Origin: Deltaproteobacteria bacterium
GTDB taxonomy: Bacteria > Bdellovibrionota_B > Oligoflexia > Oligoflexales > CAIYRB01
Assembly: GCA_016874735.1 (NCBI GenBank)
Contig: VGTI01000016.1
Span: 1 to 64,000 of the forward strand
Direction: 5' to 3'
Length of the DNA: 64,000 nt
The notes below the pieces were generated by a model. That model worked only from the letters and a program-made list of their open reading frames with translations, was not told the DNA's origin and did not search any database. Each line of letters opens with the position of its first letter. Positions within the stretch are counted from its first letter, which is position 1. Below, piece after piece: positions 1-64,000 of this stretch. The position numbers and the translations under genes are program-made.

Positions 1-211
1 TGCTCCCACCGGCGCAGCGTTGATACTGAGGTGCCAAGTGCCCGACTCGCTTGACCTATTGACAAATACATAGGCGATACCTCCCTGCGTCCTATCGGCA
101 GGGAGGGCGTAAGCTATTGAATGGGCATATTTAGGTGAGGATTTGGCTAGCTGTAGTCAGCCCCAGATTTCGCCAACACTGAGTTAAGCGCCTATGATTT
201 GACTTTCATAC

Positions 212-1849
212 TTAAGTTCCTTGAGTGAGTGTTTCGAAGGCACTGCGGGAAGCCATCGGGCAACCGAAGTCTTCCCACTGCTGCCTGAGTCTCATATCGT
301 CGGCACTACCGTTCGTCTCGATAGACGTGATGCTTTCAGGATCATTCTTAAGTTTCTTCATCCCTTGAACGAGGGTATTCCTGGCGTTGGTGAGAGCGTC
401 GTTGCTGTAGAGAAACGTATCACAGATATCGATAAATGCCTGATATTCCAGATTTTGCTCTTTCTCCACTTTGTTGAGTTGCTCAACTAAATACGCCGCG
501 GTTGCCTTGCGCGCTATATTCATAGACTTAAAATCTGTGACGGCATTGCGCTCCTCTGGTTTACGTCGCACCCACTGGACGAACCTTACGTTCTTCGGGT
601 GGTGACCAGTCTGCGGGAGCTTCACTTGTTCGCTGAAATTGGCGAGGGCTAGATGGGAGCTAGCGGCACTGATACTGCGCTGCGTGCTATCGATCAGCCC
701 CTTAATGGAAGCGATACGCTTCATGCTATCCACAGGGATGGCCACAGTTTTGTATTCAACTGGATAATAAGTACCAATGTAGCGGACGGGACTAGCGCCG
801 CTTTTACTCGCATCCATAAAAATCCACGGTGGGACCAGGCGACGCCCCGCTATGCCCTTGGCGTCGTCGCTAGGTTCGGGGCGCTTGTTTAATGCTGATT
901 TGACGTACCGCCTTGCTACGGGATTATCGACGAGTGAGTCCACGCCACTGGGGAGAAACGACGAGAAATATCTGACAATGGACTTTGTGACGACATCATC
1001 ATTTAAGTCGGCACGATATAGACTCTGATTTGCGGCGCGAAAGTCGTTAAATTCGGCCAAAATTTGTGCAATGGGTACGGGTTTCACGGGGAACCGACCG
1101 CTTGCCACCGCATGAACCATAAAAGGCAACTCACTGCAATAAAGAGGCGTCTTGTCGCTGCCGTTGAGCGATTTCTTGAAGTCATCGATATCGCTCTGCG
1201 AATCAACTGCCAGCTTGAACATGTAGTCGTAGCGCCAGTTACGAAATAGCCGCATCGCAGCATCTTGAACCTGCGCGGGGTCAGCATCAGTAACACGAAA
1301 GAAATGCGTGGGGCTGACAAATCCACACCCTGATGGATCGTAGCCGCCAGTGGTGTCGATGTGACAGAGAAAGGCATCGCCCTCAGCGTTGGGAAAAAAG
1401 AGACTGCGCTCACCGCTTTGGTTAGCGATGACAATGCCTGCGTGATACATCCCCTTTTGTATCAGCATCATCGGATCGGGGTCCTCAGCCCCCATTGTCT
1501 GGAATTCGACAAAAATGTCGCCCGGTCGCACGTACTCTGCAATCGCGCGATTCGTCTGTAGGTAGCGAATACCATGCTCTGGCAGCTGCTTAAGATGCTT
1601 GACGGGGACGACAGGTGGTAAGGGCTGACCGTGCAGAGGTCCCGCAGCATCTTCCTCCAGCCGGCTGAGCGGCAGGCTGTTAAAGGGATAAGGCTCTACC
1701 GGCAACTGCAAACCACTTAGGAGCCAACTCGAAGTCAGATCTGACGTAGCACCGTCGTGCTTGGCGCGACAACCCAAGAATGCCAAGGCAATAGTCAAAA
1801 CCATCATTTTTTGCAATTCACTCAAAACGCTATTTGAACGACTACGCAT
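212..1849 (-). CDS. exported YiiX-like (permuted papain-fold) amidase-type lipoprotein
   Basis: Predicted 545-residue envelope protein. The N-terminus has a hydrophobic stretch ending FLGC, a plausible but imperfect lipobox (Cys27). The middle carries the order typical of circularly permuted NlpC/P60-like (YiiX/YebB) hydrolases: a GDIFVEF strand, then YHAGIV with His136, then PLYCSELPF with Cys238. In that family His and Cys are catalytic and the enzymes cleave amide or ester bonds in cell-wall or lipid-linked substrates; the substrate here is unknown. The C-terminal half has no fold I recognise. I chose the ATG at 1849 because GGGATGG precedes it; an upstream in-frame ATG at 1903 has no ribosome-binding site and would add 18 residues across an 8-bp tandem repeat. 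It is a stand-alone leftward gene. Domain call moderately sure, function unsure. Confidence 0.7.
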   Translation of the reverse strand: MRSRSNSVLSELQKMMVLTIALAFLGCRAKHDGATSDLTSSWLLSGLQLPVEPYPFNSLPLSRLEEDAAGPLHGQPLPPVVPVKHLKQLPEHGIRYLQTNRAIAEYVRPGDIFVEFQTMGAEDPDPMMLIQKGMYHAGIVIANQSGERSLFFPNAEGDAFLCHIDTTGGYDPSGCGFVSPTHFFRVTDADPAQVQDAAMRLFRNWRYDYMFKLAVDSQSDIDDFKKSLNGSDKTPLYCSELPFMVHAVASGRFPVKPVPIAQILAEFNDFRAANQSLYRADLNDDVVTKSIVRYFSSFLPSGVDSLVDNPVARRYVKSALNKRPEPSDDAKGIAGRRLVPPWIFMDASKSGASPVRYIGTYYPVEYKTVAIPVDSMKRIASIKGLIDSTQRSISAASSHLALANFSEQVKLPQTGHHPKNVRFVQWVRRKPEERNAVTDFKSMNIARKATAAYLVEQLNKVEKEQNLEYQAFIDICDTFLYSNDALTNARNTLVQGMKKLKNDPESITSIETNGSADDMRLRQQWEDFGCPMASRSAFETLTQGT

Positions 1850-1871
1850 GATACCATCCCAAAGATGCAAT

Positions 1872-1895
1872 GATTTGAGGATTTGAGGATTCAAG
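1872..1895. repeat. 8-bp tandem repeat (GATTTGAG, about three copies)
   Basis: Two exact copies of GATTTGAG followed by the variant GATTCAAG lie just upstream of the preferred start of the amidase-like gene. If translation starts at 1849 the repeat is in the 5' leader. Its role is unknown. Confidence 0.5.
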
Positions 1896-2050
1896 AATTT
1901 CATATTTTATATTTGTTTACCGGCAATTATAGCATCACGGCGCCGCGTTGCGGCACCTAAGCTGCCGCGCTTCTATACATTCTAAAGCCGCCACTGCTAT
2001 AATTAAGGGACATATTACCTACTATGTTACTGAGTTTAGCGAGGACGGTC

Positions 2051-2263
2051 ATGGCTACAACCATTCTACGTATCGTGAGCCTACTTTTGTGCCTTACCAC
2101 GCTAGGACTCAGCGCCTGTCAAACCAGTGTCGCCGGCAATGAAAATGGATCGTCCCCTCTCAATGAGGACGAAGCGATTGAATATAAAAAGGCCATCAAT
2201 CGTTGTTACAAGATTGGTGGCACTAGAGTTGTGAAGATTATGGGTGAACTACGCTGTTATTAA
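2051..2263 (+). CDS. small lipoprotein with C-terminal cysteine pair
   Basis: A 70-residue protein with a signal peptide ending in a good lipobox (LSAC), so probably a membrane-anchored lipoprotein. The mature part is short and charged, and the tail has two Cys residues (CYKIGGT...ELRCY) that could form a disulfide. The ATG at 2051 has GAGG seven bases upstream; an earlier ATG at 2024 lacks such a site. A TATAAT hexamer lies at 1998-2003. It resembles no named family. The Cys-GG/GT-Cys tail resembles the end of the neighbouring convergent Ala-rich lipoprotein. Coding status is supported by the signal peptide, lipobox and ribosome-binding site. Confidence 0.65.
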   Translation: MATTILRIVSLLLCLTTLGLSACQTSVAGNENGSSPLNEDEAIEYKKAINRCYKIGGTRVVKIMGELRCY

Positions 2264-2276
2264 CCCCCGATCAATC

Positions 2277-4142
2277 CTACATCGTCATTGACGGGTAGGA
2301 TGCGAAGACACAGAGGTTTCGTGCATTATCCCAAGTACCTTTTTTGTTGGTGCACTCTGTCTTCATAGCTGTAATGTCAAACGTTGGGATCGAAACCTGA
2401 CTGAATGTCGAGCTCTGTAGTTGGCTCCAGTCTTGATTGAGTTGTGTGCCAGCAGTACTAGGGTTGAATCCGCTGATTGAGTTCATATTGTTGAATGCGG
2501 ATGTCATCGTTGATTTGAGATCGTTCGCAATCGTCGATGTCGATAAACTCGACATACCGGGGACATTCAAGCTACCAAGACTGGTCATGACACCTTTGCT
2601 AGCTTCCAACGCGATGGCACCGAGGTCACCGCCACTGATTTTATTTAGCTGCGCCAGACTCCCAAGTCCCGCCGTCGCACCATTACTGATGGCTAGCAGC
2701 CCATCTTTGGCGTGACTACTGCTGAAGTTAGGGTCAGCCGCCGCGATCCGGTTTATTGCGGCTGTGGCCTGCGTGGACACTTTCGTCGTTATAGTTTTCA
2801 CCAAATTTGTACTGGGCGCAAAACTCGGGACATCCACCGCAGCAACAGCCGCATTAGCACTTTGCGAAATTTTGCCCAGAAAAGCGCTGGTATTGGTCTG
2901 AGAAATCCCACTGATCGCCGTTAGTACCCCAAGATTAGCCGAGGCACCGTAGGCCATACCGCTCAGTAGATCTGGTACTTGCGAGGCTGGAAATCCGGCC
3001 TTCGATAGACCGCTGGCCGGCGCTGCAGTGATTTTGTCGAGCATCGCTGCAAGGCGATCCGAGGTAGCCATCGCAGGGACTTTACTGGCCAGTGTAGGTA
3101 GTGCCTGGGTCGGCCCAGCGGTAGTGGCCGCCACAAGGTCAGTCTGCGCCGTCGTGCTCATACTGAATGCCGTCACCACAGGCCCGAGACCGGCCGTGGC
3201 ACCGCTGGAAATTTTTGCCGCCAAGTCGGGTAACAACTGGGCGTCAGTCGAAAACTTACTCAACTGCTGCGTCATTGCCGCAGTGATTCCCGTCAGTGCT
3301 CGTTCGGCACTACCTGATGACGGCAATTTTGTAGCCAAACTCGCAAGACCTTTGGTCGATCCTGTCGATACGGCGCTCAGTGCGGCGTCGGCAGATATCG
3401 AGGTAGGTGGCAGCGTTGAGATACCCGCAGTCAGCCCTGCCGACAGCGCCGGCAGCTCGCCTTCAATAATGTCGTCTTCGCCGGATCCAGCGGCACCCAC
3501 ACGTGCGACGATCGCACTCGACATGGCCTCAGAAGTCTCGGGCACATCCGCGTCGGGGACCCCAGCGGCCGTCAGATTGGCCATAGCAGCTTGGCCGATC
3601 GCGGCAATGGCCGTACCCTTAGCTGTTTGGCCTTCGGCAGCTGCATCGTCAGGTAGGTTTTCGTCGTCCGCCTCACTCAAAGATTTAAAGAGGCTACCAG
3701 CCATCTTGCCACTCAGCCCGGTCACTTGATCAGGGTCAGTAACTCCCACAGTGTCTAGGCTGCCCTCGGCGCCACCCATGATGTCACCCATGATTTCCGT
3801 ATAGTCTGACGAGCTCCCGTGACCAGCAGATAGTACTGCACGCTCGGCTGCGTTGCCGACCTGATCGGCTTGATCGGCCGTCAATTGATCGTCAGCGCCG
3901 AGCAGAGCCGTGCTCGGTCCGATCGCCGCAACTAGCGCAGCGATGACCGCTTGCGCATCTGGCGTTACACTACTGGTGCTACCGCCACCGCCTCCCCCAC
4001 CACCACCGGAGTCGTCAGCTACTTCTGGTTCGGGATCGGCCGTAGAACTCTTTTTAGCACACCCCATCGCCCCTACCGCTGCGATGAGGGCCGCATGTAT
4101 CACCAGCGACGCTTTGGTGCGTGTCATAACAAACCTGGCCAT
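2277..4142 (-). CDS. long Ala/Ser/Thr-rich repeat lipoprotein
   Basis: Predicted 621-residue exported protein of unknown function. It begins with a signal peptide and candidate lipid Cys (GAMGC), then an acidic linker and a run of nine glycines. Next come roughly 500 residues of Ala/Gly/Ser/Thr-rich, weakly periodic sequence with recurring AGL/LASK-type units about 30-35 residues apart. The end carries a Cys pair around a KKGTWDN segment. The start at 4142 is chosen for a strong GGGGAGGAATTCT leader; an in-frame extension to 4229 would place 29 non-signal residues first. A sigma-28-like promoter at 4266-4292 faces it. The composition suggests an extended, possibly filament- or stalk-like surface protein, but that is inference. 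No catalytic motif is visible. Confidence 0.7.
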   Translation of the reverse strand: MARFVMTRTKASLVIHAALIAAVGAMGCAKKSSTADPEPEVADDSGGGGGGGGGSTSSVTPDAQAVIAALVAAIGPSTALLGADDQLTADQADQVGNAAERAVLSAGHGSSSDYTEIMGDIMGGAEGSLDTVGVTDPDQVTGLSGKMAGSLFKSLSEADDENLPDDAAAEGQTAKGTAIAAIGQAAMANLTAAGVPDADVPETSEAMSSAIVARVGAAGSGEDDIIEGELPALSAGLTAGISTLPPTSISADAALSAVSTGSTKGLASLATKLPSSGSAERALTGITAAMTQQLSKFSTDAQLLPDLAAKISSGATAGLGPVVTAFSMSTTAQTDLVAATTAGPTQALPTLASKVPAMATSDRLAAMLDKITAAPASGLSKAGFPASQVPDLLSGMAYGASANLGVLTAISGISQTNTSAFLGKISQSANAAVAAVDVPSFAPSTNLVKTITTKVSTQATAAINRIAAADPNFSSSHAKDGLLAISNGATAGLGSLAQLNKISGGDLGAIALEASKGVMTSLGSLNVPGMSSLSTSTIANDLKSTMTSAFNNMNSISGFNPSTAGTQLNQDWSQLQSSTFSQVSIPTFDITAMKTECTNKKGTWDNARNLCVFASYPSMTM

Positions 4143-4265
4143 AGAATTCCTCCCCTGCGGCTTTTCGCCGCTTTGCGCATTCACGCAATGGACCTGCATG
4201 GATCCACGTGGCGTGTCCACTAGACGCATGCGCTAGGCTGATCCTGGGCGCATTCAGTGATGCCA

Positions 4266-4292
4266 TCATCGGCCGGTTGGGGAAAAACTTTA
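4266..4292 (-). promoter_or_regulatory. sigma-28 (FliA)-like promoter for the Ala-rich lipoprotein
   Basis: On the minus strand TAAAGTTT (4285-4292) is followed after 11 bases by GCCGATGA (4266-4273). The -35 equals the flagellar sigma-28 consensus and the -10 matches six of eight positions of GCCGATAA. It lies about 125 bases ahead of the start at 4142. Confidence 0.65.
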
Positions 4293-4319
4293 GCTCAACC
4301 AAAAATATCTGATAAATTA

Positions 4320-4336
4320 GTGAGTTATTCGCTCAC
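4320..4336. other. small inverted repeat GTGAG-N7-CTCAC
   Basis: A perfect 5-bp stem with a 7-base loop lies between the 3' end of the HEPN gene and the sigma-28-like promoter. There is no clean T-run, so it is a weak terminator candidate only. Confidence 0.3.
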
Positions 4337-4365
4337 AGCAAACGGCAGATCAGGTAAGGTATCAA

Positions 4366-4767
4366 TCAACCTTTGCAAGCCAAGGCCCAGGCGAGCACAT
4401 CTTTGGCTGCGCTTAAAGCCAGATCGGCCTCCTCCCAACTAAGACTCCAAGGCCCTTCTTCATAACGACGGACTGCGCCGTAAATGGTGAGTTCTCCGAG
4501 AGCATCGCCATGCGGCGGAACGTCGCTCGGTCCCATCAAATCTATCAGTTGGCGTAAATCATGTGTCGCAGGAAAAGCGATCTCTCTGATGCAAAGCACA
4601 GCTTTTAGAGATTTCTCTACCACTTGCTCGGCAAAATAAGCGAGATTCTCCGCGCGACCACTACGTGCAGCTTGGATGGCGTGACCAGCATCGAGGTCAG
4701 ACTGTGCGATTCGCAAAAGTTCTTCGGCGTATTCTTTTTTGTACTTGCGAACTTTAGATGGAGTCAT
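4366..4767 (-). CDS. HEPN-domain protein (partner of MNT nucleotidyltransferase)
   Basis: A 133-residue all-helical protein with the layout of small HEPN proteins: an N-terminal charged helix, an AYFAEQVVEKSLKAVL helix and the conserved THDLRQL segment. HEPN proteins paired with minimal nucleotidyltransferases form HEPN-MNT toxin-antitoxin-like modules, where the HEPN can be an RNase. Here the usual R-x4-6-H RNase motif is not visible: the nearest Arg to the conserved His is R61 with H69, seven residues between. RNase activity is therefore doubtful. Its ATG overlaps the stop of the upstream MNT gene by four bases, so the two are translationally coupled. Confidence 0.8.
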   Translation of the reverse strand: MTPSKVRKYKKEYAEELLRIAQSDLDAGHAIQAARSGRAENLAYFAEQVVEKSLKAVLCIREIAFPATHDLRQLIDLMGPSDVPPHGDALGELTIYGAVRRYEEGPWSLSWEEADLALSAAKDVLAWALACKG

Positions 4768-5135
4768 TGGGTAGCTTCTCTCCGTAGCGGTGCGGCTCCG
4801 TATACGAGCTTTCCCTCTGTTTGGACAGTCTCGATTAAGGGACTATAACGACGCCTTTGCCACCATGCAGCAACGTCGATAAAAATAATATCGGCAGCCA
4901 CGGAACAAGGGCACTTGAGTCGCAACACAGCTGTTTGAGCCGCCCTAGCCGTGGCTTCGTCCGGGTAAATGACCAGCAAATCAATGTCGGACTCAACACT
5001 GGCCTGTCCACTTGCCATCGAGCCAAAAACGTAGATGGCCGTCGGCATGCTGACTGCAGTGATTTGGTCGACATAGGCATGCACAGCAAGATCGACCTCA
5101 TCGGCACTAATTTTCATGAAACGAAGCAGCGACAT
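4764..5135 (-). CDS. MNT-type minimal nucleotidyltransferase
   Basis: A 123-residue protein of the DNA polymerase beta-like nucleotidyltransferase superfamily. The active-site motif is clear: GSMASG (Gly38-Ser39) followed by SDIDLLV with Asp50 and Asp52, and a third candidate acidic residue in ADIIFID. Short MNT proteins adenylylate (AMPylate) their HEPN partner in characterised pairs and so act as the antitoxin. The gene is first in a two-gene unit with the HEPN gene. Met7 (5117) is an alternative start. There is no sign of a mobile element nearby. Confidence 0.82.
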   Translation of the reverse strand: MSLLRFMKISADEVDLAVHAYVDQITAVSMPTAIYVFGSMASGQASVESDIDLLVIYPDEATARAAQTAVLRLKCPCSVAADIIFIDVAAWWQRRRYSPLIETVQTEGKLVYGAAPLRREATQ

Positions 5136-5210
5136 ATTTACTCAAATCTACCGGATTAAGCAGAGTCTAATTCGTGCATTACGCCATAAATTCCGCTACA
5201 GCAAGACTTT

Positions 5211-6911
5211 TCAACGATCCTCCCAGGTGCGCATCTTTTTTAAAACCCAGCCACACCCATACAGCAGCAGACCGCCGCCGAGTAAGCAGCCGACACGCAC
5301 TAGATTTGTGGTGCTTACAAGGTCGTAAAAGACGGCCTTGAGACCAACAGCCAGAAGAATGAGCAGCGCCGAGTGCCCTAAAGTTCGGTCACGCCACCAG
5401 TTGGCGGCAGCCAGGATGAGCACGGCGTAAAGTCCCCAGGTCATGCTAACAAACAGGGCGCCTGACCAAGAGAGATCCAGTGATAAACGATAAAGTCCGA
5501 GCAAAACTTCGAGATGGCCGAACCCCAGAAGGACCTCAGCATAGCGGACAAATCTGGACTCAGGCTGCTTTTTTGTTCCCATGACGCCAAAGGTAACGAC
5601 GGCTGTTAAACCATAAGCGAGGTTATAAAGGTGCAAATTTGTCACGGTATCGACCGCAAAAAAGGTCAAGATCGCACCGTAAATCACGGTCGACCCCGTG
5701 ATAAGGAGTGGCCATTGCAGGCGGATGCGGAGCTCTTGTGGTGAGCGGTGCCACACGAGTAAAGCCCCCATTGCGAGCACAAGAGCTACGATCGGTTGTA
5801 GGGGCTCACTGAGCAACTGAAAGTAAAGACAGTGTACCCAGGTGATTGTCGTGAACGTAATGAGCGCCTGATCACTCTTTAATTCCCTACCAAGGTACCG
5901 CCGCGCCATATAGTAAACAACCATGACAAAGCTTCCGATCGCGAGACCAAACAACGGCGCCAATGATGGTGTGATTTGTGATACCAGATGATCCGATGAC
6001 CAGTAGAATAATAGCAGCACTATCAACAAGGCCACACTCTCACCGGACGTGAGCGGCTCATGATGTTTAACCGAATAGGTGAGCATCGCTGCTCCAAATA
6101 CGACGAGCTGAAGTAGCTGCACGACAAGCAGCGTTGTGCGTTGGTCCTCGGTGTGCGCCAGATTTGTCATGAGTAGCAATGTAAACAGGGCAAAATAACA
6201 AGCGACGAAGAGAACATCGCGTCGCTTCTGAACCAATGCGGTTAGGGAAAACGACACGTTCCAGATCACCAAAAACGTGTTCATAGCAATCCAGTCGGGA
6301 CTGTTGTAGCCAACGATGGGCAGCGCCAGATACGTTCCGGCCATGGCGACCAGAAGGTAGATCCGACTACCATCGGCAAAATTGGCGACCACCGAGCCGA
6401 TACCAACAGCGCCTGCACACAACAGGGCCACGGTTGCTGGCACTAACTGGTGAACTACAAAGGCACCGACCCAGGTGAGGTGGAGGATGGTGGTTCCGGC
6501 ACCAGCGAGAATCGCCCCGTAGGCTTTAGCGTGTTGTGCGAGAAACTGGGGTGCCAAAAAGAAGCCCACGCCGACTACCGTCGCTAGGATCACCTGGCGT
6601 ATGGGCGTCAAAAACCCAGAATCCACGCTCATTTTGATGAAAAAGGCACCGGCCAGAATCACAAAGACGACACCAATAATTGCCAGAACTGTCGAGGAGT
6701 CTACCGATGCGATGGGTGCATTGGCCGCACCTGCTCTCTCTACAGCCCGCGGCTCGTAGTGTGCTGGTAGAGCATGCGGCGTCTCCGTAGACGGCGTGAG
6801 ACGTGGCTCAGCCTCGGCGGCTGGAGCTATGCCGCGGAGTTTACGTAATTCGGCTTCCACGCTGCTCAGTCGTTGCTCGAAATCCTTGAGCACCTCGTCC
6901 AACTCGGCCAT
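5211..6911 (-). CDS. DUF2339 family multi-pass membrane protein
   Basis: A 566-residue inner-membrane protein. Residues 1-25 form a short coiled-coil-like helix (DFEQRLSSVEAELRKLRG), then a Pro/Ala linker, then about fifteen hydrophobic segments from near residue 70 to the C-terminus. This architecture and motifs such as FFIKMSVDSGF and LAGAGTTILHLT are typical of DUF2339 proteins, whose function is not established. AGGAG lies eight bases ahead of the ATG. It sits between the MNT/HEPN pair and the CheA-like gene, all leftward, with 51 bases to the latter, so it may be co-transcribed from the promoter at 7533-7560. Confidence 0.82.
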   Translation of the reverse strand: MAELDEVLKDFEQRLSSVEAELRKLRGIAPAAEAEPRLTPSTETPHALPAHYEPRAVERAGAANAPIASVDSSTVLAIIGVVFVILAGAFFIKMSVDSGFLTPIRQVILATVVGVGFFLAPQFLAQHAKAYGAILAGAGTTILHLTWVGAFVVHQLVPATVALLCAGAVGIGSVVANFADGSRIYLLVAMAGTYLALPIVGYNSPDWIAMNTFLVIWNVSFSLTALVQKRRDVLFVACYFALFTLLLMTNLAHTEDQRTTLLVVQLLQLVVFGAAMLTYSVKHHEPLTSGESVALLIVLLLFYWSSDHLVSQITPSLAPLFGLAIGSFVMVVYYMARRYLGRELKSDQALITFTTITWVHCLYFQLLSEPLQPIVALVLAMGALLVWHRSPQELRIRLQWPLLITGSTVIYGAILTFFAVDTVTNLHLYNLAYGLTAVVTFGVMGTKKQPESRFVRYAEVLLGFGHLEVLLGLYRLSLDLSWSGALFVSMTWGLYAVLILAAANWWRDRTLGHSALLILLAVGLKAVFYDLVSTTNLVRVGCLLGGGLLLYGCGWVLKKMRTWEDR

Positions 6912-6962
6912 GTTCTGCTCCTGCAGACTGCGACGATAACTACGCGATTACTAGGAGCGGAC

Positions 6963-7505
6963 TCAGGCCGCCGACTCGGAGTTTCCCTGCACTTCGTGGT
7001 CTGGCAGAGCCACCAGCTGCACATCGCGCCGCTCCCACGAGAACGTGTAGCTCATACCGCGCGCATTAGACCTCTCCACGGCGAAGTGCCCGCCGGTCGC
7101 TAGGAGCCGGCTGACTTCGGCGCTGAGCTCACCACCCACCGCATAAACCACGTCGTTACGCACCTGAGCCCCGTCGTCGCTGACACGGACGAAGAACCAA
7201 TCATTCACGCAGTCGACCGAAATGGCCACCTGTGCCACAGTAGATTTCTTGGCCGCACGCCTTTGGAGAGGGCGCTCGACGCCGTGCTGGATGATGCAGT
7301 GGAGCAGCGGCGCCGCCAGCGCCTTAAACTGGCTCTGGTCTGTGGGTCCGCCAGCGTGGGATGCATAAACGGTGAGGTTGCACTGCTTCCCGAGCTGACC
7401 GCCACTCGTAGCCAGGAGTCGGCTGAGCTCGTCCACAAGCGCCTCCCAGGTCGTTATGATCTCGGGAGCTGTGAGCTCGGGCACTGCATTGGTCGGGTTT
7501 TTCAT
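6963..7505 (-). CDS. degenerate CheA-like ATPase-domain protein
   Basis: A 180-residue protein whose middle resembles the ATP-binding (HATPase_c) region of CheA chemotaxis kinases: APLLHCIIQHGVERPLQRRAA aligns with the CheA N-box (HLVRNAIDHGIE...R) and VRVSDDGAQV with the G1 box (DDGxG). The N-box Asn that holds Mg-ATP is replaced, the glycine-rich lids are missing and no phosphorylated-His domain is present. It is thus unlikely to be an active kinase and may be a binding or regulatory remnant. GGAGG lies seven bases before the ATG at 7505. A sigma-28-like promoter at 7533-7560 fits a chemotaxis/motility link. The family assignment rests on motif reading alone. Confidence 0.55.
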   Translation of the reverse strand: MKNPTNAVPELTAPEIITTWEALVDELSRLLATSGGQLGKQCNLTVYASHAGGPTDQSQFKALAAPLLHCIIQHGVERPLQRRAAKKSTVAQVAISVDCVNDWFFVRVSDDGAQVRNDVVYAVGGELSAEVSRLLATGGHFAVERSNARGMSYTFSWERRDVQLVALPDHEVQGNSESAA

Positions 7506-7532
7506 GGCCAAACCTCCGGTGTACTCTTATTT

Positions 7533-7560
7533 GATTCGGCAAAATGCCCCTGAAACTTTA
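7533..7560 (-). promoter_or_regulatory. sigma-28-like promoter for the CheA-like gene
   Basis: Minus-strand TAAAGTTT (7553-7560), 12-base spacer, GCCGAATC (7533-7540). The predicted transcript start lies about 20 bases ahead of the start codon at 7505, with the GGAGG site in between. Confidence 0.65.
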
Positions 7561-7750
7561 GAGAAATCGACCGACCGAACTCTACCTGCAGGCGCTGCTT
7601 GCACATTTTGTCGCAAGTAGTAGAATCCCCGCCTGGTTTCCACGCACTTTGCTTCTGCACACGCTGGATAAATATCTAGTGTTATCAGTGGCTTTTGGGA
7701 TATGTAATCAACGCAGCTGGCCATGTGCGGCCGGCCGATAGGAGTTACCC

Positions 7751-8167
7751 GTGATTCAGCAAACCCTTTCCATTATCAAGCCCGATGGCACCGAGCGCAA
7801 CCTGGTAGGCAAGATTGTCAGCCGTTTTGAGGAGGCCGGACTCAAGGTTGTAGCGATGAAGCGCAAGCGCCTCTCCGACCATGAGGCCAAAGGCTTTTAC
7901 GCTGTCCACAAGGACCGCCCCTTCTTTGGTGAGCTGGTGCAGATGATGACCTCGGGCCCCGTCGTCCTCATGGTCCTCGAGGGCGAGAACGCCGTCGTTC
8001 GCAACCGTGAGCTCATGGGCGCCACGGATCCAGCTAAAGCCGCTGCGGGCACGATCCGTAAGGACTTTGCCAAGTCGATTGGCGAGAACACCGTGCATGG
8101 CTCTGACAGCCCAGAGAACGCACGCACCGAGGTGAACTACTTCTTCGCAGCGACGGAAGTGGGCTAA
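7751..8167 (+). CDS. ndk: nucleoside diphosphate kinase
   Basis: A 138-residue cytosolic enzyme that transfers the gamma-phosphate from ATP to other nucleoside diphosphates through a phosphohistidine. Family features are all present: TLSIIKPDG at the N-terminus, the GxMGATDPxxAxxGTIR region and the active-site [12 protein letters not shown] with the catalytic His. Length is normal. Translation starts at GTG with AGGAG seven bases upstream. It is followed 59 bases later by tex. No specific promoter is assigned in the 245-base gap upstream, although weak AT-rich elements occur there. Confidence 0.97.
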
Positions 8168-8226
8168 CACTCCAGGATTTTTTAAGCGCAATTTTGACCA
8201 CCATACTTCAGCAAGGTGAACGGCTC

Positions 8227-10725
8227 ATGTCGATTAACTTGATGCAGAAAGTCGCGGGCGAGATGAATATCAAGCCTGCCCAAGTCCACAGTGCTATCAA
8301 GCTCCTTTTTGAGGAGGAGTGCACGATTCCCTTCGTCGCACGGTACCGCAAGGAGATGACTGGTAGCTTGGACGAAGTCCAGCTGCGCGACATCCGTGAC
8401 CGTTATCAGTACTTGACCGAGCTTGAGTCTAGTAAGATCAAGTACCTGAAGGTGGTGGAAGAACACTGCCAGAAGAATCCCGCCTTCCAAGGCAAATTTG
8501 ACGAGCTGAAAAAGCGCTTCGAGGCGTGCACAACGCGTCAAGAGCTTGAGGACCTTTACTTACCGTTCAAGCCGAAGCGGCGGACGCGGGCGATGATCGC
8601 CAGAGAAAAAGGCCTAGAGCCCCTGTTAGAGCTGATTCTCAGCGCGCGCCAGTCGCTCACTGATCTGCAGGCAGCGGCGGCGCCCTTTGTTACTCCCGCC
8701 GACAAGGACGTCCCCACCGAGTTGCGCGTACCGGACACCGCAGCAGCTTTAGCGGGAGCGGCCGATATTCTGGCCGAGCGAATCAACGAGACCGCTGATT
8801 ACCGCGCCATCGTCCGGAGCATCAGCCAGGAGAGTGGTCAGCTCGTTTCGAAAAAGATTGAGGACAAAGAGGCTACCAAGCCATCGGCTGGTAAAGCAGC
8901 CGGCGACGGTGAAGACGAAGCCGAGGAAAAAGGCCGCAGCAAGAAGACTGACGCCTCGAAATACGAAAATTACTTCGACTACCGCGAGCCCCTTAAAGCG
9001 GCGCCGTCACATCGCGTGATGGCAGTGCGGCGCGGTGAGGCTGAAAAAGTCCTGCGCGTGAGCGTCGAAGTCGATGAGGACCGTATCCTCGGCGATCTGC
9101 GGACTGCGGTCTTGGGCCCACAGGTGGCGACTGACACCGTTAAGACGTGGCTAACCTCGGTCGTCGACGACAGCTACAAGCGTCTCATGGGACCATCGAT
9201 CGAGACCGAGCTACGCCTGCAGCTGAAAAACACGGCTGAGGACGGTGCTATTAACGTGTTCTCGAAGAATTTGGAAAACCTGCTGCTACTCCCACCCATC
9301 CCCAACAAAACCGTCATGGGCGTCGACCCAGGACTACGTACCGGTTCTAAACTGGCAGTTGTTGATGAGACGGGCAAATTACTTGCGTCAGCAGTAGTCT
9401 ATCCCGACTACCGTCGTGAAGATGCACCGAAGAACACGGAAGCCAAAACGGTGATCGCCGGCTTTATCGACAAGTTCAAAGTCAAATGCATCGCTGTTGG
9501 TAACGGTACCGGTAGCCGCGAGATCGACCGCTTTATCACGAGTGTCATCAAAGAATTTGGCGTGAAAGACGTCAAGCGTCTCGTGGTCAACGAGGCCGGC
9601 GCCTCCGTTTACTCAACTGAGGACATTGCGCGCGAGGAATTTCCTGACCTGGATCCAACGATCCGCAGTACCGTCAGTATTGCCCGTCGTCTCCAAGATC
9701 CGCTCGCCGAGCTCGTGAAGATTAACCCACGTTCCATCGGTGTCGGTCAGTATCAGCACGACGTCAATCCGACCAAGCTAGGCCGCAGCCTTGAGGAAGT
9801 GGTCGAATCCTGCGTAAACAAAGTTGGCGTCAACCTCAACACAGCCTCGTACAAGTTACTGGGCTACGTGTCGGGTGTGGGCCCCACATTAGCCAAGTGC
9901 ATCGTCTCGTACCGCAACCAGCACGGCCGCTTTGGCAGCCGCGCTGAGCTCAGTAAGGTGACAGGCCTCGGACCCAAAGCTTACCAGCAAGCTGCAGGCT
10001 TCTTGCGAGTGCCGGATTCAGATAATCCGCTCGACAACTCGGCGGTCCACCCTGAGCGCTACGACATCGTGACGATGATTGCTGACGATTTGAAAAAGCC
10101 GGTCCGCGAGATCATTGGGCAACGCGACATCATTAACGGCATCCAGTGGGAGAAATACGTATCCCAGTCACTCGGTATGCCAACCTTGCAGGATATTGCT
10201 GCCGAGCTTCTGAAGCCGGGCCGTGACCCTCGGGAGGACGGAGCGCGCCTCATGTTCTCCGATGAAGTGGCCGAGCTCAGCGATCTCAAGCAGGGGATGG
10301 TCCTTAAGGGCACCGTCACCAACGTCACCGCGTTTGGCGCCTTTGTTGACATTGGTGTGCACCAAGATGGCCTCGTCCACATCAGCGAGCTGTCCGACAA
10401 CTTCGTCAAAGATCCGGCCGAGGTGGTGTCTGTCGGGACGGTACTCTCGGTGCGCGTGCTAGACGTTGACGTGCAACGTAAACGCATCAGTCTTAGCTGC
10501 AAGACACCGTCGGCCGAGCGCCCTCAAGGGCAGCCGCGCCAAGGACAGCAGGGCCAACAAGCACACCAGGGCGGAGGCCAAGCGCAACGCCAAGGTGGGC
10601 AGCGTGGCGGTTACCACCAGGGATCGGGCTCCCAGCAGCATCGCGGTGGCGGGCAGCGTCCGGCGTCGAAGCCGGAGAAGAGCTTCACTATGGACGATTT
10701 GCTTAGCAAATTTGGCCGCAAGTGA
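8227..10725 (+). CDS. tex: Tex family S1 RNA-binding transcription accessory protein
   Basis: An 832-residue nucleic-acid-binding protein. The conserved order is seen: helical N-terminal Tex domain, a YqgF/RNase H-like core starting at MGVDPGLRTGSKLAV (residue 364), helix-hairpin-helix region near 545-595 (GVGPTLAKCI, GLGPKAYQQ) and an S1 domain at about 688-756 (GTVTNVTAFGAFVDIG). Two additions make it longer than the usual 770-780 residues: a charged Lys/Glu-rich insert at about 213-246 and a C-terminal Gln/Gly-rich tail (757-832) that may bind RNA. The ATG at 8227 is preceded by AAGGTGA; an in-frame TTG at 8194 is less likely. Tex affects transcription and RNA metabolism, mechanism not settled. 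Confidence 0.95.
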   Translation: MSINLMQKVAGEMNIKPAQVHSAIKLLFEEECTIPFVARYRKEMTGSLDEVQLRDIRDRYQYLTELESSKIKYLKVVEEHCQKNPAFQGKFDELKKRFEACTTRQELEDLYLPFKPKRRTRAMIAREKGLEPLLELILSARQSLTDLQAAAAPFVTPADKDVPTELRVPDTAAALAGAADILAERINETADYRAIVRSISQESGQLVSKKIEDKEATKPSAGKAAGDGEDEAEEKGRSKKTDASKYENYFDYREPLKAAPSHRVMAVRRGEAEKVLRVSVEVDEDRILGDLRTAVLGPQVATDTVKTWLTSVVDDSYKRLMGPSIETELRLQLKNTAEDGAINVFSKNLENLLLLPPIPNKTVMGVDPGLRTGSKLAVVDETGKLLASAVVYPDYRREDAPKNTEAKTVIAGFIDKFKVKCIAVGNGTGSREIDRFITSVIKEFGVKDVKRLVVNEAGASVYSTEDIAREEFPDLDPTIRSTVSIARRLQDPLAELVKINPRSIGVGQYQHDVNPTKLGRSLEEVVESCVNKVGVNLNTASYKLLGYVSGVGPTLAKCIVSYRNQHGRFGSRAELSKVTGLGPKAYQQAAGFLRVPDSDNPLDNSAVHPERYDIVTMIADDLKKPVREIIGQRDIINGIQWEKYVSQSLGMPTLQDIAAELLKPGRDPREDGARLMFSDEVAELSDLKQGMVLKGTVTNVTAFGAFVDIGVHQDGLVHISELSDNFVKDPAEVVSVGTVLSVRVLDVDVQRKRISLSCKTPSAERPQGQPRQGQQGQQAHQGGGQAQRQGGQRGGYHQGSGSQQHRGGGQRPASKPEKSFTMDDLLSKFGRK

Positions 10726-10736
10726 CGGGACCAGCA

Positions 10737-11609
10737 ATGGCACAGGCAGTGAAACTTGGCGTCATCGGCGGGTCTGGACTCTACCAGATCGCCGGCATCA
10801 CGCCGCGGCGTGAGCATCGGATGGAGACGCCTTTCGGCGCACCTTCCGATGCTATAGTAGAAGCTGAAGTTGCAGGTCGCTCGGTCTATTTTCTGCCCCG
10901 CCACGGGATAGGCCATCGATTGACTCCCTCCGAGGTCCCCTACCGCGCCAACATTCACGCCATAAAGCAGTTGGGCGTGACCCATCTTCTAGCGGTCAGC
11001 GCCTGCGGCATCATGCGGGCTGACATCGTGCCGGGCGATATGGTGGTACCGGATCAAATTTACGACCGCACCAAAGGCGTGCGTGAGTCGACTTTTTTTG
11101 GCGATGGGATCGTCGGTCACGTGACCTTCGCCGAGCCTTTTTGCCCGGAAATGCGTGGCTGCATTATTGACGCAGCCAAAGCGGAGGGGGCAAGAGTTCA
11201 TGCCCGCGGCACCTATGTCTGCATGGAGGGACCGGCCTTCTCGACACGGGCAGAATCCGAATATTACCGTAAAACTCTAGCACCAGCCGTGATCGGTATG
11301 ACGGCCATTCCCGAGGCTAAATTGGCCCGCGAGGCCGAGCTTTGTTACGGCATGCTGGCGCTTGCTACGGACTATGACTGTTGGCATGACACCCATGCTT
11401 CCGTCACTGTCGCCATGGTGCTCGAGGTTCTAAGAGCTAACAGTGAGCTGGCCAATCGTATCGTTAAAAGGGTGGCTGAAATCCTTCCGGTCACATCTGA
11501 GAGCCCCATGCTAAGCGCGGCTAAGAATGCGGTCATGACGCGTCAGGATCAGATACCGGCAGCGACTAAGGCCAGGCTGCAGTTACTTTACGGTAAATAT
11601 TTCAAGTGA
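10737..11609 (+). CDS. mtnP: S-methyl-5'-thioadenosine phosphorylase
   Basis: A 290-residue cytosolic enzyme of methionine salvage that splits 5'-methylthioadenosine with phosphate into adenine and methylthioribose-1-phosphate. It shows the N-terminal GVIGGSGLY phosphate loop, LPRHGIGH, YRANIHA, the ACGIM stretch, TYVCMEGPAFSTRAES, GMTAIPEAKLAREAELCY and the ATDYDCW active-site segment, as in MTAP/MtnP proteins. Length is normal. A GTG at 10722 overlaps the tex stop (GTGA) and is an alternative start, but ATG 10737 gives the standard N-terminus. Close coupling to tex suggests one ndk-tex-mtnP transcript. Confidence 0.93.
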   Translation: MAQAVKLGVIGGSGLYQIAGITPRREHRMETPFGAPSDAIVEAEVAGRSVYFLPRHGIGHRLTPSEVPYRANIHAIKQLGVTHLLAVSACGIMRADIVPGDMVVPDQIYDRTKGVRESTFFGDGIVGHVTFAEPFCPEMRGCIIDAAKAEGARVHARGTYVCMEGPAFSTRAESEYYRKTLAPAVIGMTAIPEAKLAREAELCYGMLALATDYDCWHDTHASVTVAMVLEVLRANSELANRIVKRVAEILPVTSESPMLSAAKNAVMTRQDQIPAATKARLQLLYGKYFK

Positions 11610-11774
11610 ACGAATCTGCCACCTTACCCTCGGGCTAGCGCCTCACTAGCCTGGCAATATGACCGCCTAAATTTACAGTTTTGGAACAAAGACCTGCGTC
11701 CCTCCCCCTGCACAGGCATGGCCTTACCTTGCCTTGGGGTCAAGTATAGCCACGGGGTGTCGATACCCTAAGGT

Positions 11775-12731
11775 ATGGACGCTCGACTTAAAAATCAAAT
11801 GACGCAGCCCATAGTAAGTGACGCAAGCGCGCAACTGAACGCATTACGACGGGCCTTGGCAGGGCTCATCGACGACAAGGGTGAAGTCACAAACGTGACT
11901 CTATGCGCTCTCTTGGCCGGTGGCCATCTTTTACTCGAGGACGTGCCGGGAGTGGGCAAAACGACTTTTATTAAGGCTCTGGGCAAGATGCTCGGCTTCT
12001 CCTTTGCACGTGTCCAATTCACCAGCGATCTGCTCCCAGCCGATATCCTCGGCGTTGAGGTTTACGATCAAAATAAACATCATTTTGTTTTTCATCGCGG
12101 TCCGATTTTTACCCATATACTTTTGGCCGATGAACTAAATCGCGCCTCACCGCGCACGCAATCAGCTCTACTTGAAGCCATGAGCGAGGGCTCGGTGACC
12201 ATTGATCACCAGAGCCACGAACTGCCGCGACCTTTTATGGTGTTTGCGACGCAAAACCCAGTCCATAGCATCGGCACCTACGATCTACCTGATTCACAAC
12301 TCGACCGTTTTGCCGCCAAACTACACATGGGTTACCCCAGCGCCAAACGCGAACTCGAGATCCTGCAAGCTGCCGCCAAAGACCCATTGGTTGACGTACC
12401 TGACAATTTAATCAGTCCGGCAGCGCTCCAGGAGCTGCATCGATCGCTCGAACAAATTCACGTAGCCGTAGCCATAGCGCAGTATGTAAAACGCGTCGTC
12501 GATGCATCCCGCGCCCATCCCAAAATCCGCCTCGGCATATCGACGAGGGGAGGAGTGTTGTGGCTGCGCATGGCCAAGGCTCTAGCCATGCTCGGAGGCA
12601 GGTCATTCGTCACTCCCGACGATCTCCAGAGTCTGGCTATACCCTGTTTGGCACATCGAATTATGACTCATACCGAGGCTAAGGCGGATACTGTGATTAC
12701 GACACTCCTCAACGAAGTCGATATCGTTTAG
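11775..12731 (+). CDS. MoxR family AAA+ ATPase
   Basis: A 318-residue cytosolic AAA+ ATPase. Walker A is VPGVGKT (57-63), Walker B is ILLADELNRA (115-124), and the sensor-type TQNP segment is present. MoxR proteins act as chaperone-like ATPases, usually beside DUF58/VWA proteins. It is the first gene of the rightward MoxR-DUF58-transglutaminase operon; only three bases separate it from the DUF58 gene. The ribosome-binding site before ATG 11775 is weak (AAGG); Met9 at 11799 is an alternative. No clear promoter is assigned in the preceding 165 bases. Confidence 0.92.
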   Translation: MDARLKNQMTQPIVSDASAQLNALRRALAGLIDDKGEVTNVTLCALLAGGHLLLEDVPGVGKTTFIKALGKMLGFSFARVQFTSDLLPADILGVEVYDQNKHHFVFHRGPIFTHILLADELNRASPRTQSALLEAMSEGSVTIDHQSHELPRPFMVFATQNPVHSIGTYDLPDSQLDRFAAKLHMGYPSAKRELEILQAAAKDPLVDVPDNLISPAALQELHRSLEQIHVAVAIAQYVKRVVDASRAHPKIRLGISTRGGVLWLRMAKALAMLGGRSFVTPDDLQSLAIPCLAHRIMTHTEAKADTVITTLLNEVDIV

Positions 12732-12734
12732 TTT

Positions 12735-13811
12735 ATGTACTATCCCAAGGTAAATCGCGGCATCTCATTTACCAAGCCAGGAATCTATGCATTCTGTCTC
12801 ATTCTCCTGGTCGGCTTAATCGCCATCAGCACTGGCATCAATGCGCTTTACGTCTTTCTTAGCGCCGGCCTCGGCGGCTTTATCGTGTCAGGTTTACTTT
12901 CTGAGCTCGCCATGAAACATTACCGAATCGAGACCATCGGCGGGGTGCTGACCGATGCCAATACTCCCTTTCAAATCAGCTTTCGCATCAAAAACAGCAG
13001 CACCTGGTTCTCGATATTTCAAATGCGTAGTTACTTTTTTCTGCAGGAGCCGCGATTCCAGTTAATCGCAAAACCGTTCCGAGCTGCAGGCATTAGCAAT
13101 CTTAGTTCGCTTAGTCCTCGCCATGCACATACGAATACAGTTGCTGTACAGGGTTTTCCTCGTGGGTCTTACGACCTCTTGAAGACGGTGCAGGTCACAA
13201 CCTTCCCCTTCGGGATACTGGAAAAATTTAAGCTAGATCGGCTAGAGACTGGGATTTTAGTGGCGCCAGCGGTGGATCAGGCTCTTGGTATCGCTATGCA
13301 AAAGCAGCTCAATAGTAGCTTCCTGAAGCCCGCTGATGAGCGTGATTTTTGTGGCCATAGGCCCTATGTCCCAAGCGACGGTTTACGTCCACTAGACTTG
13401 AAGCGTAGTGCCGGAAAGGCGCAAGGGCAATGGGTCAGTAAACAGTATAGGTCCCACGGCGCTGACGACACCGTTACGATCATGGTATCGCCAGATCTCC
13501 TAAAAGGTGCGAGCACTGAAGCCTCTTACGAGATGATGCTGGTGAGATTACGCACCTTGATGAAGGTATTGGACGACGCCGGCAAAGATTACTACTTAGA
13601 CCTCGGCCGCGGCCCGGTGGCTCGCGGGCTGAATCCCTGCCGCGTGCTAACAGCGCGCCTACCGCCGTTTGACCGACGTCACGCTGGGTTCATGCAAGTG
13701 ACGACCGCAACACTGCCTGGCTCTAACCATACACAACGCATCACGTTGACTGAGGACGGCATCAGCTTTGAACTGGGAGGCGTTAAGCAAGTTTGGACGG
13801 CACCTCCATGA
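12735..13811 (+). CDS. DUF58 domain membrane protein
   Basis: A 358-residue protein with two N-terminal transmembrane segments (about 17-60), then a soluble domain with the DUF58 signature near residue 203: RDFCGHRPYVPSDGLRPLDLK. DUF58 proteins are partners of MoxR ATPases, and the soluble part is thought to resemble a VWA domain. The protein overlaps the next gene by four bases (ATGA), which indicates translational coupling and a shared complex. Confidence 0.88.
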   Translation: MYYPKVNRGISFTKPGIYAFCLILLVGLIAISTGINALYVFLSAGLGGFIVSGLLSELAMKHYRIETIGGVLTDANTPFQISFRIKNSSTWFSIFQMRSYFFLQEPRFQLIAKPFRAAGISNLSSLSPRHAHTNTVAVQGFPRGSYDLLKTVQVTTFPFGILEKFKLDRLETGILVAPAVDQALGIAMQKQLNSSFLKPADERDFCGHRPYVPSDGLRPLDLKRSAGKAQGQWVSKQYRSHGADDTVTIMVSPDLLKGASTEASYEMMLVRLRTLMKVLDDAGKDYYLDLGRGPVARGLNPCRVLTARLPPFDRRHAGFMQVTTATLPGSNHTQRITLTEDGISFELGGVKQVWTAPP

Positions 13812-15877
13812 AAACTCACAGTTTTCAAATTAATCAGTATTACCGATTAACTTGGCAGCTACTGCTGCTGACTAGTTGTATTTTGGGCGTAGCATCACAG
13901 GTAGCACGACCCATGGTGCTGGCTGGCTACTTTCTCCTCGCTACGTTGATGATCTCTCAACCCGCTCACCAGTGGCTCCGACACCGTCGCGCCCTGGGAC
14001 TGGCGATCGGTGGTTCCCTTTTGATCCTCGTTAGCCAGCAAGCGCTTAGCATCACGAACACCGAGGGCTTTGTCAGCATTCTCATAGAAATCATCTCTGG
14101 ATCGCTACCTTGGCTGCTCATAAGTCATGATCGCTACCGCTCTTATTGGCTCGCTATCCTCAACACCACGGTGATCACCATCGGGGCAATGACGGCGGGC
14201 TCAACGAGTCTCATTTATCTTGGCTTTCTCATCTTCATTACTCTCATGATGCTTAACCTCAATGCCGCCAATCTCTATTTCAGCGCCCTCGAAACACAGG
14301 GACGGCGCGACGCGCTGCCACGGGGCTACTTCCGTCAATTTGTTTATGTGATCCCAGTGGGAATTCTTGCAGGTATCGTCATCTTTCTTTTCTTTCCCCG
14401 CGTGCAAAGTTTTAGCTGGAGTATTACACGGGGACGTGGCGATAATTACACCGGCTACACGGGTCTGGTAAACCTGAGCGCTGATGGAGAATTACAATTA
14501 TCTCACGCGCTCAATCTGATGGTTGAATCTCAAGACGAAGACTGGCTAAAATCATCCGCCAGTTCACTTCTCATGCGCGGCGATTCTTTGGATAGTTTTG
14601 ATGGTGTCAGGTGGCATAACACTATGGCTACTTTTAAAGCAGCGCATCGAACGACTGACAGCGAGCTAGACAGCGGCCAATCAGCGACTATCAAAAAAGC
14701 TAGGATTCATCTTGAACCTAGTATTTTGAACACTATTTTTTACCCAGGCACATTGCTATCGATCCGTAGTGTCGATACACCAAACGTGCACTTTCTCAGC
14801 AGTAGTCACGGCCAGGTCATCCGCGATCCCCACGCAGTGGATAGGCTGAGCTATGAAGTGCAGTTTATTCCCGCAGCATCAATCGCTGACCAGACACGAC
14901 GGAAAAGTCATCAAGTCGTCATTTCCGACGAAGACAGAGCCAGATATCTAACGATCCCGGCCGCCATCAAAGACGCTAAATTTTTCAAAGATTGGCTGAC
15001 TGAAGTTGGCACTGGCGGTGAGTACACCCAACTCGAGCAGCTAACGATTCGGATCGAGGATCTTTTCCGACGCCATTATCGCTCGACCCTAGCTAACAGC
15101 TTTTCTGGCACAAATGCACTCGAAGCATTCTTAGTGATCGATAGACGAGGTCACTGTGAATATTTCGCCACGGCCACTGTGCTCGCCCTCCGCGCATTTG
15201 GGTTTCCGGCCAGACTCGTCGTTGGATACCGCGGTGGACTCTACAATACTATGCTGGGGACCTTAGATGTGCGTGACGAGGATGCGCACGCCTGGGTAGA
15301 AGTATTTAGCCCTGATCATGGATGGGTCCCGTTTGACCCCACGCCCACAACTGATGATCCAACATCACTGTACCGGACGCGCTGGCAGATGTTGACCAAT
15401 AGTCTAAACTTTTGGCTACATCGCTACGTCATAGACTACGATCAAGCGACGCAGAAAGAACTATGGCAAGAGCTAAGGAACTTCGGCCACAAAACATCCG
15501 ATCTCACCCCAGAGTTTGGTTCTATCCCACCCCGTTATATGCTGATGGGCGGAGCCGGCCTAGTCTGCGTTTTGATTTACATATTCCTTCGCAGTCGTGG
15601 TATGCGCCATGGTGCATTGGCCGTGCCATCATACTACTTATTGTTTACCAGGAGCGTCGGAAAACTAGGCTTAAAGCGCCGCACGGGCGAAAGTTTTAGC
15701 GCCTTCCATCAGCGAGCCTCCCAAGCGATAGAGGATGCATCGCAATTAAATCTGGTTGATCGTGCTCTTCACGAGGACCTTTACGCCGCCAACCCACGGA
15801 CTATCCCGGAGCGAGCGCAGTTACTTCGCGAACTACGGCGCTGGCGACCGCGCCTGAGAAAAAGGCACTCCCTGTGA
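13808..15877 (+). CDS. TgpA-like membrane transglutaminase/protease
   Basis: A 689-residue inner-membrane protein: several N-terminal transmembrane helices (to about residue 200), a periplasmic transglutaminase-like domain with a complete Cys450-His494-Asp510 triad (GHCEYFATATVLALR, DAHAWVEVF, WVPFDPTP), another transmembrane helix near 580, and a cytoplasmic C-terminal segment. The layout matches TgpA/DUF3488-transglut_core proteins, a papain-like fold acting on unknown envelope substrates. ATG 13808 lies in the stop codon of the DUF58 gene. An in-frame TTG at 13793 is unlikely. Confidence 0.9.
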   Translation: MKTHSFQINQYYRLTWQLLLLTSCILGVASQVARPMVLAGYFLLATLMISQPAHQWLRHRRALGLAIGGSLLILVSQQALSITNTEGFVSILIEIISGSLPWLLISHDRYRSYWLAILNTTVITIGAMTAGSTSLIYLGFLIFITLMMLNLNAANLYFSALETQGRRDALPRGYFRQFVYVIPVGILAGIVIFLFFPRVQSFSWSITRGRGDNYTGYTGLVNLSADGELQLSHALNLMVESQDEDWLKSSASSLLMRGDSLDSFDGVRWHNTMATFKAAHRTTDSELDSGQSATIKKARIHLEPSILNTIFYPGTLLSIRSVDTPNVHFLSSSHGQVIRDPHAVDRLSYEVQFIPAASIADQTRRKSHQVVISDEDRARYLTIPAAIKDAKFFKDWLTEVGTGGEYTQLEQLTIRIEDLFRRHYRSTLANSFSGTNALEAFLVIDRRGHCEYFATATVLALRAFGFPARLVVGYRGGLYNTMLGTLDVRDEDAHAWVEVFSPDHGWVPFDPTPTTDDPTSLYRTRWQMLTNSLNFWLHRYVIDYDQATQKELWQELRNFGHKTSDLTPEFGSIPPRYMLMGGAGLVCVLIYIFLRSRGMRHGALAVPSYYLLFTRSVGKLGLKRRTGESFSAFHQRASQAIEDASQLNLVDRALHEDLYAANPRTIPERAQLLRELRRWRPRLRKRHSL

Positions 15878-15899
15878 ACTATGAATGAGTCTTTTGTCC

Positions 15900-18110
15900 T
15901 CACTCCTCTTTCTTCTTTTCCTCAAGTGCCGAAAGCACTAGACCAGAATTGGTAGCGACGACCTTCACACCCATCACTGATGAGTCGACGATGAGGGTCT
16001 GGGCATCGCGTGATAGTACTGAGCCACGAGCAAGTAAGGATTTAACCTCAAGAGCACCCGCTGCTGATGTTTTTAGCGTGGCATTGAGCTGTTCTATCGT
16101 ATCGTCAATTTTGGCGATCATAGCGGTAAGCCTCTCGATAGATTCCCTAACGAGGCGACGCTCATCGCGACGACTAAGCTTCTCGCTGCCCTTGGCGGCA
16201 CCACCCAAACCAGAGCGCTCGAGCGTCTCCAGGCGTGCATTCAGGAGGGAACGACGACGCGCCAAATTACCACGGCGCCGGACGCTCTCAACTGAGGAGC
16301 CAAACCAGAGCTGCACCTGCTGACCACCATCCCGACCGATGTTGCCGGCTTTAATATCCTGTCCGGCGATTACTTGACCGCCAAAGATACCACCCTGGGG
16401 ATCAACCACTGTCACGCTGCCCGTGGCCTCAATGATGCCACCTGTCATATTGGATTCAATCACCACATTGCCACGACAGCGCAAAATGCCCGCTTGCATG
16501 AACTTAATTTGGGTATCGCCCGTGACCATCAGGATGCCGCCGCGCACACACTGCACACCACCCTGAACGGTGAGCCCTCCAGATGCGCGTAAATACTTAC
16601 CGGCAAAAGCTTGGCCGATACTGATGGCCCCCTTGGCAACGACCGAAGCACCAGTCTCCACACTACCTGCGATCGAAAGTGGTCCAGGTGCCTCAACATC
16701 GCCCGTATTAAGGTCGACGTTGCCGGTAATTTCGAGGGCTGCATCGACCGTCACTTCTTTGCCGTTGATTTTGCCGACGCCGGCCTCGAGCGCAAAAAAC
16801 AGAAGACCGCGCTGCTCAACTCCTTTACCAGCCACAAAGTCGACACTCTCGTCGGTCCTAAACGGTAACTCTTGACCGAGCACATCCCGGCCATTTTCCC
16901 CGGGTACCGCAAAGTCGACGACGGCGACTAAACTGCCCGCAGCGACAAAGCGCTTTGGCTGAATACTACGAATATCAAAGCTAGGTTGCTCCAGTAAATC
17001 TCTGAGCACTACCGGAGTTTTATCCTCAGCTACGAGTGCAATCCGCAAGGTTGGCTGCTCGGGAGCTCTTGGAATCGAGCCTGCCGCAACCAAGCGAGCT
17101 ACCACGGCCTTGCCCTTGGCTACCTCCTCCTGAATACGGTCGAGCTCATCCATGAAGGGATCAACCACGCCCTCTAGCCGGAGCAGGGCACGGAGTTCTT
17201 CGCGCGTGATTTTAGCGCCGCGCGAGACCAGAGGCTTGACGCTCAGGAAGGCCTGCATCCGATCGGCCGCCAGTTCAGCATGAACCTCTACGGTCCTTGG
17301 CACGGACTTACTACGCCCGCTGCGCCCGCCGACATCGGCCTGGTGCCAAATCACCCACCGTCCACCAGGACCGTTACGCCGGTGACGCGAATACTGCGGC
17401 ATGCGTCTCACGAGAGAGCCAAAGCGCCCCATGATCGTCGCGATATCGGTCAAAGGTAAGCCAGAGGTTGGTTCCATGAGCCTAGTCATAAGTGTGGCTT
17501 CAGCCTTAGCCATCAGCTCGGGAGTATCGGAAAAACTCTCTGGCTCGTCAACGTAGAGGGCAAGTTCCCCCGTCTTGGCCCGTCTGATCACAGCGCCCTC
17601 AGAGATCTCTAGCCAAGGTTGCCAATCCCGTATCCGGTACAACCCGATGAGACTCGTCTCGGGATAACGAGAGACACGTGCACGTTTCAGAGCTTCATAA
17701 ACGTCCTCGTCATCAATATCTTCTAGCTCCAGACCGGTCGCATCGGCAATCATGGCACAGACCGCGAGCGTGAGACGCGTATCGGCAATGACACTACCCG
17801 GCTCGATTGTGATGCGACACGCCAGACCGCGAAAACGGTCCATCAATGTGCGTTTGTGCACCCTAATATGGGTGGTGTGCGGAATGCCGATGGCGACCAC
17901 GACGCGCAGTCGCTGATGAAACCTAGCAGCACGTTGGGTCGCCCAATCAAGCATCTTGGTGAAGTAAATCCGTTGCGAGCGACCCTCGGTGATCAGCTTC
18001 TCGAGTGACTTATCGCCCCGCAGCAAAGCCTGCTCAATACGCTGCGCGTGATCCTCCGGCCGCACATCGGCCGTTAGCACCAGACGCAATTTGTTTAGGA
18101 GCAGTCTCAT
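15900..18110 (-). CDS. FapA (DUF342) family protein
   Basis: A 736-residue protein with a DUF342/FapA core. The N-terminal half holds a region of unknown type and an AKITREELRALL segment; the second half (about 420-590) has the repeated GNVDLNTGDVEAPGPLSIAGSV right-handed beta-helix, typical of FapA and polymer-forming proteins. A charged coiled coil (about 620-690) and a second beta segment follow. FapA-type proteins are usually cytosolic and appear near polysaccharide or flagellar genes; function is unsettled. I chose ATG 18110, preceded by GGGA; a GTG at 18134 is the alternative. It is convergent with the transglutaminase gene. Confidence 0.8.
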   Translation of the reverse strand: MRLLLNKLRLVLTADVRPEDHAQRIEQALLRGDKSLEKLITEGRSQRIYFTKMLDWATQRAARFHQRLRVVVAIGIPHTTHIRVHKRTLMDRFRGLACRITIEPGSVIADTRLTLAVCAMIADATGLELEDIDDEDVYEALKRARVSRYPETSLIGLYRIRDWQPWLEISEGAVIRRAKTGELALYVDEPESFSDTPELMAKAEATLMTRLMEPTSGLPLTDIATIMGRFGSLVRRMPQYSRHRRNGPGGRWVIWHQADVGGRSGRSKSVPRTVEVHAELAADRMQAFLSVKPLVSRGAKITREELRALLRLEGVVDPFMDELDRIQEEVAKGKAVVARLVAAGSIPRAPEQPTLRIALVAEDKTPVVLRDLLEQPSFDIRSIQPKRFVAAGSLVAVVDFAVPGENGRDVLGQELPFRTDESVDFVAGKGVEQRGLLFFALEAGVGKINGKEVTVDAALEITGNVDLNTGDVEAPGPLSIAGSVETGASVVAKGAISIGQAFAGKYLRASGGLTVQGGVQCVRGGILMVTGDTQIKFMQAGILRCRGNVVIESNMTGGIIEATGSVTVVDPQGGIFGGQVIAGQDIKAGNIGRDGGQQVQLWFGSSVESVRRRGNLARRRSLLNARLETLERSGLGGAAKGSEKLSRRDERRLVRESIERLTAMIAKIDDTIEQLNATLKTSAAGALEVKSLLARGSVLSRDAQTLIVDSSVMGVKVVATNSGLVLSALEEKKKEE

Positions 18111-18135
18111 GATAGTCCCGGGGGGGTGAGCCACT

Positions 18136-18187
18136 AAAATCGAGATTTTATCACTTACCTAAATCATACCACTGGTTTACGGTAAAC
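18136..18187 (-). promoter_or_regulatory. putative promoter/operator region of the FapA gene
   Basis: Two palindromes lie upstream of the start: AAAATCGAGATTTT (18136-18149) and GTTTACGGTAAAC (18175-18187, perfect 6-bp arms). Between them, on the minus strand, a TATGAT hexamer could be a -10 element, with no good -35. The arrangement suggests an operator; the evidence is pattern only. Confidence 0.35.
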
Positions 18188-18236
18188 AAAATAAGCTGAG
18201 CCGTATTTTAATGACCAAAAGCTTCAGGAGAGTTCC

Positions 18237-18280
18237 AGAACTACGACAGAATTACGGCAGAACTACGGCAGTTCTAGGGC
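18237..18280. repeat. four tandem 11-bp repeats (AGAACTACGGC type)
   Basis: Consecutive 11-base units: AGAACTACGAC, AGAATTACGGC, AGAACTACGGC and AGTTCTAGGGC. The last copy covers the stop codon of the glycosyltransferase-like gene. Copies three and four can pair (AGAACT-ACGGC-AGTTCT) and AGTTC-CA-GAACT precedes copy one, so hairpins are possible. No T-run follows. Confidence 0.6.
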
Positions 18281-19980
18281 AAAAACACCGCAAACTCGGT
18301 CTGCTCAAGCGGTAACATCGAGCGTTCATCCCAGGCTACGCGCCAGGCCGGTTGCCCATTGGCCGCACGGCCATGCACCCTCCATGTGTGGTAGGGGCGT
18401 ATTATTAAATCGTTGCGCCCTAAACTCTGGGCCTCGTCCTTGACGATGGCCAACTGAGCCTCATCAATCACAAACAGGACGGAGCCAGATGTCAATGACT
18501 GGCTCAGTGCTGCCCTGGAAATGACGACACCAATCGGACGCTGCAAAAGCACACTGAGGAGACCTTGGTCTGCCCAGAGATTCTCGGTCAGATTGAGACG
18601 CGACCACGGCCTGGCTGCCAAATCTGATGTAGTACTGACCAAGGCTGCGCGCTCATGAGCCTCTAAACCTAGCAACAACTGGCCGGTGCCAATGTAAAGA
18701 GACACTAGGGCCACAAGTAGGGCATAGACGGATCGCAACTGATCCTTTCGTATTACAAACAACACCAAGCTGAGGATAGAGACTACCAGTGCGATCGTGA
18801 TAACGGGCGTCCGATAGCCAGCCCACCAATCCGGAAACGGGTAAAACCGAGCTACGATAAGATCGAGCAGCATGGCGACGGCAGCTAGCACTACCGCCGT
18901 ACTCACCTTAGCCGCAAACCAAAGGCGTGGATAAACATCGGCCAGATTTCCCACGACGAGAGCGGTCAAGATACTAAGAGGCGCGAGCAGTGGCAAAAAA
19001 TAGATGTCACTATGAAAGTGATGCCAAGCAAAGAAGAGCGTCGTTGGTATACCGACTGAGATAATGAGGCGCATCAACTGCGGTCGCATGAGTGACAAAT
19101 CGGCGTTGAGTGGTCGACGCCGACGTCCGGCCGCCAGACCAAACAAAAGTAACAAGATAAAAGGCTGTAATTGGCCGCCGATAAAAGGCCCTACCGCACC
19201 TAGCAGGTCATTTTGATTCGTGCCCCGCGTCAGGTGCTCGCGCTCGATATAGGTGGCGTAGAACGCCTCGTGGTCTATTGAGAGAAGCACCACATAGGGC
19301 AAGGCTCCGACCAGGATACCCAAGAAGAGACTTAGCCACTCGGCCGGGCGTCTGACGAGACTGGTCCACTGCCGCGTCCAAGTCCAGTAAATGAGTGCAC
19401 TGCTACCAAGGAGGACGCTATGCAGGGGCGACTTAAGTAGACCCGCCGTACCAGCCATGACCCAGGCTAGGCGCCGCCACGACGTCCCTTGCTCACCCCG
19501 GTCTGCGAGTCCCAGCGCTGCCGTAAAGACGGCATACACCACGACCAGCAAAGCCTCCATCTGCGCCGCCAACCCGTGCGCAAAGGCCCCAGTGCTGAGC
19601 ACCGTGGCTCCTGCCGCCAAGAGCCCAAGATCCCGCCGTTCCGGTAAATAACGCGCCATAAGCTTGAGGATCGCCCAAGCCGCAACCCCGTAGCCGATGA
19701 TATTGGCATATATCAGCGCCGCCGGTGACAAGGGACCAAAAACTAGAAAACCAATCCGCAGCAGAACAAACAGTAGCGGGCCCTTATAGTAGTTGGGCAT
19801 GCCGAATAAAGTCTGCTTCAGCCAGGTGCCGGCCGCTGCCATTTCCATGGCTTGGGCCATGTAAGTCTTTTGGTCGCCCGTGGTCGGCAGCGGCAGCTGC
19901 CAAAAAAACGGGGCGAACACCGCCAGGATCAGCACCAGCAACCACCCAAACTCCCGCAGATACGACCCACCTTTGCGCAT
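18274..19980 (-). CDS. glycosyltransferase family 39-like membrane protein
   Basis: A 568-residue inner-membrane protein with about twelve hydrophobic segments. The first loop has PTTGDQKTYMAQAMEMAAAGTW, where the acidic residue and layout match GT39/ArnT-like (PMT-type) glycosyltransferases that move sugars from polyprenyl carriers to envelope acceptors. NYYKGPLLFVLL in the second loop also fits. Acceptor and sugar are unknown. ATG 19980 has AGGG five bases upstream; an in-frame TTG at 20064 would add 28 polar residues before the first helix and is less likely. Confidence 0.75.
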   Translation of the reverse strand: MRKGGSYLREFGWLLVLILAVFAPFFWQLPLPTTGDQKTYMAQAMEMAAAGTWLKQTLFGMPNYYKGPLLFVLLRIGFLVFGPLSPAALIYANIIGYGVAAWAILKLMARYLPERRDLGLLAAGATVLSTGAFAHGLAAQMEALLVVVYAVFTAALGLADRGEQGTSWRRLAWVMAGTAGLLKSPLHSVLLGSSALIYWTWTRQWTSLVRRPAEWLSLFLGILVGALPYVVLLSIDHEAFYATYIEREHLTRGTNQNDLLGAVGPFIGGQLQPFILLLLFGLAAGRRRRPLNADLSLMRPQLMRLIISVGIPTTLFFAWHHFHSDIYFLPLLAPLSILTALVVGNLADVYPRLWFAAKVSTAVVLAAVAMLLDLIVARFYPFPDWWAGYRTPVITIALVVSILSLVLFVIRKDQLRSVYALLVALVSLYIGTGQLLLGLEAHERAALVSTTSDLAARPWSRLNLTENLWADQGLLSVLLQRPIGVVISRAALSQSLTSGSVLFVIDEAQLAIVKDEAQSLGRNDLIIRPYHTWRVHGRAANGQPAWRVAWDERSMLPLEQTEFAVFLP

Positions 19981-20124
19981 CACAGCCCTGAACTCATCGG
20001 ATACGTTAAAACGAAAAATAAAGCCCCGCGAGTCTAGCTGATTCACGTCTGGCTTGCATCGCAATTAATGGGGGACACGTGAGGCGAGCGAGACCCCGTG
20101 ACAGTCACTTCTGCCGCGACTTTT

Positions 20125-21048
20125 TCACTTGGGAGCCGCGCTCGCACCCTTAATGCGCTGTTGCACCGTAACCAGGTCGCTAGTCAATTGCGCTACTAAA
20201 TCCTCCTGAGTTTTGACTTTGTCCTGCAACAGACGAGCGGTGGCCTTATCGGCATCAACCCTTTTATTGTGCACAGCGATCTCAACTTTTAAATCCTCGG
20301 CGTGGGATAAGCTGGCAGCGATCTGTGCTTGCAGTCGCTCTTTCTGGCTCGTCAGGTCCGCCTTCTGCGTCGCGTAGCTATTCGTCACCTGACGCACCAG
20401 CGCCGCCTGCGACTGGCTTAGCATATACTGCTGCTCCTGCAGCGAGGCTTCGCTCATCCCTAATGCAGCTAGTTGCTGCTCCACGAGCTTGCGATCTGCC
20501 GCGCTTACGCCGCGGGCCGCTGCAAACTCGGCTTGCCGCATCTGCCACGTGTCAATCTCCTGCTTCAGTGTCTCCACCTGCCAAGCGTACTCCTCCTCCG
20601 TCGCGCGCTGCTGCTTCTCGATTCCGCCGAGCTGCTTAGCCCTCTCGGAGTCTAATGAAGCAAGTCGTTGCTGGAGTCCTTCGAGTTGCTTACGCATGGT
20701 GGCAACACGTGCCTGCTCTCCCCTTAGGTCCTCATTGGGGTCTGGTAGACGTCCATTAGCAACCACCTGGTCGCGCGCGTCAGTCCATTGGTCCATTAGT
20801 CTGGCAAGTAAGCCTTTGGCGTCCGCAAGTTTCTGCTCCATGTCGTCTAGCCTGATCTTTTCTTTTACGACATAAGCCTCTCGGTTGGCATGCTGACGCG
20901 CTAATTCTACCTGCAAGCTAGCAAGGCGAATCTCCTGCTCTGCCATGGCCTGAGCCGCACGGGTGTGCCGCTCGTGCCGCAGCTGCCAGCTGAAAAAGCT
21001 GACTGCGGTGATTCCCGTTAGAACTACCACTGACTTGATAGCTTGCAT
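20125..21048 (-). CDS. membrane-anchored coiled-coil protein
   Basis: A 307-residue protein: one N-terminal transmembrane segment (IKSVVVLTGITAVSFFSW), then nearly continuous heptad-rich coiled coil to the C-terminus, rich in Gln, Glu, Lys and Ala. No enzymatic motif. It is probably anchored in the inner membrane with a long periplasmic rod, possibly a structural or tethering protein. GGAGG precedes ATG 21048 by eight bases. A sigma-28-like promoter at 21114-21141 drives it, divergent from the hydrolase lipoprotein. The partner is unknown. Confidence 0.75.
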   Translation of the reverse strand: MQAIKSVVVLTGITAVSFFSWQLRHERHTRAAQAMAEQEIRLASLQVELARQHANREAYVVKEKIRLDDMEQKLADAKGLLARLMDQWTDARDQVVANGRLPDPNEDLRGEQARVATMRKQLEGLQQRLASLDSERAKQLGGIEKQQRATEEEYAWQVETLKQEIDTWQMRQAEFAAARGVSAADRKLVEQQLAALGMSEASLQEQQYMLSQSQAALVRQVTNSYATQKADLTSQKERLQAQIAASLSHAEDLKVEIAVHNKRVDADKATARLLQDKVKTQEDLVAQLTSDLVTVQQRIKGASAAPK

Positions 21049-21113
21049 GGCCGAACCTCCCCCAATGCACACTAAGACGCGGAGAGGAGATGTCCATCAG
21101 GTGCCATGTATGC

Positions 21114-21141
21114 TTGTCGGCACCTTGCGTTGTTGAGTTTA
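21114..21141 (-). promoter_or_regulatory. sigma-28-like promoter for the coiled-coil gene
   Basis: Minus-strand TAAACTCA (21134-21141), 12-base spacer, GCCGACAA (21114-21121): seven of eight positions in the -10 and TAAA in the -35. Start of translation is about 65 bases downstream. Confidence 0.55.
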
Positions 21142-21248
21142 GTCTATTTTCTAAAACCAACAATAAACATCCAAAATATTGGGTTTTTTTACAGGAAGAC
21201 CCAGGTCGATAAAGACATCAATCATGCAACATATTGATATTTCTATAT

Positions 21249-21267
21249 CTTTAGAAACTATCTAAAG
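21249..21267. promoter_or_regulatory. inverted repeat overlapping a sigma-28-like -35 box
   Basis: CTTTAGA-AACTA-TCTAAAG, perfect 7-base arms, overlaps the -35 element at 21263-21270. It could be an operator or could give sigma-28 -35 half-sites on both strands. Confidence 0.4.
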
Positions 21268-21290
21268 TTTTAATAAGAATATACCGATAA
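21263..21290 (+). promoter_or_regulatory. sigma-28-like promoter for the hydrolase lipoprotein
   Basis: TAAAGTTT (21263-21270), 12-base spacer, ACCGATAA (21283-21290), in AT-rich sequence 36 bases ahead of the start at 21326. Confidence 0.65.
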
Positions 21291-21325
21291 ATTATTCGGA
21301 TTAGCAAGAAAGGCGAGTAATTTAG

Positions 21326-22252
21326 ATGTACAGATTCAGGCATAGACTTCGCTTTATTACGATTTCCGTAGGCCTGGCGGTAGTGGCAGCTTGCGGCTCG
21401 GACAAAGACAGCTCGCATGGTGCGCCAGTGACACCAGCCGCTCCCGAGCGTTCACCGGGCGACCAGAAAGTTCTGGAACCATCTATGGGACTACCTAGGG
21501 GCCCATCAGATCAGCAACCAGGAGCAGGCGACGCGCAGAACACGGGCCCAAATCAAGCAAATGCGCGTGGTTCACGCTTACTTGGCATTTTTGGTGGCTA
21601 CATGAGCTGCAGCGGTGATGCCAACTCCCCATTCAAAGACACTTGGATGCAGACCTATGTCACCGAGGTGCAGCAGAGTCTTAAAACAACTGGTTCGCCA
21701 GAGGTAAAATACATCATGAGCTGCTTCAAGTTTGACGTCGCTAAAGTGATTTTTGTGACGTCTGACAAACCTACTGAGGTGAGAGAGGATTCCATTGCTC
21801 AGCTCTTCAGCGCATTTGAGGCATCAGTTTATAACTCCCCCAATGCATCCGTGAGCATAGCTGGTCACTCCTACGGTGGTTGGTTAAGTCTATCGCTCAT
21901 CGATCAAGTAAAGACCAAATTCCCAGTCGATGCGCTCATCACACTCGACCCAATCAGCCGTGCTCAGTGCACCCCACCAGCTGTGCTGAACAGTATTCTG
22001 GATGGACAGCCCAATGCCAGTTGCACAAGGGCCCCAGCTGATTTTGACGCCACTAAACTTGCGGCAATAAAACAACGTGCCAAGACCTGGCTGAACATCT
22101 ACCAGACCGATGCAACGATTCTGCATTCCGGACAATTAACTGGAGCTACCAACGTTAAGCGTCGGTACACGCCAGGTGATCTAGCCGCTCACAGCCAAAT
22201 CCCTGGGGACCTCGAAGTGATGAAGCAAGTGATATCACTTTTGGCTCGTTGA
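21326..22252 (+). CDS. alpha/beta-hydrolase-like lipoprotein
   Basis: A 308-residue predicted lipoprotein (VAACGS lipobox), then a Pro/Gly-rich linker of about 60 residues. The mature domain contains VSIAGHSYGGWLSL, a nucleophile elbow of alpha/beta hydrolases (GxSxG with Ser in GHSYG), followed by DALITLDPIS with a possible acid residue, and LAAHSQIPGD near the C-terminus supplies a candidate His. It resembles lipase/esterase or thioesterase-type folds; the substrate is unknown. It is likely at the outer membrane or exported. It is convergent with the TldE-like gene (four bases between stops). Confidence 0.68.
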   Translation: MYRFRHRLRFITISVGLAVVAACGSDKDSSHGAPVTPAAPERSPGDQKVLEPSMGLPRGPSDQQPGAGDAQNTGPNQANARGSRLLGIFGGYMSCSGDANSPFKDTWMQTYVTEVQQSLKTTGSPEVKYIMSCFKFDVAKVIFVTSDKPTEVREDSIAQLFSAFEASVYNSPNASVSIAGHSYGGWLSLSLIDQVKTKFPVDALITLDPISRAQCTPPAVLNSILDGQPNASCTRAPADFDATKLAAIKQRAKTWLNIYQTDATILHSGQLTGATNVKRRYTPGDLAAHSQIPGDLEVMKQVISLLAR

Positions 22253-22256
22253 GGCT

Positions 22257-23579
22257 TCACAGCGTGAAACTGAAATCCTTCACCAACGCCCCCGGCAAGT
22301 GCACGCTACTGACTGAGCGTTGGCCGTAGGTGTGGCTACTCATGATCATCTCGCGCTCTTTGGTCAAACCGATGAGATGGTCACCAAACATCCGCAATGC
22401 TGATTCATCAAAACGCATGACGTTGAGTGGTTGTTCAATCTTCCCACCTTCGACCCAAAATGAGGCAAAGCGGGTCAGCCCTGTCATCCGACAAGCACTT
22501 TGGTCGGAGTAATTCAGGTACCAGAGGTTGTTGATATAAACTCCGTCACCTAAGACCTCTGGCACTTGTGCGAGGTCGATAGATCCCGGCGCCATTTCCA
22601 GTGACTCGGGGGATTCGCCCTCGCTAGCACCGTTGGTGCTGACGCCAAACTCTTTGGCTGACCTCGGCGACACCAAGCAGTCCTTGTACTGACCACGCTC
22701 AATAAGGTGCACATGAGCAGGCCGTTTAAATCCCGCACTGCTAAAATCCGGAGACAACCCTGCCGCCGTGTGTTCGAGCATGGTGACACTTTCGTGCATG
22801 CTGGCACCCGCATCGACCATGCGTAAAAGCGAGGTCTGTTTAGTCTTATGGGATTTAAGCCCGAAGCCGTTCCAGGCCAGCATGTCTGTGACCTCGTTCA
22901 AGGCCGCAGGGGATAAGTAAACGCGGTACTTCCCTGGTTTGATGGTTTTGGGCGTGAGTTTTAGGATCTCCAGCTGCTCGCGGGCGGCGTGAAGCTTGCT
23001 GTCACATGCCTGGTCTTGCCAGTGAAAGCCGGCGTAGCCTGATTTCACTGCTTTGTCGGCCCGCAGATAAAGACTGAAGTCGAAATTGAAGGGGTGACAA
23101 GCATACCAATTACGCTGTCCGAGCGAGTTGGCAAATCCTCGGTAAATCGATCCAGACGCGAAAATACCGACCATGTCGAGCCCCTTGGACTTGGTCACCA
23201 GCTGCGCCACCGTATCGCGGCTGTCTGGTAGCTCGCTGGCCCTCACTGAATCGCTTGACTGCACCTCAGTGGCGTACATCAAATAGGGGTCATCCGGCAG
23301 CTCGGCCAACTGCTCGCGCAATTCAGCCACGATACTGGTTAACGCGGCCTGATCGCTGGACTTGCTTCCGGCCAAAGAGACAGTGGCGGCAGCGTGGCGC
23401 GCCCCGTTGATGAGCCGCAGCGTTAGTTGATTTTGTTTAACGCTGCCGGCTTGCCGGATGCGGCCGCCGTTGAAGCGGCAGAAGTCGGAGTCCTCACCAC
23501 TCAGGTAAGCCGTGTAGACTTCATCCCCAACGAGGAGCGATTTCAGGTAGTCAGCCGTGTCAAAAAAATATTGGCGCAT
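22257..23579 (-). CDS. TldD/PmbA family protein, TldE-like subunit
   Basis: A 440-residue cytosolic protein of the TldD/PmbA (TldE) family, lacking the HExxxH metal motif of its neighbour, as is usual for the TldE/PmbA partner. It has the ...SEGESPESLEMAPGS and GDGVYINNLWYLNYSD features of the C-terminal family domain. TldD and TldE form a heterodimeric peptidase that trims peptides or processes modified peptides. GGAGG is nine bases before the ATG. It begins two bases after the TldD-like gene ends, so the two form an operon. Confidence 0.88.
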   Translation of the reverse strand: MRQYFFDTADYLKSLLVGDEVYTAYLSGEDSDFCRFNGGRIRQAGSVKQNQLTLRLINGARHAAATVSLAGSKSSDQAALTSIVAELREQLAELPDDPYLMYATEVQSSDSVRASELPDSRDTVAQLVTKSKGLDMVGIFASGSIYRGFANSLGQRNWYACHPFNFDFSLYLRADKAVKSGYAGFHWQDQACDSKLHAAREQLEILKLTPKTIKPGKYRVYLSPAALNEVTDMLAWNGFGLKSHKTKQTSLLRMVDAGASMHESVTMLEHTAAGLSPDFSSAGFKRPAHVHLIERGQYKDCLVSPRSAKEFGVSTNGASEGESPESLEMAPGSIDLAQVPEVLGDGVYINNLWYLNYSDQSACRMTGLTRFASFWVEGGKIEQPLNVMRFDESALRMFGDHLIGLTKEREMIMSSHTYGQRSVSSVHLPGALVKDFSFTL

Positions 23580-23581
23580 GC

Positions 23582-25027
23582 TTATTCGCCTCCGAATACG
23601 TCTACATTAGCAAATAAACACGGCGGACTCGCGTGACCCACTGTGATCGCCTGATTCGGTTCACCTTTGCCACAGTTGGGTGTACCTAAGACCTCAAGTG
23701 TGGAGCCATTGCCAACGGCCTTGAGGCTGCGCCAAAAGCTGGACGAGATGCCACGGTAGTTTGGTTTCTTGACGACCTTGGTCAGTTTACCGTTCTCGAT
23801 CAGCTGCGCCCGTTCACAACCAAACTGAAACTTGTTGCGTGAATCGTCAATAGACCAAGAGCAGTTGGTTTGCATGTAGACGCCGTGTTCCACGCTCTCG
23901 ACCATGTCGTCAAAGAATTCTTTGCCCGGCTCGACGTTCAGATTAGACATCCGATCAATCGCCGGTCGCCGCCAGCTATCGGCTCTTGCACTGGCAACGC
24001 CGTCGTAGTCGGCACGTGTTTCAGAGACCGTAGCACCGAGGGGGCGGAGCAGGATCCCGTCCTTGATGATGAACTGTCGCTCTGCCGGACGTCCCTCGTC
24101 GTCAAACGCGTAGCTTGCGGCCTGTTCAGGCCGCGATGGATCAAAGGTCACGTTGAGGAGCGGCGAGCCGTATTGATATTTACCAAACATATCCATCGTG
24201 ACGAAACTGGTGCCAGCATAGTTACGTTCGTCGCCAAGAATACGGTCCAGTTCCAGCGGATGGCCGATTGACTCATGAATCTGTAGGACCATTTGGTCGG
24301 GAGCCAGCAGGAGATCCATCTTGCCCTCGGGGCAGTTCGGCGCTGCGAGTAGCTCCAAGGCTTCATCAGCAATCCGCTCGCTCGCCGCGTTGAATCCCGA
24401 CTCAATGAGGATCTCAAACCCCTGCTGGCGGCATAAGGCCATCCGGCCAAAGGTTCTGGTTACCGTCTCAGGCCCGCGGTTGGCCGTGACAACCAATGAT
24501 GGCACCATGCGGTCGAAGGACTGAAAAATCTCACCACCGCCGTTAGTCAGGTAGAGGCGGTCCGTGCGCATATGCCACAGCTCAGCTGCCCAGTCGACTA
24601 TCTCGCTGCCGCGTTTGAGGCGGTTGCAAGCATCGGTAAGGAGATCCACTTTTGCCTTGAGCGTCATCGACTCCCAGGGCTTGCGCACGGGGCTTTTAAA
24701 CTCACCACGGTGGTGGGGCATATCGATCCGGGAAAAGTTAGTCACCGCAGCCTTACCGAGCCGCTCGGCCCAGGCCACAGCCCGCTCAAAGGCGGTCCTG
24801 ACACCGCTTTCCGTTAGTTCCGAGGTTGCCGCGTAACCGACGCCGCCGCGATGATGGACCGTGACCATGACGCCCTCGTCCTGCCCCGTCCGCAGGGGTT
24901 CTAAGACCCCCTGCCTGACGGCAACCTGATCGTCACGATCATTGTGGTAACGGATGCTGGCAAAGTCGACAGCCGGCAAGGTTTGCTTGAACAGTTTTTT
25001 CACTAAATCAATACGAGCTTGCTGCAT
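23582..25027 (-). CDS. TldD family zinc metallopeptidase, TldD-like subunit
   Basis: A 481-residue catalytic subunit of a TldD/TldE-type protease. The family metal site is seen as HESIGH (His251-Glu252 to His256), followed by PLELDRILGDERNYAGTSFV as in TldD. Length matches the family. Only 19 bases separate it from htpG upstream, and two from the TldE-like gene downstream; htpG-tldD-tldE is probably one transcript. The conserved role is cytosolic peptide cleavage; the local substrate is not known. Confidence 0.92.
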   Translation of the reverse strand: MQQARIDLVKKLFKQTLPAVDFASIRYHNDRDDQVAVRQGVLEPLRTGQDEGVMVTVHHRGGVGYAATSELTESGVRTAFERAVAWAERLGKAAVTNFSRIDMPHHRGEFKSPVRKPWESMTLKAKVDLLTDACNRLKRGSEIVDWAAELWHMRTDRLYLTNGGGEIFQSFDRMVPSLVVTANRGPETVTRTFGRMALCRQQGFEILIESGFNAASERIADEALELLAAPNCPEGKMDLLLAPDQMVLQIHESIGHPLELDRILGDERNYAGTSFVTMDMFGKYQYGSPLLNVTFDPSRPEQAASYAFDDEGRPAERQFIIKDGILLRPLGATVSETRADYDGVASARADSWRRPAIDRMSNLNVEPGKEFFDDMVESVEHGVYMQTNCSWSIDDSRNKFQFGCERAQLIENGKLTKVVKKPNYRGISSSFWRSLKAVGNGSTLEVLGTPNCGKGEPNQAITVGHASPPCLFANVDVFGGE

Positions 25028-25046
25028 GCGACTTTCGCGCCCCCAC

Positions 25047-26915
25047 TTAGTTAGCGAGCAAAGTATCCGTCGATCCGAGACGCCCTAGAATTGCGGTGCT
25101 GCGATCTATAAATGATTGCATCATTTCAGCCGAAAACTCGCCTTGTTGCAACCAGGCAAGATCAAAAATCTGATTCACCACGAGTTTCACCTCCTCTTGG
25201 CGGTTGAAAGTCTGCGACAGCTTGATGAGATTCTTGATCGCCGGGCTGTTTTGATTGACCACCAGGGTCCGTTCCTCGGGCACACCAGCGGCAAAGGCTG
25301 CCATGGCTCCGTTGTTACGGATCATCTCTTTCATGCGGCGCGTATTCTCATCGACCACCAGCATGGCGGGCACTTTGTCAGATTTGAAGGCCTCGACGCG
25401 GATCTTGACCTTTTCTTGCGTCAGATTGTCACGGAAGATCTTGTCGATCTTTTCGCTCACGGTGGCCTTGTCCTTGGCATCGACCACGAGGTCAGGTTTG
25501 GCGCCCTCGAGCAGGTGACTGGTGACATCGGAGTCGATACGCTTGAATTTCCATTTCCGACCAGTTTGCATCTCGAAATAGGGCAGGAAGTGCTGATCGA
25601 TCATGGTATCGGCGATCACCACCTCGAGGCCTTCGTCTCCAAATAGACGCAAGTAAGCCGCTTGGGCCGTTGCATCACTTGAGTAGAAGACCGTGCCGTC
25701 CTCCACCTTGCCTTGTACTTTTTCTTTGTACTGCTCGAGGGTCAGGTGCTCGCCCGCAGCCGATTTAAACAGTACATATTCCTGCATGCGCTCAAAAAAC
25801 TTATGATCGCGCAGCATGCCAAATTTGATGAATGGGTTAATATCGTCCCAAAACTTGGCGTAGCTGTCGCGATCAGTTTTGGCCATGCCGCTTAGCTTAT
25901 CGGCCACTTTCTTCGTGATGTGCTCTGAGATCTTGCGCACCGTTGGATCGGTTTGCAGATAACTACGCGACACGTTGAGTGGTAGATCCGGGCAGTCAAT
26001 CACCCCTTTGAGTAGGGTCAAGAATTCTGGGATAAGCTCCTTGGTATTGTCTGCCACATAAACTTGGTTGCAATAAAGCTTAACCTCACCCTGCGAGGCA
26101 TCGAGCTCGTGTTTGAGCTTGGGGAAATAAAGCACACCTTTGAGATTGAACGGGTAGTCGACATTAAGGTGGATCCAAAAGAGCGGATCCGGGCTTCCTG
26201 GGAAGAGCTTATGAAAAAAGTCGACGTAGTCCTTATCGCTAAGCTCTGTCGGGGAGCGCGTCCACAGTGGCCGCGTGTCGTTGAGAACTTCAGCGTTACC
26301 CTCGAGGTAAATGGGGTAGCGGATAAAGGCACAGTAACGCTCGATGAGCCCCCTAATAGTCGACTCCTCGAGCATCTCCGACGAGTCGTCACCGATGTGG
26401 AGCGTGATCGAGGTGCCGACGGTTTTACGTTCGGAAGCCGTCATTTCAAATGCCGTTGATCCCTCGCAGCTCCAATGCGCTGCGACGGCACCCTCCTTGT
26501 AGGAGAGCGTATCGATTTCGACTTTGCTGGCGACCATGAAGGCCGAGTAAAAACCTAGTCCGAAATGCCCGATCACCTGCTGGCTATCATCCTTATCTTT
26601 ATACTTGTCGAGAAAGTCATGCAGCCCCGAGAAGGCCACCTGGTTGATGTATTTCTTGATCTCATCGGCCGTCATACCAAGACCGGTATCGCTGATGATC
26701 AGCTTTTTTCCAGGTTTGTCGATAGTCAGCGTGATCGCCGCCTCGGGGACTTCGGTCTTCACGTCTCCTAGCAGAGAAATCTTCTGCAATTTAAGTATGG
26801 CGTCGGCCGCGTTGGACACGAGCTCACGGATGTAAATCTCTTTTTCCGAGTAAAGCCAGCGTTTGATGATCGGAAGGATATTCTCAGCATGAATAGAAAT
26901 GTGTCCGGCTTCCAT
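25047..26915 (-). CDS. htpG: chaperone HtpG (bacterial Hsp90)
   Basis: A 622-residue Hsp90-family chaperone, an ATP-dependent dimer that remodels client proteins. The GHKL ATPase motifs are clear: EIYIRELVSNAADAILKLQ (N-box), ISDTGLGMT (G1) and IGHFGLGFYSAFMVA (lid), with the middle domain and C-terminal dimerisation domain. The N-box has Ala-Ala where many HtpGs have Ala-Ser. ATG 26915 follows GAGGAGGT ten bases upstream; the in-frame extension to 27041 would add an unlikely Gly/Pro stretch. Length matches E. coli HtpG. The upstream region has a TTGACC -35-like hexamer, not a clear heat-shock promoter. Confidence 0.95.
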   Translation of the reverse strand: MEAGHISIHAENILPIIKRWLYSEKEIYIRELVSNAADAILKLQKISLLGDVKTEVPEAAITLTIDKPGKKLIISDTGLGMTADEIKKYINQVAFSGLHDFLDKYKDKDDSQQVIGHFGLGFYSAFMVASKVEIDTLSYKEGAVAAHWSCEGSTAFEMTASERKTVGTSITLHIGDDSSEMLEESTIRGLIERYCAFIRYPIYLEGNAEVLNDTRPLWTRSPTELSDKDYVDFFHKLFPGSPDPLFWIHLNVDYPFNLKGVLYFPKLKHELDASQGEVKLYCNQVYVADNTKELIPEFLTLLKGVIDCPDLPLNVSRSYLQTDPTVRKISEHITKKVADKLSGMAKTDRDSYAKFWDDINPFIKFGMLRDHKFFERMQEYVLFKSAAGEHLTLEQYKEKVQGKVEDGTVFYSSDATAQAAYLRLFGDEGLEVVIADTMIDQHFLPYFEMQTGRKWKFKRIDSDVTSHLLEGAKPDLVVDAKDKATVSEKIDKIFRDNLTQEKVKIRVEAFKSDKVPAMLVVDENTRRMKEMIRNNGAMAAFAAGVPEERTLVVNQNSPAIKNLIKLSQTFNRQEEVKLVVNQIFDLAWLQQGEFSAEMMQSFIDRSTAILGRLGSTDTLLAN

Positions 26916-26970
26916 AGGCCTAGGGACCTCCTCAAAATGAAATTTGTCCCCATACCTGTAAGTTACGATT

Positions 26971-27004
26971 CTGGGGTGGTCAAGGGGTGGTCCTGGGGCG
27001 GTCC
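26971..27004. repeat. three tandem 11-bp GGGGTGGTC-type repeats
   Basis: In the htpG upstream region there are three head-to-tail copies of GGGGTGGTCNN with minor changes (third copy GGGGCGGTCC). Ends may be off by one base. On the minus strand the copies give TTGACC, a -35-like hexamer. Confidence 0.45.
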
Positions 27005-27174
27005 AGACGTGGGCGCCGCCCCCAGCGCCAAGAATCAACACAAGTGCCTGTAAGCACGAGATATTTAAGCCTTAGACCCACCACCGGACAGGTGCCAACG
27101 CCCATATTAAACTTGAGCATGCTAGGGATTTTACGTAGAGCTGCCGTAGGCCCATCTAGAAAAGGAGCCACGTC

Positions 27175-27639
27175 ATGAAATGTTCACCTACCCTAATCCT
27201 GTTAGCCTTCCCCCTACTAATTAACGCCTGCGGCAGTCTCGCGATGGCGCCATCGGTCACGAAAAGCGAAGACCAGAAGACGTTAACCATCGTCGGTGAC
27301 GAAGCCGAACTTTTCATCTCCGCCCTATTTCAGTCCGGTGTTAGAGATCCGAGCGGTCGCCTTGGCGCGCTTAAGTTGCAAGCTGAGGTGGTCAGCTGTT
27401 CAGCGCCGGTAGTTCCCGCCCCAATTCCGAGCTGTACGCTCATGCTTCAGGGTGAGCTGAAAGTGGTACCGACCACACCAGCCGCAACCCTTTACCAGGT
27501 GCTCCGCGCACATGGGGCAAGCCGGCCTACCGATTTGCTCGGCGTCAATCTAGTAGGGGCGTCTGATATCGCTTGTGAACGCAACACCACCGTCAGCGGT
27601 GTTAGCCGCTGCACGATGAGTGTCGGTGCTAGCGATTAG
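27175..27639 (+). CDS. lipoprotein of unknown function
   Basis: A 154-residue predicted lipoprotein: hydrophobic signal then INAC as lipid-attachment site. The mature part has two Cys-containing segments (VVSCSAPVVPAPIPSC and CERNTTVSGVSRC) that could form disulfides, and is mostly beta-type by composition. No family recognised. AAGGAG precedes the ATG by eight bases. Its stop overlaps the stop of the convergent gene by two bases, leaving no space for a terminator. Confidence 0.65.
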   Translation: MKCSPTLILLAFPLLINACGSLAMAPSVTKSEDQKTLTIVGDEAELFISALFQSGVRDPSGRLGALKLQAEVVSCSAPVVPAPIPSCTLMLQGELKVVPTTPAATLYQVLRAHGASRPTDLLGVNLVGASDIACERNTTVSGVSRCTMSVGASD

Positions 27640-28985
27640 TTGAAGTACGGAGCCAATTCGCCGAGGATCCTTAGCCCCGCCTGCATACGGTAATCGTAGT
27701 TTACGTAGTTACCGTTTTGCGGGTAGCCGTGTACCGGACTAGCGGTCGTTGGACAGTCTTTGGTCTGTCCTCCACCGCGCGAGACGCCTCCGAGTACGTG
27801 GAATACGTCGGTAATGACGCCACCGTTGATCGCCCATGAGCTGCGTTTGGACCGGCCGCCGATTGACTGCGCCGCATATAAATAGGCCTCGATCAGGTTA
27901 AACCCGCTTGCGCTATCGAGCGCACCCGTATCGCAGTTGACAGCATTCTCGTACAAGGCTGCGTAGCCAGGCTTACCACCGGGGAACCAGCCGTAGAGAT
28001 TTTCGATGCCAAGCGCTGCCCGCCTTTGTGACGGTGGTGTCAGAGCGTTGTCGTAAATGCCGGAATTCAAGTCAGCGATCAGGATGGATTTATCGGTCGC
28101 AATGCCGAGAGCGTCACCGGTTTTCGCCTCGACCAGAGCTTGGCCTTTCGCCGCCGCCTGAGCGGGGTTAGCAGGGAACGGGAATACTCCCTTGGCAGCC
28201 GAAGTCAGGTTGGCCGGTATGTATACATTGCCCGTGGTATAAATCGTGCCGACGCCCTGGTAGACACCTTTGATCACTAGCTCGCCTTGGACCATGACAC
28301 TACCGTCAATCTTAATCGGCGCGGCTTTAGTGCCAATGAGAACCAAATTGCCTGTGTGAATCCCATTAACCGTTACGGCTTTGCCAGCCGCGTCGACGCC
28401 GCTAATTGAGCCCTTCATGCGCAACGTTGCACCGTTAAAGTCAATCTTTGGGAAGGCCGGCCTACCAGTTATCGGATCGTTCGGGACTTTGTTGCCCGTG
28501 TAGTTCTGCTTGACTCCTTCTGCTACGGTGATGACGTATTTTTTTCCATCCGGTGTCATGTCAGTCCATGATTTCGCTGCATACCACCCTCCCGATACGC
28601 GTTCGCCAGATAGGGGGACGTGACCAGAGGACCAGTCAAGGACCTCTGCCGTTGACGCGACATCACCGTTTATATGGGTGTGGCACATGCCACACTTGAG
28701 ATCGTTGACCAAGAGGGCAAATCGCGGTGCCTTAACCGCTGATCCGTCGGCAAAGAATCCGTCCGTGCCGCCGCCGTCAGGTGCAATTGCCTTCGAAGCA
28801 TCAGCGAGATTGTCGGTTGCGATCGATTTCACAGGTGTTACCGTATCCGTTGTCTGCACAAGCGGCGCAGCCTTCTGGCTTCCCGTTGATGAGTCAAAAT
28901 TACTCGACGAGCACCCGACTGCCGCTATCGCTAGCGTGTTCACAAGTTGCATCCCGAGGCTTTTGAGGTACAGACCTTGGTTCAT
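27636..28985 (-). CDS. lipoprotein with CxxCH motif and bactofilin-like beta region
   Basis: A 449-residue predicted lipoprotein (AAVGC). Residues 98-102 are CGMCH, a c-type heme-binding motif. Further on, GNLVLIGT...KIDGSVMVQGELVIKGV...GTIYTTGNVYIP is a regular repeated beta-strand region like the right-handed beta-helix of polymer-forming (bactofilin-type) proteins. The rest has many Gly/Ser/Tyr loops. The combination suggests an exported structural protein that may carry one heme; I know no named family with it. ATG 28985 is preceded by AAAGGG. A weak sigma-28-like site lies at 29034-29061. Confidence 0.62.
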   Translation of the reverse strand: MNQGLYLKSLGMQLVNTLAIAAVGCSSSNFDSSTGSQKAAPLVQTTDTVTPVKSIATDNLADASKAIAPDGGGTDGFFADGSAVKAPRFALLVNDLKCGMCHTHINGDVASTAEVLDWSSGHVPLSGERVSGGWYAAKSWTDMTPDGKKYVITVAEGVKQNYTGNKVPNDPITGRPAFPKIDFNGATLRMKGSISGVDAAGKAVTVNGIHTGNLVLIGTKAAPIKIDGSVMVQGELVIKGVYQGVGTIYTTGNVYIPANLTSAAKGVFPFPANPAQAAAKGQALVEAKTGDALGIATDKSILIADLNSGIYDNALTPPSQRRAALGIENLYGWFPGGKPGYAALYENAVNCDTGALDSASGFNLIEAYLYAAQSIGGRSKRSSWAINGGVITDVFHVLGGVSRGGGQTKDCPTTASPVHGYPQNGNYVNYDYRMQAGLRILGELAPYFN

Positions 28986-29033
28986 GGGGGAACCCTTTCG
29001 TGTCAGTAGTACCTCTAGCGGTAGCATACGTCC

Positions 29034-29061
29034 GTGTCGGTATTCCGACGTGCGGACTTGA
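29034..29061 (-). promoter_or_regulatory. weak sigma-28-like promoter candidate
   Basis: Minus-strand TCAAGTCC (29054-29061), 12-base spacer, ACCGACAC (29034-29041). Spacing and CCGA core agree with the stronger sites in this window, but both boxes have several mismatches. Confidence 0.3.
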
Positions 29062-29207
29062 GAAAAAAGCAAAGATTCGCGCAACTATTTGACTTTACCA
29101 ACTAAAAAATCACGGCGCCACAGCGCAATTACGCCACTTCGCTGAGTCACTTTCGACGTTTCGGGTTGTTTACCTGAAAAGCACAGAAGCCAGCCGTTCC
29201 TTCTGGG

Positions 29208-30539
29208 TTAACTAACCATCCGATCCAAAATTCGGGTTAGTTCTCCGCACATGTAAAAAGGTACCGAGAGGATTCCGTCATGGAATGACAATGGATGTTG
29301 TGAGATGCGGATCGCAAATGCAGCATTCTTCTCGCGGATGAACAATCGGGCTGACCTCAAGCTGCCAGTACTCCCAGCCTTAACTTCCATGGGCATAATT
29401 TTGTCATGATGCGTTATTAGGTAATCCACCTCCGCCTCGGAGCCCTTGGCTTCCCGATGCCAGTAATGCAGGCTTGGACTTGTATCGGCTGGTGTATTTG
29501 CCAACAGCTCTTGTCCAACAAATTGTTCGGCAAGCGCACCTTCGTTAACAAAAAGCGCATCGACAATTGATTTAGGACCAAGGTCGATCCCCAACATGTT
29601 TAGCATGATGCCTATATCCAGAAGCTGAACTTTGAACACACCGTCTCTTTCTCCTGCTGCTAACGGTGTGCCGTTGGCATGAGTAGCCCGAATCAAACGC
29701 ACTAATCCTGATTTTTCGAGATCCAGTAGTGGCTGTTTAAAATCTCGAGCTCGTGCATCTGAGTCAACATGTGAGAATTTAAATGGTCTTCCTACCAAAC
29801 GAGGTACGGCTCTGAGTATTGTTTGTAATTTGCGATAGTCATAGCGCTTGCCATACTTAACAAAATCAGCAACGTAACCGAGAGATAGCCGCGACTGCAC
29901 AATTTTTGCTTCTAAGTAGCTTTTGCTCTCACGAAAGGTATCCACTACCTCGGGTAATCCGCCGATGACAAAATACTCTCGCACAAGTTCTAGCAGCCGA
30001 TGATGCACTGCCTCAGAAACCGGCACATCTGGCGTCGCTTTACTTATACATTCGACCAGACCGTCCTCGGCGAGAGCGAGAAGAAATTCGCGAAATGACA
30101 TGGGATGCATCCACGCGAAACCTACGCGCCCTACCGGGAACGATCGAATTTTTTCATCATCTAAGGCAAACTCTAGCAATGAGCCTGCGGCTATGACCTC
30201 GAGGCCAGGCCGTTGTTCTTTGAACGCACGAAGCGCTAAAATAGCCTCCGGTGACTCCTGAATCTCATCGATGAATAGCAATGACTGGCCGTCAATAAGC
30301 CGCGTCTTGAGTAATGCCTCTAACTCGCGACTCATCGTAATCGCGTTTAAAGAGGAGAAGCACGCCTTCATGGATGGTGCTAATTCGAGATTGATCTCAG
30401 CCAGATGAGGGAATGAGATCATCCCATATTGCCGGATGCTGTGGCTTTTGCCGGTTTGACGGGCACCACGAACGATTAACGGCGTCTGTTTGGACCGTTT
30501 GCTGCGGCTAGTTAAAAAATCCTGGAATTGTCGGTACAT
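29208..30539 (-). CDS. AAA (AAA_14) + DUF4143 ATPase
   Basis: A 443-residue protein of the common AAA_14/DUF4143 type. Walker A is GARQTGKS, Walker B LLFIDEIQE, followed by the AAGSLLEF sensor region, and the C-terminal half carries DUF4143 with EVDYLITH...MPMEVKAG, a PD-(D/E)XK-like motif (D, E-x-K). Such proteins are widespread and often in accessory regions; their function is unproven. ATG 30539 fits the family N-terminus (MYRQFQDFL). It is a lone leftward gene, possibly horizontally acquired. Confidence 0.88.
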   Translation of the reverse strand: MYRQFQDFLTSRSKRSKQTPLIVRGARQTGKSHSIRQYGMISFPHLAEINLELAPSMKACFSSLNAITMSRELEALLKTRLIDGQSLLFIDEIQESPEAILALRAFKEQRPGLEVIAAGSLLEFALDDEKIRSFPVGRVGFAWMHPMSFREFLLALAEDGLVECISKATPDVPVSEAVHHRLLELVREYFVIGGLPEVVDTFRESKSYLEAKIVQSRLSLGYVADFVKYGKRYDYRKLQTILRAVPRLVGRPFKFSHVDSDARARDFKQPLLDLEKSGLVRLIRATHANGTPLAAGERDGVFKVQLLDIGIMLNMLGIDLGPKSIVDALFVNEGALAEQFVGQELLANTPADTSPSLHYWHREAKGSEAEVDYLITHHDKIMPMEVKAGSTGSLRSARLFIREKNAAFAIRISQHPLSFHDGILSVPFYMCGELTRILDRMVS

Positions 30540-30704
30540 AAGCGTCGCTCTGATTCTTACCGTATAAATAAGCCATACAAGGCTATTATAGCCGTCTTTT
30601 TTAACCATGTCATGGTCGATATACCGATCTGACCGGTTCCCGAGGCTAGATGCCGAACAGATTCCCGAACAGATTCCCAGCGGGTCGTCGTCCTAGATCC
30701 GGCC

Positions 30705-32192
30705 TCAACGACGACGCATAGCCCGCATATCAGGTGCCCCGTGCACGGCACTTGTATCGACATTCATCATTTGCAATAGACCTGCGAATAAGTCCTTTTC
30801 TTCAGTCTTCCGCCCTGTATCGGGACGCCCGGAAGCGGGATCGAAACCGTAAGTTAGTGCCGACTTAGCATCGATGCCGCCAAGAACTTTATTGCCGTTG
30901 GCTAGCGGGGACATAACTAAAACACCATTGTTTAGATGGTGACCCGAGGCAAAAACATCGGCTCCGCCTGGTCTGATTTTACTGCGGCCAAAATCGGTCG
31001 CAAAGTAAACAACTGAACGGTCCCAGTAACTCCCGCCACGAGGATATTCTTTTGCCTTCAAAAACCCGATCATACGATCCGTTATCGACAGCATCCGACT
31101 CCACATAAGCGCCTGGACACCGCGGTGGCTGGCGTGCGAGAAGTCAAAGCCTATGGGCGGGTTTCGCGTCTCCGAAAGGCCACCTTTACTAACTACCGTG
31201 AAAGATGGACCAAGGGTCACGGTGCAGGTCGTACCTTGCGTTATGGCCATACATGCGAGGATCGCCTGGGCCTCGTAGGGATCCCACGTGTAATCCGGGA
31301 AAATCCGCATCAGCTCCACGGCATTGCTGTTGCTCGGTGAGATATCCAGGCCTGCCGCCAGTTTGCCGCGTTCAAAGAGATCGCGCGTATCACTACGCGC
31401 ACGTACCCAGTCACGCATGACGGGCGACTCTTTAAAGGTCCGGTAAAATGCCGAGGGCGCATCGAGCATTTGATCGCGGATCTCACGTGCGACGGCCATC
31501 ACCTCTTCTGAAGGAGCCTCATCAATGCCATAGGCACTAGAAAGTCCCTTAGACCAAGTTGCTGGCTCGTTGACCAATGTGCCCTTAGCGTAGCCGGGCA
31601 AACTGCCGTCGATACCGTGTTCGACGTATCCACCTTGTCCTAGAAGCAAATTAGCTAAAGGCAAGCCTTTGCCGTAAGTAGCAGCGATCACCTCTTGCAG
31701 GGTGCGCCCAGACCAGGCCTCATTGCCGGTGATGGCTCGTTTTTGCGCTGTGGTATGGGTCACCGAGGTGCTCTCAGTGGTCACTACCATCATGTCTTGT
31801 TTATGTTTGCGTAAAAATGCCTCTTGAGCACCCTGAACTTTGAGATTACCGAGTACCGCAATAGTTCCTTGATAGTTCACGGCCCGCAGTGGTGAGTCGG
31901 GTAAACTGATGAGCTGAGACGTCTCGTAGCAGTTGAGTGCATTGGCATCACCACCTGCCGCGCGCACCTCGTTACTTGAGAGCGCCATAAATGAGTCAAT
32001 AATGGAGGCACCACCCGATCCGTGCATCACGATCAGAAATCGCCGATCGTCACTTGATGTCTCCGCGGCAAGGAGCCGACGTGGCGACCAGAGTAGGGGG
32101 CCCATAGCAAGCAAGAGTCCTTGAGTCACAACATCGCGGCGGTTGAGACCCTGCTGCTTACGACTTGCTGCACTTCTTTTATGGCGACTCAT
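30705..32192 (-). CDS. Tat-exported DUF1501 family protein
   Basis: A 495-residue protein exported by the Tat pathway: LNRRDVVTQGLLLAMG holds the twin Arg and hydrophobic core. The mature part carries DUF1501 features (MHGSGGASIIDSFMAL; a metal-type HHLNNGVLVMSP; DFGRSKIRPGGADVF) of the alkaline-phosphatase/sulfatase-like superfamily. DUF1501 proteins are typical of Planctomycetes and related groups, usually encoded beside a heme-containing partner, as here. No substrate is known. ATG 32192 follows GGGGG. It is the last gene of a three-gene unit after the cytochrome-like protein and a lipoprotein. Confidence 0.85.
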   Translation of the reverse strand: MSRHKRSAASRKQQGLNRRDVVTQGLLLAMGPLLWSPRRLLAAETSSDDRRFLIVMHGSGGASIIDSFMALSSNEVRAAGGDANALNCYETSQLISLPDSPLRAVNYQGTIAVLGNLKVQGAQEAFLRKHKQDMMVVTTESTSVTHTTAQKRAITGNEAWSGRTLQEVIAATYGKGLPLANLLLGQGGYVEHGIDGSLPGYAKGTLVNEPATWSKGLSSAYGIDEAPSEEVMAVAREIRDQMLDAPSAFYRTFKESPVMRDWVRARSDTRDLFERGKLAAGLDISPSNSNAVELMRIFPDYTWDPYEAQAILACMAITQGTTCTVTLGPSFTVVSKGGLSETRNPPIGFDFSHASHRGVQALMWSRMLSITDRMIGFLKAKEYPRGGSYWDRSVVYFATDFGRSKIRPGGADVFASGHHLNNGVLVMSPLANGNKVLGGIDAKSALTYGFDPASGRPDTGRKTEEKDLFAGLLQMMNVDTSAVHGAPDMRAMRRR

Positions 32193-32205
32193 AATTACCC
32201 CCGTC

Positions 32206-32871
32206 CTAATAAAGGACTGACTCCAGCTGCGTGGCAACCATCCAGCACGCGGACTTTGCCCAAGTTTTGCCGACCTCGTTGCCAGACACCATCGACCCCA
32301 CAGAATCTAGAAGCTTTTCATGCCCGGCGTAATCGCCATCAGTAGGATCACGCTGTAGAAAATTACGGTACAGACGCTGAACAGCGTTTTTATGGGCCTC
32401 GGTAAAATTGGTGCCACCCGATGGGATACCGGCAAAAATTAGCGGGCTACTACCACCAAAATCCAAATCGACGCGCCGCGCGCAGGCCTGCAGAGCTACG
32501 CGTTCGATAGCAATCGGGCTCGTTGGCACCGGTTTTTCGGCTCGCTCGTACAGCATGAGATTGGCGTCGACGCCACCGAGGACGATGTTGTAATGCGTCA
32601 GACAGTCTTTTCCCGATTCGATGCACAACTGATTCGGAGGCAACTGCAAGGCACGCGCATAGTCATTGCGTAGGAGGTAGATTTTTTTAAACCGCACGTT
32701 GGCACGGTGGGAGAGTCCCGGCTCACCATCATCGCCCGACCGTATATCGGCCGACTTCGGTTTTCGAGGAGCGCTCGGCCCGCCGCGACCTTTCTTCTTA
32801 AACCATGAGCAGCCGTCCATAAAAACGAGCATGCCGATGATTACAAGTGCTTTTGCCTTATGGTGCGCCAT
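32206..32871 (-). CDS. lipoprotein of the DUF1501/cytochrome cluster
   Basis: A 221-residue predicted lipoprotein: a hydrophobic signal with MDGC as candidate lipid site. The mature part has no recognised domain. GAGGG six bases upstream favours ATG 32871 over ATG 32877. It overlaps the end of the cytochrome-like gene by 14 bases and lies 13 bases ahead of the DUF1501 gene, so it is coupled to both. It is probably a partner or tether of the exported module. Confidence 0.68.
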   Translation of the reverse strand: MAHHKAKALVIIGMLVFMDGCSWFKKKGRGGPSAPRKPKSADIRSGDDGEPGLSHRANVRFKKIYLLRNDYARALQLPPNQLCIESGKDCLTHYNIVLGGVDANLMLYERAEKPVPTSPIAIERVALQACARRVDLDFGGSSPLIFAGIPSGGTNFTEAHKNAVQRLYRNFLQRDPTDGDYAGHEKLLDSVGSMVSGNEVGKTWAKSACWMVATQLESVLY

Positions 32872-34483
32872 AAGCATCCCTCGTCACTAAATCGAGTAAT
32901 AAGTTGCGCACACGGTAATTATGCTTGGTCTTTAGGTTCTCGACTAGCGACTCAAATTCGTCTTCTGTTTCAGCATTTGGTTCTTCGCCAATCAAATAGC
33001 GCCAATAATCAAGGACGATTTGGCGGGCGTATTCTTTTGAGTTTGCAGCCACACGCCCCCACTCCGGTAGGGAGTTAACAGCTTGGCCTAGTATGAAACC
33101 GGACGAGGGTGTTGCCGCCAGATTGGGCTCAGTTGTTGCATTCATTTTGGCGAGAATCCGCATGCGGTTCTCGTTGTACTCACCAAGCAGCAATAAGTCG
33201 CCACCGACCAGAGAACTGCCGCTCTGCACGATCCCAGCTAGAAACGGAGGGAGCATGACGCTACCGCCAACGGCACCACCAACAAAACCGCCGGCTGTGT
33301 TGATGTCGCGACCAAGAATTTGAAACGTCAGCCCATTGTATTTGGTAAATGGGTAGGTGAGAGCATCCAGCGAACGGTGACAGGCGGCACAGGCAGGGCG
33401 CGTGACGTCTTTGTTGTCATAGTCGACTAGGCGAAAGTTACTACCTGGTTCGACTAGACCTTGGTTTTTGCTGATATCAAGACCGAGGTAAACACGGTAA
33501 AAATGAGCTGCAGTAGACCTCGGGATCGAGGCAAACATGGTGAGCCCATTTTGCGCCCAGGATGTGCTGAGTACACCAGCTCGTTTGTCCTTCGGCACAA
33601 ACTGCTGCATATTGTTGTAAAAACTGCCTGTCACCGCGAGGACACCAGGCTTCTTACCATTGAGCGCAACGTTCTCGGTGGGTGTGTAGGCGGTAGTGCC
33701 TCCATCACGGCGGGTGACATAGTAGTTTGCGGTTAGTACACCACGCGCGTCCGCATCATCGATGTGGTGATAGATATAAAGGTTATAGTCGTCATAGTAG
33801 TCAGCCAGTGGAATCTCGCCGCCATCGTCACCTGCCTTGACCACGGTTAAGGGACGTACCTTGACGCCAGCCATATCCCAAAGTATGCCGCCCTTGCCGC
33901 GCCAGAAGTTTGACTTCATGCAGGAGTCAACGGTTGCGGCAATGCGCTGCTCTTTCTCGGTTAGAGGTAGTTCTTTAAATTCTTGGTATGCCTCGAAGGT
34001 CGGTGAGTTGCCGCAGAAATCTGCATTCACCTTCTTAAAGGCGTAGTCAGGATCGTAACCACATAGATTGTAGCCACTCCCTGCACCCCGAGCATCACAG
34101 TTACGCTCGTCTTTGGCTCGCGTATTTTGCCCTTGGTCGGCCACACCGGGTTCGGTCCCAGAGGCAAATTCTTCCAGATTGACGATGCCGTCGCCGTCAC
34201 AGTCCTGATTCATGACTGCTTTAGCGGCAGCTTCTATAGTCCGGGAGCGAGCAAGCGCATCTTTAAGACAACGCCCGTAAGGATTTAGAGACGGGGCTCC
34301 GGTATGACACGTCGTACACGAGGCCTGACCGGTGCCACACCCAGGAGCATCAGGTGCAGCCGCACAGAGGCTGCGTGCATTGGCAGCGTTGCCAAACGCC
34401 GGCTGACTGCCACCAAGCCACAGGCTGAGGCATGAGATAGCAACAATAGCTCCCCTGAGAGCCAATGCCCACCGAACTGCCAT
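32858..34483 (-). CDS. exported diheme cytochrome-like protein (first gene of DUF1501 cluster)
   Basis: A 541-residue protein with a signal peptide and two CxxCH heme-attachment motifs: CTTCH at 56-60 and CAACH at 365-369, the latter in CAACHRSLDALTYPF, which resembles DUF1588/PSCyt-type domains. Residues 94-106 (DCDGDGIVNLEEF) look like a calcium-binding EF-hand/thrombospondin-type loop. It should act in the periplasm or at the surface. Its promoter at 34533-34560 is the best sigma-28 match in the window. Paired exported heme and DUF1501 proteins suggest a complex of unknown function. Confidence 0.78.
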   Translation of the reverse strand: MAVRWALALRGAIVAISCLSLWLGGSQPAFGNAANARSLCAAAPDAPGCGTGQASCTTCHTGAPSLNPYGRCLKDALARSRTIEAAAKAVMNQDCDGDGIVNLEEFASGTEPGVADQGQNTRAKDERNCDARGAGSGYNLCGYDPDYAFKKVNADFCGNSPTFEAYQEFKELPLTEKEQRIAATVDSCMKSNFWRGKGGILWDMAGVKVRPLTVVKAGDDGGEIPLADYYDDYNLYIYHHIDDADARGVLTANYYVTRRDGGTTAYTPTENVALNGKKPGVLAVTGSFYNNMQQFVPKDKRAGVLSTSWAQNGLTMFASIPRSTAAHFYRVYLGLDISKNQGLVEPGSNFRLVDYDNKDVTRPACAACHRSLDALTYPFTKYNGLTFQILGRDINTAGGFVGGAVGGSVMLPPFLAGIVQSGSSLVGGDLLLLGEYNENRMRILAKMNATTEPNLAATPSSGFILGQAVNSLPEWGRVAANSKEYARQIVLDYWRYLIGEEPNAETEDEFESLVENLKTKHNYRVRNLLLDLVTRDAYGAP

Positions 34484-34532
34484 GATGTTTAATCCTCTAA
34501 AGTGGTAGGAATCTCCCTACCAACGAGGCGGC

Positions 34533-34560
34533 TTATCGGCATTATGGTCACTAAACTTTA
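34533..34560 (-). promoter_or_regulatory. near-perfect sigma-28 promoter for the cytochrome/DUF1501 cluster
   Basis: Minus-strand TAAAGTTT (34553-34560), 12-base spacer, GCCGATAA (34533-34540). Both boxes equal the textbook sigma-28 consensus; the spacer is 12 where the E. coli consensus is 11. The start codon is about 45 bases further on. Confidence 0.75.
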
Positions 34561-34603
34561 GAAATAATTTGTATTCTAACCGGAAATCAGAGACTTACCG
34601 CAC

Positions 34604-36502
34604 TCACAACTCAACTTGCAGACCAATCTCGACTACCTGAGTCGGCGGAATCTGGAAATAGGTAGTGGCGCGTTGGGCATTCTGCGACATGAAGGAGAAG
34701 AGACGTTCACGCCAGATCGCCATCCCGGGACGCGACGTTGCTAGGACGGTCTCTCTGCCGAGGAAGTAAGCCACCTCGGACGCATCAAATTTTATATTTT
34801 CAGCGTCACAGCGCAGGAGCACTGCCGGTACATTCGGAGTGTCCATGAAACCGTAGTAAACCACCATCGTGAACAGTCCAGGGCAAACCATCCGGACTTT
34901 ATACCGCTCCTCGCGTGAAACGTAGGGAACTTCCCGCGTCTGGACGGTCATGAGTACGACCTGATCGTGCAACACTTTATTGTGCCTGAGATTATGAAGA
35001 AGTGCCGGCGGCACACCGTCCAAAGCACTGGTCATGAAAATAGCCATGCCTGGGACGCGCGCGGGAGGATCGCGCCTGATATTTGCGATGAACGTATCAA
35101 GAGGCATCGCCCGCGAACGTAAACGGTCAGCGAGAATGGTCCGGCCACGACGCCACGTCGTCATCAAGACAATGATGGCTAAGCCCACCCCCAGAGCGAA
35201 CCAACCGCCGTGGGGAATCTTCAGCATCGAGGCGCCCCAGAAAGCCAATGTGATAGCAAACACTGGTGCGACCACAACCACTCGTAGCCATGTGGACCAG
35301 TGCCACTGATTCTTGGCGACGAAATAAACTAGAATAGTCGTCAGCACCATCGTCGTGGTCACAGCCACACCATAGGCTGCGGCGATCGCACTCGACGATT
35401 TAAACAGCACGACTAGAAAGATCGTCATTGTCAACAAGGCCCAGTTGACGAATGGCACGTAAATCTGACCGATCTCCTCCTTCGAGGTGTGATTGATCGT
35501 CATGCGGGGTAGGTAGCCAAGCGCAACAGCTTGACGCGTCAGCGAGTAGGCACCAGAGATCAACGCCTGCGAGGCAATAGCCGCTGCAAATGTTGCCAGC
35601 ACCACGAGAGGATAGAGAGCCCAACTCGGAGCGAGGAGAAAAAATGGGTTTTCGGCCGCTCCAGGATTCTCAAGTAGTAGCGCGCCTTGTCCGAAATAGT
35701 TGAGAAGCAATGCTGGCAGAACAACACCAAACCATGCCATCCGAATTGGCTTAGGACCAAAGTGTCCCATATCGGCATAGAGCGCTTCACCACCCGTCAC
35801 GACGAGAAAAACTACGCCTAGTGAGACAAATGCGAGCCACGGATTGGCCTTAAAGAACACGACGGCGTGCACTGGATTCGCAGCAGCCAGCACACCGGGA
35901 TGGCGCAAAATGCCGCCCACTCCCAGGCCCGCCATCACAAAGAACCACACGAGGAGCAATGGACCAAAAATGGCACCAATCGTCGCCGTGCCGCGGCGCT
36001 GCTGCCAAAAAATGAGGAACAGTACAACGATGGAAAGTGGTACCACGTAAGGTTCAAACACCGGTGTCACCACCGTCAAACCCTCGATGGCACTGAGTAC
36101 TGAAATGGCTGGTGTGATAATGCCGTCACCATAAAGTAACGCTGCCCCGGCGAGTCCCATCAGGACGATCCACCGGCCGCGTCCACGGCTGGTCAGTTGA
36201 GCTCCTGGGTCCACCAGCGACATCAGTGCCAGAATCCCGCCCTCGCCCCTGTTATCGCAGCGCATGACAAAGGTGATGTACCAAAGAGAAATCATGATGA
36301 TCAGAGACCAGAATATCAGTGATAAGATCCCGAGCACGTTGCCATGAATTACTGGCAATGCGTGGGGCCCATGAAACGCCTCACGCAGAGCGTAAAGCGG
36401 ACTGGTACCGATATCGCCAAAGACCACACCCAAAGCTGCCAGAGCGAGAGTGTAAAGATACCCTTTCGAGTTCGACGCCGGAGATTGGCTCATTTGGCTC
36501 AT
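34604..36502 (-). CDS. kup: Kup family potassium uptake transporter
   Basis: A 632-residue inner-membrane potassium transporter (proton-coupled KUP family). The opening ALAALGVVFGDIGTSPLYAL, GEGGILAL and GDGIITPAISVLSA are diagnostic. About twelve membrane segments precede a soluble C-terminal tail of some 170 residues, as in E. coli Kup. A duplicated 9-base ATGAGCCAA at the start gives two possible ATGs (36502, 36493). It has its own promoter at 36557-36585. Confidence 0.96.
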   Translation of the reverse strand: MSQMSQSPASNSKGYLYTLALAALGVVFGDIGTSPLYALREAFHGPHALPVIHGNVLGILSLIFWSLIIMISLWYITFVMRCDNRGEGGILALMSLVDPGAQLTSRGRGRWIVLMGLAGAALLYGDGIITPAISVLSAIEGLTVVTPVFEPYVVPLSIVVLFLIFWQQRRGTATIGAIFGPLLLVWFFVMAGLGVGGILRHPGVLAAANPVHAVVFFKANPWLAFVSLGVVFLVVTGGEALYADMGHFGPKPIRMAWFGVVLPALLLNYFGQGALLLENPGAAENPFFLLAPSWALYPLVVLATFAAAIASQALISGAYSLTRQAVALGYLPRMTINHTSKEEIGQIYVPFVNWALLTMTIFLVVLFKSSSAIAAAYGVAVTTTMVLTTILVYFVAKNQWHWSTWLRVVVVAPVFAITLAFWGASMLKIPHGGWFALGVGLAIIVLMTTWRRGRTILADRLRSRAMPLDTFIANIRRDPPARVPGMAIFMTSALDGVPPALLHNLRHNKVLHDQVVLMTVQTREVPYVSREERYKVRMVCPGLFTMVVYYGFMDTPNVPAVLLRCDAENIKFDASEVAYFLGRETVLATSRPGMAIWRERLFSFMSQNAQRATTYFQIPPTQVVEIGLQVEL

Positions 36503-36556
36503 TTGGTAGCGTTACCTGTCTTTGACTGCGTTAGGAGACACCAAGCAAGGTCTTCG

Positions 36557-36585
36557 GTTATGCTGACATTAACTACCAATGTCAA
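36557..36585 (-). promoter_or_regulatory. sigma-70-type kup promoter with operator-like palindrome
   Basis: Minus strand: TTGACA (36580-36585), 17-base spacer, CATAAC (36557-36562), 55 bases ahead of kup. A perfect inverted repeat TGACATT-N7-AATGTCA (36564-36584) fills the spacer and overlaps the -35 box, as a repressor operator would. Confidence 0.55.
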
Positions 36586-36631
36586 CCTCCGACTACACGG
36601 CCTTAAGAATCGAAAATCACTAAAAAAACCA

Positions 36632-38011
36632 TTAGGCTGCAGGCTCTGGGAAACGTCTGGCGATGGTCTCACGGCGGTACCCGAAGATGCGCGCAACATC
36701 GTGATCGACCATCCAGCCTCCGGTCAAAGCACCCAAAATACCAACCGGTGGTTTGTAGCGCACAAAATCCACCATCAAGGTCCCCCCGCCAAGCTCGCTA
36801 AACTGGTGGGTGTGATGCCACACTGCGAACGGTCCACGTAGCTGCTGATCGACAAAGCCACGCGGAGGATCCCACCCGATAATCTCAGTCGTCCACTTGA
36901 ACGATATGCCATGGAGGCGCAATTTGTAGTAAATGAGCGTCTTATTCTCAATCTCCGACGTCGATTTACCCACGACGTTGAAGCTGAGCCAAGGCGGCGT
37001 TAACTCTTCAAGATTTCGCTCATCAGAAAAATACTTAGCCACCTCAGTTAAAGGCGCGGGCAACCACTGCGCGGATCTCAACCAGTCGGTGTCACGCAAC
37101 GCATCCGTGCCGAGTAGATCATCAACCGCGGAGGCAACTGTCGGAAACTTGAATTGGTGGCCAAGCTCCAGCGCCTTAACAGGGATAACTTTGGTGCTTG
37201 CCAGTACCATCTGTGCCGCCTCGCCAAGAGCCACCTTCATGACAGCAGAGGGCGCCTTCAGTACGGGCCCACTGGCCCGACCCGTTAGCTGCCTATGTAG
37301 CTCAACAAAGCGACACGGGTTCGGTGCTGTCGCGTTAATGGGTCCCTCGGCTTTGTCGTTACTGAGCGCCGTCAGAATCAACCCGACCATGTCATCCAAG
37401 TGAATCCAGCTGAACCACTGGTCGCCAGAACCGGGTGCCGCCCCTAATCCTAAACGGTAGAGTTTTGCCAATTTGGGTAAGGCACCGCCACCGTGAGCCA
37501 AGACAACGCCAATCCGCAACAGCGCGACACGCACACCGAGCGGTTTAAGCGGATCCGTCGCTGCCTCCCACTGGGCACAGAGCTGGCCCGTAAACTGAGT
37601 ACTCGCCGCACTAGATTCCGTCAGGCTCTCGTCGCCTGCGTCGGGATAATACCCGATCGCCGATGCCTGCACGACGACCCGCGGCTTGCGACGCGCCCGC
37701 GTCACGGCTTGGACCATTGCTTCGGTAGGACCTAGTCTTGAGGCCATGAGCCGGGCCTTTTTTGCATCTGTCCAGCGACCCTCGGCTATGCTCTCACCGG
37801 CTAAATTAACGACTGCATCGATACCGTCAATAGCACAATCCGGTAATTCTTTGCAGTCAGGGCCCCACTGGAACACTGTACACGGAAACGATAACTGTTC
37901 TCTCCTGATGCCTCTGCTAACAATAGACACCTGATCACCACGCTTAACTAAAGCCTGGCCTAGGGCCTGCCCGATAAGTCCAGTAGCTCCGAGTATGAGT
38001 ACATGTGCCAT
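36632..38011 (-). CDS. TIGR01777 family epimerase fused to a C-terminal SRPBCC domain
   Basis: A 459-residue cytosolic protein. Residues 1 to about 300 are an NAD(P)-binding SDR-type epimerase (LILGATGLIGQAL, VNLAGESIAEGRW of TIGR01777), and about 310 to 459 form an SRPBCC/polyketide-cyclase-like lipid-binding domain (YFSDERNLEELTPPWLSF, VRYKPPVGILG). Single-domain TIGR01777 proteins are common and their function is uncertain; the fusion suggests action on a hydrophobic ligand. It follows the ABC transporter gene by 50 bases, possibly in the same transcript. Confidence 0.88.
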   Translation of the reverse strand: MAHVLILGATGLIGQALGQALVKRGDQVSIVSRGIRREQLSFPCTVFQWGPDCKELPDCAIDGIDAVVNLAGESIAEGRWTDAKKARLMASRLGPTEAMVQAVTRARRKPRVVVQASAIGYYPDAGDESLTESSAASTQFTGQLCAQWEAATDPLKPLGVRVALLRIGVVLAHGGGALPKLAKLYRLGLGAAPGSGDQWFSWIHLDDMVGLILTALSNDKAEGPINATAPNPCRFVELHRQLTGRASGPVLKAPSAVMKVALGEAAQMVLASTKVIPVKALELGHQFKFPTVASAVDDLLGTDALRDTDWLRSAQWLPAPLTEVAKYFSDERNLEELTPPWLSFNVVGKSTSEIENKTLIYYKLRLHGISFKWTTEIIGWDPPRGFVDQQLRGPFAVWHHTHQFSELGGGTLMVDFVRYKPPVGILGALTGGWMVDHDVARIFGYRRETIARRFPEPAA

Positions 38012-38061
38012 AGGTCTAGGTCCTTAATATAGAGGCAGCCACCAACGATGGTAGCTCATTT

Positions 38062-40098
38062 TCACTCTGCGCGCAGCGCCTCAATCACCTGGAGACGCTC
38101 CGCACGCCGCGCCGGAAATAAACCAGAAAACATACCGACAGCAACAATACTGCCAACGGCCGTAAGGATGGCGACAGGTTCAAATACCCACTCAAATTTC
38201 AGCTTGGGAACAAACTTGGTCGCTGCAAAAATCATGAGCTCAGTCGCCGCGAATCCGGCACCAATTCCTATCATCCCAGCCACGGAGCACAGTACTAAAG
38301 ACTCCATGAGCACCTGCATGCGTATACTGCGATTGGTCGCACCGAGTGCCTTGTGGAGACCAATCTCCTTGATGCGCTCGGTCACCGACACCAGCATCAT
38401 GTTATGTATGCCGATGCCCCCAACCAACAGGGATAAAAAAGCAATCGCTGTCAATAATGCTGCGAAAATGGTCAGAAACCGTTTAGTCTGAGCGACCAGA
38501 GTGCCCTCGGTATCTACCATGAATCGGCCCGATTTACCGTAGCGCAGCCCGAAATAAGACTTAATCTTCCGCGCGACTAACTCAACGTCCGATTCTGATC
38601 GTACCTGTACAGCAAACTGATACATCCGGCTCGACATGTAACTGCCAACGGCCTGATACACCGTGTAAGGCATGCTGATTTGCGTGTTCGGCCGATGCCA
38701 TTCCTGGTTTGATTTTTGTGGTTTAGCCACACCTATGATCCGGCACGGTACCGATCTATCCGCATCTACTGTTACAGTGATCATTTGCCCGAGCGATGAC
38801 TGACCGGGAAATAACTGCGTGGCAAGCTCGCTACCTAGGACGCAAACGAGAGCACGTTGCTCCACATGATAAGGGGAGAGCCAGCGCCCCTCGGCCATTT
38901 GGATGTTGGTAATGGCTGCATACTCGTGGTTGACGCCGCGTAGCCGGACGTTTTCGGAGACCGAGCGCCCGCCAGCGGTAGCCGTATTTTGCCATGACGA
39001 TAGTACCGGTGACAGGTATCTGATCTCGGGAAATACGCGCCGCACAGCTGATAAATCGCTGTCGACTGTGAATCCACCAAACTCACGTCTGGTCTCGTCG
39101 CTCGCCCGTCGCTCCCAGTTGGGATAGCCACGCACGACGAGTTTATTGACTCCGAGCGCCTCAAATCCTTCCATGATCCTGGCTTTGGTGAACTCACCTA
39201 GGGAAATCATCGCCTGAACCGCAGCAATCCCAATAATGATACCTAACATCGTAAGCACTGATTTGGTCCGACTGCGGAGCAGATTTTTTAGGGCGCTGGG
39301 TAGGGTTTTGCCCGCTAGCCTCGCGACGTTATCGCTCCAAGCACCAGGTAGCTTAAGGTTCTCGCTTGTAGTCAGCTCACCGCTAAGACGCTGCAATCCA
39401 CCCTCGCTGACGACACCATCACGCACATGCAACACTCTCGCGGCGGAGCGCGCTACTTCGTGGTCATGTGTGATCATGACAATGGTGCGTCCCTGAGCAT
39501 GTATTTCACGGAAGATCTGCATGATCTCGGCCGCACTGCGACTGTCTAAATTACCTGTGGGCTCATCGGCAAGTATCAGAGACGCGTCCGTCAACAGGGC
39601 TCGCGCGATCGCAACACGCTGCTGCTGGCCACCGGAGAGTTGGCTTGGGTGGTGGAACAATCGGTCACCCAGTCCGAGCCGCTCTGCCAGACTTATAGCT
39701 TTAGCTCGTAAATCGCCACCCTCAGGTGGCAGTTCTTGGGGGTAACGAGCAGGCAGCAGGATGTTGTCCAGCACTGTGGCTCGTGGCAGCAGATGAAATT
39801 GCTGAAACACGAAACCAACCTTGCGATTGCGGAGGTAGGCAGCCTCTGGGCCGTCGATACCGGTGATATCGGCTCCATCAAAATAGACGCGACCGCCTGT
39901 AGGCTTGAGCAAGCAGCCTAGAATGTAGAATAGCGTCGACTTACCCGACCCCGAGGGCCCTTGAATCGCAACAAATTCGCCATGATTGATCGTAAAATTG
40001 ACGCGTCGCAGAATCTCAATCGAGCGGCCTTCAAGCATATAGGCGAAATCAAGCTCTACCACCTTAATGAGCGGCGGTTCCATCTGGTCGCGGCTCAC
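38062..40098 (-). CDS. MacB-type ABC exporter (ATPase + permease)
   Basis: A 678-residue inner-membrane protein. The N-terminal ATPase has Walker [10 protein letters not shown] (47-55), signature LSGGQQQR, Walker [15 protein letters not shown] linker leads to one membrane helix, a periplasmic MacB_PCD domain and three C-terminal helices with FtsX signature ([30 protein letters not shown]). MacB systems export macrolides, toxins or peptides with a membrane-fusion protein and TolC. A GTG start at 40098 overlaps the stop of the MFP gene (GTGA); ATG 40083 is the alternative. Confidence 0.92.
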
Positions 40099-40979
40099 AG
40101 CTCACCGCCCATAGTGAGAAAATCGACCATTTTGATTTTGTCACCTAAGCTCACCCCACTCTTGATCTCAAAAGACTCATCGTTACTGATGCCAACTTGA
40201 ATAGGTCTGCGTTCACCTGTAGCCAGAGTTACAAAGTATCCTTGGGGCCCACGCTGCACGAATTCATGTGGCAGCATGAGCGCGCCCTTGACCTCATTGA
40301 CGATGATATCGATCACGACTGACATCCCAGGGCGTATTTTATCGTCATATTCTGCAATCGTAATATTCAGGGGAAATTCGACGCGCGCTCTATCTCCGCC
40401 AGTCTGTTCTTTAGCTGCGAGCGCTATCTCGCCAATGGTGCCGTTATAGGTCCGATCGGGGACCGCTACGGCGCGGATCAACACGGGCAAACCGACTTTC
40501 AGCTTGCTGATCTCCACCTCTGGTACATTAGAGGTGACGGTTAACTTGCTCACGTCGTCAATCCGGACCAGCGCCCCATCTACTGTCATGCCACTCCCGC
40601 CGCCAGTGACGTATTCCCCCTCACGCTTCCATACTTGTGCGACCACACCTGTGAGTGGTGAGCGTAGCGGAAACACTTCCTCTTGCCCGCCACCTATGGC
40701 TTGCGCCACGCTAACGATCGGAGCACCCGCAACAATACGGTCTCCAACTTTGACAAAAAGACGCTGAACGTAGCCATTATAGGGAGCAGCTATGTTGGCA
40801 TATCTTTTCGGCATCACTGTGCCCGAAATGGTCACCTTGACGATCATATCGCCCTGGGCCACAGTGCCGATAGGTAACTGACGCTCTCGGCCGCTCGCCG
40901 GTAAACGCCATACGCCAATTGCTACCAGCGCCAGACATATAGTACCAAGGGCCAGCTTAAGCAGTCGCTGCGGTTTCAT
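40095..40979 (-). CDS. MacA-like membrane-fusion protein (RND/HlyD type)
   Basis: A 294-residue periplasmic adaptor anchored by one N-terminal helix. The barrel-sandwich (lipoyl-like) region is evident at AAPYNGYVQRLFVKVGDRIVAGAPIVSV, followed by beta-barrel segments (VKVTISGTV, IRPGMSVVIDI). It links the MacB-like protein to the TolC-like channel. The hairpin seems short, with almost no coiled coil, so this is a compact member. I chose ATG 40979 (ATGAGG nine bases upstream); ATG 40994 is possible. It overlaps the TolC-like gene by 23 bases. Confidence 0.85.
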   Translation of the reverse strand: MKPQRLLKLALGTICLALVAIGVWRLPASGRERQLPIGTVAQGDMIVKVTISGTVMPKRYANIAAPYNGYVQRLFVKVGDRIVAGAPIVSVAQAIGGGQEEVFPLRSPLTGVVAQVWKREGEYVTGGGSGMTVDGALVRIDDVSKLTVTSNVPEVEISKLKVGLPVLIRAVAVPDRTYNGTIGEIALAAKEQTGGDRARVEFPLNITIAEYDDKIRPGMSVVIDIIVNEVKGALMLPHEFVQRGPQGYFVTLATGERRPIQVGISNDESFEIKSGVSLGDKIKMVDFLTMGGEL

Positions 40980-42360
40980 AAATTGTTGCCTCATAGTAGC
41001 GGTACTGCGCTATTGCGGTCAGCAAATTGATATAATTCGTATAATAACTCACGCGGGCTGACAGGAGGTCACTAAGACCCGTTACCAGATCAAGATAGGC
41101 CACTTTGCCCTGTCGGTAATCTTCCTCAAGCGTGGCGAAGTTAACCTGCTCAAGGCGCATCAGCTCCCGGTTGAGCTGCAAGTTGTTTTTTAGGTTGCGA
41201 AGCGTCTCCATCAATTTCGCAATACCCGTTGCACGCACGTACAATTTATCGCGGTTATCCCGATTTTGGATGGTGAGCTGACTTGCGCTCAGATCGATAT
41301 CGCGTCGCCGACTCCCAGCATCCCAGATATTGTAGTTAACGCCTAGGAGCACGTTCCAGTTCCACTGATTAGCTTTGGCCTCAGCCGGAGCAAAAGCCAA
41401 GTAGGAGGGCACCTGGTAGTTAAGCGTAGAGCTTACTGTCACCACCGGGAGGTTACGTCGTCGCGCGAGATCGATATTAACCGTGGCTACCTCGGCCTCT
41501 AGCGCTGCGATTTTAGCCAAATAACTCGCCTCCACGGTCGGAACTTTGATCGGCAGACCTGGCTCTTCGCGCTGTAAATCCTCTGCGGTTAACGTGACAA
41601 AAGTGACATCGCTAGTACCGGGAGGCACACCCATCACACGTCGCAGTTCGATGGTGGCATTAGCCTTGGCCACCTGGGCATTACCAACCTCGATCGCTGC
41701 TCTTTGGGCCTGGCTCTTGAGACGAAAATACTCCCGCTTCGTTTTAAGTCCTTGCTTATAAAGAGACTCAAGTTTACTTAGCTGCTTAGCCGTAAGTTGA
41801 GCCTGTTGCTGATTGGTGTTGAGTAAGATATCAGCTTGAGACAACGCATAGTATGCACGCGACACTTCTAGAAGAGTCGTGTCTCTAGTCTCCAGGAAGT
41901 TCAATCTGGCAATCTCCAGGTTGGCTTCACTGATATCATGCTGCATCAAACTTTGGCCATTATCGTAAACAGTCTCGGTGAGACTGAGGCCTAGCTGGCT
42001 AAACCACGGCGAACTGCTGCGCGCCAAGGGCTGAAGTGTCCCGCCGCCTGTATTGCCGCCCCCACCGCCAGTTCCGGCACCGACCACGGTAAACTGCTGC
42101 ACACCACTACGCATAAGACCCTGGGTCGTCGTGAGATCGAGCGAGGGTAGATAACGAGCCCTAGCTCGATCGACTTGAGCCTCACGCACCTCAATGGTGC
42201 TGCGGGCCTGCTGCATGGAGGGGGCGTTCTCCAAAGCGTAACGCAGTGCCTCTGCAAGATTCATGGGCGCAGCCGCTGCCGGTTTGGTGCACAGGATTAT
42301 CGCATATAAAGCCGCGATCCCAGTCTGGAAGATAAACTGACGCACAGCCACCCCTCTCAT
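40957..42360 (-). CDS. TolC family outer-membrane efflux protein
   Basis: A 467-residue outer-membrane channel subunit with a signal peptide (ALYAIILCTKPAAAA) and two long helical repeats typical of TolC (ALRYALENAPSMQQARSTIEV near the N-terminus; QVNFATLEEDYRQGKVAYLDLVTG near the end). A Gly/Asn-rich insert near residue 80 may be a surface loop. It is first of three overlapping export genes. A GTG at 42345 with GAGGGG is an alternative start. Confidence 0.9.
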   Translation of the reverse strand: MRGVAVRQFIFQTGIAALYAIILCTKPAAAAPMNLAEALRYALENAPSMQQARSTIEVREAQVDRARARYLPSLDLTTTQGLMRSGVQQFTVVGAGTGGGGGNTGGGTLQPLARSSSPWFSQLGLSLTETVYDNGQSLMQHDISEANLEIARLNFLETRDTTLLEVSRAYYALSQADILLNTNQQQAQLTAKQLSKLESLYKQGLKTKREYFRLKSQAQRAAIEVGNAQVAKANATIELRRVMGVPPGTSDVTFVTLTAEDLQREEPGLPIKVPTVEASYLAKIAALEAEVATVNIDLARRRNLPVVTVSSTLNYQVPSYLAFAPAEAKANQWNWNVLLGVNYNIWDAGSRRRDIDLSASQLTIQNRDNRDKLYVRATGIAKLMETLRNLKNNLQLNRELMRLEQVNFATLEEDYRQGKVAYLDLVTGLSDLLSARVSYYTNYINLLTAIAQYRYYEATIYETAATA

Positions 42361-42449
42361 CTAAACTAGGGGGCTTCCGGACAGCCCCACCATGGCATTT
42401 AACCGCAGGAGGAGGCTCGTCGGCAAAGGTATTCTGAGCAAATCGCGGT

Positions 42450-43250
42450 TCACTGACTGCCATCGGTCTTAGTTAGCAGACCAGCCATGAGCGCACGCTC
42501 GCTTTTTAGGGTATTTAAGTAGGGCTCGTAGTAATACTTTAGCCGATGCTCGAAACCTACTGTGAGCTCCCGCTCCCTGAGTGCCTTGGGCAAGTCCAGG
42601 AGCACATCGCGGAGCGATTTCTTATAGGTTTGCGGAATGTTGGGGCCGAGTGGTAGTTGCTTAATCTTCTCCTCAACCGACAACTTACTCGTCTCAGCCT
42701 TCTCCATAAAGGTCCGAATCTTACCGTAATCGGCGATACGCGCCTCGATGCGCGCAATCAGCTCGTCCATGATGGCAATCTGACGTAAGAGCAGCTTGCC
42801 CGGAGTCAATAATTCCAGCATCGCTGCATGCTCTTCAGCCGTCAACGCTGAGGCCTGCTTCAGAAAGAATCCCCGGTACGTCGAGGTGTAGTAATTGATG
42901 AAGATCACCTCTTCCATAGGCTTACGCTGCCCATGATTCAATAACTCAGACAACAGATATTTAAAACATTTGACGTCGGCGCTGTAGTAAGTTTGCGCTC
43001 CATCTTTAGTGATGGTCACCAGGCCCTGCGATTCCAATTGCTCGAGAATCCGCATAATTTGGACTGACTGAATAACAACCTGCTCGTTGGCCGTACCCAT
43101 AAGTAGGAATCCAGCGTAGAGGTCGACAAAAAAGCGGATTTCCGACATCCGCGTCCGCTTAGCCATGCTGGTCGCGCTGATCAAAGCACAGTGAATGATT
43201 GTCTGGAAAATCTTCGAAACTGACACCTTGCGCTGCATTTTTGACGGCAT
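42450..43250 (-). CDS. possible winged-helix protein upstream of the efflux genes
   Basis: A 266-residue, mainly helical protein that I cannot place firmly. ILEQLESQGLVTITKDGAQTYYSAD reads like the recognition helix and wing of a PadR/MarR-like winged helix. After it come long amphipathic helices and a charged C-terminus. It sits between the LOG gene (22 bases) and tolC-like gene (89 bases), so a regulator of the export operon is plausible. It could instead be a structural protein. GGTGA lies before the ATG. Confidence 0.5.
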   Translation of the reverse strand: MPSKMQRKVSVSKIFQTIIHCALISATSMAKRTRMSEIRFFVDLYAGFLLMGTANEQVVIQSVQIMRILEQLESQGLVTITKDGAQTYYSADVKCFKYLLSELLNHGQRKPMEEVIFINYYTSTYRGFFLKQASALTAEEHAAMLELLTPGKLLLRQIAIMDELIARIEARIADYGKIRTFMEKAETSKLSVEEKIKQLPLGPNIPQTYKKSLRDVLLDLPKALRERELTVGFEHRLKYYYEPYLNTLKSERALMAGLLTKTDGSQ

Positions 43251-43272
43251 AAATCACCATGAAAAATCGAGA

Positions 43273-43998
43273 TTACTCATCACTACTCTGATCCGCACTT
43301 TTTCTCTTTCTGTTACCATCTTTATTTTCGGTCCGAAATCTATTGATATCAACCTCGAGTATTTTAACCACCTCGTCGACAGAATGGGCTAATTTTAGCA
43401 TCGAGAAATCACGTTCCGACATGAGTTTATTGGCCAAGGGGAATTTCCTCAGCCACTCCATCAACTGCTGCCACGATTCGTCATCGGCAAGTAGCACCAG
43501 CGGCCGGGGCTTAATGTGATTCACTTGCATGAGTTGCCAGGTATAAAACAGCTCGAGCAATGTGCCAATTCCACCGGGGACCATGATCACAGCGTGCGAA
43601 AGCCGCATAAATTCATCCAAGCGACTTGAGAAACGGCGGTGCTGGCTCTTCACATCGAGATGGGAGTTCGCATCCGACTCAAACGGCAGCTCAATCGGCA
43701 GCCCTATGGACCATGCGCCTTTACTTCCAGCCTTGGCCCCCTTATTGGCAGCCTCCATCAGTCCGGGGCCACCACCAGTCACGATATCAACGCCCAGACG
43801 AGATAGACCCTCCGCCAACTTCTCTACTTGCTGGTATATGGCGCTATCCGAGCTGATGCGGGCCGAACCAAAAATACAGACACGGTAGAACTCCGTCTCC
43901 ATCTCTGTTAGCAGGCCATCGATATCAGCCACAATATCATATAACTGCCTAATCTTACTTGTTAAAACTTTTCTTACGCGCTTTTGCTTGAGGACCAT
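43273..43998 (-). CDS. LOG family (lonely-guy-like) nucleotide phosphoribohydrolase
   Basis: A 241-residue Rossmann-fold protein. LOG signatures are complete: VCIFGSAR at the N-terminal strand, GGGPGLMEAANKGA and the catalytic PGGIGTLLELF (PGGxGTxxE). LOG proteins hydrolyse nucleoside 5'-monophosphates (cytokinin-type riboside monophosphates in plants; AMP-like in bacteria). The start is unclear: ATG 43998 matches the family, ATG 44034 lacks a ribosome-binding site. It is the first gene of the leftward 36.6-44.0 kb cluster. Confidence 0.88.
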   Translation of the reverse strand: MVLKQKRVRKVLTSKIRQLYDIVADIDGLLTEMETEFYRVCIFGSARISSDSAIYQQVEKLAEGLSRLGVDIVTGGGPGLMEAANKGAKAGSKGAWSIGLPIELPFESDANSHLDVKSQHRRFSSRLDEFMRLSHAVIMVPGGIGTLLELFYTWQLMQVNHIKPRPLVLLADDESWQQLMEWLRKFPLANKLMSERDFSMLKLAHSVDEVVKILEVDINRFRTENKDGNRKRKSADQSSDE

Positions 43999-44127
43999 AG
44001 TGAGCTCACTTCGGGCTATGCCACAAAAACTCATAACTATTTATAATATTTCAAATTTTATAAACATATGCAACTTTATGACGCTGCCTACTACAACCAC
44101 GCTAAATCAACAGCCTCACATCAGAGC

Positions 44128-44154
44128 TAAACTTGAGTCAAAGCATGCCGATGA
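44128..44154 (+). promoter_or_regulatory. sigma-28-like promoter for the PDZ gene
   Basis: TAAACTTG (44128-44135), 11-base spacer, GCCGATGA (44147-44154). Transcription would begin near 44161, too close for a GTG start at 44167 but well placed for ATG 44197. Confidence 0.55.
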
Positions 44155-44196
44155 CCTGAGAGCAGGGTGCCGTTGCCACCGAGTATGGGTTATTAC

Positions 44197-44895
44197 ATGC
44201 GTCGTCTCTTCCCACCAATGATAGCAGGTTTGGCAGCAATGTCTGCCAGCTCTGGGGAATTAGTCAAAAAAGAGGATACCGAGCTCGGATTCGCTATCGT
44301 CGGCGCTATCGTACAAAAAAACAGTGAGAGTAATGTGGCACTCATTAAAGAGGATTCCGGAGCGGTTAAAGCCGTTAAACGGGATTTCATCATACTAGAT
44401 AAATACAAAGTTTTGTCCGTTTATCAAAACTCCATCCACGCCATAGACCGAGAGGGAAAAACCTATCTCATTTACCACGGCAAATTTATGGACGATGGCA
44501 CCAAAACAGCGAGCCAGGGTGCTCGCACGCAAACGCAGGACCGCTACCGCGAAGAGGGATTCGAAAGGCGGGGCGGTACGATTAGCGTCAGCGCATCTTA
44601 CCGCGACAAGCTCGTCAAGGAAGATCTGGCCAAAATCCTGATGCAAGCGACAGCTGAGCCTTTCATGGAGAACGGGCTCATCGCAGGCTTCAAAATGTCG
44701 CAAATTGACGAGGGCAGTATTTACGCCAAGGCGGGACTCCAGGACGGAGACGTAGTCACGAATATTAACGGTACCGAGCTCAATAATGTTTCCGCCTCGA
44801 TCAGCCTACTGAAATCACTCAAAGGCACGGAACACATTGATATCGAGCTGCGTCGCAACGGCCAGTCGCAAAAAGTCACAATTGATGTCAAATGA
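44197..44895 (+). CDS. GspC-like protein (HR region + PDZ domain)
   Basis: A 232-residue protein related to type II secretion component GspC: the first part resembles its homology region (LGFAIVGAIVQKNSESNVALI...VKRDFIILDKYKVLSVYQNSIH), and the C-terminus is a PDZ domain (GLIAGFKMSQIDEGSIYAKAGLQDGDVVTNINGTEL). GspC is an inner-membrane protein that links the secretin. Here only a short hydrophobic N-terminus (LFPPMIAGLAAM) is seen, and no other gsp gene is nearby. ATG 44197 is preferred because of the promoter at 44128-44154; upstream GTG 44167 and ATG 44185 are possible. It might regulate a remote secretion system. Confidence 0.65.
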   Translation: MRRLFPPMIAGLAAMSASSGELVKKEDTELGFAIVGAIVQKNSESNVALIKEDSGAVKAVKRDFIILDKYKVLSVYQNSIHAIDREGKTYLIYHGKFMDDGTKTASQGARTQTQDRYREEGFERRGGTISVSASYRDKLVKEDLAKILMQATAEPFMENGLIAGFKMSQIDEGSIYAKAGLQDGDVVTNINGTELNNVSASISLLKSLKGTEHIDIELRRNGQSQKVTIDVK

Positions 44896-44918
44896 CTTTC
44901 CCGAAAGCATGGCGCCAG

Positions 44919-45932
44919 TCATAACTCGGATGGCATAGCGATCAATGACCCGTCAGTGGCGCCACCGGATACGGCGTTCAGCATCGAATAGGTGGGAGGT
45001 ATTTTACTGTCGGTGTACTTGATCGTACCTACCCACCCACTCATATCGAGAGTCACAGATCCGCTACTGTACCAAACATGATCCTTTGACGATGAGTTAG
45101 CAGTGACGCCCTTATAACTAATTTTTGTCCACTTATACTTACGCACGGGCAGACTGCGCGCAGTGTCCAGTGAGGTAGTGGTGATAGTCTCATTTTTAAT
45201 TATTTTTAGACAATCATCACCCAGAGTTTTTATGTCGCCGGTCTCAAGCACTGTACATCCACCCAAGTTTTTATTGCCTGCATGGGTCATCGCACGTTGG
45301 GTCTTTTTTATTACCACGCCATCGACTTCGTATTCGACCACCGAATCGGTGATCGTCTGTGTCATTTCCGTTATCTTCGGACATTTTACGTCGCTTTTGG
45401 CGCCGCTAGCCCACTTGAATCCGTTCATAGCTGAAACATCAGCACCCTCGCAGACTGCATAATAATAGTGTCGGTTTTTTCCCTGGACACTCTTTAACAC
45501 ATAGTCCGGGCTCGTCAGCACGATCCTCAGACACTCAGAGACATCGCTCTCTAGTTTAATGACCACGGATTTTTTATTGGCTACCGCAGCCGAATCCTTG
45601 AATTTATCTTCGATGCACTTGATGAAGTCACTCTTGGTCTCGGGTTCGGGCTGCACGTTATAAAATTCACTGCTGGTATTCAATTCATAGAGCAGTTGGG
45701 CCTGCGTATAGGGCTCAAGTACGAACCCAGGCGCTACTGCAAGATCGATGGCATCGATTAAGATGCCATCGTTCGGTAGCGGCATAGTCGATGAGTCTGA
45801 TATCTCAGCAGCCTTTGAGCCGCCTTTTTTTGTGACCTTCTCCACCACGCCGCAGGCTGAAAATCCTATCGACAGCATGCCTATCATGAGCCGCAGCATA
45901 AGTGGCGCAACATGTACGGGACTAACATCCAT
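44919..45932 (-). CDS. lipoprotein of unknown function
   Basis: A 337-residue predicted lipoprotein (FSAC lipobox). Several Cys residues in the mature part (KCIEDKF, ECLRIVL, AVCEGAD, KCPKITE, GCTVLE, CLKII) suggest disulfides. The sequence has many beta-type stretches, and I recognise no family. ATG 45932 follows AAGGA by seven bases. A TATAAT hexamer on the minus strand (45969-45974) may be its -10; no good -35 is seen. Confidence 0.65.
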   Translation of the reverse strand: MDVSPVHVAPLMLRLMIGMLSIGFSACGVVEKVTKKGGSKAAEISDSSTMPLPNDGILIDAIDLAVAPGFVLEPYTQAQLLYELNTSSEFYNVQPEPETKSDFIKCIEDKFKDSAAVANKKSVVIKLESDVSECLRIVLTSPDYVLKSVQGKNRHYYYAVCEGADVSAMNGFKWASGAKSDVKCPKITEMTQTITDSVVEYEVDGVVIKKTQRAMTHAGNKNLGGCTVLETGDIKTLGDDCLKIIKNETITTTSLDTARSLPVRKYKWTKISYKGVTANSSSKDHVWYSSGSVTLDMSGWVGTIKYTDSKIPPTYSMLNAVSGGATDGSLIAMPSEL

Positions 45933-45968
45933 AGGAGGTTCCTTCTGTTTGGGAACACGTGACACTCT

Positions 45969-45974
45969 ATTATA
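45969..45974 (-). promoter_or_regulatory. possible -10 box (TATAAT)
   Basis: Minus-strand TATAAT, 37 bases ahead of the lipoprotein start at 45932. The -35 position (TGGTAG) is poor, so the call is tentative. Confidence 0.3.
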
Positions 45975-46115
45975 GCCGCCTCATAGTAGAGCTACCAGGA
46001 AGCGACCACGTAAAAATGCGACATAATACAAACTCGCAAGTCAAAACCGAGTCCCACGTCGGACAAAACCAAATGCCGCAACACCCCAACTTCATTGATA
46101 TATGGGCCATAGTTC

Positions 46116-46143
46116 TAAAGTTTTTTTAGACCCAAGCCGAATC
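46116..46143 (+). promoter_or_regulatory. sigma-28-like promoter for the 46.2-48.5 kb gene set
   Basis: TAAAGTTT (46116-46123), 12-base spacer, GCCGAATC (46136-46143), 49 bases before the start at 46193. The same -10 variant and spacer appear before the CheA-like gene at 7.5 kb. Confidence 0.65.
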
Positions 46144-46192
46144 CACAATGAGTTAGGTGTCGGTGTGGCAGCTAAAGATAGGAACTTTAGAG

Positions 46193-47161
46193 ATGAATCC
46201 AGGAATCCTTAACATATTTACATTCCTAAATTGCCGTAATTACCTTGCCTACCTCACTGCCGCGATCGGATTATCGACAATCATCAGCTGTAGCAGCGAG
46301 CCGTCTACGAAATCCAACCGCTATGGCAACGCGACTAGCACGCGCGATGGATCTACCACGCCGCGGGATCTTGACGCACAGCAAGTACAGAAATGTCCAG
46401 ACGACATCTGCCAAGTTCCAATCGATAACCGCCCTATCACGGGTCCTGTTGCAGAGGAACCGGCCTCCTGGTGTACTTCAGCTGCTGCCACGCGCACTGC
46501 TGGCCAAGATCTGGCGGAGCATTTGGCGACGATTTGCAAAGATGGATCGCCAACGCAGTTGATGCTCAATACTCTAGTCCCGAATGCTTACAAGGGATCG
46601 GGAGAGCCTCAACTTTTTGCGATCAAGCCCATCGAAAACACAAACAAAACAGTAAGTGCCTTTTTTGCCGTTGCGGTAAAAATGCCAGTTACTGCCGCTG
46701 AACACTTTCAGCGGATTGCTCCAGCAGACGGAGATGTCGCAACAGAAAAAGGAAAAATCCAGTCACAAGGAGGCACTCCTGGTGCTGACGTCAAAGTAGT
46801 GCCTGTATCCAGCAAGGACGATAAAGACTGGGTACGTGGCTGGACCGTTGACTCCAACTCATCGCTAAAGACCGCAGGCTTTCCATCCGTTACCGTCAAG
46901 CTTCGCTACAACTATCAAATCGATCATTTTAAATTTGATGATGCTGGCTACTTATACACATCTCAACTAAAGAGCTCGCTTGAGACAGTCAAAGGCTATC
47001 AAACGCTAAATGCTGTGTTTGATATCGACGGTACCGGCTATCAGCTGGTGATCGCGAAAATTACTGCAGACGATAAAGGCCAAGCCGCCAAAGTACGTGA
47101 TGCGGTCAAATCTTTGGCATCAAACCTCGTCAAGTACTTGTATCAACAAAGCACCAAGTGA
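46193..47161 (+). CDS. lipoprotein of unknown function
   Basis: A 322-residue predicted lipoprotein. The signal ends IISCSS; the mature N-terminus is disordered and rich in Thr/Arg/Asp with three Cys (CPDDIC, WCTSAAA). The rest looks like a mixed alpha/beta domain ending QAAKVRDAVKSLASNLVKYLY. No family recognised. ATG 46193 has AGGAAC seven bases upstream; GTG 46157 is less likely. It leads a set of envelope genes. Confidence 0.65.
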   Translation: MNPGILNIFTFLNCRNYLAYLTAAIGLSTIISCSSEPSTKSNRYGNATSTRDGSTTPRDLDAQQVQKCPDDICQVPIDNRPITGPVAEEPASWCTSAAATRTAGQDLAEHLATICKDGSPTQLMLNTLVPNAYKGSGEPQLFAIKPIENTNKTVSAFFAVAVKMPVTAAEHFQRIAPADGDVATEKGKIQSQGGTPGADVKVVPVSSKDDKDWVRGWTVDSNSSLKTAGFPSVTVKLRYNYQIDHFKFDDAGYLYTSQLKSSLETVKGYQTLNAVFDIDGTGYQLVIAKITADDKGQAAKVRDAVKSLASNLVKYLYQQSTK

Positions 47162-47229
47162 TCGCTAGACAGACCAGATAGACTTTGTAATCATGGTAGG
47201 CATTGCAATCGCAACCATAGCCAGATTGG

Positions 47230-47922
47230 ATGCCAGGTATGCGGTGTTATTTAACCAGTATGCTGATGCTGTTTCCTCTATCGGCATGCGTCTCCTATTC
47301 CACTATGCAGTCCGCAGAGACTTTAAGCCCAGGGCAAACGTCGGCCTATATGGCGATCTCCGGTCAGTCACTCGTTGCGACCAAAGACACGCCCATCGCC
47401 GAGACCAGCAGCGTCGGTGCTAATGGCATCATATTTTACGAATTCGGTGGCAGACTCGGTGTCACTGAAGATGCCGACATCGGAGCCAAAATTATTCTCG
47501 AACCTGGTCCTCCCTCATACACGGCAGATGCCAAGTTTCAAATCCTAAAATCGAGCACCTTTGCACTTAGCTCAGGTATCGGTATCAGTTATTTGGGTTT
47601 ATCCGTGCCGCTAGAGGACCAAAACACTAATCTAGCACTAATCGACCTCAACATTCCCGTATATATGACCTACCACGCTTTTAAGAATATGGACCTAGGA
47701 TTCACGCCGCGGAGTATCTTTCGCACCACTGCCGACGGTGGAACCTACAGTATGTTTGGAGGGTCCCTCGGGGCCTATTTCGGTGGTAAAACTAGACTGG
47801 CTATTGAAGCCAGTGCCTTTCAGCATCTCCAGACCAAAGTGATCGTCAGACAAGCCACCATGGGACTCATAGTCAGCTACCCGCAGGGAAAGCAAACCAA
47901 CAAAAGGGAGAAGCGTTCGTGA
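47230..47922 (+). CDS. lipoprotein / small outer-membrane-type protein
   Basis: A 230-residue protein with an LSAC lipobox signal. The mature part has alternating hydrophobic/polar strands with many Gly and aromatic residues (LALSSGIGISYLGLSV, YSMFGGSLGAYFGGKTRL), suggesting a small beta-barrel. The start is uncertain: ATG 47230, 47239 or 47260. Its stop overlaps the next start by four bases (GTGA). No family recognised. Confidence 0.6.
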   Translation: MPGMRCYLTSMLMLFPLSACVSYSTMQSAETLSPGQTSAYMAISGQSLVATKDTPIAETSSVGANGIIFYEFGGRLGVTEDADIGAKIILEPGPPSYTADAKFQILKSSTFALSSGIGISYLGLSVPLEDQNTNLALIDLNIPVYMTYHAFKNMDLGFTPRSIFRTTADGGTYSMFGGSLGAYFGGKTRLAIEASAFQHLQTKVIVRQATMGLIVSYPQGKQTNKREKRS

Positions 47923-48488
47923 TTCGTATTGCTCTTGTATGTCTCTACGCCATGAGTTTTTTTCCCACATTTGTGGCGGCATCTCCCACTAATACGGAAG
48001 TATCAACCTCTAACCAAGCAAAGCCCCAGGGCGAACCAGATCAGCGAACCTATACCTACACGCTTGTTGGCATGGAGCGACGCGAGTATCTGCTAGGCGG
48101 CCTGACGTCGACAGTCCTGGGATTCGGCACTGGCCACGTCGTTCAAGGCCGTTATTGGAAAGATGGCTGGATATTTACTGCAGGCGAGGTCGTGTCTTTT
48201 GGCGCTGTATTAGCAAGTCTCGCCCCCTGTCGCGACGACTTATTCAAAGTTGAGAGGATCGACATTGCACAGCGTCTTGCCAAGTGCAATAAACCTGGAC
48301 TGATCCTCGGTCAGCTTTCTTTCATCAGCTTCCGCGTTTGGGAAACGGTGGATGCCTGGGTTACCCCGAATCCTGAGCTTAAAGAACATTTATTTGGCAG
48401 GCGCCCCGTCCGCAGTACCATCGATATTGGCTACGTGCCGCCATCTGATAGGGGCTCGGGTTCTCTGAGTTTCGCCTATCGTTTTTGA
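47919..48488 (+). CDS. exported protein of unknown function
   Basis: A 189-residue protein starting with GTG (GGGAG upstream) and a signal peptide cleaved near FVAASP. The mature part contains GGLTSTVLGFGTGHVVQGRYWKDGWIFTAGE and CRDDL...KCNK, possibly with membrane-associated helices and a Cys pair. It is translationally coupled to the preceding gene. Thirty bases separate it from the glutamate transporter operon. Function not known. Confidence 0.58.
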   Translation: MIRIALVCLYAMSFFPTFVAASPTNTEVSTSNQAKPQGEPDQRTYTYTLVGMERREYLLGGLTSTVLGFGTGHVVQGRYWKDGWIFTAGEVVSFGAVLASLAPCRDDLFKVERIDIAQRLAKCNKPGLILGQLSFISFRVWETVDAWVTPNPELKEHLFGRRPVRSTIDIGYVPPSDRGSGSLSFAYRF

Positions 48489-48518
48489 CGAATATGGTTC
48501 ATACGGGGTCAATTAAAG

Positions 48519-50231
48519 ATGCGCACCATAATCATGGTCAGTCTATTTTTTTGCCTCGCACAATTGAGTTACGCGGCTCAGACAGAGTCCCCGACCCTAA
48601 ATAAAATCAGGGAAACAGGAACGATAACCCTAGGTGTGCGTGACTCCTCGGGTGCACTCTCTTTTACTCAAGGGTACGGTCAGTACGATGGATATCATGT
48701 AGAGATCTGCCGTCACATTGCCTCGGATATCCAAGTTAAGCTAGGACTGCGCAAACTAACGACCAAATATATCGCCGTATCCTCACAGAACCGGATTTCC
48801 CTCGTACAAAACGGCACTATAGACCTTGAGTGCGGCTCCACTACAAATACTTTGGCGCGCCAACGCGATGTGGCGTTTGCCCATACGGCGTTTATCGAGG
48901 AAGTCCGGATCGCTGTCAAACGCGGCTCAGGCATATCTTCCATCGCCGACCTACGCGGTAAGACAGTAGTCTCGACCACGGGATCCCAACCAGTACAAAT
49001 ACTGCGGGCGCAGGCCCGCAGACAAAATATCAACTTCAATGGTATCTACGGGAAGGATCACGCTGATAGCTTTCTCCTATTAGAATCAGGTCGTGCCGAC
49101 GCCTTTGTGATGGATGCCTCCATACTCGCTGGAAACATTGCCAACGCTCGTGATCCGCGGGCGTTCGTCATTGTCGGTGAGCCTCTCAGTTTGGAGCCGA
49201 TCGCTATCATGCTCAGACGAGACGATCCTACATTTAAGGAACTTGTCGATCACAGTTTGGACCAGCTTATGACGCAGGGCGCTTTACCTGCTCTTTGGGA
49301 TAAATGGTTTCTTAAACCGATACCTCCGAGCGGTCGCGTCATGGGTTTGGCCCTTTCGGAGGCCACAAAAGCGGCCTGGGAATCGCCTAATGACAGACCT
49401 GCCGAAGAATATCGGCGCTTCCATATAGAAACTCCGTCGTCCACGCACCAGGGACTCGACTTGGGGATTTTCTGCCGTGGCATTGTCACGGGTCAATCGA
49501 TACCCAACTGTCTAAGCAAAGACGACTTTGGCGGTGACACCACGTACCTACACTGGCTACTGAGTGCCTGGAGATGGACTTTGGTCGTCGCAGGCATTGG
49601 CTTCCTGGTGGCTTTAAGCATCGGTCTACCCGTGGGAGCCCTAAGGACTATAGTAAGGAACCGCTGGCTAGCCGGTGCCCTTAGCGCTTTTGTCGAAGTA
49701 TTCCGCAATATCCCCATCTTGGTGCAAGTATTCATTTGGTATTTTGTCGTCCCAAGTCTCCTGGCTTCATTTAAATCACTGCCAGCTTATTTAGTCGTGT
49801 CCTTAGCCCTCGGCCTTTTCACTGCCGCGCGGGTCTCCGAGCAGGTGCGGGCGGGGATACTTGCTATTCCCAAAGGACAGTTTCAAGCCGCTAAAGCCCT
49901 GGGTTTAACAACGCTCCAAAGTTACCGTTACGTGCTTTTGCCGGTCGCGCTACGTACAATCATCCCCCCACTCACGTCGGAGGCCATGAACATAATCAAA
50001 AATTCTGCCGTGGCCTTTGCCGTATCTGTCCCAGAGCTCACCATGTTTGCGATGCAAGCTCAGGAGGAGACTGCCCGCGGCATTGAGATCTATGCCGCAG
50101 TAACGCTCATCTATGTGCTCAGTGCCCTCGTGGTCAATCGCGTAATGACCTACATGGAGGCAAAAGCGAAAATACCAGGCACCAATCATAATCACACTGA
50201 GGTTCCCCTTGTGAAAGCAGGACCCCAATGA
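48519..50231 (+). CDS. glutamate/aspartate-type ABC transporter: binding protein fused to permease
   Basis: A 570-residue fusion. Residues 1 to about 270 are a signal peptide and a family 3 solute-binding domain (LNKIRETGTITLGVRDSSGALSF; YDGYHVEICRHI; the VSTTGSQP loop), as in GltI/DEBP. After a linker, membrane helices from about residue 344 form a GltJ-like permease with the EAA loop GILAIPKGQFQAAKALGLTTLQSYRYVLLP. It imports acidic amino acids in characterised systems. The two parts are separate genes in E. coli. The GltK-like gene overlaps its stop (ATGA). Confidence 0.9.
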   Translation: MRTIIMVSLFFCLAQLSYAAQTESPTLNKIRETGTITLGVRDSSGALSFTQGYGQYDGYHVEICRHIASDIQVKLGLRKLTTKYIAVSSQNRISLVQNGTIDLECGSTTNTLARQRDVAFAHTAFIEEVRIAVKRGSGISSIADLRGKTVVSTTGSQPVQILRAQARRQNINFNGIYGKDHADSFLLLESGRADAFVMDASILAGNIANARDPRAFVIVGEPLSLEPIAIMLRRDDPTFKELVDHSLDQLMTQGALPALWDKWFLKPIPPSGRVMGLALSEATKAAWESPNDRPAEEYRRFHIETPSSTHQGLDLGIFCRGIVTGQSIPNCLSKDDFGGDTTYLHWLLSAWRWTLVVAGIGFLVALSIGLPVGALRTIVRNRWLAGALSAFVEVFRNIPILVQVFIWYFVVPSLLASFKSLPAYLVVSLALGLFTAARVSEQVRAGILAIPKGQFQAAKALGLTTLQSYRYVLLPVALRTIIPPLTSEAMNIIKNSAVAFAVSVPELTMFAMQAQEETARGIEIYAAVTLIYVLSALVVNRVMTYMEAKAKIPGTNHNHTEVPLVKAGPQ

Positions 50232-50899
50232 ATCTAGATACCAGCTTTTACTCCTGGCAACTCGTGACCAATTATCTGGCGCGCGGGCTCGCATTCAGCC
50301 TGAAACTCACCGCTTGTGCCACATTATTAGGTACCTTACTCGGTGTTTGTTTAGCCATAGCGCGCATAAGCAAGATCGACACGCTAAGACGCCTAGCTTC
50401 GGCCTATATCAATACGATGCGGGCAGTGCCTCTCGTCATGCTGATTCTCTGGTTCTACCTACTAGTTCCGCTTTTTATAGGTCGCCCCATCGGCGCTGAA
50501 ATGGCAGCATACTTCACCTTTTCGCTGTTTGAGTCGGCCTTTTTTGCCGAAATTATTCGATCGGGAATTCAGGCGCTTCCCCGAGGACAATCCATGGCCG
50601 GCCTAGCTCTAGGTATGAGCTACCGCCAAACATTACGTTATGTGATTCTGCCACAGGCCTTCCGCCACACAACGCCGATTCTACTTACTCAAGTCATCGT
50701 CCTCTTTCAGGACACATCCTTAGTTTATGCAATTGGTGCCTACGACTGGCTCAAAGGTTTCGAGATCGCGGGAAAAAACTTCGGACGCCCGATCGAGACT
50801 TACTTACTAGCTGCCGCATGCTATTTTGCTGTCTGCTATGCGCTATCACGGCTTGTATTCAACCTTAAGACCCGGTTGGCTGTGAGCAGTGAGTTATGA
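50228..50899 (+). CDS. GltK-like amino-acid ABC transporter permease
   Basis: A 223-residue inner-membrane permease with about five helices. The EAA loop is [36 protein letters not shown], the coupling site for the ATPase. It pairs with the permease part of the preceding fusion to form the membrane channel. ATG 50228 overlaps the upstream stop by four bases. Confidence 0.92.
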
Positions 50900-50912
50900 A
50901 CGGAGAAGCTAC

Positions 50913-51647
50913 ATGATCAAGATGACCAAGGTATCGAAATGGTATGGCAGCTTTCAAGTACTGCAAGACTGCACCACCCAAATCAACAAAGGTGACGTGG
51001 TTGTCATCTGTGGGCCATCTGGGTCTGGAAAATCAACCCTCATCAAGACTATCAACGCTCTAGAACCAATTCACAGCGGAGAGATATGGATTGGCGACAA
51101 AGCCGTCCACGATCCCAAAACTGATCTGCGAGCATTACGCTCGCATGTGGGCATGGTATTTCAAAACTTTGAGTTATTTCCGCATTTGTCAGTTACCGAG
51201 AATCTCACACTCGCCCAAATGAAAGTTTTGGGTCGGACGCTTGATGATGCCACGGAACGCGGCCATAGGTACCTGGAACGTGTCGGGATGAAAGCGCACC
51301 GCGACAAATTCCCCGCACAACTCTCTGGCGGTCAGCAGCAAAGAGTCGCCATTGCACGAGCTCTGTGCATGGACCCCGTAGTCATGTTGTTCGATGAACC
51401 AACCTCCGCTTTGGATCCTGAAATGGTTGGCGAGGTTCTTGATGTCATGACGAAGCTGGCAGCAGAGGGCATGACAATGCTATGCGTGACCCATGAAATG
51501 GGATTTGCTCGCCGCGTTAGTAACCGCGTAATTTTTATGGACCAAGGTGCTATTATCGAGGACTGCGGGAGTGACGAGTTTTTCAAGAACGCGGCCCAAA
51601 GATCTCCGCGTGCCAGAGAATTTCTTGATAAAATCCTGAGTCATTAG
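50913..51647 (+). CDS. GltL-like amino-acid ABC transporter ATPase
   Basis: A 244-residue cytosolic ATPase. Walker [10 protein letters not shown], signature [15 protein letters not shown], Walker [15 protein letters not shown] and the switch His region (CVTHEM) are all intact. It powers the adjacent GltIJ/GltK-type transporter. ATG 50913 has GGAG; the in-frame GTG at 50889 would overlap gltK. Confidence 0.94.
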
Positions 51648-51677
51648 CCGACAATCTCTGTAATGGGTGACGAAGCA

Positions 51678-51771
51678 GCGATTAAATCGCCTAGCATTTT
51701 CGGCTCTACTGCCCAGGGAGTTGACAGCCGTAACATTGTAGCGAGCTAACCTCCTGAATTTAGGTAGCTCG
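51678..51771. terminator. two hairpins after the glutamate transporter operon
   Basis: GCGAT-TAA-ATCGC (51678-51690) is followed seven bases later by TTTT, a weak terminator. A second stem, CGAGCTAACCT with AGGTAGCTCG (51742-51771), has one bulged base and no T-run. Confidence 0.35.
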
Positions 51772-51840
51772 AAAAGTAGCACGCTTCTTGCACAAAGCGG
51801 TCTCACAAAGGGTCGTCGAAACCAAGAGAAGGGGCACAAG

Positions 51841-53238
51841 ATGCTACGCCATAGCACGATTCGGCTAATGCTCATCACCTCAACTACCGTTCTTGGAACG
51901 TCATTACTAGGCTGTGGTCAGGCCCAATTTGGTGGGAAAGACGCCAGCTCCCAGGGGAGTAGTCCCCGCACTAAGGGCGCCGACAATCGCGCTCGCTCTA
52001 ATGGCGCCGTTCCAAACGTCGATGCCAACGCCTACGGCACCCCTGCCACCAATGACGCCAAAAAGCCAGGTTGGGTTGAAGGCCAGCCCTTAAAATCCCT
52101 CATCGACAGTTTATTCGCCGGAGGAGGCAACCCAACATTGGGCGGCAGTCCTCTAGGCGGCAAAAACCAAGGAGGCTCAAACTCCGATGGCATGAGTGTT
52201 GGCGGTAACGGTGGAAACGATAGCAGTCTAGCCAACCCAGGCCCGAACGGCAGTCTCTTCAGCGACGCATCGGGAGTATTATGGCTCCCTTGTGTCGATC
52301 AAAATCAGAATCAGAACCCAATGAAATCAGAGTTTTTTGCTAAAGAAGGATCGAAGGTTCGTGTCGCGGGAGAACTCTGCCCCCAAGTCAAACTTAGCGG
52401 TGATTTAAATGTGTTGTTCGTGATCGATCGTTCCGGATCGATGGAGGGCGCGGGTAACGAAGGCCCAAACGACAAGACCTCTGGTGGATCCTGCGGCCGT
52501 TTACGCGCGGCTCAGGTCTTGACGGAGAAGTTCAAGGCTATGACTGATACCACAATAAAATCCGGTGTAGTCACCTTTGCGACCCAGGCGCGTACCGCTG
52601 CTGGTATGGCCCCGATCGCCCAGCTACCGTTAACGTCAAATGTGTTCTGCGGTTCTGACTTCTTGGGATCCACTAACTACCAAGCCGCATTCTCTGAGGC
52701 ATCGTCAGTGCTCTCCAAACTCCCCGGTAAAAAGCTAGTGTATTTCATTTCTGACGGTTCACCTACGGCAGGTTCTAACGATCCACGCAGCGCCGGCCTG
52801 CAAGCAGCTCAGGCCCTCAGACAAATTCCGGATGTAACTCTGTTTGCACTATTTGTTGGCTACAACGGCAGTAAGGCTAACAATCCTCAGGGCTACTTAG
52901 AGCAGATCACTGGTGACCCTAAACTCGTACGTGTCACTGCCAATGCACAAGAATTAGTGCAGGCTGCGGCGGCACTTGGCCAGCCAACCGTTGATATCAA
53001 GAAAGGAGATATGACGGCAGAGCTGACCACGCCGACTGGCACGGTCAAGGTCGGCATCGAAAGACTGGAGCCGAGTAAAACTGCGATCAACCGTTACTAC
53101 TGGACAACCGAACCTTTTGAACTGGCGGGCGAGGTCGGAAAGCCGAGTATCAATAGCCTCACGGTAATCGGCAAAACTTCTGTGGGCACGACCGTCAGCG
53201 CTACTTCGGAAATCACGTACAATACAACGGCTCCGTGA
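51841..53238 (+). CDS. VWA-domain lipoprotein
   Basis: A 465-residue predicted lipoprotein (LLGC). After a long Gly/Ser/Asn-rich linker, a von Willebrand factor A domain begins near LNVLFVIDRSGSM, with MIDAS motif Asp196-x-Ser198-x-Ser200, and the later SDGSPT loop. VWA domains bind metal and proteins and are often adhesins. The C-terminus has beta stretches. Location: surface or periplasm. AAGGGG lies seven bases before ATG. Its promoter is not clear. Confidence 0.82.
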   Translation: MLRHSTIRLMLITSTTVLGTSLLGCGQAQFGGKDASSQGSSPRTKGADNRARSNGAVPNVDANAYGTPATNDAKKPGWVEGQPLKSLIDSLFAGGGNPTLGGSPLGGKNQGGSNSDGMSVGGNGGNDSSLANPGPNGSLFSDASGVLWLPCVDQNQNQNPMKSEFFAKEGSKVRVAGELCPQVKLSGDLNVLFVIDRSGSMEGAGNEGPNDKTSGGSCGRLRAAQVLTEKFKAMTDTTIKSGVVTFATQARTAAGMAPIAQLPLTSNVFCGSDFLGSTNYQAAFSEASSVLSKLPGKKLVYFISDGSPTAGSNDPRSAGLQAAQALRQIPDVTLFALFVGYNGSKANNPQGYLEQITGDPKLVRVTANAQELVQAAAALGQPTVDIKKGDMTAELTTPTGTVKVGIERLEPSKTAINRYYWTTEPFELAGEVGKPSINSLTVIGKTSVGTTVSATSEITYNTTAP

Positions 53239-53249
53239 GTGCGCCCCAT

Positions 53250-54485
53250 TCAATCACGTTGTAGTAATTTTCTATTGTAACCCTTAAACGATTTAGCGAC
53301 ACCGGTGCGTAGATTATAAATCGATAGCACTCCGAGGGCACTTGGCTCCATCGCCGAAAACTCATCGTCACCAAGACCGATTGTGGTCTCGTTGCCAATA
53401 TCGATGGAACGCTCAACGAGCGCATCCGAGAGTCTAACTGTAAATACCCGGCGGCTGATGCCAGGAAGTGCCTTCATAACCGCGTTTAGATTTTTATCCG
53501 TAAGATATGTTTGCTCGACATAGGTTGCTAACTTAAGATTATCAGAGTTTGGGAGTTCAAATCGCGCAAACGAATCACCGTCGCCTGCAGTGATAAACTT
53601 CCACTTGTCTGTGGCAGAATCTAGGTACCTAACATGGACACGCCCCGTCTTCTGACTAGAGGCATAAAGTCCAATGACCTCATTGTCGAGCACGGCACCA
53701 GAGTCGACGTTGAGTAGGCTCATACTCTTTGTACTGCCGACGATGGCTCTATCGGAGCGACCGACTACTGGAGCGACGAAATTCAGACCAGTGGAATCAG
53801 TGAGCTGAATTTTTTGGAATTGCCAGGAATTCTTGGTGATTGACTCCCTGATATCAACCAAAGCCAAGGCGCCACCAGGACCAGCTATCAGCAGTTTGCC
53901 ACCGGGCAAAATATCGCCCGCACTAATGGTGACGCCGTCTCCTAGTAGGGGGCCACCTGTCCACTGGCTTTCCACGCTACCATTCTGCCCCATAGTGAGG
54001 AGTGTCACCGCAAAATACTGGTCAACAAAGGCGTAGTAGCCTTGCGTCGCATCAGCTGCCACCGAGATCACGCGACCGGCAAAGGTTTTCACCGGAGTAC
54101 TGACACCTGATTCAGTATTCAATGTGGATAAGGCTTTGTCGTCGATCGTGAAAAAGACTTTCCCCTCCGGTCCGGCGAACCAGGAATCGGTCTGTGCTGG
54201 GACCGATAGTTGAGAGGACTGTTGCACCGTCGTCGCGTTAGAGCTAATGCGGTTAATCCGCTTAACGTAAGAGTCGTAACCGTAAAACACCCGCTCGCCA
54301 CCAGCGGTAAAGAAACGCCAGGCATTTGATGCGCTGGAATTAGGTGTGGTGTTGATAACGGCCCCAACCACACCGCCACTGCTTGAGGAGCCGCCACCTG
54401 ACCCGGAGCCTCCACACGCAGCTGCGACGAAACCTAGAATACAAATCATACCGGTTGCGAGGGTAGGCCTAAGATTAAATTCCAT
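53250..54485 (-). CDS. lipoprotein with beta-propeller-like repeats
   Basis: A 411-residue predicted lipoprotein (VAAAC) with a Gly/Ser-rich linker next to the lipid site. The rest has repeated short beta segments with TDSWFAGPEGKVFFTIDD and LPGGKLLIAGPGGALALVD type units, resembling NHL/YncE-like propellers. ATG 54485 follows GGAG by eight bases and lies 11 bases inside the end of the upstream protease gene. It is third in a three-gene operon. Confidence 0.6.
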   Translation of the reverse strand: MEFNLRPTLATGMICILGFVAAACGGSGSGGGSSSSGGVVGAVINTTPNSSASNAWRFFTAGGERVFYGYDSYVKRINRISSNATTVQQSSQLSVPAQTDSWFAGPEGKVFFTIDDKALSTLNTESGVSTPVKTFAGRVISVAADATQGYYAFVDQYFAVTLLTMGQNGSVESQWTGGPLLGDGVTISAGDILPGGKLLIAGPGGALALVDIRESITKNSWQFQKIQLTDSTGLNFVAPVVGRSDRAIVGSTKSMSLLNVDSGAVLDNEVIGLYASSQKTGRVHVRYLDSATDKWKFITAGDGDSFARFELPNSDNLKLATYVEQTYLTDKNLNAVMKALPGISRRVFTVRLSDALVERSIDIGNETTIGLGDDEFSAMEPSALGVLSIYNLRTGVAKSFKGYNRKLLQRD

Positions 54486-55650
54486 AGCTGACTCCAACAG
54501 AGAAGGAGAATGTTGCGTCTTTTTGCGTCACGCTGAGCTGTTCGAGCTTATAGGGGGCATAATCGTAGCCCATGCCCAAACTAGCAAGAAAACCGTAGTA
54601 AAGCGGCAGGTAGAGATTCACATCCGTTTTCGCTCCGACCAGATTTTTTGACTGAGTCTCAGAATTGAACGAGTCATAAATTCGTTGACTCACCGAACCC
54701 ACACCACCACCGATAAAGACGGCGTAGTGCAAATAGGACGCCCATGGTCCGCTGGCACCAGAGAGCAGTATGCCGCGCCACTCCAGTCCCAGATAATTCG
54801 TCACTAGCCTTAGTTCGCCATTAACGCCGGTACGACGCTCGTTAGAGCCTCTTAGCTCAGTACTCGTGTAGCGATATGCAAATCCGATATTACTCGTCGC
54901 TCGCCTATAGTAGCTCAAGGCCAGAGCCTCGCGTGCACCGCTACTTGGTACAAAAGAGGCCTTTGTAAAGGTCGGATCTAAATTGTACGACTCTGAGAAG
55001 TAACTGATGCGCCATTTATAGAACGGCGCACTAAAGCCATCGTCATCGAGTGTGAGTACTTCGGCGCGCCTCGCCTCGATAGCAATAGCAGCACCGATCG
55101 TATCAAGGAATGTGCGACTACCATCAGCCCCTTTGTATGGTCCAAGTGCCCCCCTGTCACCGATCTCTTGCCCATCATGGGACAGAAAATGCCCTAATTC
55201 ATGTGCCACAAGCTGAACACGACCAGCATCGCTCAGATCACGAAAACGCAGTTCATTCAAAATAACTCTCTTTTTCTCTCGCTGCGCGATCGCGTCGGAG
55301 GATCGATGCTCTTTGTGGTCAGTCATAGTTTTATCCGACCATACAAAGGAAATTCCTCCATTTGGCTTAACGAGTTCAAGAAATTCGGCTGCATGATCAG
55401 CAATAAATTTGGCGCAGAAATGTGCCTGGATCTCTGAACTTTCAGAAATAAACGCGCATTGCTCGGAAGTTCCACGACAGGTACAGACATCATCTGGATA
55501 CTCTTTTGCATGCGCAATCGCTGCGGCAATGCGCGATAAAGTGAGGCGCAACGATGGATCCAACATATTGCCACCATTGCCGATAAATGTTGATGAATAG
55601 CCCGAACCTGACCATAGCAATATTGCCAGGGACAAAATGCACCGGTTCAT
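54475..55650 (-). CDS. HExxH metalloprotease fused to a C-terminal beta-barrel
   Basis: A 391-residue exported protein. A signal peptide (WSGSGYSS) is followed by FIGNGGN, and HELGHFLSH at 150-158 gives the zincin HExxHxxxH metal site. Residues from about 205 on alternate in barrel fashion (NIGFAYRYTSTELRGS, GLEWRGILLSGA, HYAVFIGGGVGSV) and end in YGI, suggesting an outer-membrane barrel. The enzyme head could face the surface or periplasm. Its ATG overlaps the regulator stop (ATGA), so both are made together. I know no characterised homologue. Confidence 0.65.
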   Translation of the reverse strand: MNRCILSLAILLWSGSGYSSTFIGNGGNMLDPSLRLTLSRIAAAIAHAKEYPDDVCTCRGTSEQCAFISESSEIQAHFCAKFIADHAAEFLELVKPNGGISFVWSDKTMTDHKEHRSSDAIAQREKKRVILNELRFRDLSDAGRVQLVAHELGHFLSHDGQEIGDRGALGPYKGADGSRTFLDTIGAAIAIEARRAEVLTLDDDGFSAPFYKWRISYFSESYNLDPTFTKASFVPSSGAREALALSYYRRATSNIGFAYRYTSTELRGSNERRTGVNGELRLVTNYLGLEWRGILLSGASGPWASYLHYAVFIGGGVGSVSQRIYDSFNSETQSKNLVGAKTDVNLYLPLYYGFLASLGMGYDYAPYKLEQLSVTQKDATFSFSVGVSYGI

Positions 55651-56492
55651 TTGCGATGGTCCTTTTTGTTAGTCGGAGCTGCGTTAAAGTTGAAGCCACC
55701 GGTAGGTGTTAAATGCAAAATCAATTGATAGAGACGCTTATCAGCATCAGCATGATGCTCCGTGAAGCTCTGCAGTTCCTCGGAAAAGCGCCGAATGATC
55801 CCCACCAGCTCGACGTAGCGTTTGGCATCTAATGGCAGAATCATCGCTTGAGCAAGGCGCTCATCCGCATTCGCATGAGTTAGTCCCAACTGGGCTATTT
55901 TCAACGCATTCGCATGAAACTTGCGAACATGAGCATCAAATTGAGCATCCGGCACCACAGCGAGCGGCTCGGATTCGACGAGCTGGCCGCTTTCGTTAAC
56001 TTTGATGTATCCGTGATGGCGCAGAAATTTAACCGCTTTTTCGATGCGGTGTTCGTTGGCAATATGAACCAGCTCAGAAAACAAACCTCGCACACCGCTT
56101 CGGCGCACAGACTCAAGTCGAATGGCATCCTTTACATACGGATTCAACCAATCTTTTAGAATCGCTGAGGATACCCGGCGGCGGCGTCCGAGGGTCTTGC
56201 GCGGCTCTTCATGAGGCTCCGCAACTGGCTTACTACCGTCCTCCAGCATCAATTTAAGCTGTAAGCGTTCCTGAACATTCAATCCAAATATATGGCAGAA
56301 GTTATTAAGACGATCTAGAGTAAGAGGCCTTTTGCCAGCTAGGACCAAAGACACGAGAGCAGGTGAACACCGATACTCTCCACGGCATGCCTTGGCCACC
56401 GAGAAGCTGGGATCGACCGATCGCCGATACTCAGCCATAGCTGTGAGATAGGCGCCAATTGATTCGAAAAGATGAAGTTGAGGTCTCTGCAT
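55647..56492 (-). CDS. TIGR02147-type (DUF4423) transcriptional regulator
   Basis: A 281-residue cytosolic protein. The N-terminal half holds an HTH (FSVAKACRGEYRCSPALVSLVLAGKRPLTLDRL) and the C-terminal part has a helical DUF4423 domain ending in AKRYVELVGIIRRFSEELQSF. This type is frequent in Fibrobacter and Bdellovibrio-like bacteria, with unclear regulons. It leads the operon with the protease and propeller lipoprotein and probably regulates it. GGGAGG is seven bases before ATG. Confidence 0.78.
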   Translation of the reverse strand: MQRPQLHLFESIGAYLTAMAEYRRSVDPSFSVAKACRGEYRCSPALVSLVLAGKRPLTLDRLNNFCHIFGLNVQERLQLKLMLEDGSKPVAEPHEEPRKTLGRRRRVSSAILKDWLNPYVKDAIRLESVRRSGVRGLFSELVHIANEHRIEKAVKFLRHHGYIKVNESGQLVESEPLAVVPDAQFDAHVRKFHANALKIAQLGLTHANADERLAQAMILPLDAKRYVELVGIIRRFSEELQSFTEHHADADKRLYQLILHLTPTGGFNFNAAPTNKKDHRK

Positions 56493-56513
56493 TTTGTGCC
56501 TCCCACCCTCATC

Positions 56514-56541
56514 ATATCGGATTTTTGTTTATTTATTTTGA
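56514..56541 (-). promoter_or_regulatory. weak sigma-28-like promoter candidate
   Basis: Minus-strand TCAAAATA (56534-56541), 12-base spacer, TCCGATAT (56514-56521). The -10 matches six of eight positions; the -35 is poor. Confidence 0.35.
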
Positions 56542-56642
56542 GCCTTTTCCTGCTGATACGTTTACTTTGTAAACGGAGTGACTCGCTAGACTCTTATAAC
56601 CAGTGATTTAGACTCGAGAAATCATTTGCGTTTTGGGTCTAG

Positions 56643-58040
56643 TTAAAGACTCAAGAAGCGGCTTGCGCCCTGGAAGTCGCTTAGCCCCATGTCGAGATGT
56701 TTATTAAACGTAAAGAACATGTCGGCCACATCAAATTGAGACATATCGAGACTTTGTCCCGGCGTCATGAAATTTCGTCCGCCGCCCACGATCATCGGCG
56801 CACCCTGCGAAAGATGCATATAGTGCATCCCGTCGCGTACGCCAAACCCGGCAAGAACAATGGAGTTGTCGAGGATGACGCTACCACTACTATCCTTGGC
56901 AGCTTTCAGCTTTTGTATGAGGTCAGCCACTACTGAAAAGTAAAAGCGATCACGCGTGATACAACGCGGTATGCCATCGGGCGTCGCATGTGAGAAATCG
57001 CCACCGCTGAAATGACCAAAATGCGACACTAAGTGATTGTTCCATCCGGCAATATCAGCACCCTGATATACAAGCTCGCGCGGCGCTGCTGGCAATGACC
57101 GAGACCCAGTTTCGACATCCAACATAACGCTTACTGACCGCACGAGATCACAAGCGAATGCTATTGTGATGAGATCGTTAAACATCCGCATGCGAGCCAG
57201 GTATAGGCTGCCATCTCCCGCTGCGGCTCCGGAATCTAAATTGGCCTGATTCGTCGGTGGACGACAAGTGGCGCTGCTATTTCCCGATGACGCGCCGCCG
57301 CCTGATGAGCCAGGGTCGCGGTACTTTAGCTCTAGTTCCCGAAGTCCTGCCAAAAAATCGTCTAGTCTCTGCTGGTCACTACGCCCTAGTTTTGCCCTCA
57401 ATTGACTGAGATCTGTGAGACTACTATCGATAATACTGGCTTCTAAATTTTGGGTAACCGGCTGTGGCGAAGGCGCCACCGGGACTGCAACCTGTCCCAC
57501 GAGCTGCCTATAGAGGTCGCCAGGATTGGAAATGCCACGGACCATACGACCATTTAGATAGGAAATGCCGTTGTTCTGATATCTGTCGCCCTGATCTGCG
57601 GTGTTCCCCTGAATGACCAGGGCTGCCTTGCCGCTCTTGCCGGCATACTGATGCTCAAAGGAATTCTGCGGGCCTAAGTTTTGGCCACAGGTAAGAAACG
57701 CCACTGCTTCGCCGACGTGCTGGCCGTTGGCATTTGCCAGATTATCTGCCGCCGTAGTCTTGATGTGTTTCAACACTGAGAAGTCACCCACAATTGCATC
57801 GAAAGGCGCCAAGGCTGGTGGCAGGTTATTCCGGTTCATAACCCCTGTCGCTGGGTACCACGTTGGAGTATCGCCGCGATTATAGGTTCCATTAGGAATG
57901 TAAAAGGCGACAAAGCGACGCGGATCCCGCGCTGTTTGAGCCGTAGCCCGATTGGCAACCCAACTCGGAAATAACGGCAAAAGAAAGGTAGTGCCACTAC
58001 TACTAATAAAGGTACGGCGACTAAGCTTGAAGTTACTCAT
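56643..58040 (-). CDS. Tat-exported DUF1552 family protein
   Basis: A 465-residue Tat-exported protein: SRRTFISSSG with a hydrophobic core near the N-terminus. The mature part has DUF1552 features (IPNGTYNRGDTPTWYP, NLANANGQHVGEAVAFLT, FEHQYAGKSGKAAL) and a Ser/Gly-rich loop in the middle. DUF1552 proteins occur with DUF1592/DUF1588 cytochrome-like partners, as here, with unknown function. ATG 58040 overlaps the upstream stop by four bases and has GGAG. Confidence 0.86.
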   Translation of the reverse strand: MSNFKLSRRTFISSSGTTFLLPLFPSWVANRATAQTARDPRRFVAFYIPNGTYNRGDTPTWYPATGVMNRNNLPPALAPFDAIVGDFSVLKHIKTTAADNLANANGQHVGEAVAFLTCGQNLGPQNSFEHQYAGKSGKAALVIQGNTADQGDRYQNNGISYLNGRMVRGISNPGDLYRQLVGQVAVPVAPSPQPVTQNLEASIIDSSLTDLSQLRAKLGRSDQQRLDDFLAGLRELELKYRDPGSSGGGASSGNSSATCRPPTNQANLDSGAAAGDGSLYLARMRMFNDLITIAFACDLVRSVSVMLDVETGSRSLPAAPRELVYQGADIAGWNNHLVSHFGHFSGGDFSHATPDGIPRCITRDRFYFSVVADLIQKLKAAKDSSGSVILDNSIVLAGFGVRDGMHYMHLSQGAPMIVGGGRNFMTPGQSLDMSQFDVADMFFTFNKHLDMGLSDFQGASRFLSL

Positions 58041-59773
58041 GGCGCATCTCCACTTTGCCAACGAAATTGCCTTGTCAGTACAGTGGCCTTTAGTAGGTCC
58101 GAAAACTTACCCTGAACACCCCATTTCCGAACGCCCATTTCTGTCGCTACGCATTCGTCATCTTTTGAGACTGGAAGACGTTTCACGGCTAGTGCCATTA
58201 CTTTTTTAGCCAGACAGCTCTGAACGATTTGCTGGCCCGAAAGTCGATCGAGTAATTCGCGCGTATCTTTGAACTCGGTGGAGGCATCCAATTTTCCAGA
58301 GGAGTCAATCACTGCACCTCCTAAATGGGTGTACGTTGACCTCCACTTACCCGTCGCGTCGAACGACTCAAATCCAAGTCCGAGAGGATCCAAGCGCTCG
58401 TGACAGGATGCACAGCTGGGGCTATTAGTATGTACTGCCAAGAGTTCCCGAGGTGTAGCATTAGGCGGTAGTTTACTGGTATCCAGAGGTGGAATACCGG
58501 GCGGCGGTGGCGGGATATCCTGACATAGCCATTTCAGAGCAAGGTCTTTGCCACGCTTTACTGGCCGAGTCTCCGTCGTCGAACCGGCTGTTGCCAGTAG
58601 AAATGAGGCATGGCCTAAGACACCACGACGCGAGTGATTAGTTAGATCTAAAAGCTGGAATTTCGCACGATCTGATTCGCTCCACGGAATACCATAGTGC
58701 TCCGCCAAGATGCCATTGGCGTATGTATATTTTGCTGCTACTAAATCGGTAATACTTTTGTCCTGAATCACAAGGTCGGCGACAAATCGCCAGCTTTCCT
58801 CGAGCATTGCTCTTTTTAGTGCATCATTGACGCCAGGAGTCACCAAGTTCTCAAGCACATCCAAGCCGATCCAGTCATTAACAATGGTGCGTACTAGATA
58901 GCTAGCACGGTCGTTTTTTAACATGCGATCAACTTGGTTGTTCAGCTTAACCTCGTCACTGAGCTGGTCCTGTGCCGCCAGATCAAATAACTCCTGATCA
59001 GGCATCGTGCCCCACAGGAAGTAAGAAAGACGCGAAGCAATCTGATAATTGTCGAGCTCAGCTGCCTCACCCACTGGCGTCGGGGCCTCTGTGGGGACGC
59101 TGACAAAAATGAAATGAGGGCTGATCAAAAGAGCGACCAAAAGACTCCTTAACCCTTGGTCGAAACTTGGCGCCTGTTGCATAATACGCAGGAGTCTGGC
59201 CTTTTCACTGTCAGCTCCGACGGAAGTCAGGGGACGCCGCCACGCTCTCAGACCAAAATCGCTGATGATGGACTCAAGGCATGACACCTCAACCTCGGAT
59301 TTACCGACAGCGCAGGGAGCGATCTTACGGAATGCGGCATCTTGGTCGTTCTTGCGTGCAATAACGGCATCGGCCAAGGTTGTCGCTGCCGTCCAGTACT
59401 TCGTCACGGTCAATGGCGACAGGGAAACATGAGCCGTGTCACTGGCAAAACCGCTAGGACCTTTAGGTGTGGCCTCAAATACAGCAAGCTTACTTGCTTT
59501 GTCTGTGATGAAGAGCAGATCAGAAACGGTCTGGTCGTACTCCTCATGGGACATGAGTCTCAGCGCTGCACGCCCCGGTGCGTATCCGGCCCCACAAGAG
59601 AGCCCCAGCGACCGTGTACCAGACTGGGCGTCGCTCTCCCCTGGCAGCGACCCGATGGGTTTCACGACTTTGGCACTGCGCACATCTTTGACCTTAGCTG
59701 ATTTCGCCCCACAGCCACTGACTTCCATACTCAGCAACAAGCACCCAATCGCGACTGCGGTTTTGTGATCCAT
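58037..59773 (-). CDS. DUF1592/DUF1588 family heme-type lipoprotein
   Basis: A 578-residue predicted lipoprotein (VSGC). It carries the multidomain set seen in Planctomycete PSCyt-type proteins: DUF1587 (LMSHEEYDQTVSDLLF), DUF1595 (RAWRRPLT), DUF1592 (NYQIASRLSYFLWGTMPDQELF), DUF1588 (SRRGVLGHASFLLATAGSTTETRPVKRGKD with CASCH at 454-458) and DUF1585 at the end. CxxCH suggests heme c binding. The DUF1552 gene is translationally coupled. A sigma-28-like promoter is at 59823-59849. Confidence 0.85.
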   Translation of the reverse strand: MDHKTAVAIGCLLLSMEVSGCGAKSAKVKDVRSAKVVKPIGSLPGESDAQSGTRSLGLSCGAGYAPGRAALRLMSHEEYDQTVSDLLFITDKASKLAVFEATPKGPSGFASDTAHVSLSPLTVTKYWTAATTLADAVIARKNDQDAAFRKIAPCAVGKSEVEVSCLESIISDFGLRAWRRPLTSVGADSEKARLLRIMQQAPSFDQGLRSLLVALLISPHFIFVSVPTEAPTPVGEAAELDNYQIASRLSYFLWGTMPDQELFDLAAQDQLSDEVKLNNQVDRMLKNDRASYLVRTIVNDWIGLDVLENLVTPGVNDALKRAMLEESWRFVADLVIQDKSITDLVAAKYTYANGILAEHYGIPWSESDRAKFQLLDLTNHSRRGVLGHASFLLATAGSTTETRPVKRGKDLALKWLCQDIPPPPPGIPPLDTSKLPPNATPRELLAVHTNSPSCASCHERLDPLGLGFESFDATGKWRSTYTHLGGAVIDSSGKLDASTEFKDTRELLDRLSGQQIVQSCLAKKVMALAVKRLPVSKDDECVATEMGVRKWGVQGKFSDLLKATVLTRQFRWQSGDAP

Positions 59774-59822
59774 GCGGTTTCTCTAATCACTGGATGGGCA
59801 TCAGCGCTCACCACTGCATGTG

Positions 59823-59849
59823 TCATCGGTAACGACTGCAATAACTTTA
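59823..59849 (-). promoter_or_regulatory. sigma-28-like promoter for DUF1592/DUF1552
   Basis: Minus-strand TAAAGTTA (59842-59849), 11-base spacer, ACCGATGA (59823-59830), 49 bases ahead of the DUF1592 start. Confidence 0.6.
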
Positions 59850-59915
59850 AGTACCCGGCGATAGTCATGTCTTTCCGTGATGTTACAAGATCGGTTGCCC
59901 TCTTGGATCAGCCGC

Positions 59916-59938
59916 AAATCATTCGTGTAAGATGATTT
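59916..59938. promoter_or_regulatory. inverted repeat between the divergent promoters
   Basis: AAATCAT and ATGATTT, perfect 7-base arms with nine bases between; possible binding site for a shared regulator. Confidence 0.4.
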
Positions 59939-59994
59939 AAGTAGTGCAAGCTTGGTGTCTAAGCCATCGACATATTGAGATAAATAACTTTAAT

Positions 59995-60022
59995 TTAAGT
60001 TTTGCCTGAAGTGTGCCGATAC
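59995..60022 (+). promoter_or_regulatory. sigma-28-like promoter for the Kelch lipoprotein
   Basis: TTAAGTTT (59995-60002), 12-base spacer, GCCGATAC (60015-60022), 91 bases ahead of the ATG at 60114. Confidence 0.6.
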
Positions 60023-60113
60023 CTCGCACAAGCGGAAGTTGTAGAGGACGACCCGGATGAATAGCCACGCTATGCGCGGCGCCCTGGTCAGAGGGTAACT
60101 CGGGAGGACAGCT

Positions 60114-61391
60114 ATGAAATTTCTGGAACAGAAGTTTACCGTCCTGCGCATCACGGCACTGGCCGTTGGGATCCTACCAACCTACGGCTGCCGTACCACG
60201 GCTAAAGTGGGCGAATCTAAATTGGCGGCCATCAGCTCGGCCATAGGTGCAGACGCTGTTAGACCGACGGCGATGCCTGTTTCCCGTTTAGAGGCAACCC
60301 CAAGGACTCTGCACACCAGCATCTGGACCGGCGATGCCATGATGGTTTGGGGTGGTGTCGTCGATCGTAAAATTGAGAATAGCGAAACTGCGGGCGGAAT
60401 TTTCTATCCGGATACAGATCACTGGTACCCGATCAAGAGAACCGAGCGTGGATCACGCTACTACCATAGTAGTGTTTGGAATGGAGAAATGATGATCGCC
60501 TGGGGTGGCGTGGATGCTGCAACGCGCGATCCCGTTGCAACCGGAGTAAGGATTACCCCTACTGAGGACCATTGGCGCGAAGTCGCCACGAAGGGAGCCC
60601 CCTCTGCGCGCTCTGGTCACTCTGCCATCTGGACGGGCACGGAGATGCTCGTTTGGGGGGGGGCAAATTCTGACAGCGTCTATCTAGCCGACGGTGGATT
60701 TTACGACCCGATGGAAGATTCGTGGTCAGCTGTTAAAACTGAAGGCGCACCTAGCGCTCGCGCCTATCACACGGCCATTTGGACCGGCAAGAAAATGCTG
60801 GTATGGGGCGGAGGCGATCAGGACCAATGGCTAAACTCAGGTGGCATCTTTAGCCCTGACACAAAGACTTGGACTGCAACTGCCGAGGACGGTGCTCCCA
60901 CTCCTAGAGTTAGTCACACCGCCGTTTGGACGGGCAGCAAAATGATAATCTGGGGTGGTCGTGCCAGTGACGATCAACTTCTCGGAGACGGCGCTATATT
61001 CGACCCTGAGACTAATAGTTGGGAAGCGCTCCCCAAAGCCCCAGCCGCTTTGCGTAGCCGTGAGCTACACACCGCTGTTTGGACTGGCGAAGAAATGGTG
61101 ATTTGGGGTGGTCGTCACGACGAGAGGATTCTCGGTGACGGCGCTGCTTACAATCCCAAGACCCAAGCCTGGCGCCTCATCAAAGGCAACGGTCGCATGA
61201 CAGCAAGGTGCGAGCATACCGCCGTTTGGACGGGCAAGGAGATGCTCATTTTCGGCGGCAAAGGACCGGACAATAAGTTGATTACCAACACAAAGCACCT
61301 AGGATTTCGACTGCCAATCGCCATATCTCCAGAATCGCAGTTGCAGTTTAAGAAATCAGAGGAACGGTTGGTCCATAGTGATCTAGAATAA
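60114..61391 (+). CDS. seven-repeat Kelch beta-propeller lipoprotein
   Basis: A 425-residue exported protein; signal peptide with TYGC as possible lipid site. Seven repeats of about 50 residues each start with HT(A/S)(V/I)WTGxxMxxWGG and end in a PxTxxW motif, so a complete seven-bladed Kelch/galactose-oxidase-type propeller is likely. No catalytic Cys-Tyr pair is apparent. Such propellers bind proteins or sugars. GGAGG lies just before ATG. It is divergent from the DUF1592 gene. Confidence 0.8.
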   Translation: MKFLEQKFTVLRITALAVGILPTYGCRTTAKVGESKLAAISSAIGADAVRPTAMPVSRLEATPRTLHTSIWTGDAMMVWGGVVDRKIENSETAGGIFYPDTDHWYPIKRTERGSRYYHSSVWNGEMMIAWGGVDAATRDPVATGVRITPTEDHWREVATKGAPSARSGHSAIWTGTEMLVWGGANSDSVYLADGGFYDPMEDSWSAVKTEGAPSARAYHTAIWTGKKMLVWGGGDQDQWLNSGGIFSPDTKTWTATAEDGAPTPRVSHTAVWTGSKMIIWGGRASDDQLLGDGAIFDPETNSWEALPKAPAALRSRELHTAVWTGEEMVIWGGRHDERILGDGAAYNPKTQAWRLIKGNGRMTARCEHTAVWTGKEMLIFGGKGPDNKLITNTKHLGFRLPIAISPESQLQFKKSEERLVHSDLE

Positions 61392-61414
61392 GACTCCACT
61401 TTGGGAGGAGTCTT
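61390..61414 (+). other. hairpin between the Kelch gene and the ferredoxin gene
   Basis: AAGACTCC (61390-61397), nine-base loop, GGAGTCTT (61407-61414), perfect 8-bp stem without a T-run. The right arm includes the AGGAG in front of the ferredoxin start, so it may sequester that ribosome-binding site or act as a weak terminator. Confidence 0.5.
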
Positions 61415-61422
61415 AAGCCGCC

Positions 61423-61737
61423 ATGCCGATCATTAATTACGAGGGTCAGCTGATCCAGTGTGAACGTGGGGTGCGTCTGCGCGACGCTATCCTAGGCGGG
61501 GGAGAGACTCCGCATAATGGCGGGTCTCGTTACTTAAATTGCCATGGTCTGGGCACGTGTGGTACCTGTGCCGTTGAGATTGTAGAGGGCGACCTAGCCC
61601 CTCTCAACGCGCGTGAAACATGGCGTCTAAATTTTCCACCGCACACGGCAACTAAGGGACTGAGGCTTGCGTGTCAAGTGCGGGTTGAGTCAGACTTGGT
61701 GATCAAAAAGCACGCTGGCTTTTGGGGTTCCCGTTGA
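61423..61737 (+). CDS. 2Fe-2S ferredoxin-type protein
   Basis: A 104-residue protein of the plant-type 2Fe-2S fold. The cluster ligands are visible: NCHGLGTCGTCAVEI supplies three Cys and RLACQV the fourth. Electron donor or acceptor unknown. It overlaps the methyltransferase gene by four bases at its stop (TTGA), so both may be co-translated. ATG 61423 lies after the hairpin at 61390-61414. Confidence 0.85.
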   Translation: MPIINYEGQLIQCERGVRLRDAILGGGETPHNGGSRYLNCHGLGTCGTCAVEIVEGDLAPLNARETWRLNFPPHTATKGLRLACQVRVESDLVIKKHAGFWGSR

Positions 61738-62468
61738 CTCGACCGGTCAATCATATCTTTCGGTTCAAACAGTTTGCCGTTGACCAAACTGACTGTGCGA
61801 TGAAGATATCCTCTGATGCAACGATATTTGGCGCCTACGTCCCAACCTCAGGGGCAAAGTTCATCCTTGATATCGGTACCGGCACTGGCCTACTTGCACT
61901 TATGTTGAGCCAACGTGCCGAGGCAACCACTCGTATTGACGCTATAGAGATCGATGCTGGGGCCTTCACAACAGCCGAAAAAAATGCCAGATCAAGCCCG
62001 TTTGCGGCGATGTTATCGGTCTATAACACGTCTCTCCAAGATTACGCATCTAGAGCTCCAGTTGCCTATGACCTGATCATCTGCAATCCCCCATTTTTTC
62101 AGAGCGATCTCGTCACCACCATAAGTAAGTCCGCTCACTTGGCACGCCATGCTCACGTTGATGGTCTTAATTTCACTACCCTCATAAACTGCGTAAAACT
62201 TATGTTAGCCGCACATGGGCGCTTCTGGGTGCTACTGCCGGCAAGAGAGGCTGAAGTCTTTCGCGGTTTAGCGAGCCAAGCAGGACTATACGAACGAGAG
62301 CGCTTAAATCTGTGCCATAAGAGTACAAGCGTTCCCAACCGTGCCATCGCGGCTTACGCATTAGAGGCGGGTGACCTAGTGACTACCCAGCTCGCCCGGT
62401 ACCAAGCAGACAATAATCCCACCGACGCGATGCGACTTTTGCTCGCACCGTACATGCTTCATTATTGA
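61734..62468 (+). CDS. TrmN6/YfiC-like tRNA1(Val) m6A37 methyltransferase
   Basis: A 244-residue SAM-dependent methyltransferase. FRFKQFAVDQTDCAMKISSDATIFGAY matches the family N-terminus, LDIGTGTGLLALML binds SAM and NPPFF is the catalytic (N/D)PP(Y/F) motif of N6-adenine methyltransferases. YfiC methylates A37 of tRNA1(Val). No ATG exists before the conserved N-terminus, so a TTG start (61734, overlapping the ferredoxin stop; or 61722) is used. Confidence 0.85.
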   Translation: MTRPVNHIFRFKQFAVDQTDCAMKISSDATIFGAYVPTSGAKFILDIGTGTGLLALMLSQRAEATTRIDAIEIDAGAFTTAEKNARSSPFAAMLSVYNTSLQDYASRAPVAYDLIICNPPFFQSDLVTTISKSAHLARHAHVDGLNFTTLINCVKLMLAAHGRFWVLLPAREAEVFRGLASQAGLYERERLNLCHKSTSVPNRAIAAYALEAGDLVTTQLARYQADNNPTDAMRLLLAPYMLHY

Positions 62469-62482
62469 TTCACTAAGCTACA

Positions 62483-64000
62483 TCACGCGCCCGCGCCAAT
62501 GATATGTTCCCACCGACGCACGACTACCTCTAGAGGGAGCGCAAGCAGAAGCAACCATAGCCAGGGTGTATCCAGTATCCAGTAGAAGTTTCTGAGCGTT
62601 TTGAAGCGACTAGGCAGTGCAATACCGTCTGTGCTAGTCGCACCGGTCAACCAATGATCAATGACGTCGCCAGGCTCGGGCGGCATAATAGCCAGAGTCG
62701 CACCGGTGAGTTGCGCCAGTTCCTGCAATTTTTGTGGGGCTGCACCAACCTCTCGGTCCTTAAAAATCTCGGGAAAGGTTGCCGTAACGCTAGCCTTTAC
62801 TGAGCCAAAAGCTGCATGCTCACCCTCCACCTCAAGCGTACAGCGCAAACCTCCTGCCATACTGGTCGTAAGTGGTCCCGCAAGCTCCCACTGCTCTTCG
62901 CTGTGTTTAGTCGCGATCACGCTATCTAATGAGATAGCATGACCACAGACTGACAGACGCCAATCCGGACCCTGCTGGAAGTAACGCGCAGCCGGCCCTT
63001 GGAGCGTCACACGCCACTGAGTACTGCCGTACTTCAAGCTACGCAGAGCAAAATTTGTTGCGATCAACGGACGTCTTAAATCTTGGCGCATGAGCCATGT
63101 CATCGCACCATGCATAAACTGATTATAAACCTGCCTGGATGTCGTAGCGCTCGGTGTTAATCCGAGTCGCCACAAACTATCGCTGAATAGCCACAAAGCC
63201 CGCCCCTTACCGGGATAGGAGGCTACGGCAAGCGGGATATCCTTGCCATCAGTTTTAGCCGTCAGCAGCGTGGTAGTGGCTGATTTTAGTTGCACCCTTT
63301 CCATATGGTGTAGACCCTTTCCGTTGCGCCAGCCGGTCAACGGTCCAGAAATCGCCTCCCAATCCTCGTAAACATTGGCAAGGGCACGTTTAGCAGGGTC
63401 CGGTTTCGCCATCTCGACCCTAAATGACATATTCGCATCGTAAGTCGGACCGCTTCCGCCAGACGAGGACGTAGGTGCTGCGAGGAAATCATCACCAAAT
63501 GCAGTAAAATCGGGACCGCCGCTCGTGAACTCTCCATCGAGAAGTTCAAACGGAAGTATCTCACGTAAAGGCGAGCTACTGAGATCAGAGTTCGCTAGTG
63601 CACGTGGGCCACCGACGAACAGTAGGCCTCCACCATCTTGTACAAATTTAACCAAATTCCTCTGATATTCAGGCAGAAGAAACTGAAAAACAGTGAAGTT
63701 TTGGACAATAACCACACGAAAGTGGCTAAGTTCTTCGCGGAAAAGGCGCTCGACCGGAAATGGGATCAAACTCAATTCTCGTTCGTTGACGTGCTGGCTG
63801 TCCCACGGGTCACGAAGAATGAAAAAACTAATCAAGTCATATTTGGGCTCAGACTTTAAGTAGCGACGGAGAAAGCGTCCATCCCAGCTTGGACTGCCAA
63901 GCAAATGCAGAATACCAACGGTGTTGGGTAAAACCTCTGTTTGCACATACATCGTATTATCCCACAGCGCAGACTCGTCGGGGGTTGGTAGTGCCCGTAT
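62483..64000 (-). CDS. partial: membrane-anchored GATase-like protein
   Basis: The open frame runs to the window edge on the right, so the N-terminus is missing; at least 505 residues are present. ATG at 63952 is internal, as codons continue in frame to 64000 (...ESALWDN before it). A GATase1-like region (GGGLLFVGGPRAL) follows HLLGSPSWDGRFLRRYLKSE, as in exported proteins of the BatA/VWA and DUF-type membrane complexes. One C-terminal helix (LDTPWLWLLLLALPLEVVV) would anchor it. Function unknown. Confidence 0.7.
   Translation of the reverse strand: MRALPTPDESALWDNTMYVQTEVLPNTVGILHLLGSPSWDGRFLRRYLKSEPKYDLISFFILRDPWDSQHVNERELSLIPFPVERLFREELSHFRVVIVQNFTVFQFLLPEYQRNLVKFVQDGGGLLFVGGPRALANSDLSSSPLREILPFELLDGEFTSGGPDFTAFGDDFLAAPTSSSGGSGPTYDANMSFRVEMAKPDPAKRALANVYEDWEAISGPLTGWRNGKGLHHMERVQLKSATTTLLTAKTDGKDIPLAVASYPGKGRALWLFSDSLWRLGLTPSATTSRQVYNQFMHGAMTWLMRQDLRRPLIATNFALRSLKYGSTQWRVTLQGPAARYFQQGPDWRLSVCGHAISLDSVIATKHSEEQWELAGPLTTSMAGGLRCTLEVEGEHAAFGSVKASVTATFPEIFKDREVGAAPQKLQELAQLTGATLAIMPPEPGDVIDHWLTGATSTDGIALPSRFKTLRNFYWILDTPWLWLLLLALPLEVVVRRWEHIIGAGA

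Follow-up and report, generated by a model that had tools for sequence, protein, structure and literature searches.

Many environmental bacteria carry multiple genes for PSCyt/PSD cytochromes and their DUF1501 or DUF1552 partners, for which no function is known. Within the window, the whole 64,000-nucleotide stretch of DNA that we analyzed, three leftward genes encode an exported protein with heme motifs, a lipoprotein and a protein with a twin-arginine signal, and a sigma-28-type promoter stands in front of them. We asked what this operon encodes, how it relates to the PSCyt/PSD systems, and whether its promoter ties it to the motile state, as had been proposed from the sequence. The features concerned are the following.

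34533-34560, minus strand: sigma-28-type promoter, TAAAGTTT-N12-GCCGATAA, both boxes exact
32858-34483, minus strand: gene A, 541 aa, with a Sec-type signal, two CxxCH motifs, an EF-hand/TSP3-like loop and a predicted PSD4-PSCyt3-PSD2 region
32206-32871, minus strand: gene B, its start taken at the second ATG, encoding a lipoprotein whose lipobox is FMDGC, with a C-terminal PSD5/DUF1595-like segment
30705-32192, minus strand: gene C, with an RR (twin-arginine) signal, DUF1501-like, probable alkaline-phosphatase-superfamily fold
56643-59773: canonical unsplit pair in the same window, made up of a PSD4-type lipoprotein (58037-59773) and a DUF1552 gene (56643-58061)

Three exported proteins of a compact operon

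The tight packing of the genes described in the sequence-only reading is correct in its coordinates. With B starting at its second ATG (32871), which GAGGG precedes, A and B overlap by 14 bases, and 13 bases separate B from C; an ATG at 32877 is also a possible start of B.

Gene A was described as an exported protein with two CxxCH motifs and an EF-hand-like loop, and both the motifs and the signal are present. The heme motifs are CTTCH at residues 56-60 and CAACH at residues 365-369, while the EF-hand/TSP3-like loop, D-x-D-x-D-G-x-x-N-x-x-E, occupies residues 94-105. Among 43 homologues there is no variation in the two CxxCH motifs, in the loop's three Asp and its Glu, or in four further cysteines, and Met316 is nearly invariant (41/43). 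Given the invariance of both motifs and the cytochrome c assembly genes present in the genome, A is a predicted c-type cytochrome with two putative covalent hemes. A Pfam scan of 16 A members found PSCyt3/DUF1588 in 14 and PSD2/DUF1585 in 10; the A of the window scores below the curated cut-offs for both (18.9 versus 27 bits for PSCyt3, 14.6 versus 25.8 bits for PSD2). Aligned by hhalign with canonical PSD4 proteins, which were collected from related genomes, residues 234-541 of A matched the PSD4-PSCyt3-PSD2 part (probability 98, E 2.5e-13). These alignments identify A as a divergent member of the PSD4-PSCyt3-PSD2 (DUF1592/1588/1585) proteins that carries an additional heme/EF-hand-like domain at its N-terminus. 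The latter resembles the GEGP motif-containing diheme protein (NF041762), with which residues 55-120 share a CxxCH followed by the D-x-D-x-D-G loop (E 1.2e-4), but A scores 21.5 against a cut-off of 300, and the N-terminal domain alone is in common. A search by sequence for a solved relative of A found none, and the structure model of A was poor (pLDDT 62.7) and unfit for fold search.

Gene B had been recognized as a lipoprotein, and its lipobox FMDGC, followed by SWFKKK, bears this out. Four cysteines of B are invariant over 43 homologues; together with the invariant cysteines and histidines of the heme motifs and the further cysteines of A, they fit exported, disulfide-bonded proteins. The B of the window has no Pfam match, PSD5/DUF1595 was matched in 2 of 16 B members (best 2.4e-4), and a single B profile aligned by hhalign with the canonical proteins only over their PSD5 segment, weakly (E 0.0015, probability 17 percent). 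These results would suit an unrelated lipoprotein recruited to the operon, with a PSD5 likeness that arose by chance, yet we consider such a recruitment improbable: the match falls exactly on PSD5, an alignment of 43 B sequences matched PSD5 at E 1.2e-4 with a score of 41 versus a maximum of 21 for 30 shuffled alignments, and the canonical PSD4 proteins are themselves lipoproteins with PSD5 near the N-terminus. Weakly but specifically, the evidence points to B as the counterpart of the PSD5 (DUF1595) portion within the canonical lipoprotein, which is a single chain.

Gene C had been taken for a Tat-exported DUF1501 protein. The export signal stands: the RR pair is invariant in 43/43 homologues, TAT_signal was matched in 4 of 16 members, and a TatC gene is present in the genome. 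The DUF1501 label holds only at the level of the family profile, with matches in 8 of 16 C members (best 2.3e-4); the C of the window gave no match to DUF1501 (PF07394) at E <= 1 and did not reach the curated cut-off of 27 bits. Assignment to DUF1552 was rejected, none of the 16 members matching HXXSHH (PF07586). In an AlphaFold model of C (pLDDT 81.6), the best Foldseek matches belonged to the alkaline-phosphatase superfamily (sulfatases, phosphonate hydrolases, LtaS), at low TM-scores of 0.28-0.35; no solved relative was found by sequence. The profile matches thus place C weakly with DUF1501, and the model indicates an alkaline-phosphatase-superfamily fold. Asp66, His146, Asp350, His353 and His418 do not vary among the 43 homologues, which come from several phyla, suggesting that C has retained a metal site.

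A conserved module and its relation to PSCyt/PSD systems

A, B and C constitute one conserved module. When 56 related genomes were searched at the protein level and the DNA flanking the hits was inspected, the order A-B-C proved to be the same in all 16 of the other Oligoflexales clusters, among which one A and one C were broken. Some genomes carry two or three modules; this genome has a single copy. A wider contig scan with C yielded 45 loci, in part the same Oligoflexales clusters, and 40 of the 45 hold all three genes in the same order; contig ends cut three of the five incomplete ones. The other loci are in records labelled Caulobacteraceae/Phenylobacterium, Polyangiaceae, Myxococcales, Bryobacteraceae and others, spread over several phyla; those from Caulobacteraceae are metagenome assemblies. 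Furthermore, strong matches to the B profile occur in the 56 genomes only beside A and C. Across 38 modules, the pairwise distances of the three proteins are correlated (rho 0.74-0.89), a result that linkage would be enough to produce. No recurrent neighbor was found that could be a conserved fourth gene, except for spurious antisense frames and cases among close relatives, and the module therefore looks self-contained. At one locus (L139), the beginning of A is joined in frame to C; this resembles a deletion or a misassembly, and the locus was not counted as evidence of a fusion. A role in anti-phage defense was likewise set aside, there being no PADLOC match.

The canonical system consists of a PSD3-PSD5-PSD4-PSCyt3-PSD2 protein (DUF1587/1595/1592/1588/1585) and DUF1552. 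It shares with the module the heme region CAxCHxxLDPLxxxFxxY followed by PSD2, and likewise combines a lipoprotein anchor with an exported RR-signal partner encoded by an adjacent gene. In contrast to the canonical pair, the module splits the protein into A and B, A has the additional heme/EF-hand-like domain at its N-terminus, PSD3 was not detected, and the partner is DUF1501-like. The partner of the canonical PSD4 proteins was DUF1552, by HXXSHH match, in 11 of 11 cases (the window pair and ten others).

PSCyt2 proteins pair with DUF1501. PSCyt2-PSD1 or DUF1800 systems likewise encode a DUF1501-type Tat-exported partner beside an uncharacterized protein, whereas the cytochrome of the module is of the PSCyt3/PSD2 type. 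DUF1501-DUF1800 operons have been noted (PMC5122149), and PSCyt2 and PSCyt3 genes each adjoin a different family of unknown genes (PMC5615132). An unsplit counterpart with two hemes exists in this genome at locus L055, where a fused PSD5/PSCyt3/PSD2 protein accompanies DUF1501; unlike the module, it is one chain of 1057 aa, and it is distant in sequence (E 9e-6). No sigma-28 site was found upstream of L055 in this genome, whereas the copy in congener G004 has one.

The homologies of A and B, together with a DUF1501-type C, suggest that a lipid-anchored PSD5 part was separated from the heme part and an N-terminal heme domain added. We therefore read the module as a variant, split and re-partnered, of planctomycete-type systems of PSCyt/PSD cytochromes and DUF1501/DUF1552, in a three-part form that was previously undescribed. 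That the module has no described function, as first noted, agrees with the literature searched, in which we found none. Its three compact genes, which put the heme, the anchor and the enzyme-like part on separate proteins and are present in a single copy behind a recognizable promoter, offer biochemists and geneticists an easier entry than the large multi-copy proteins.

The sequence-only reading missed the resemblance of A and B to a split PSD4/PSCyt3/PSD2 and PSD5 protein, the canonical unsplit pair that the window also contains, at a distance of some 22 kb, and the fact that C is a partner type not otherwise seen with PSCyt3 here. The lipoprotein starts of B and of a canonical PSD4 protein are nearly identical (GCSWFKKKGRGGP and GCQTWKKKGRGGP, with a DNA match of 11 bases), which is suggestive only.

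A sigma-28-type promoter in a lipoprotein-rich regulon

The full promoter, TAAAGTTT-agtgaccataat-GCCGATAA, spans positions 34560-34533, with 49 bases between it and the A start, and the exact boxes and N12 spacer reported for it are confirmed. It had also been called the best sigma-28 promoter, and in a matrix built from other sites it ranks first in the window at 30.2 bits, the reversed-window control reaching at most 12.4. The next-best sites (27.5, 23.0, 21.2 and 18.6 bits) precede lipoprotein genes starting at 21326, 4229, 60114 and 59773, respectively. The E. coli sigma-28 consensus has a spacer of 11; 12 bases is the commonest spacer among the sites of this genome. TAAA-N14-17-GCCGATAA has 2 matches in the window versus 0.02 expected from shuffles, and 45 matches genome-wide versus 1 for the reversed pattern. 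The genome encodes a full-length FliA (286.7 bits, cut-off 189.6). Comparison of this genome with the three congeners that carry the module showed that all four orthologous operons keep the promoter at 15-16 of 16 positions, as TAAAGTTT-N12-GCCGATAC in G004 and TCAAGTTT-N12-GCCGATAA in G002 and G005. A weaker site, TAAAGTTA-N11-GACGATGA, occurs in G008, from another family of the order, and upstream of A-B-C modules outside the Oligoflexales order we found nothing convincing as a sigma-28 site. A chance origin of the promoter is excluded by the genome counts, the shuffles and the conservation. On consensus, conservation and the presence of FliA, the promoter is of the sigma-28 type and the operon a predicted member of the FliA regulon. 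Since the site is kept in the genus and nothing convincing was found outside the order, it is a real but local trait, indicating that this regulation is not part of the general function of the module.

The proposed link to the motile state survives only in part: the sigma-28 site is conserved and FliA is encoded, but the sites stand mostly before lipoprotein genes, and of the eight flagellin genes just one is preceded by a convincing site. By a strict lipobox rule, 23 of 36 sites in this genome precede lipoprotein genes (more by eye), as do 12 of 20 in one congener and 12 of 20 in another, compared with 9 of 44 window ORFs (Fisher p ~9e-5 and 0.003), a small control set in which a few genes have sigma-28 sites themselves. 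In three congeners, the lipoprotein genes that follow most of the exact sites are unrelated, and some encode lectin, hydrolase-like or CAP-like domains. The sigma-28 site alone therefore does not tie the operon to motility. If sigma-28 here mainly runs surface lipoproteins, the meaning of a sigma-28 promoter for a gene changes in this lineage.

Possible functions of the module

That a single sigma-28 (FliA) operon serves an envelope complex of the split, re-partnered PSCyt/PSD and DUF1501/DUF1552 kind is a reading we hold in even balance. In such an envelope redox-hydrolase complex, B would anchor A and C in the outer membrane, C would bind metal through its conserved Asp and His residues and act on an ester or sugar-type substrate, and the two covalent hemes of A would pass electrons of the coupled oxidation to the respiratory chain; the calcium-type loop of A may stabilize its N-terminal domain. 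In this genus, FliA activity would lead to production of the complex alongside a group of surface lipoproteins. Carbohydrate metabolism has been suggested from gene context (PMC5615132), and redox is mentioned for a PSD1/PSC2 protein (PMC2754498). The open-access papers that we found, themselves weak evidence on this point, contain no known activity for the PSCyt/PSD/DUF1501/DUF1552 families, and the redox-hydrolase step is thus one that we infer.

The module could instead be a pure electron-transfer or sensory complex that hydrolyzes no substrate: C would be a scaffold of alkaline-phosphatase fold with no catalytic activity, and the role of A would be to carry electrons, or to sense redox or oxygen, at the cell surface. 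The sulfatase C-x-P-S-R motif was not seen in the sequence of C, no activity is known for DUF1501, and A resembles a diheme electron carrier, its nearly invariant Met316 being a possible axial ligand of the second heme. However, a dead scaffold sits poorly with the five invariant Asp and His residues of C, and we regard this possibility as unlikely, though worth keeping in mind.

Somewhat less likely still is that the module belongs to a FliA-run cell-surface or attachment/predation program of the genus and is not a metabolic enzyme, as a sigma-28 regulon made up mainly of surface lipoproteins, some with lectin, hydrolase-like or CAP-like domains, might suggest; yet the module occurs without a sigma-28 site in Alphaproteobacteria, Myxococcota and Acidobacteria, which argues for a biochemical role not specific to such a program. 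Returning to the envelope complex, a bolder reading, which we consider less likely than not, is an undescribed three-protein redox complex, derived from a planctomycete-type cytochrome system that was split and re-partnered, which in this Oligoflexales genus came under a sigma-28 that has turned into largely a surface-lipoprotein factor, not a dedicated flagellar one.

Sigma-28-type sites and lipoprotein genes

Genome-wide, unrelated lipoprotein genes lie downstream of most sigma-28-type sites in this genus, and of the eight flagellin genes just one is preceded by a site of this type that is convincing. This pattern may be a broader finding than the operon itself. Within the window, four sites of this type stand before lipoprotein genes; they are listed here together with the canonical pair:

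4292-4266, minus strand, sigma-28-type site
21263-21290, plus strand, sigma-28-type site
56643-59773, canonical pair (PSD3-PSD5-PSD4-PSCyt3-PSD2 lipoprotein and DUF1552 partner)
59849-59823, minus strand, sigma-28-type site
59995-60022, plus strand, sigma-28-type site

Two lipoproteins behind sigma-28 sites (L063 and L070) both carry a C-terminal CxxCH domain, and these end domains are alike (38 percent identity).

Counterparts of the operon

The canonical pair has a weaker sigma-28-like site, scoring 18.6 bits with the matrix, and its counterpart in the congener G004 has a matching one (20.1 bits). A fused 1057-aa diheme PSD5/PSCyt3/PSD2 protein with a DUF1501-type partner is encoded both in this genome (L055, 2986-7714) and in G004 (L056), and represents an unsplit counterpart of the operon. 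The G004 copy has a sigma-28 site of 24.4 bits. In a Bryobacteraceae record (L139, 5590-7014), the N-terminal heme domain of A continues in frame into C, a join that likely reflects deletion or misassembly.

Downstream genes

Downstream on the operon's strand, a lipoprotein with one CxxCH (27636-29084) has no match in Pfam or NCBIfam. The immediately downstream gene (29208-30608) encodes an AAA_14/DUF4143 ATPase, a common stand-alone family.
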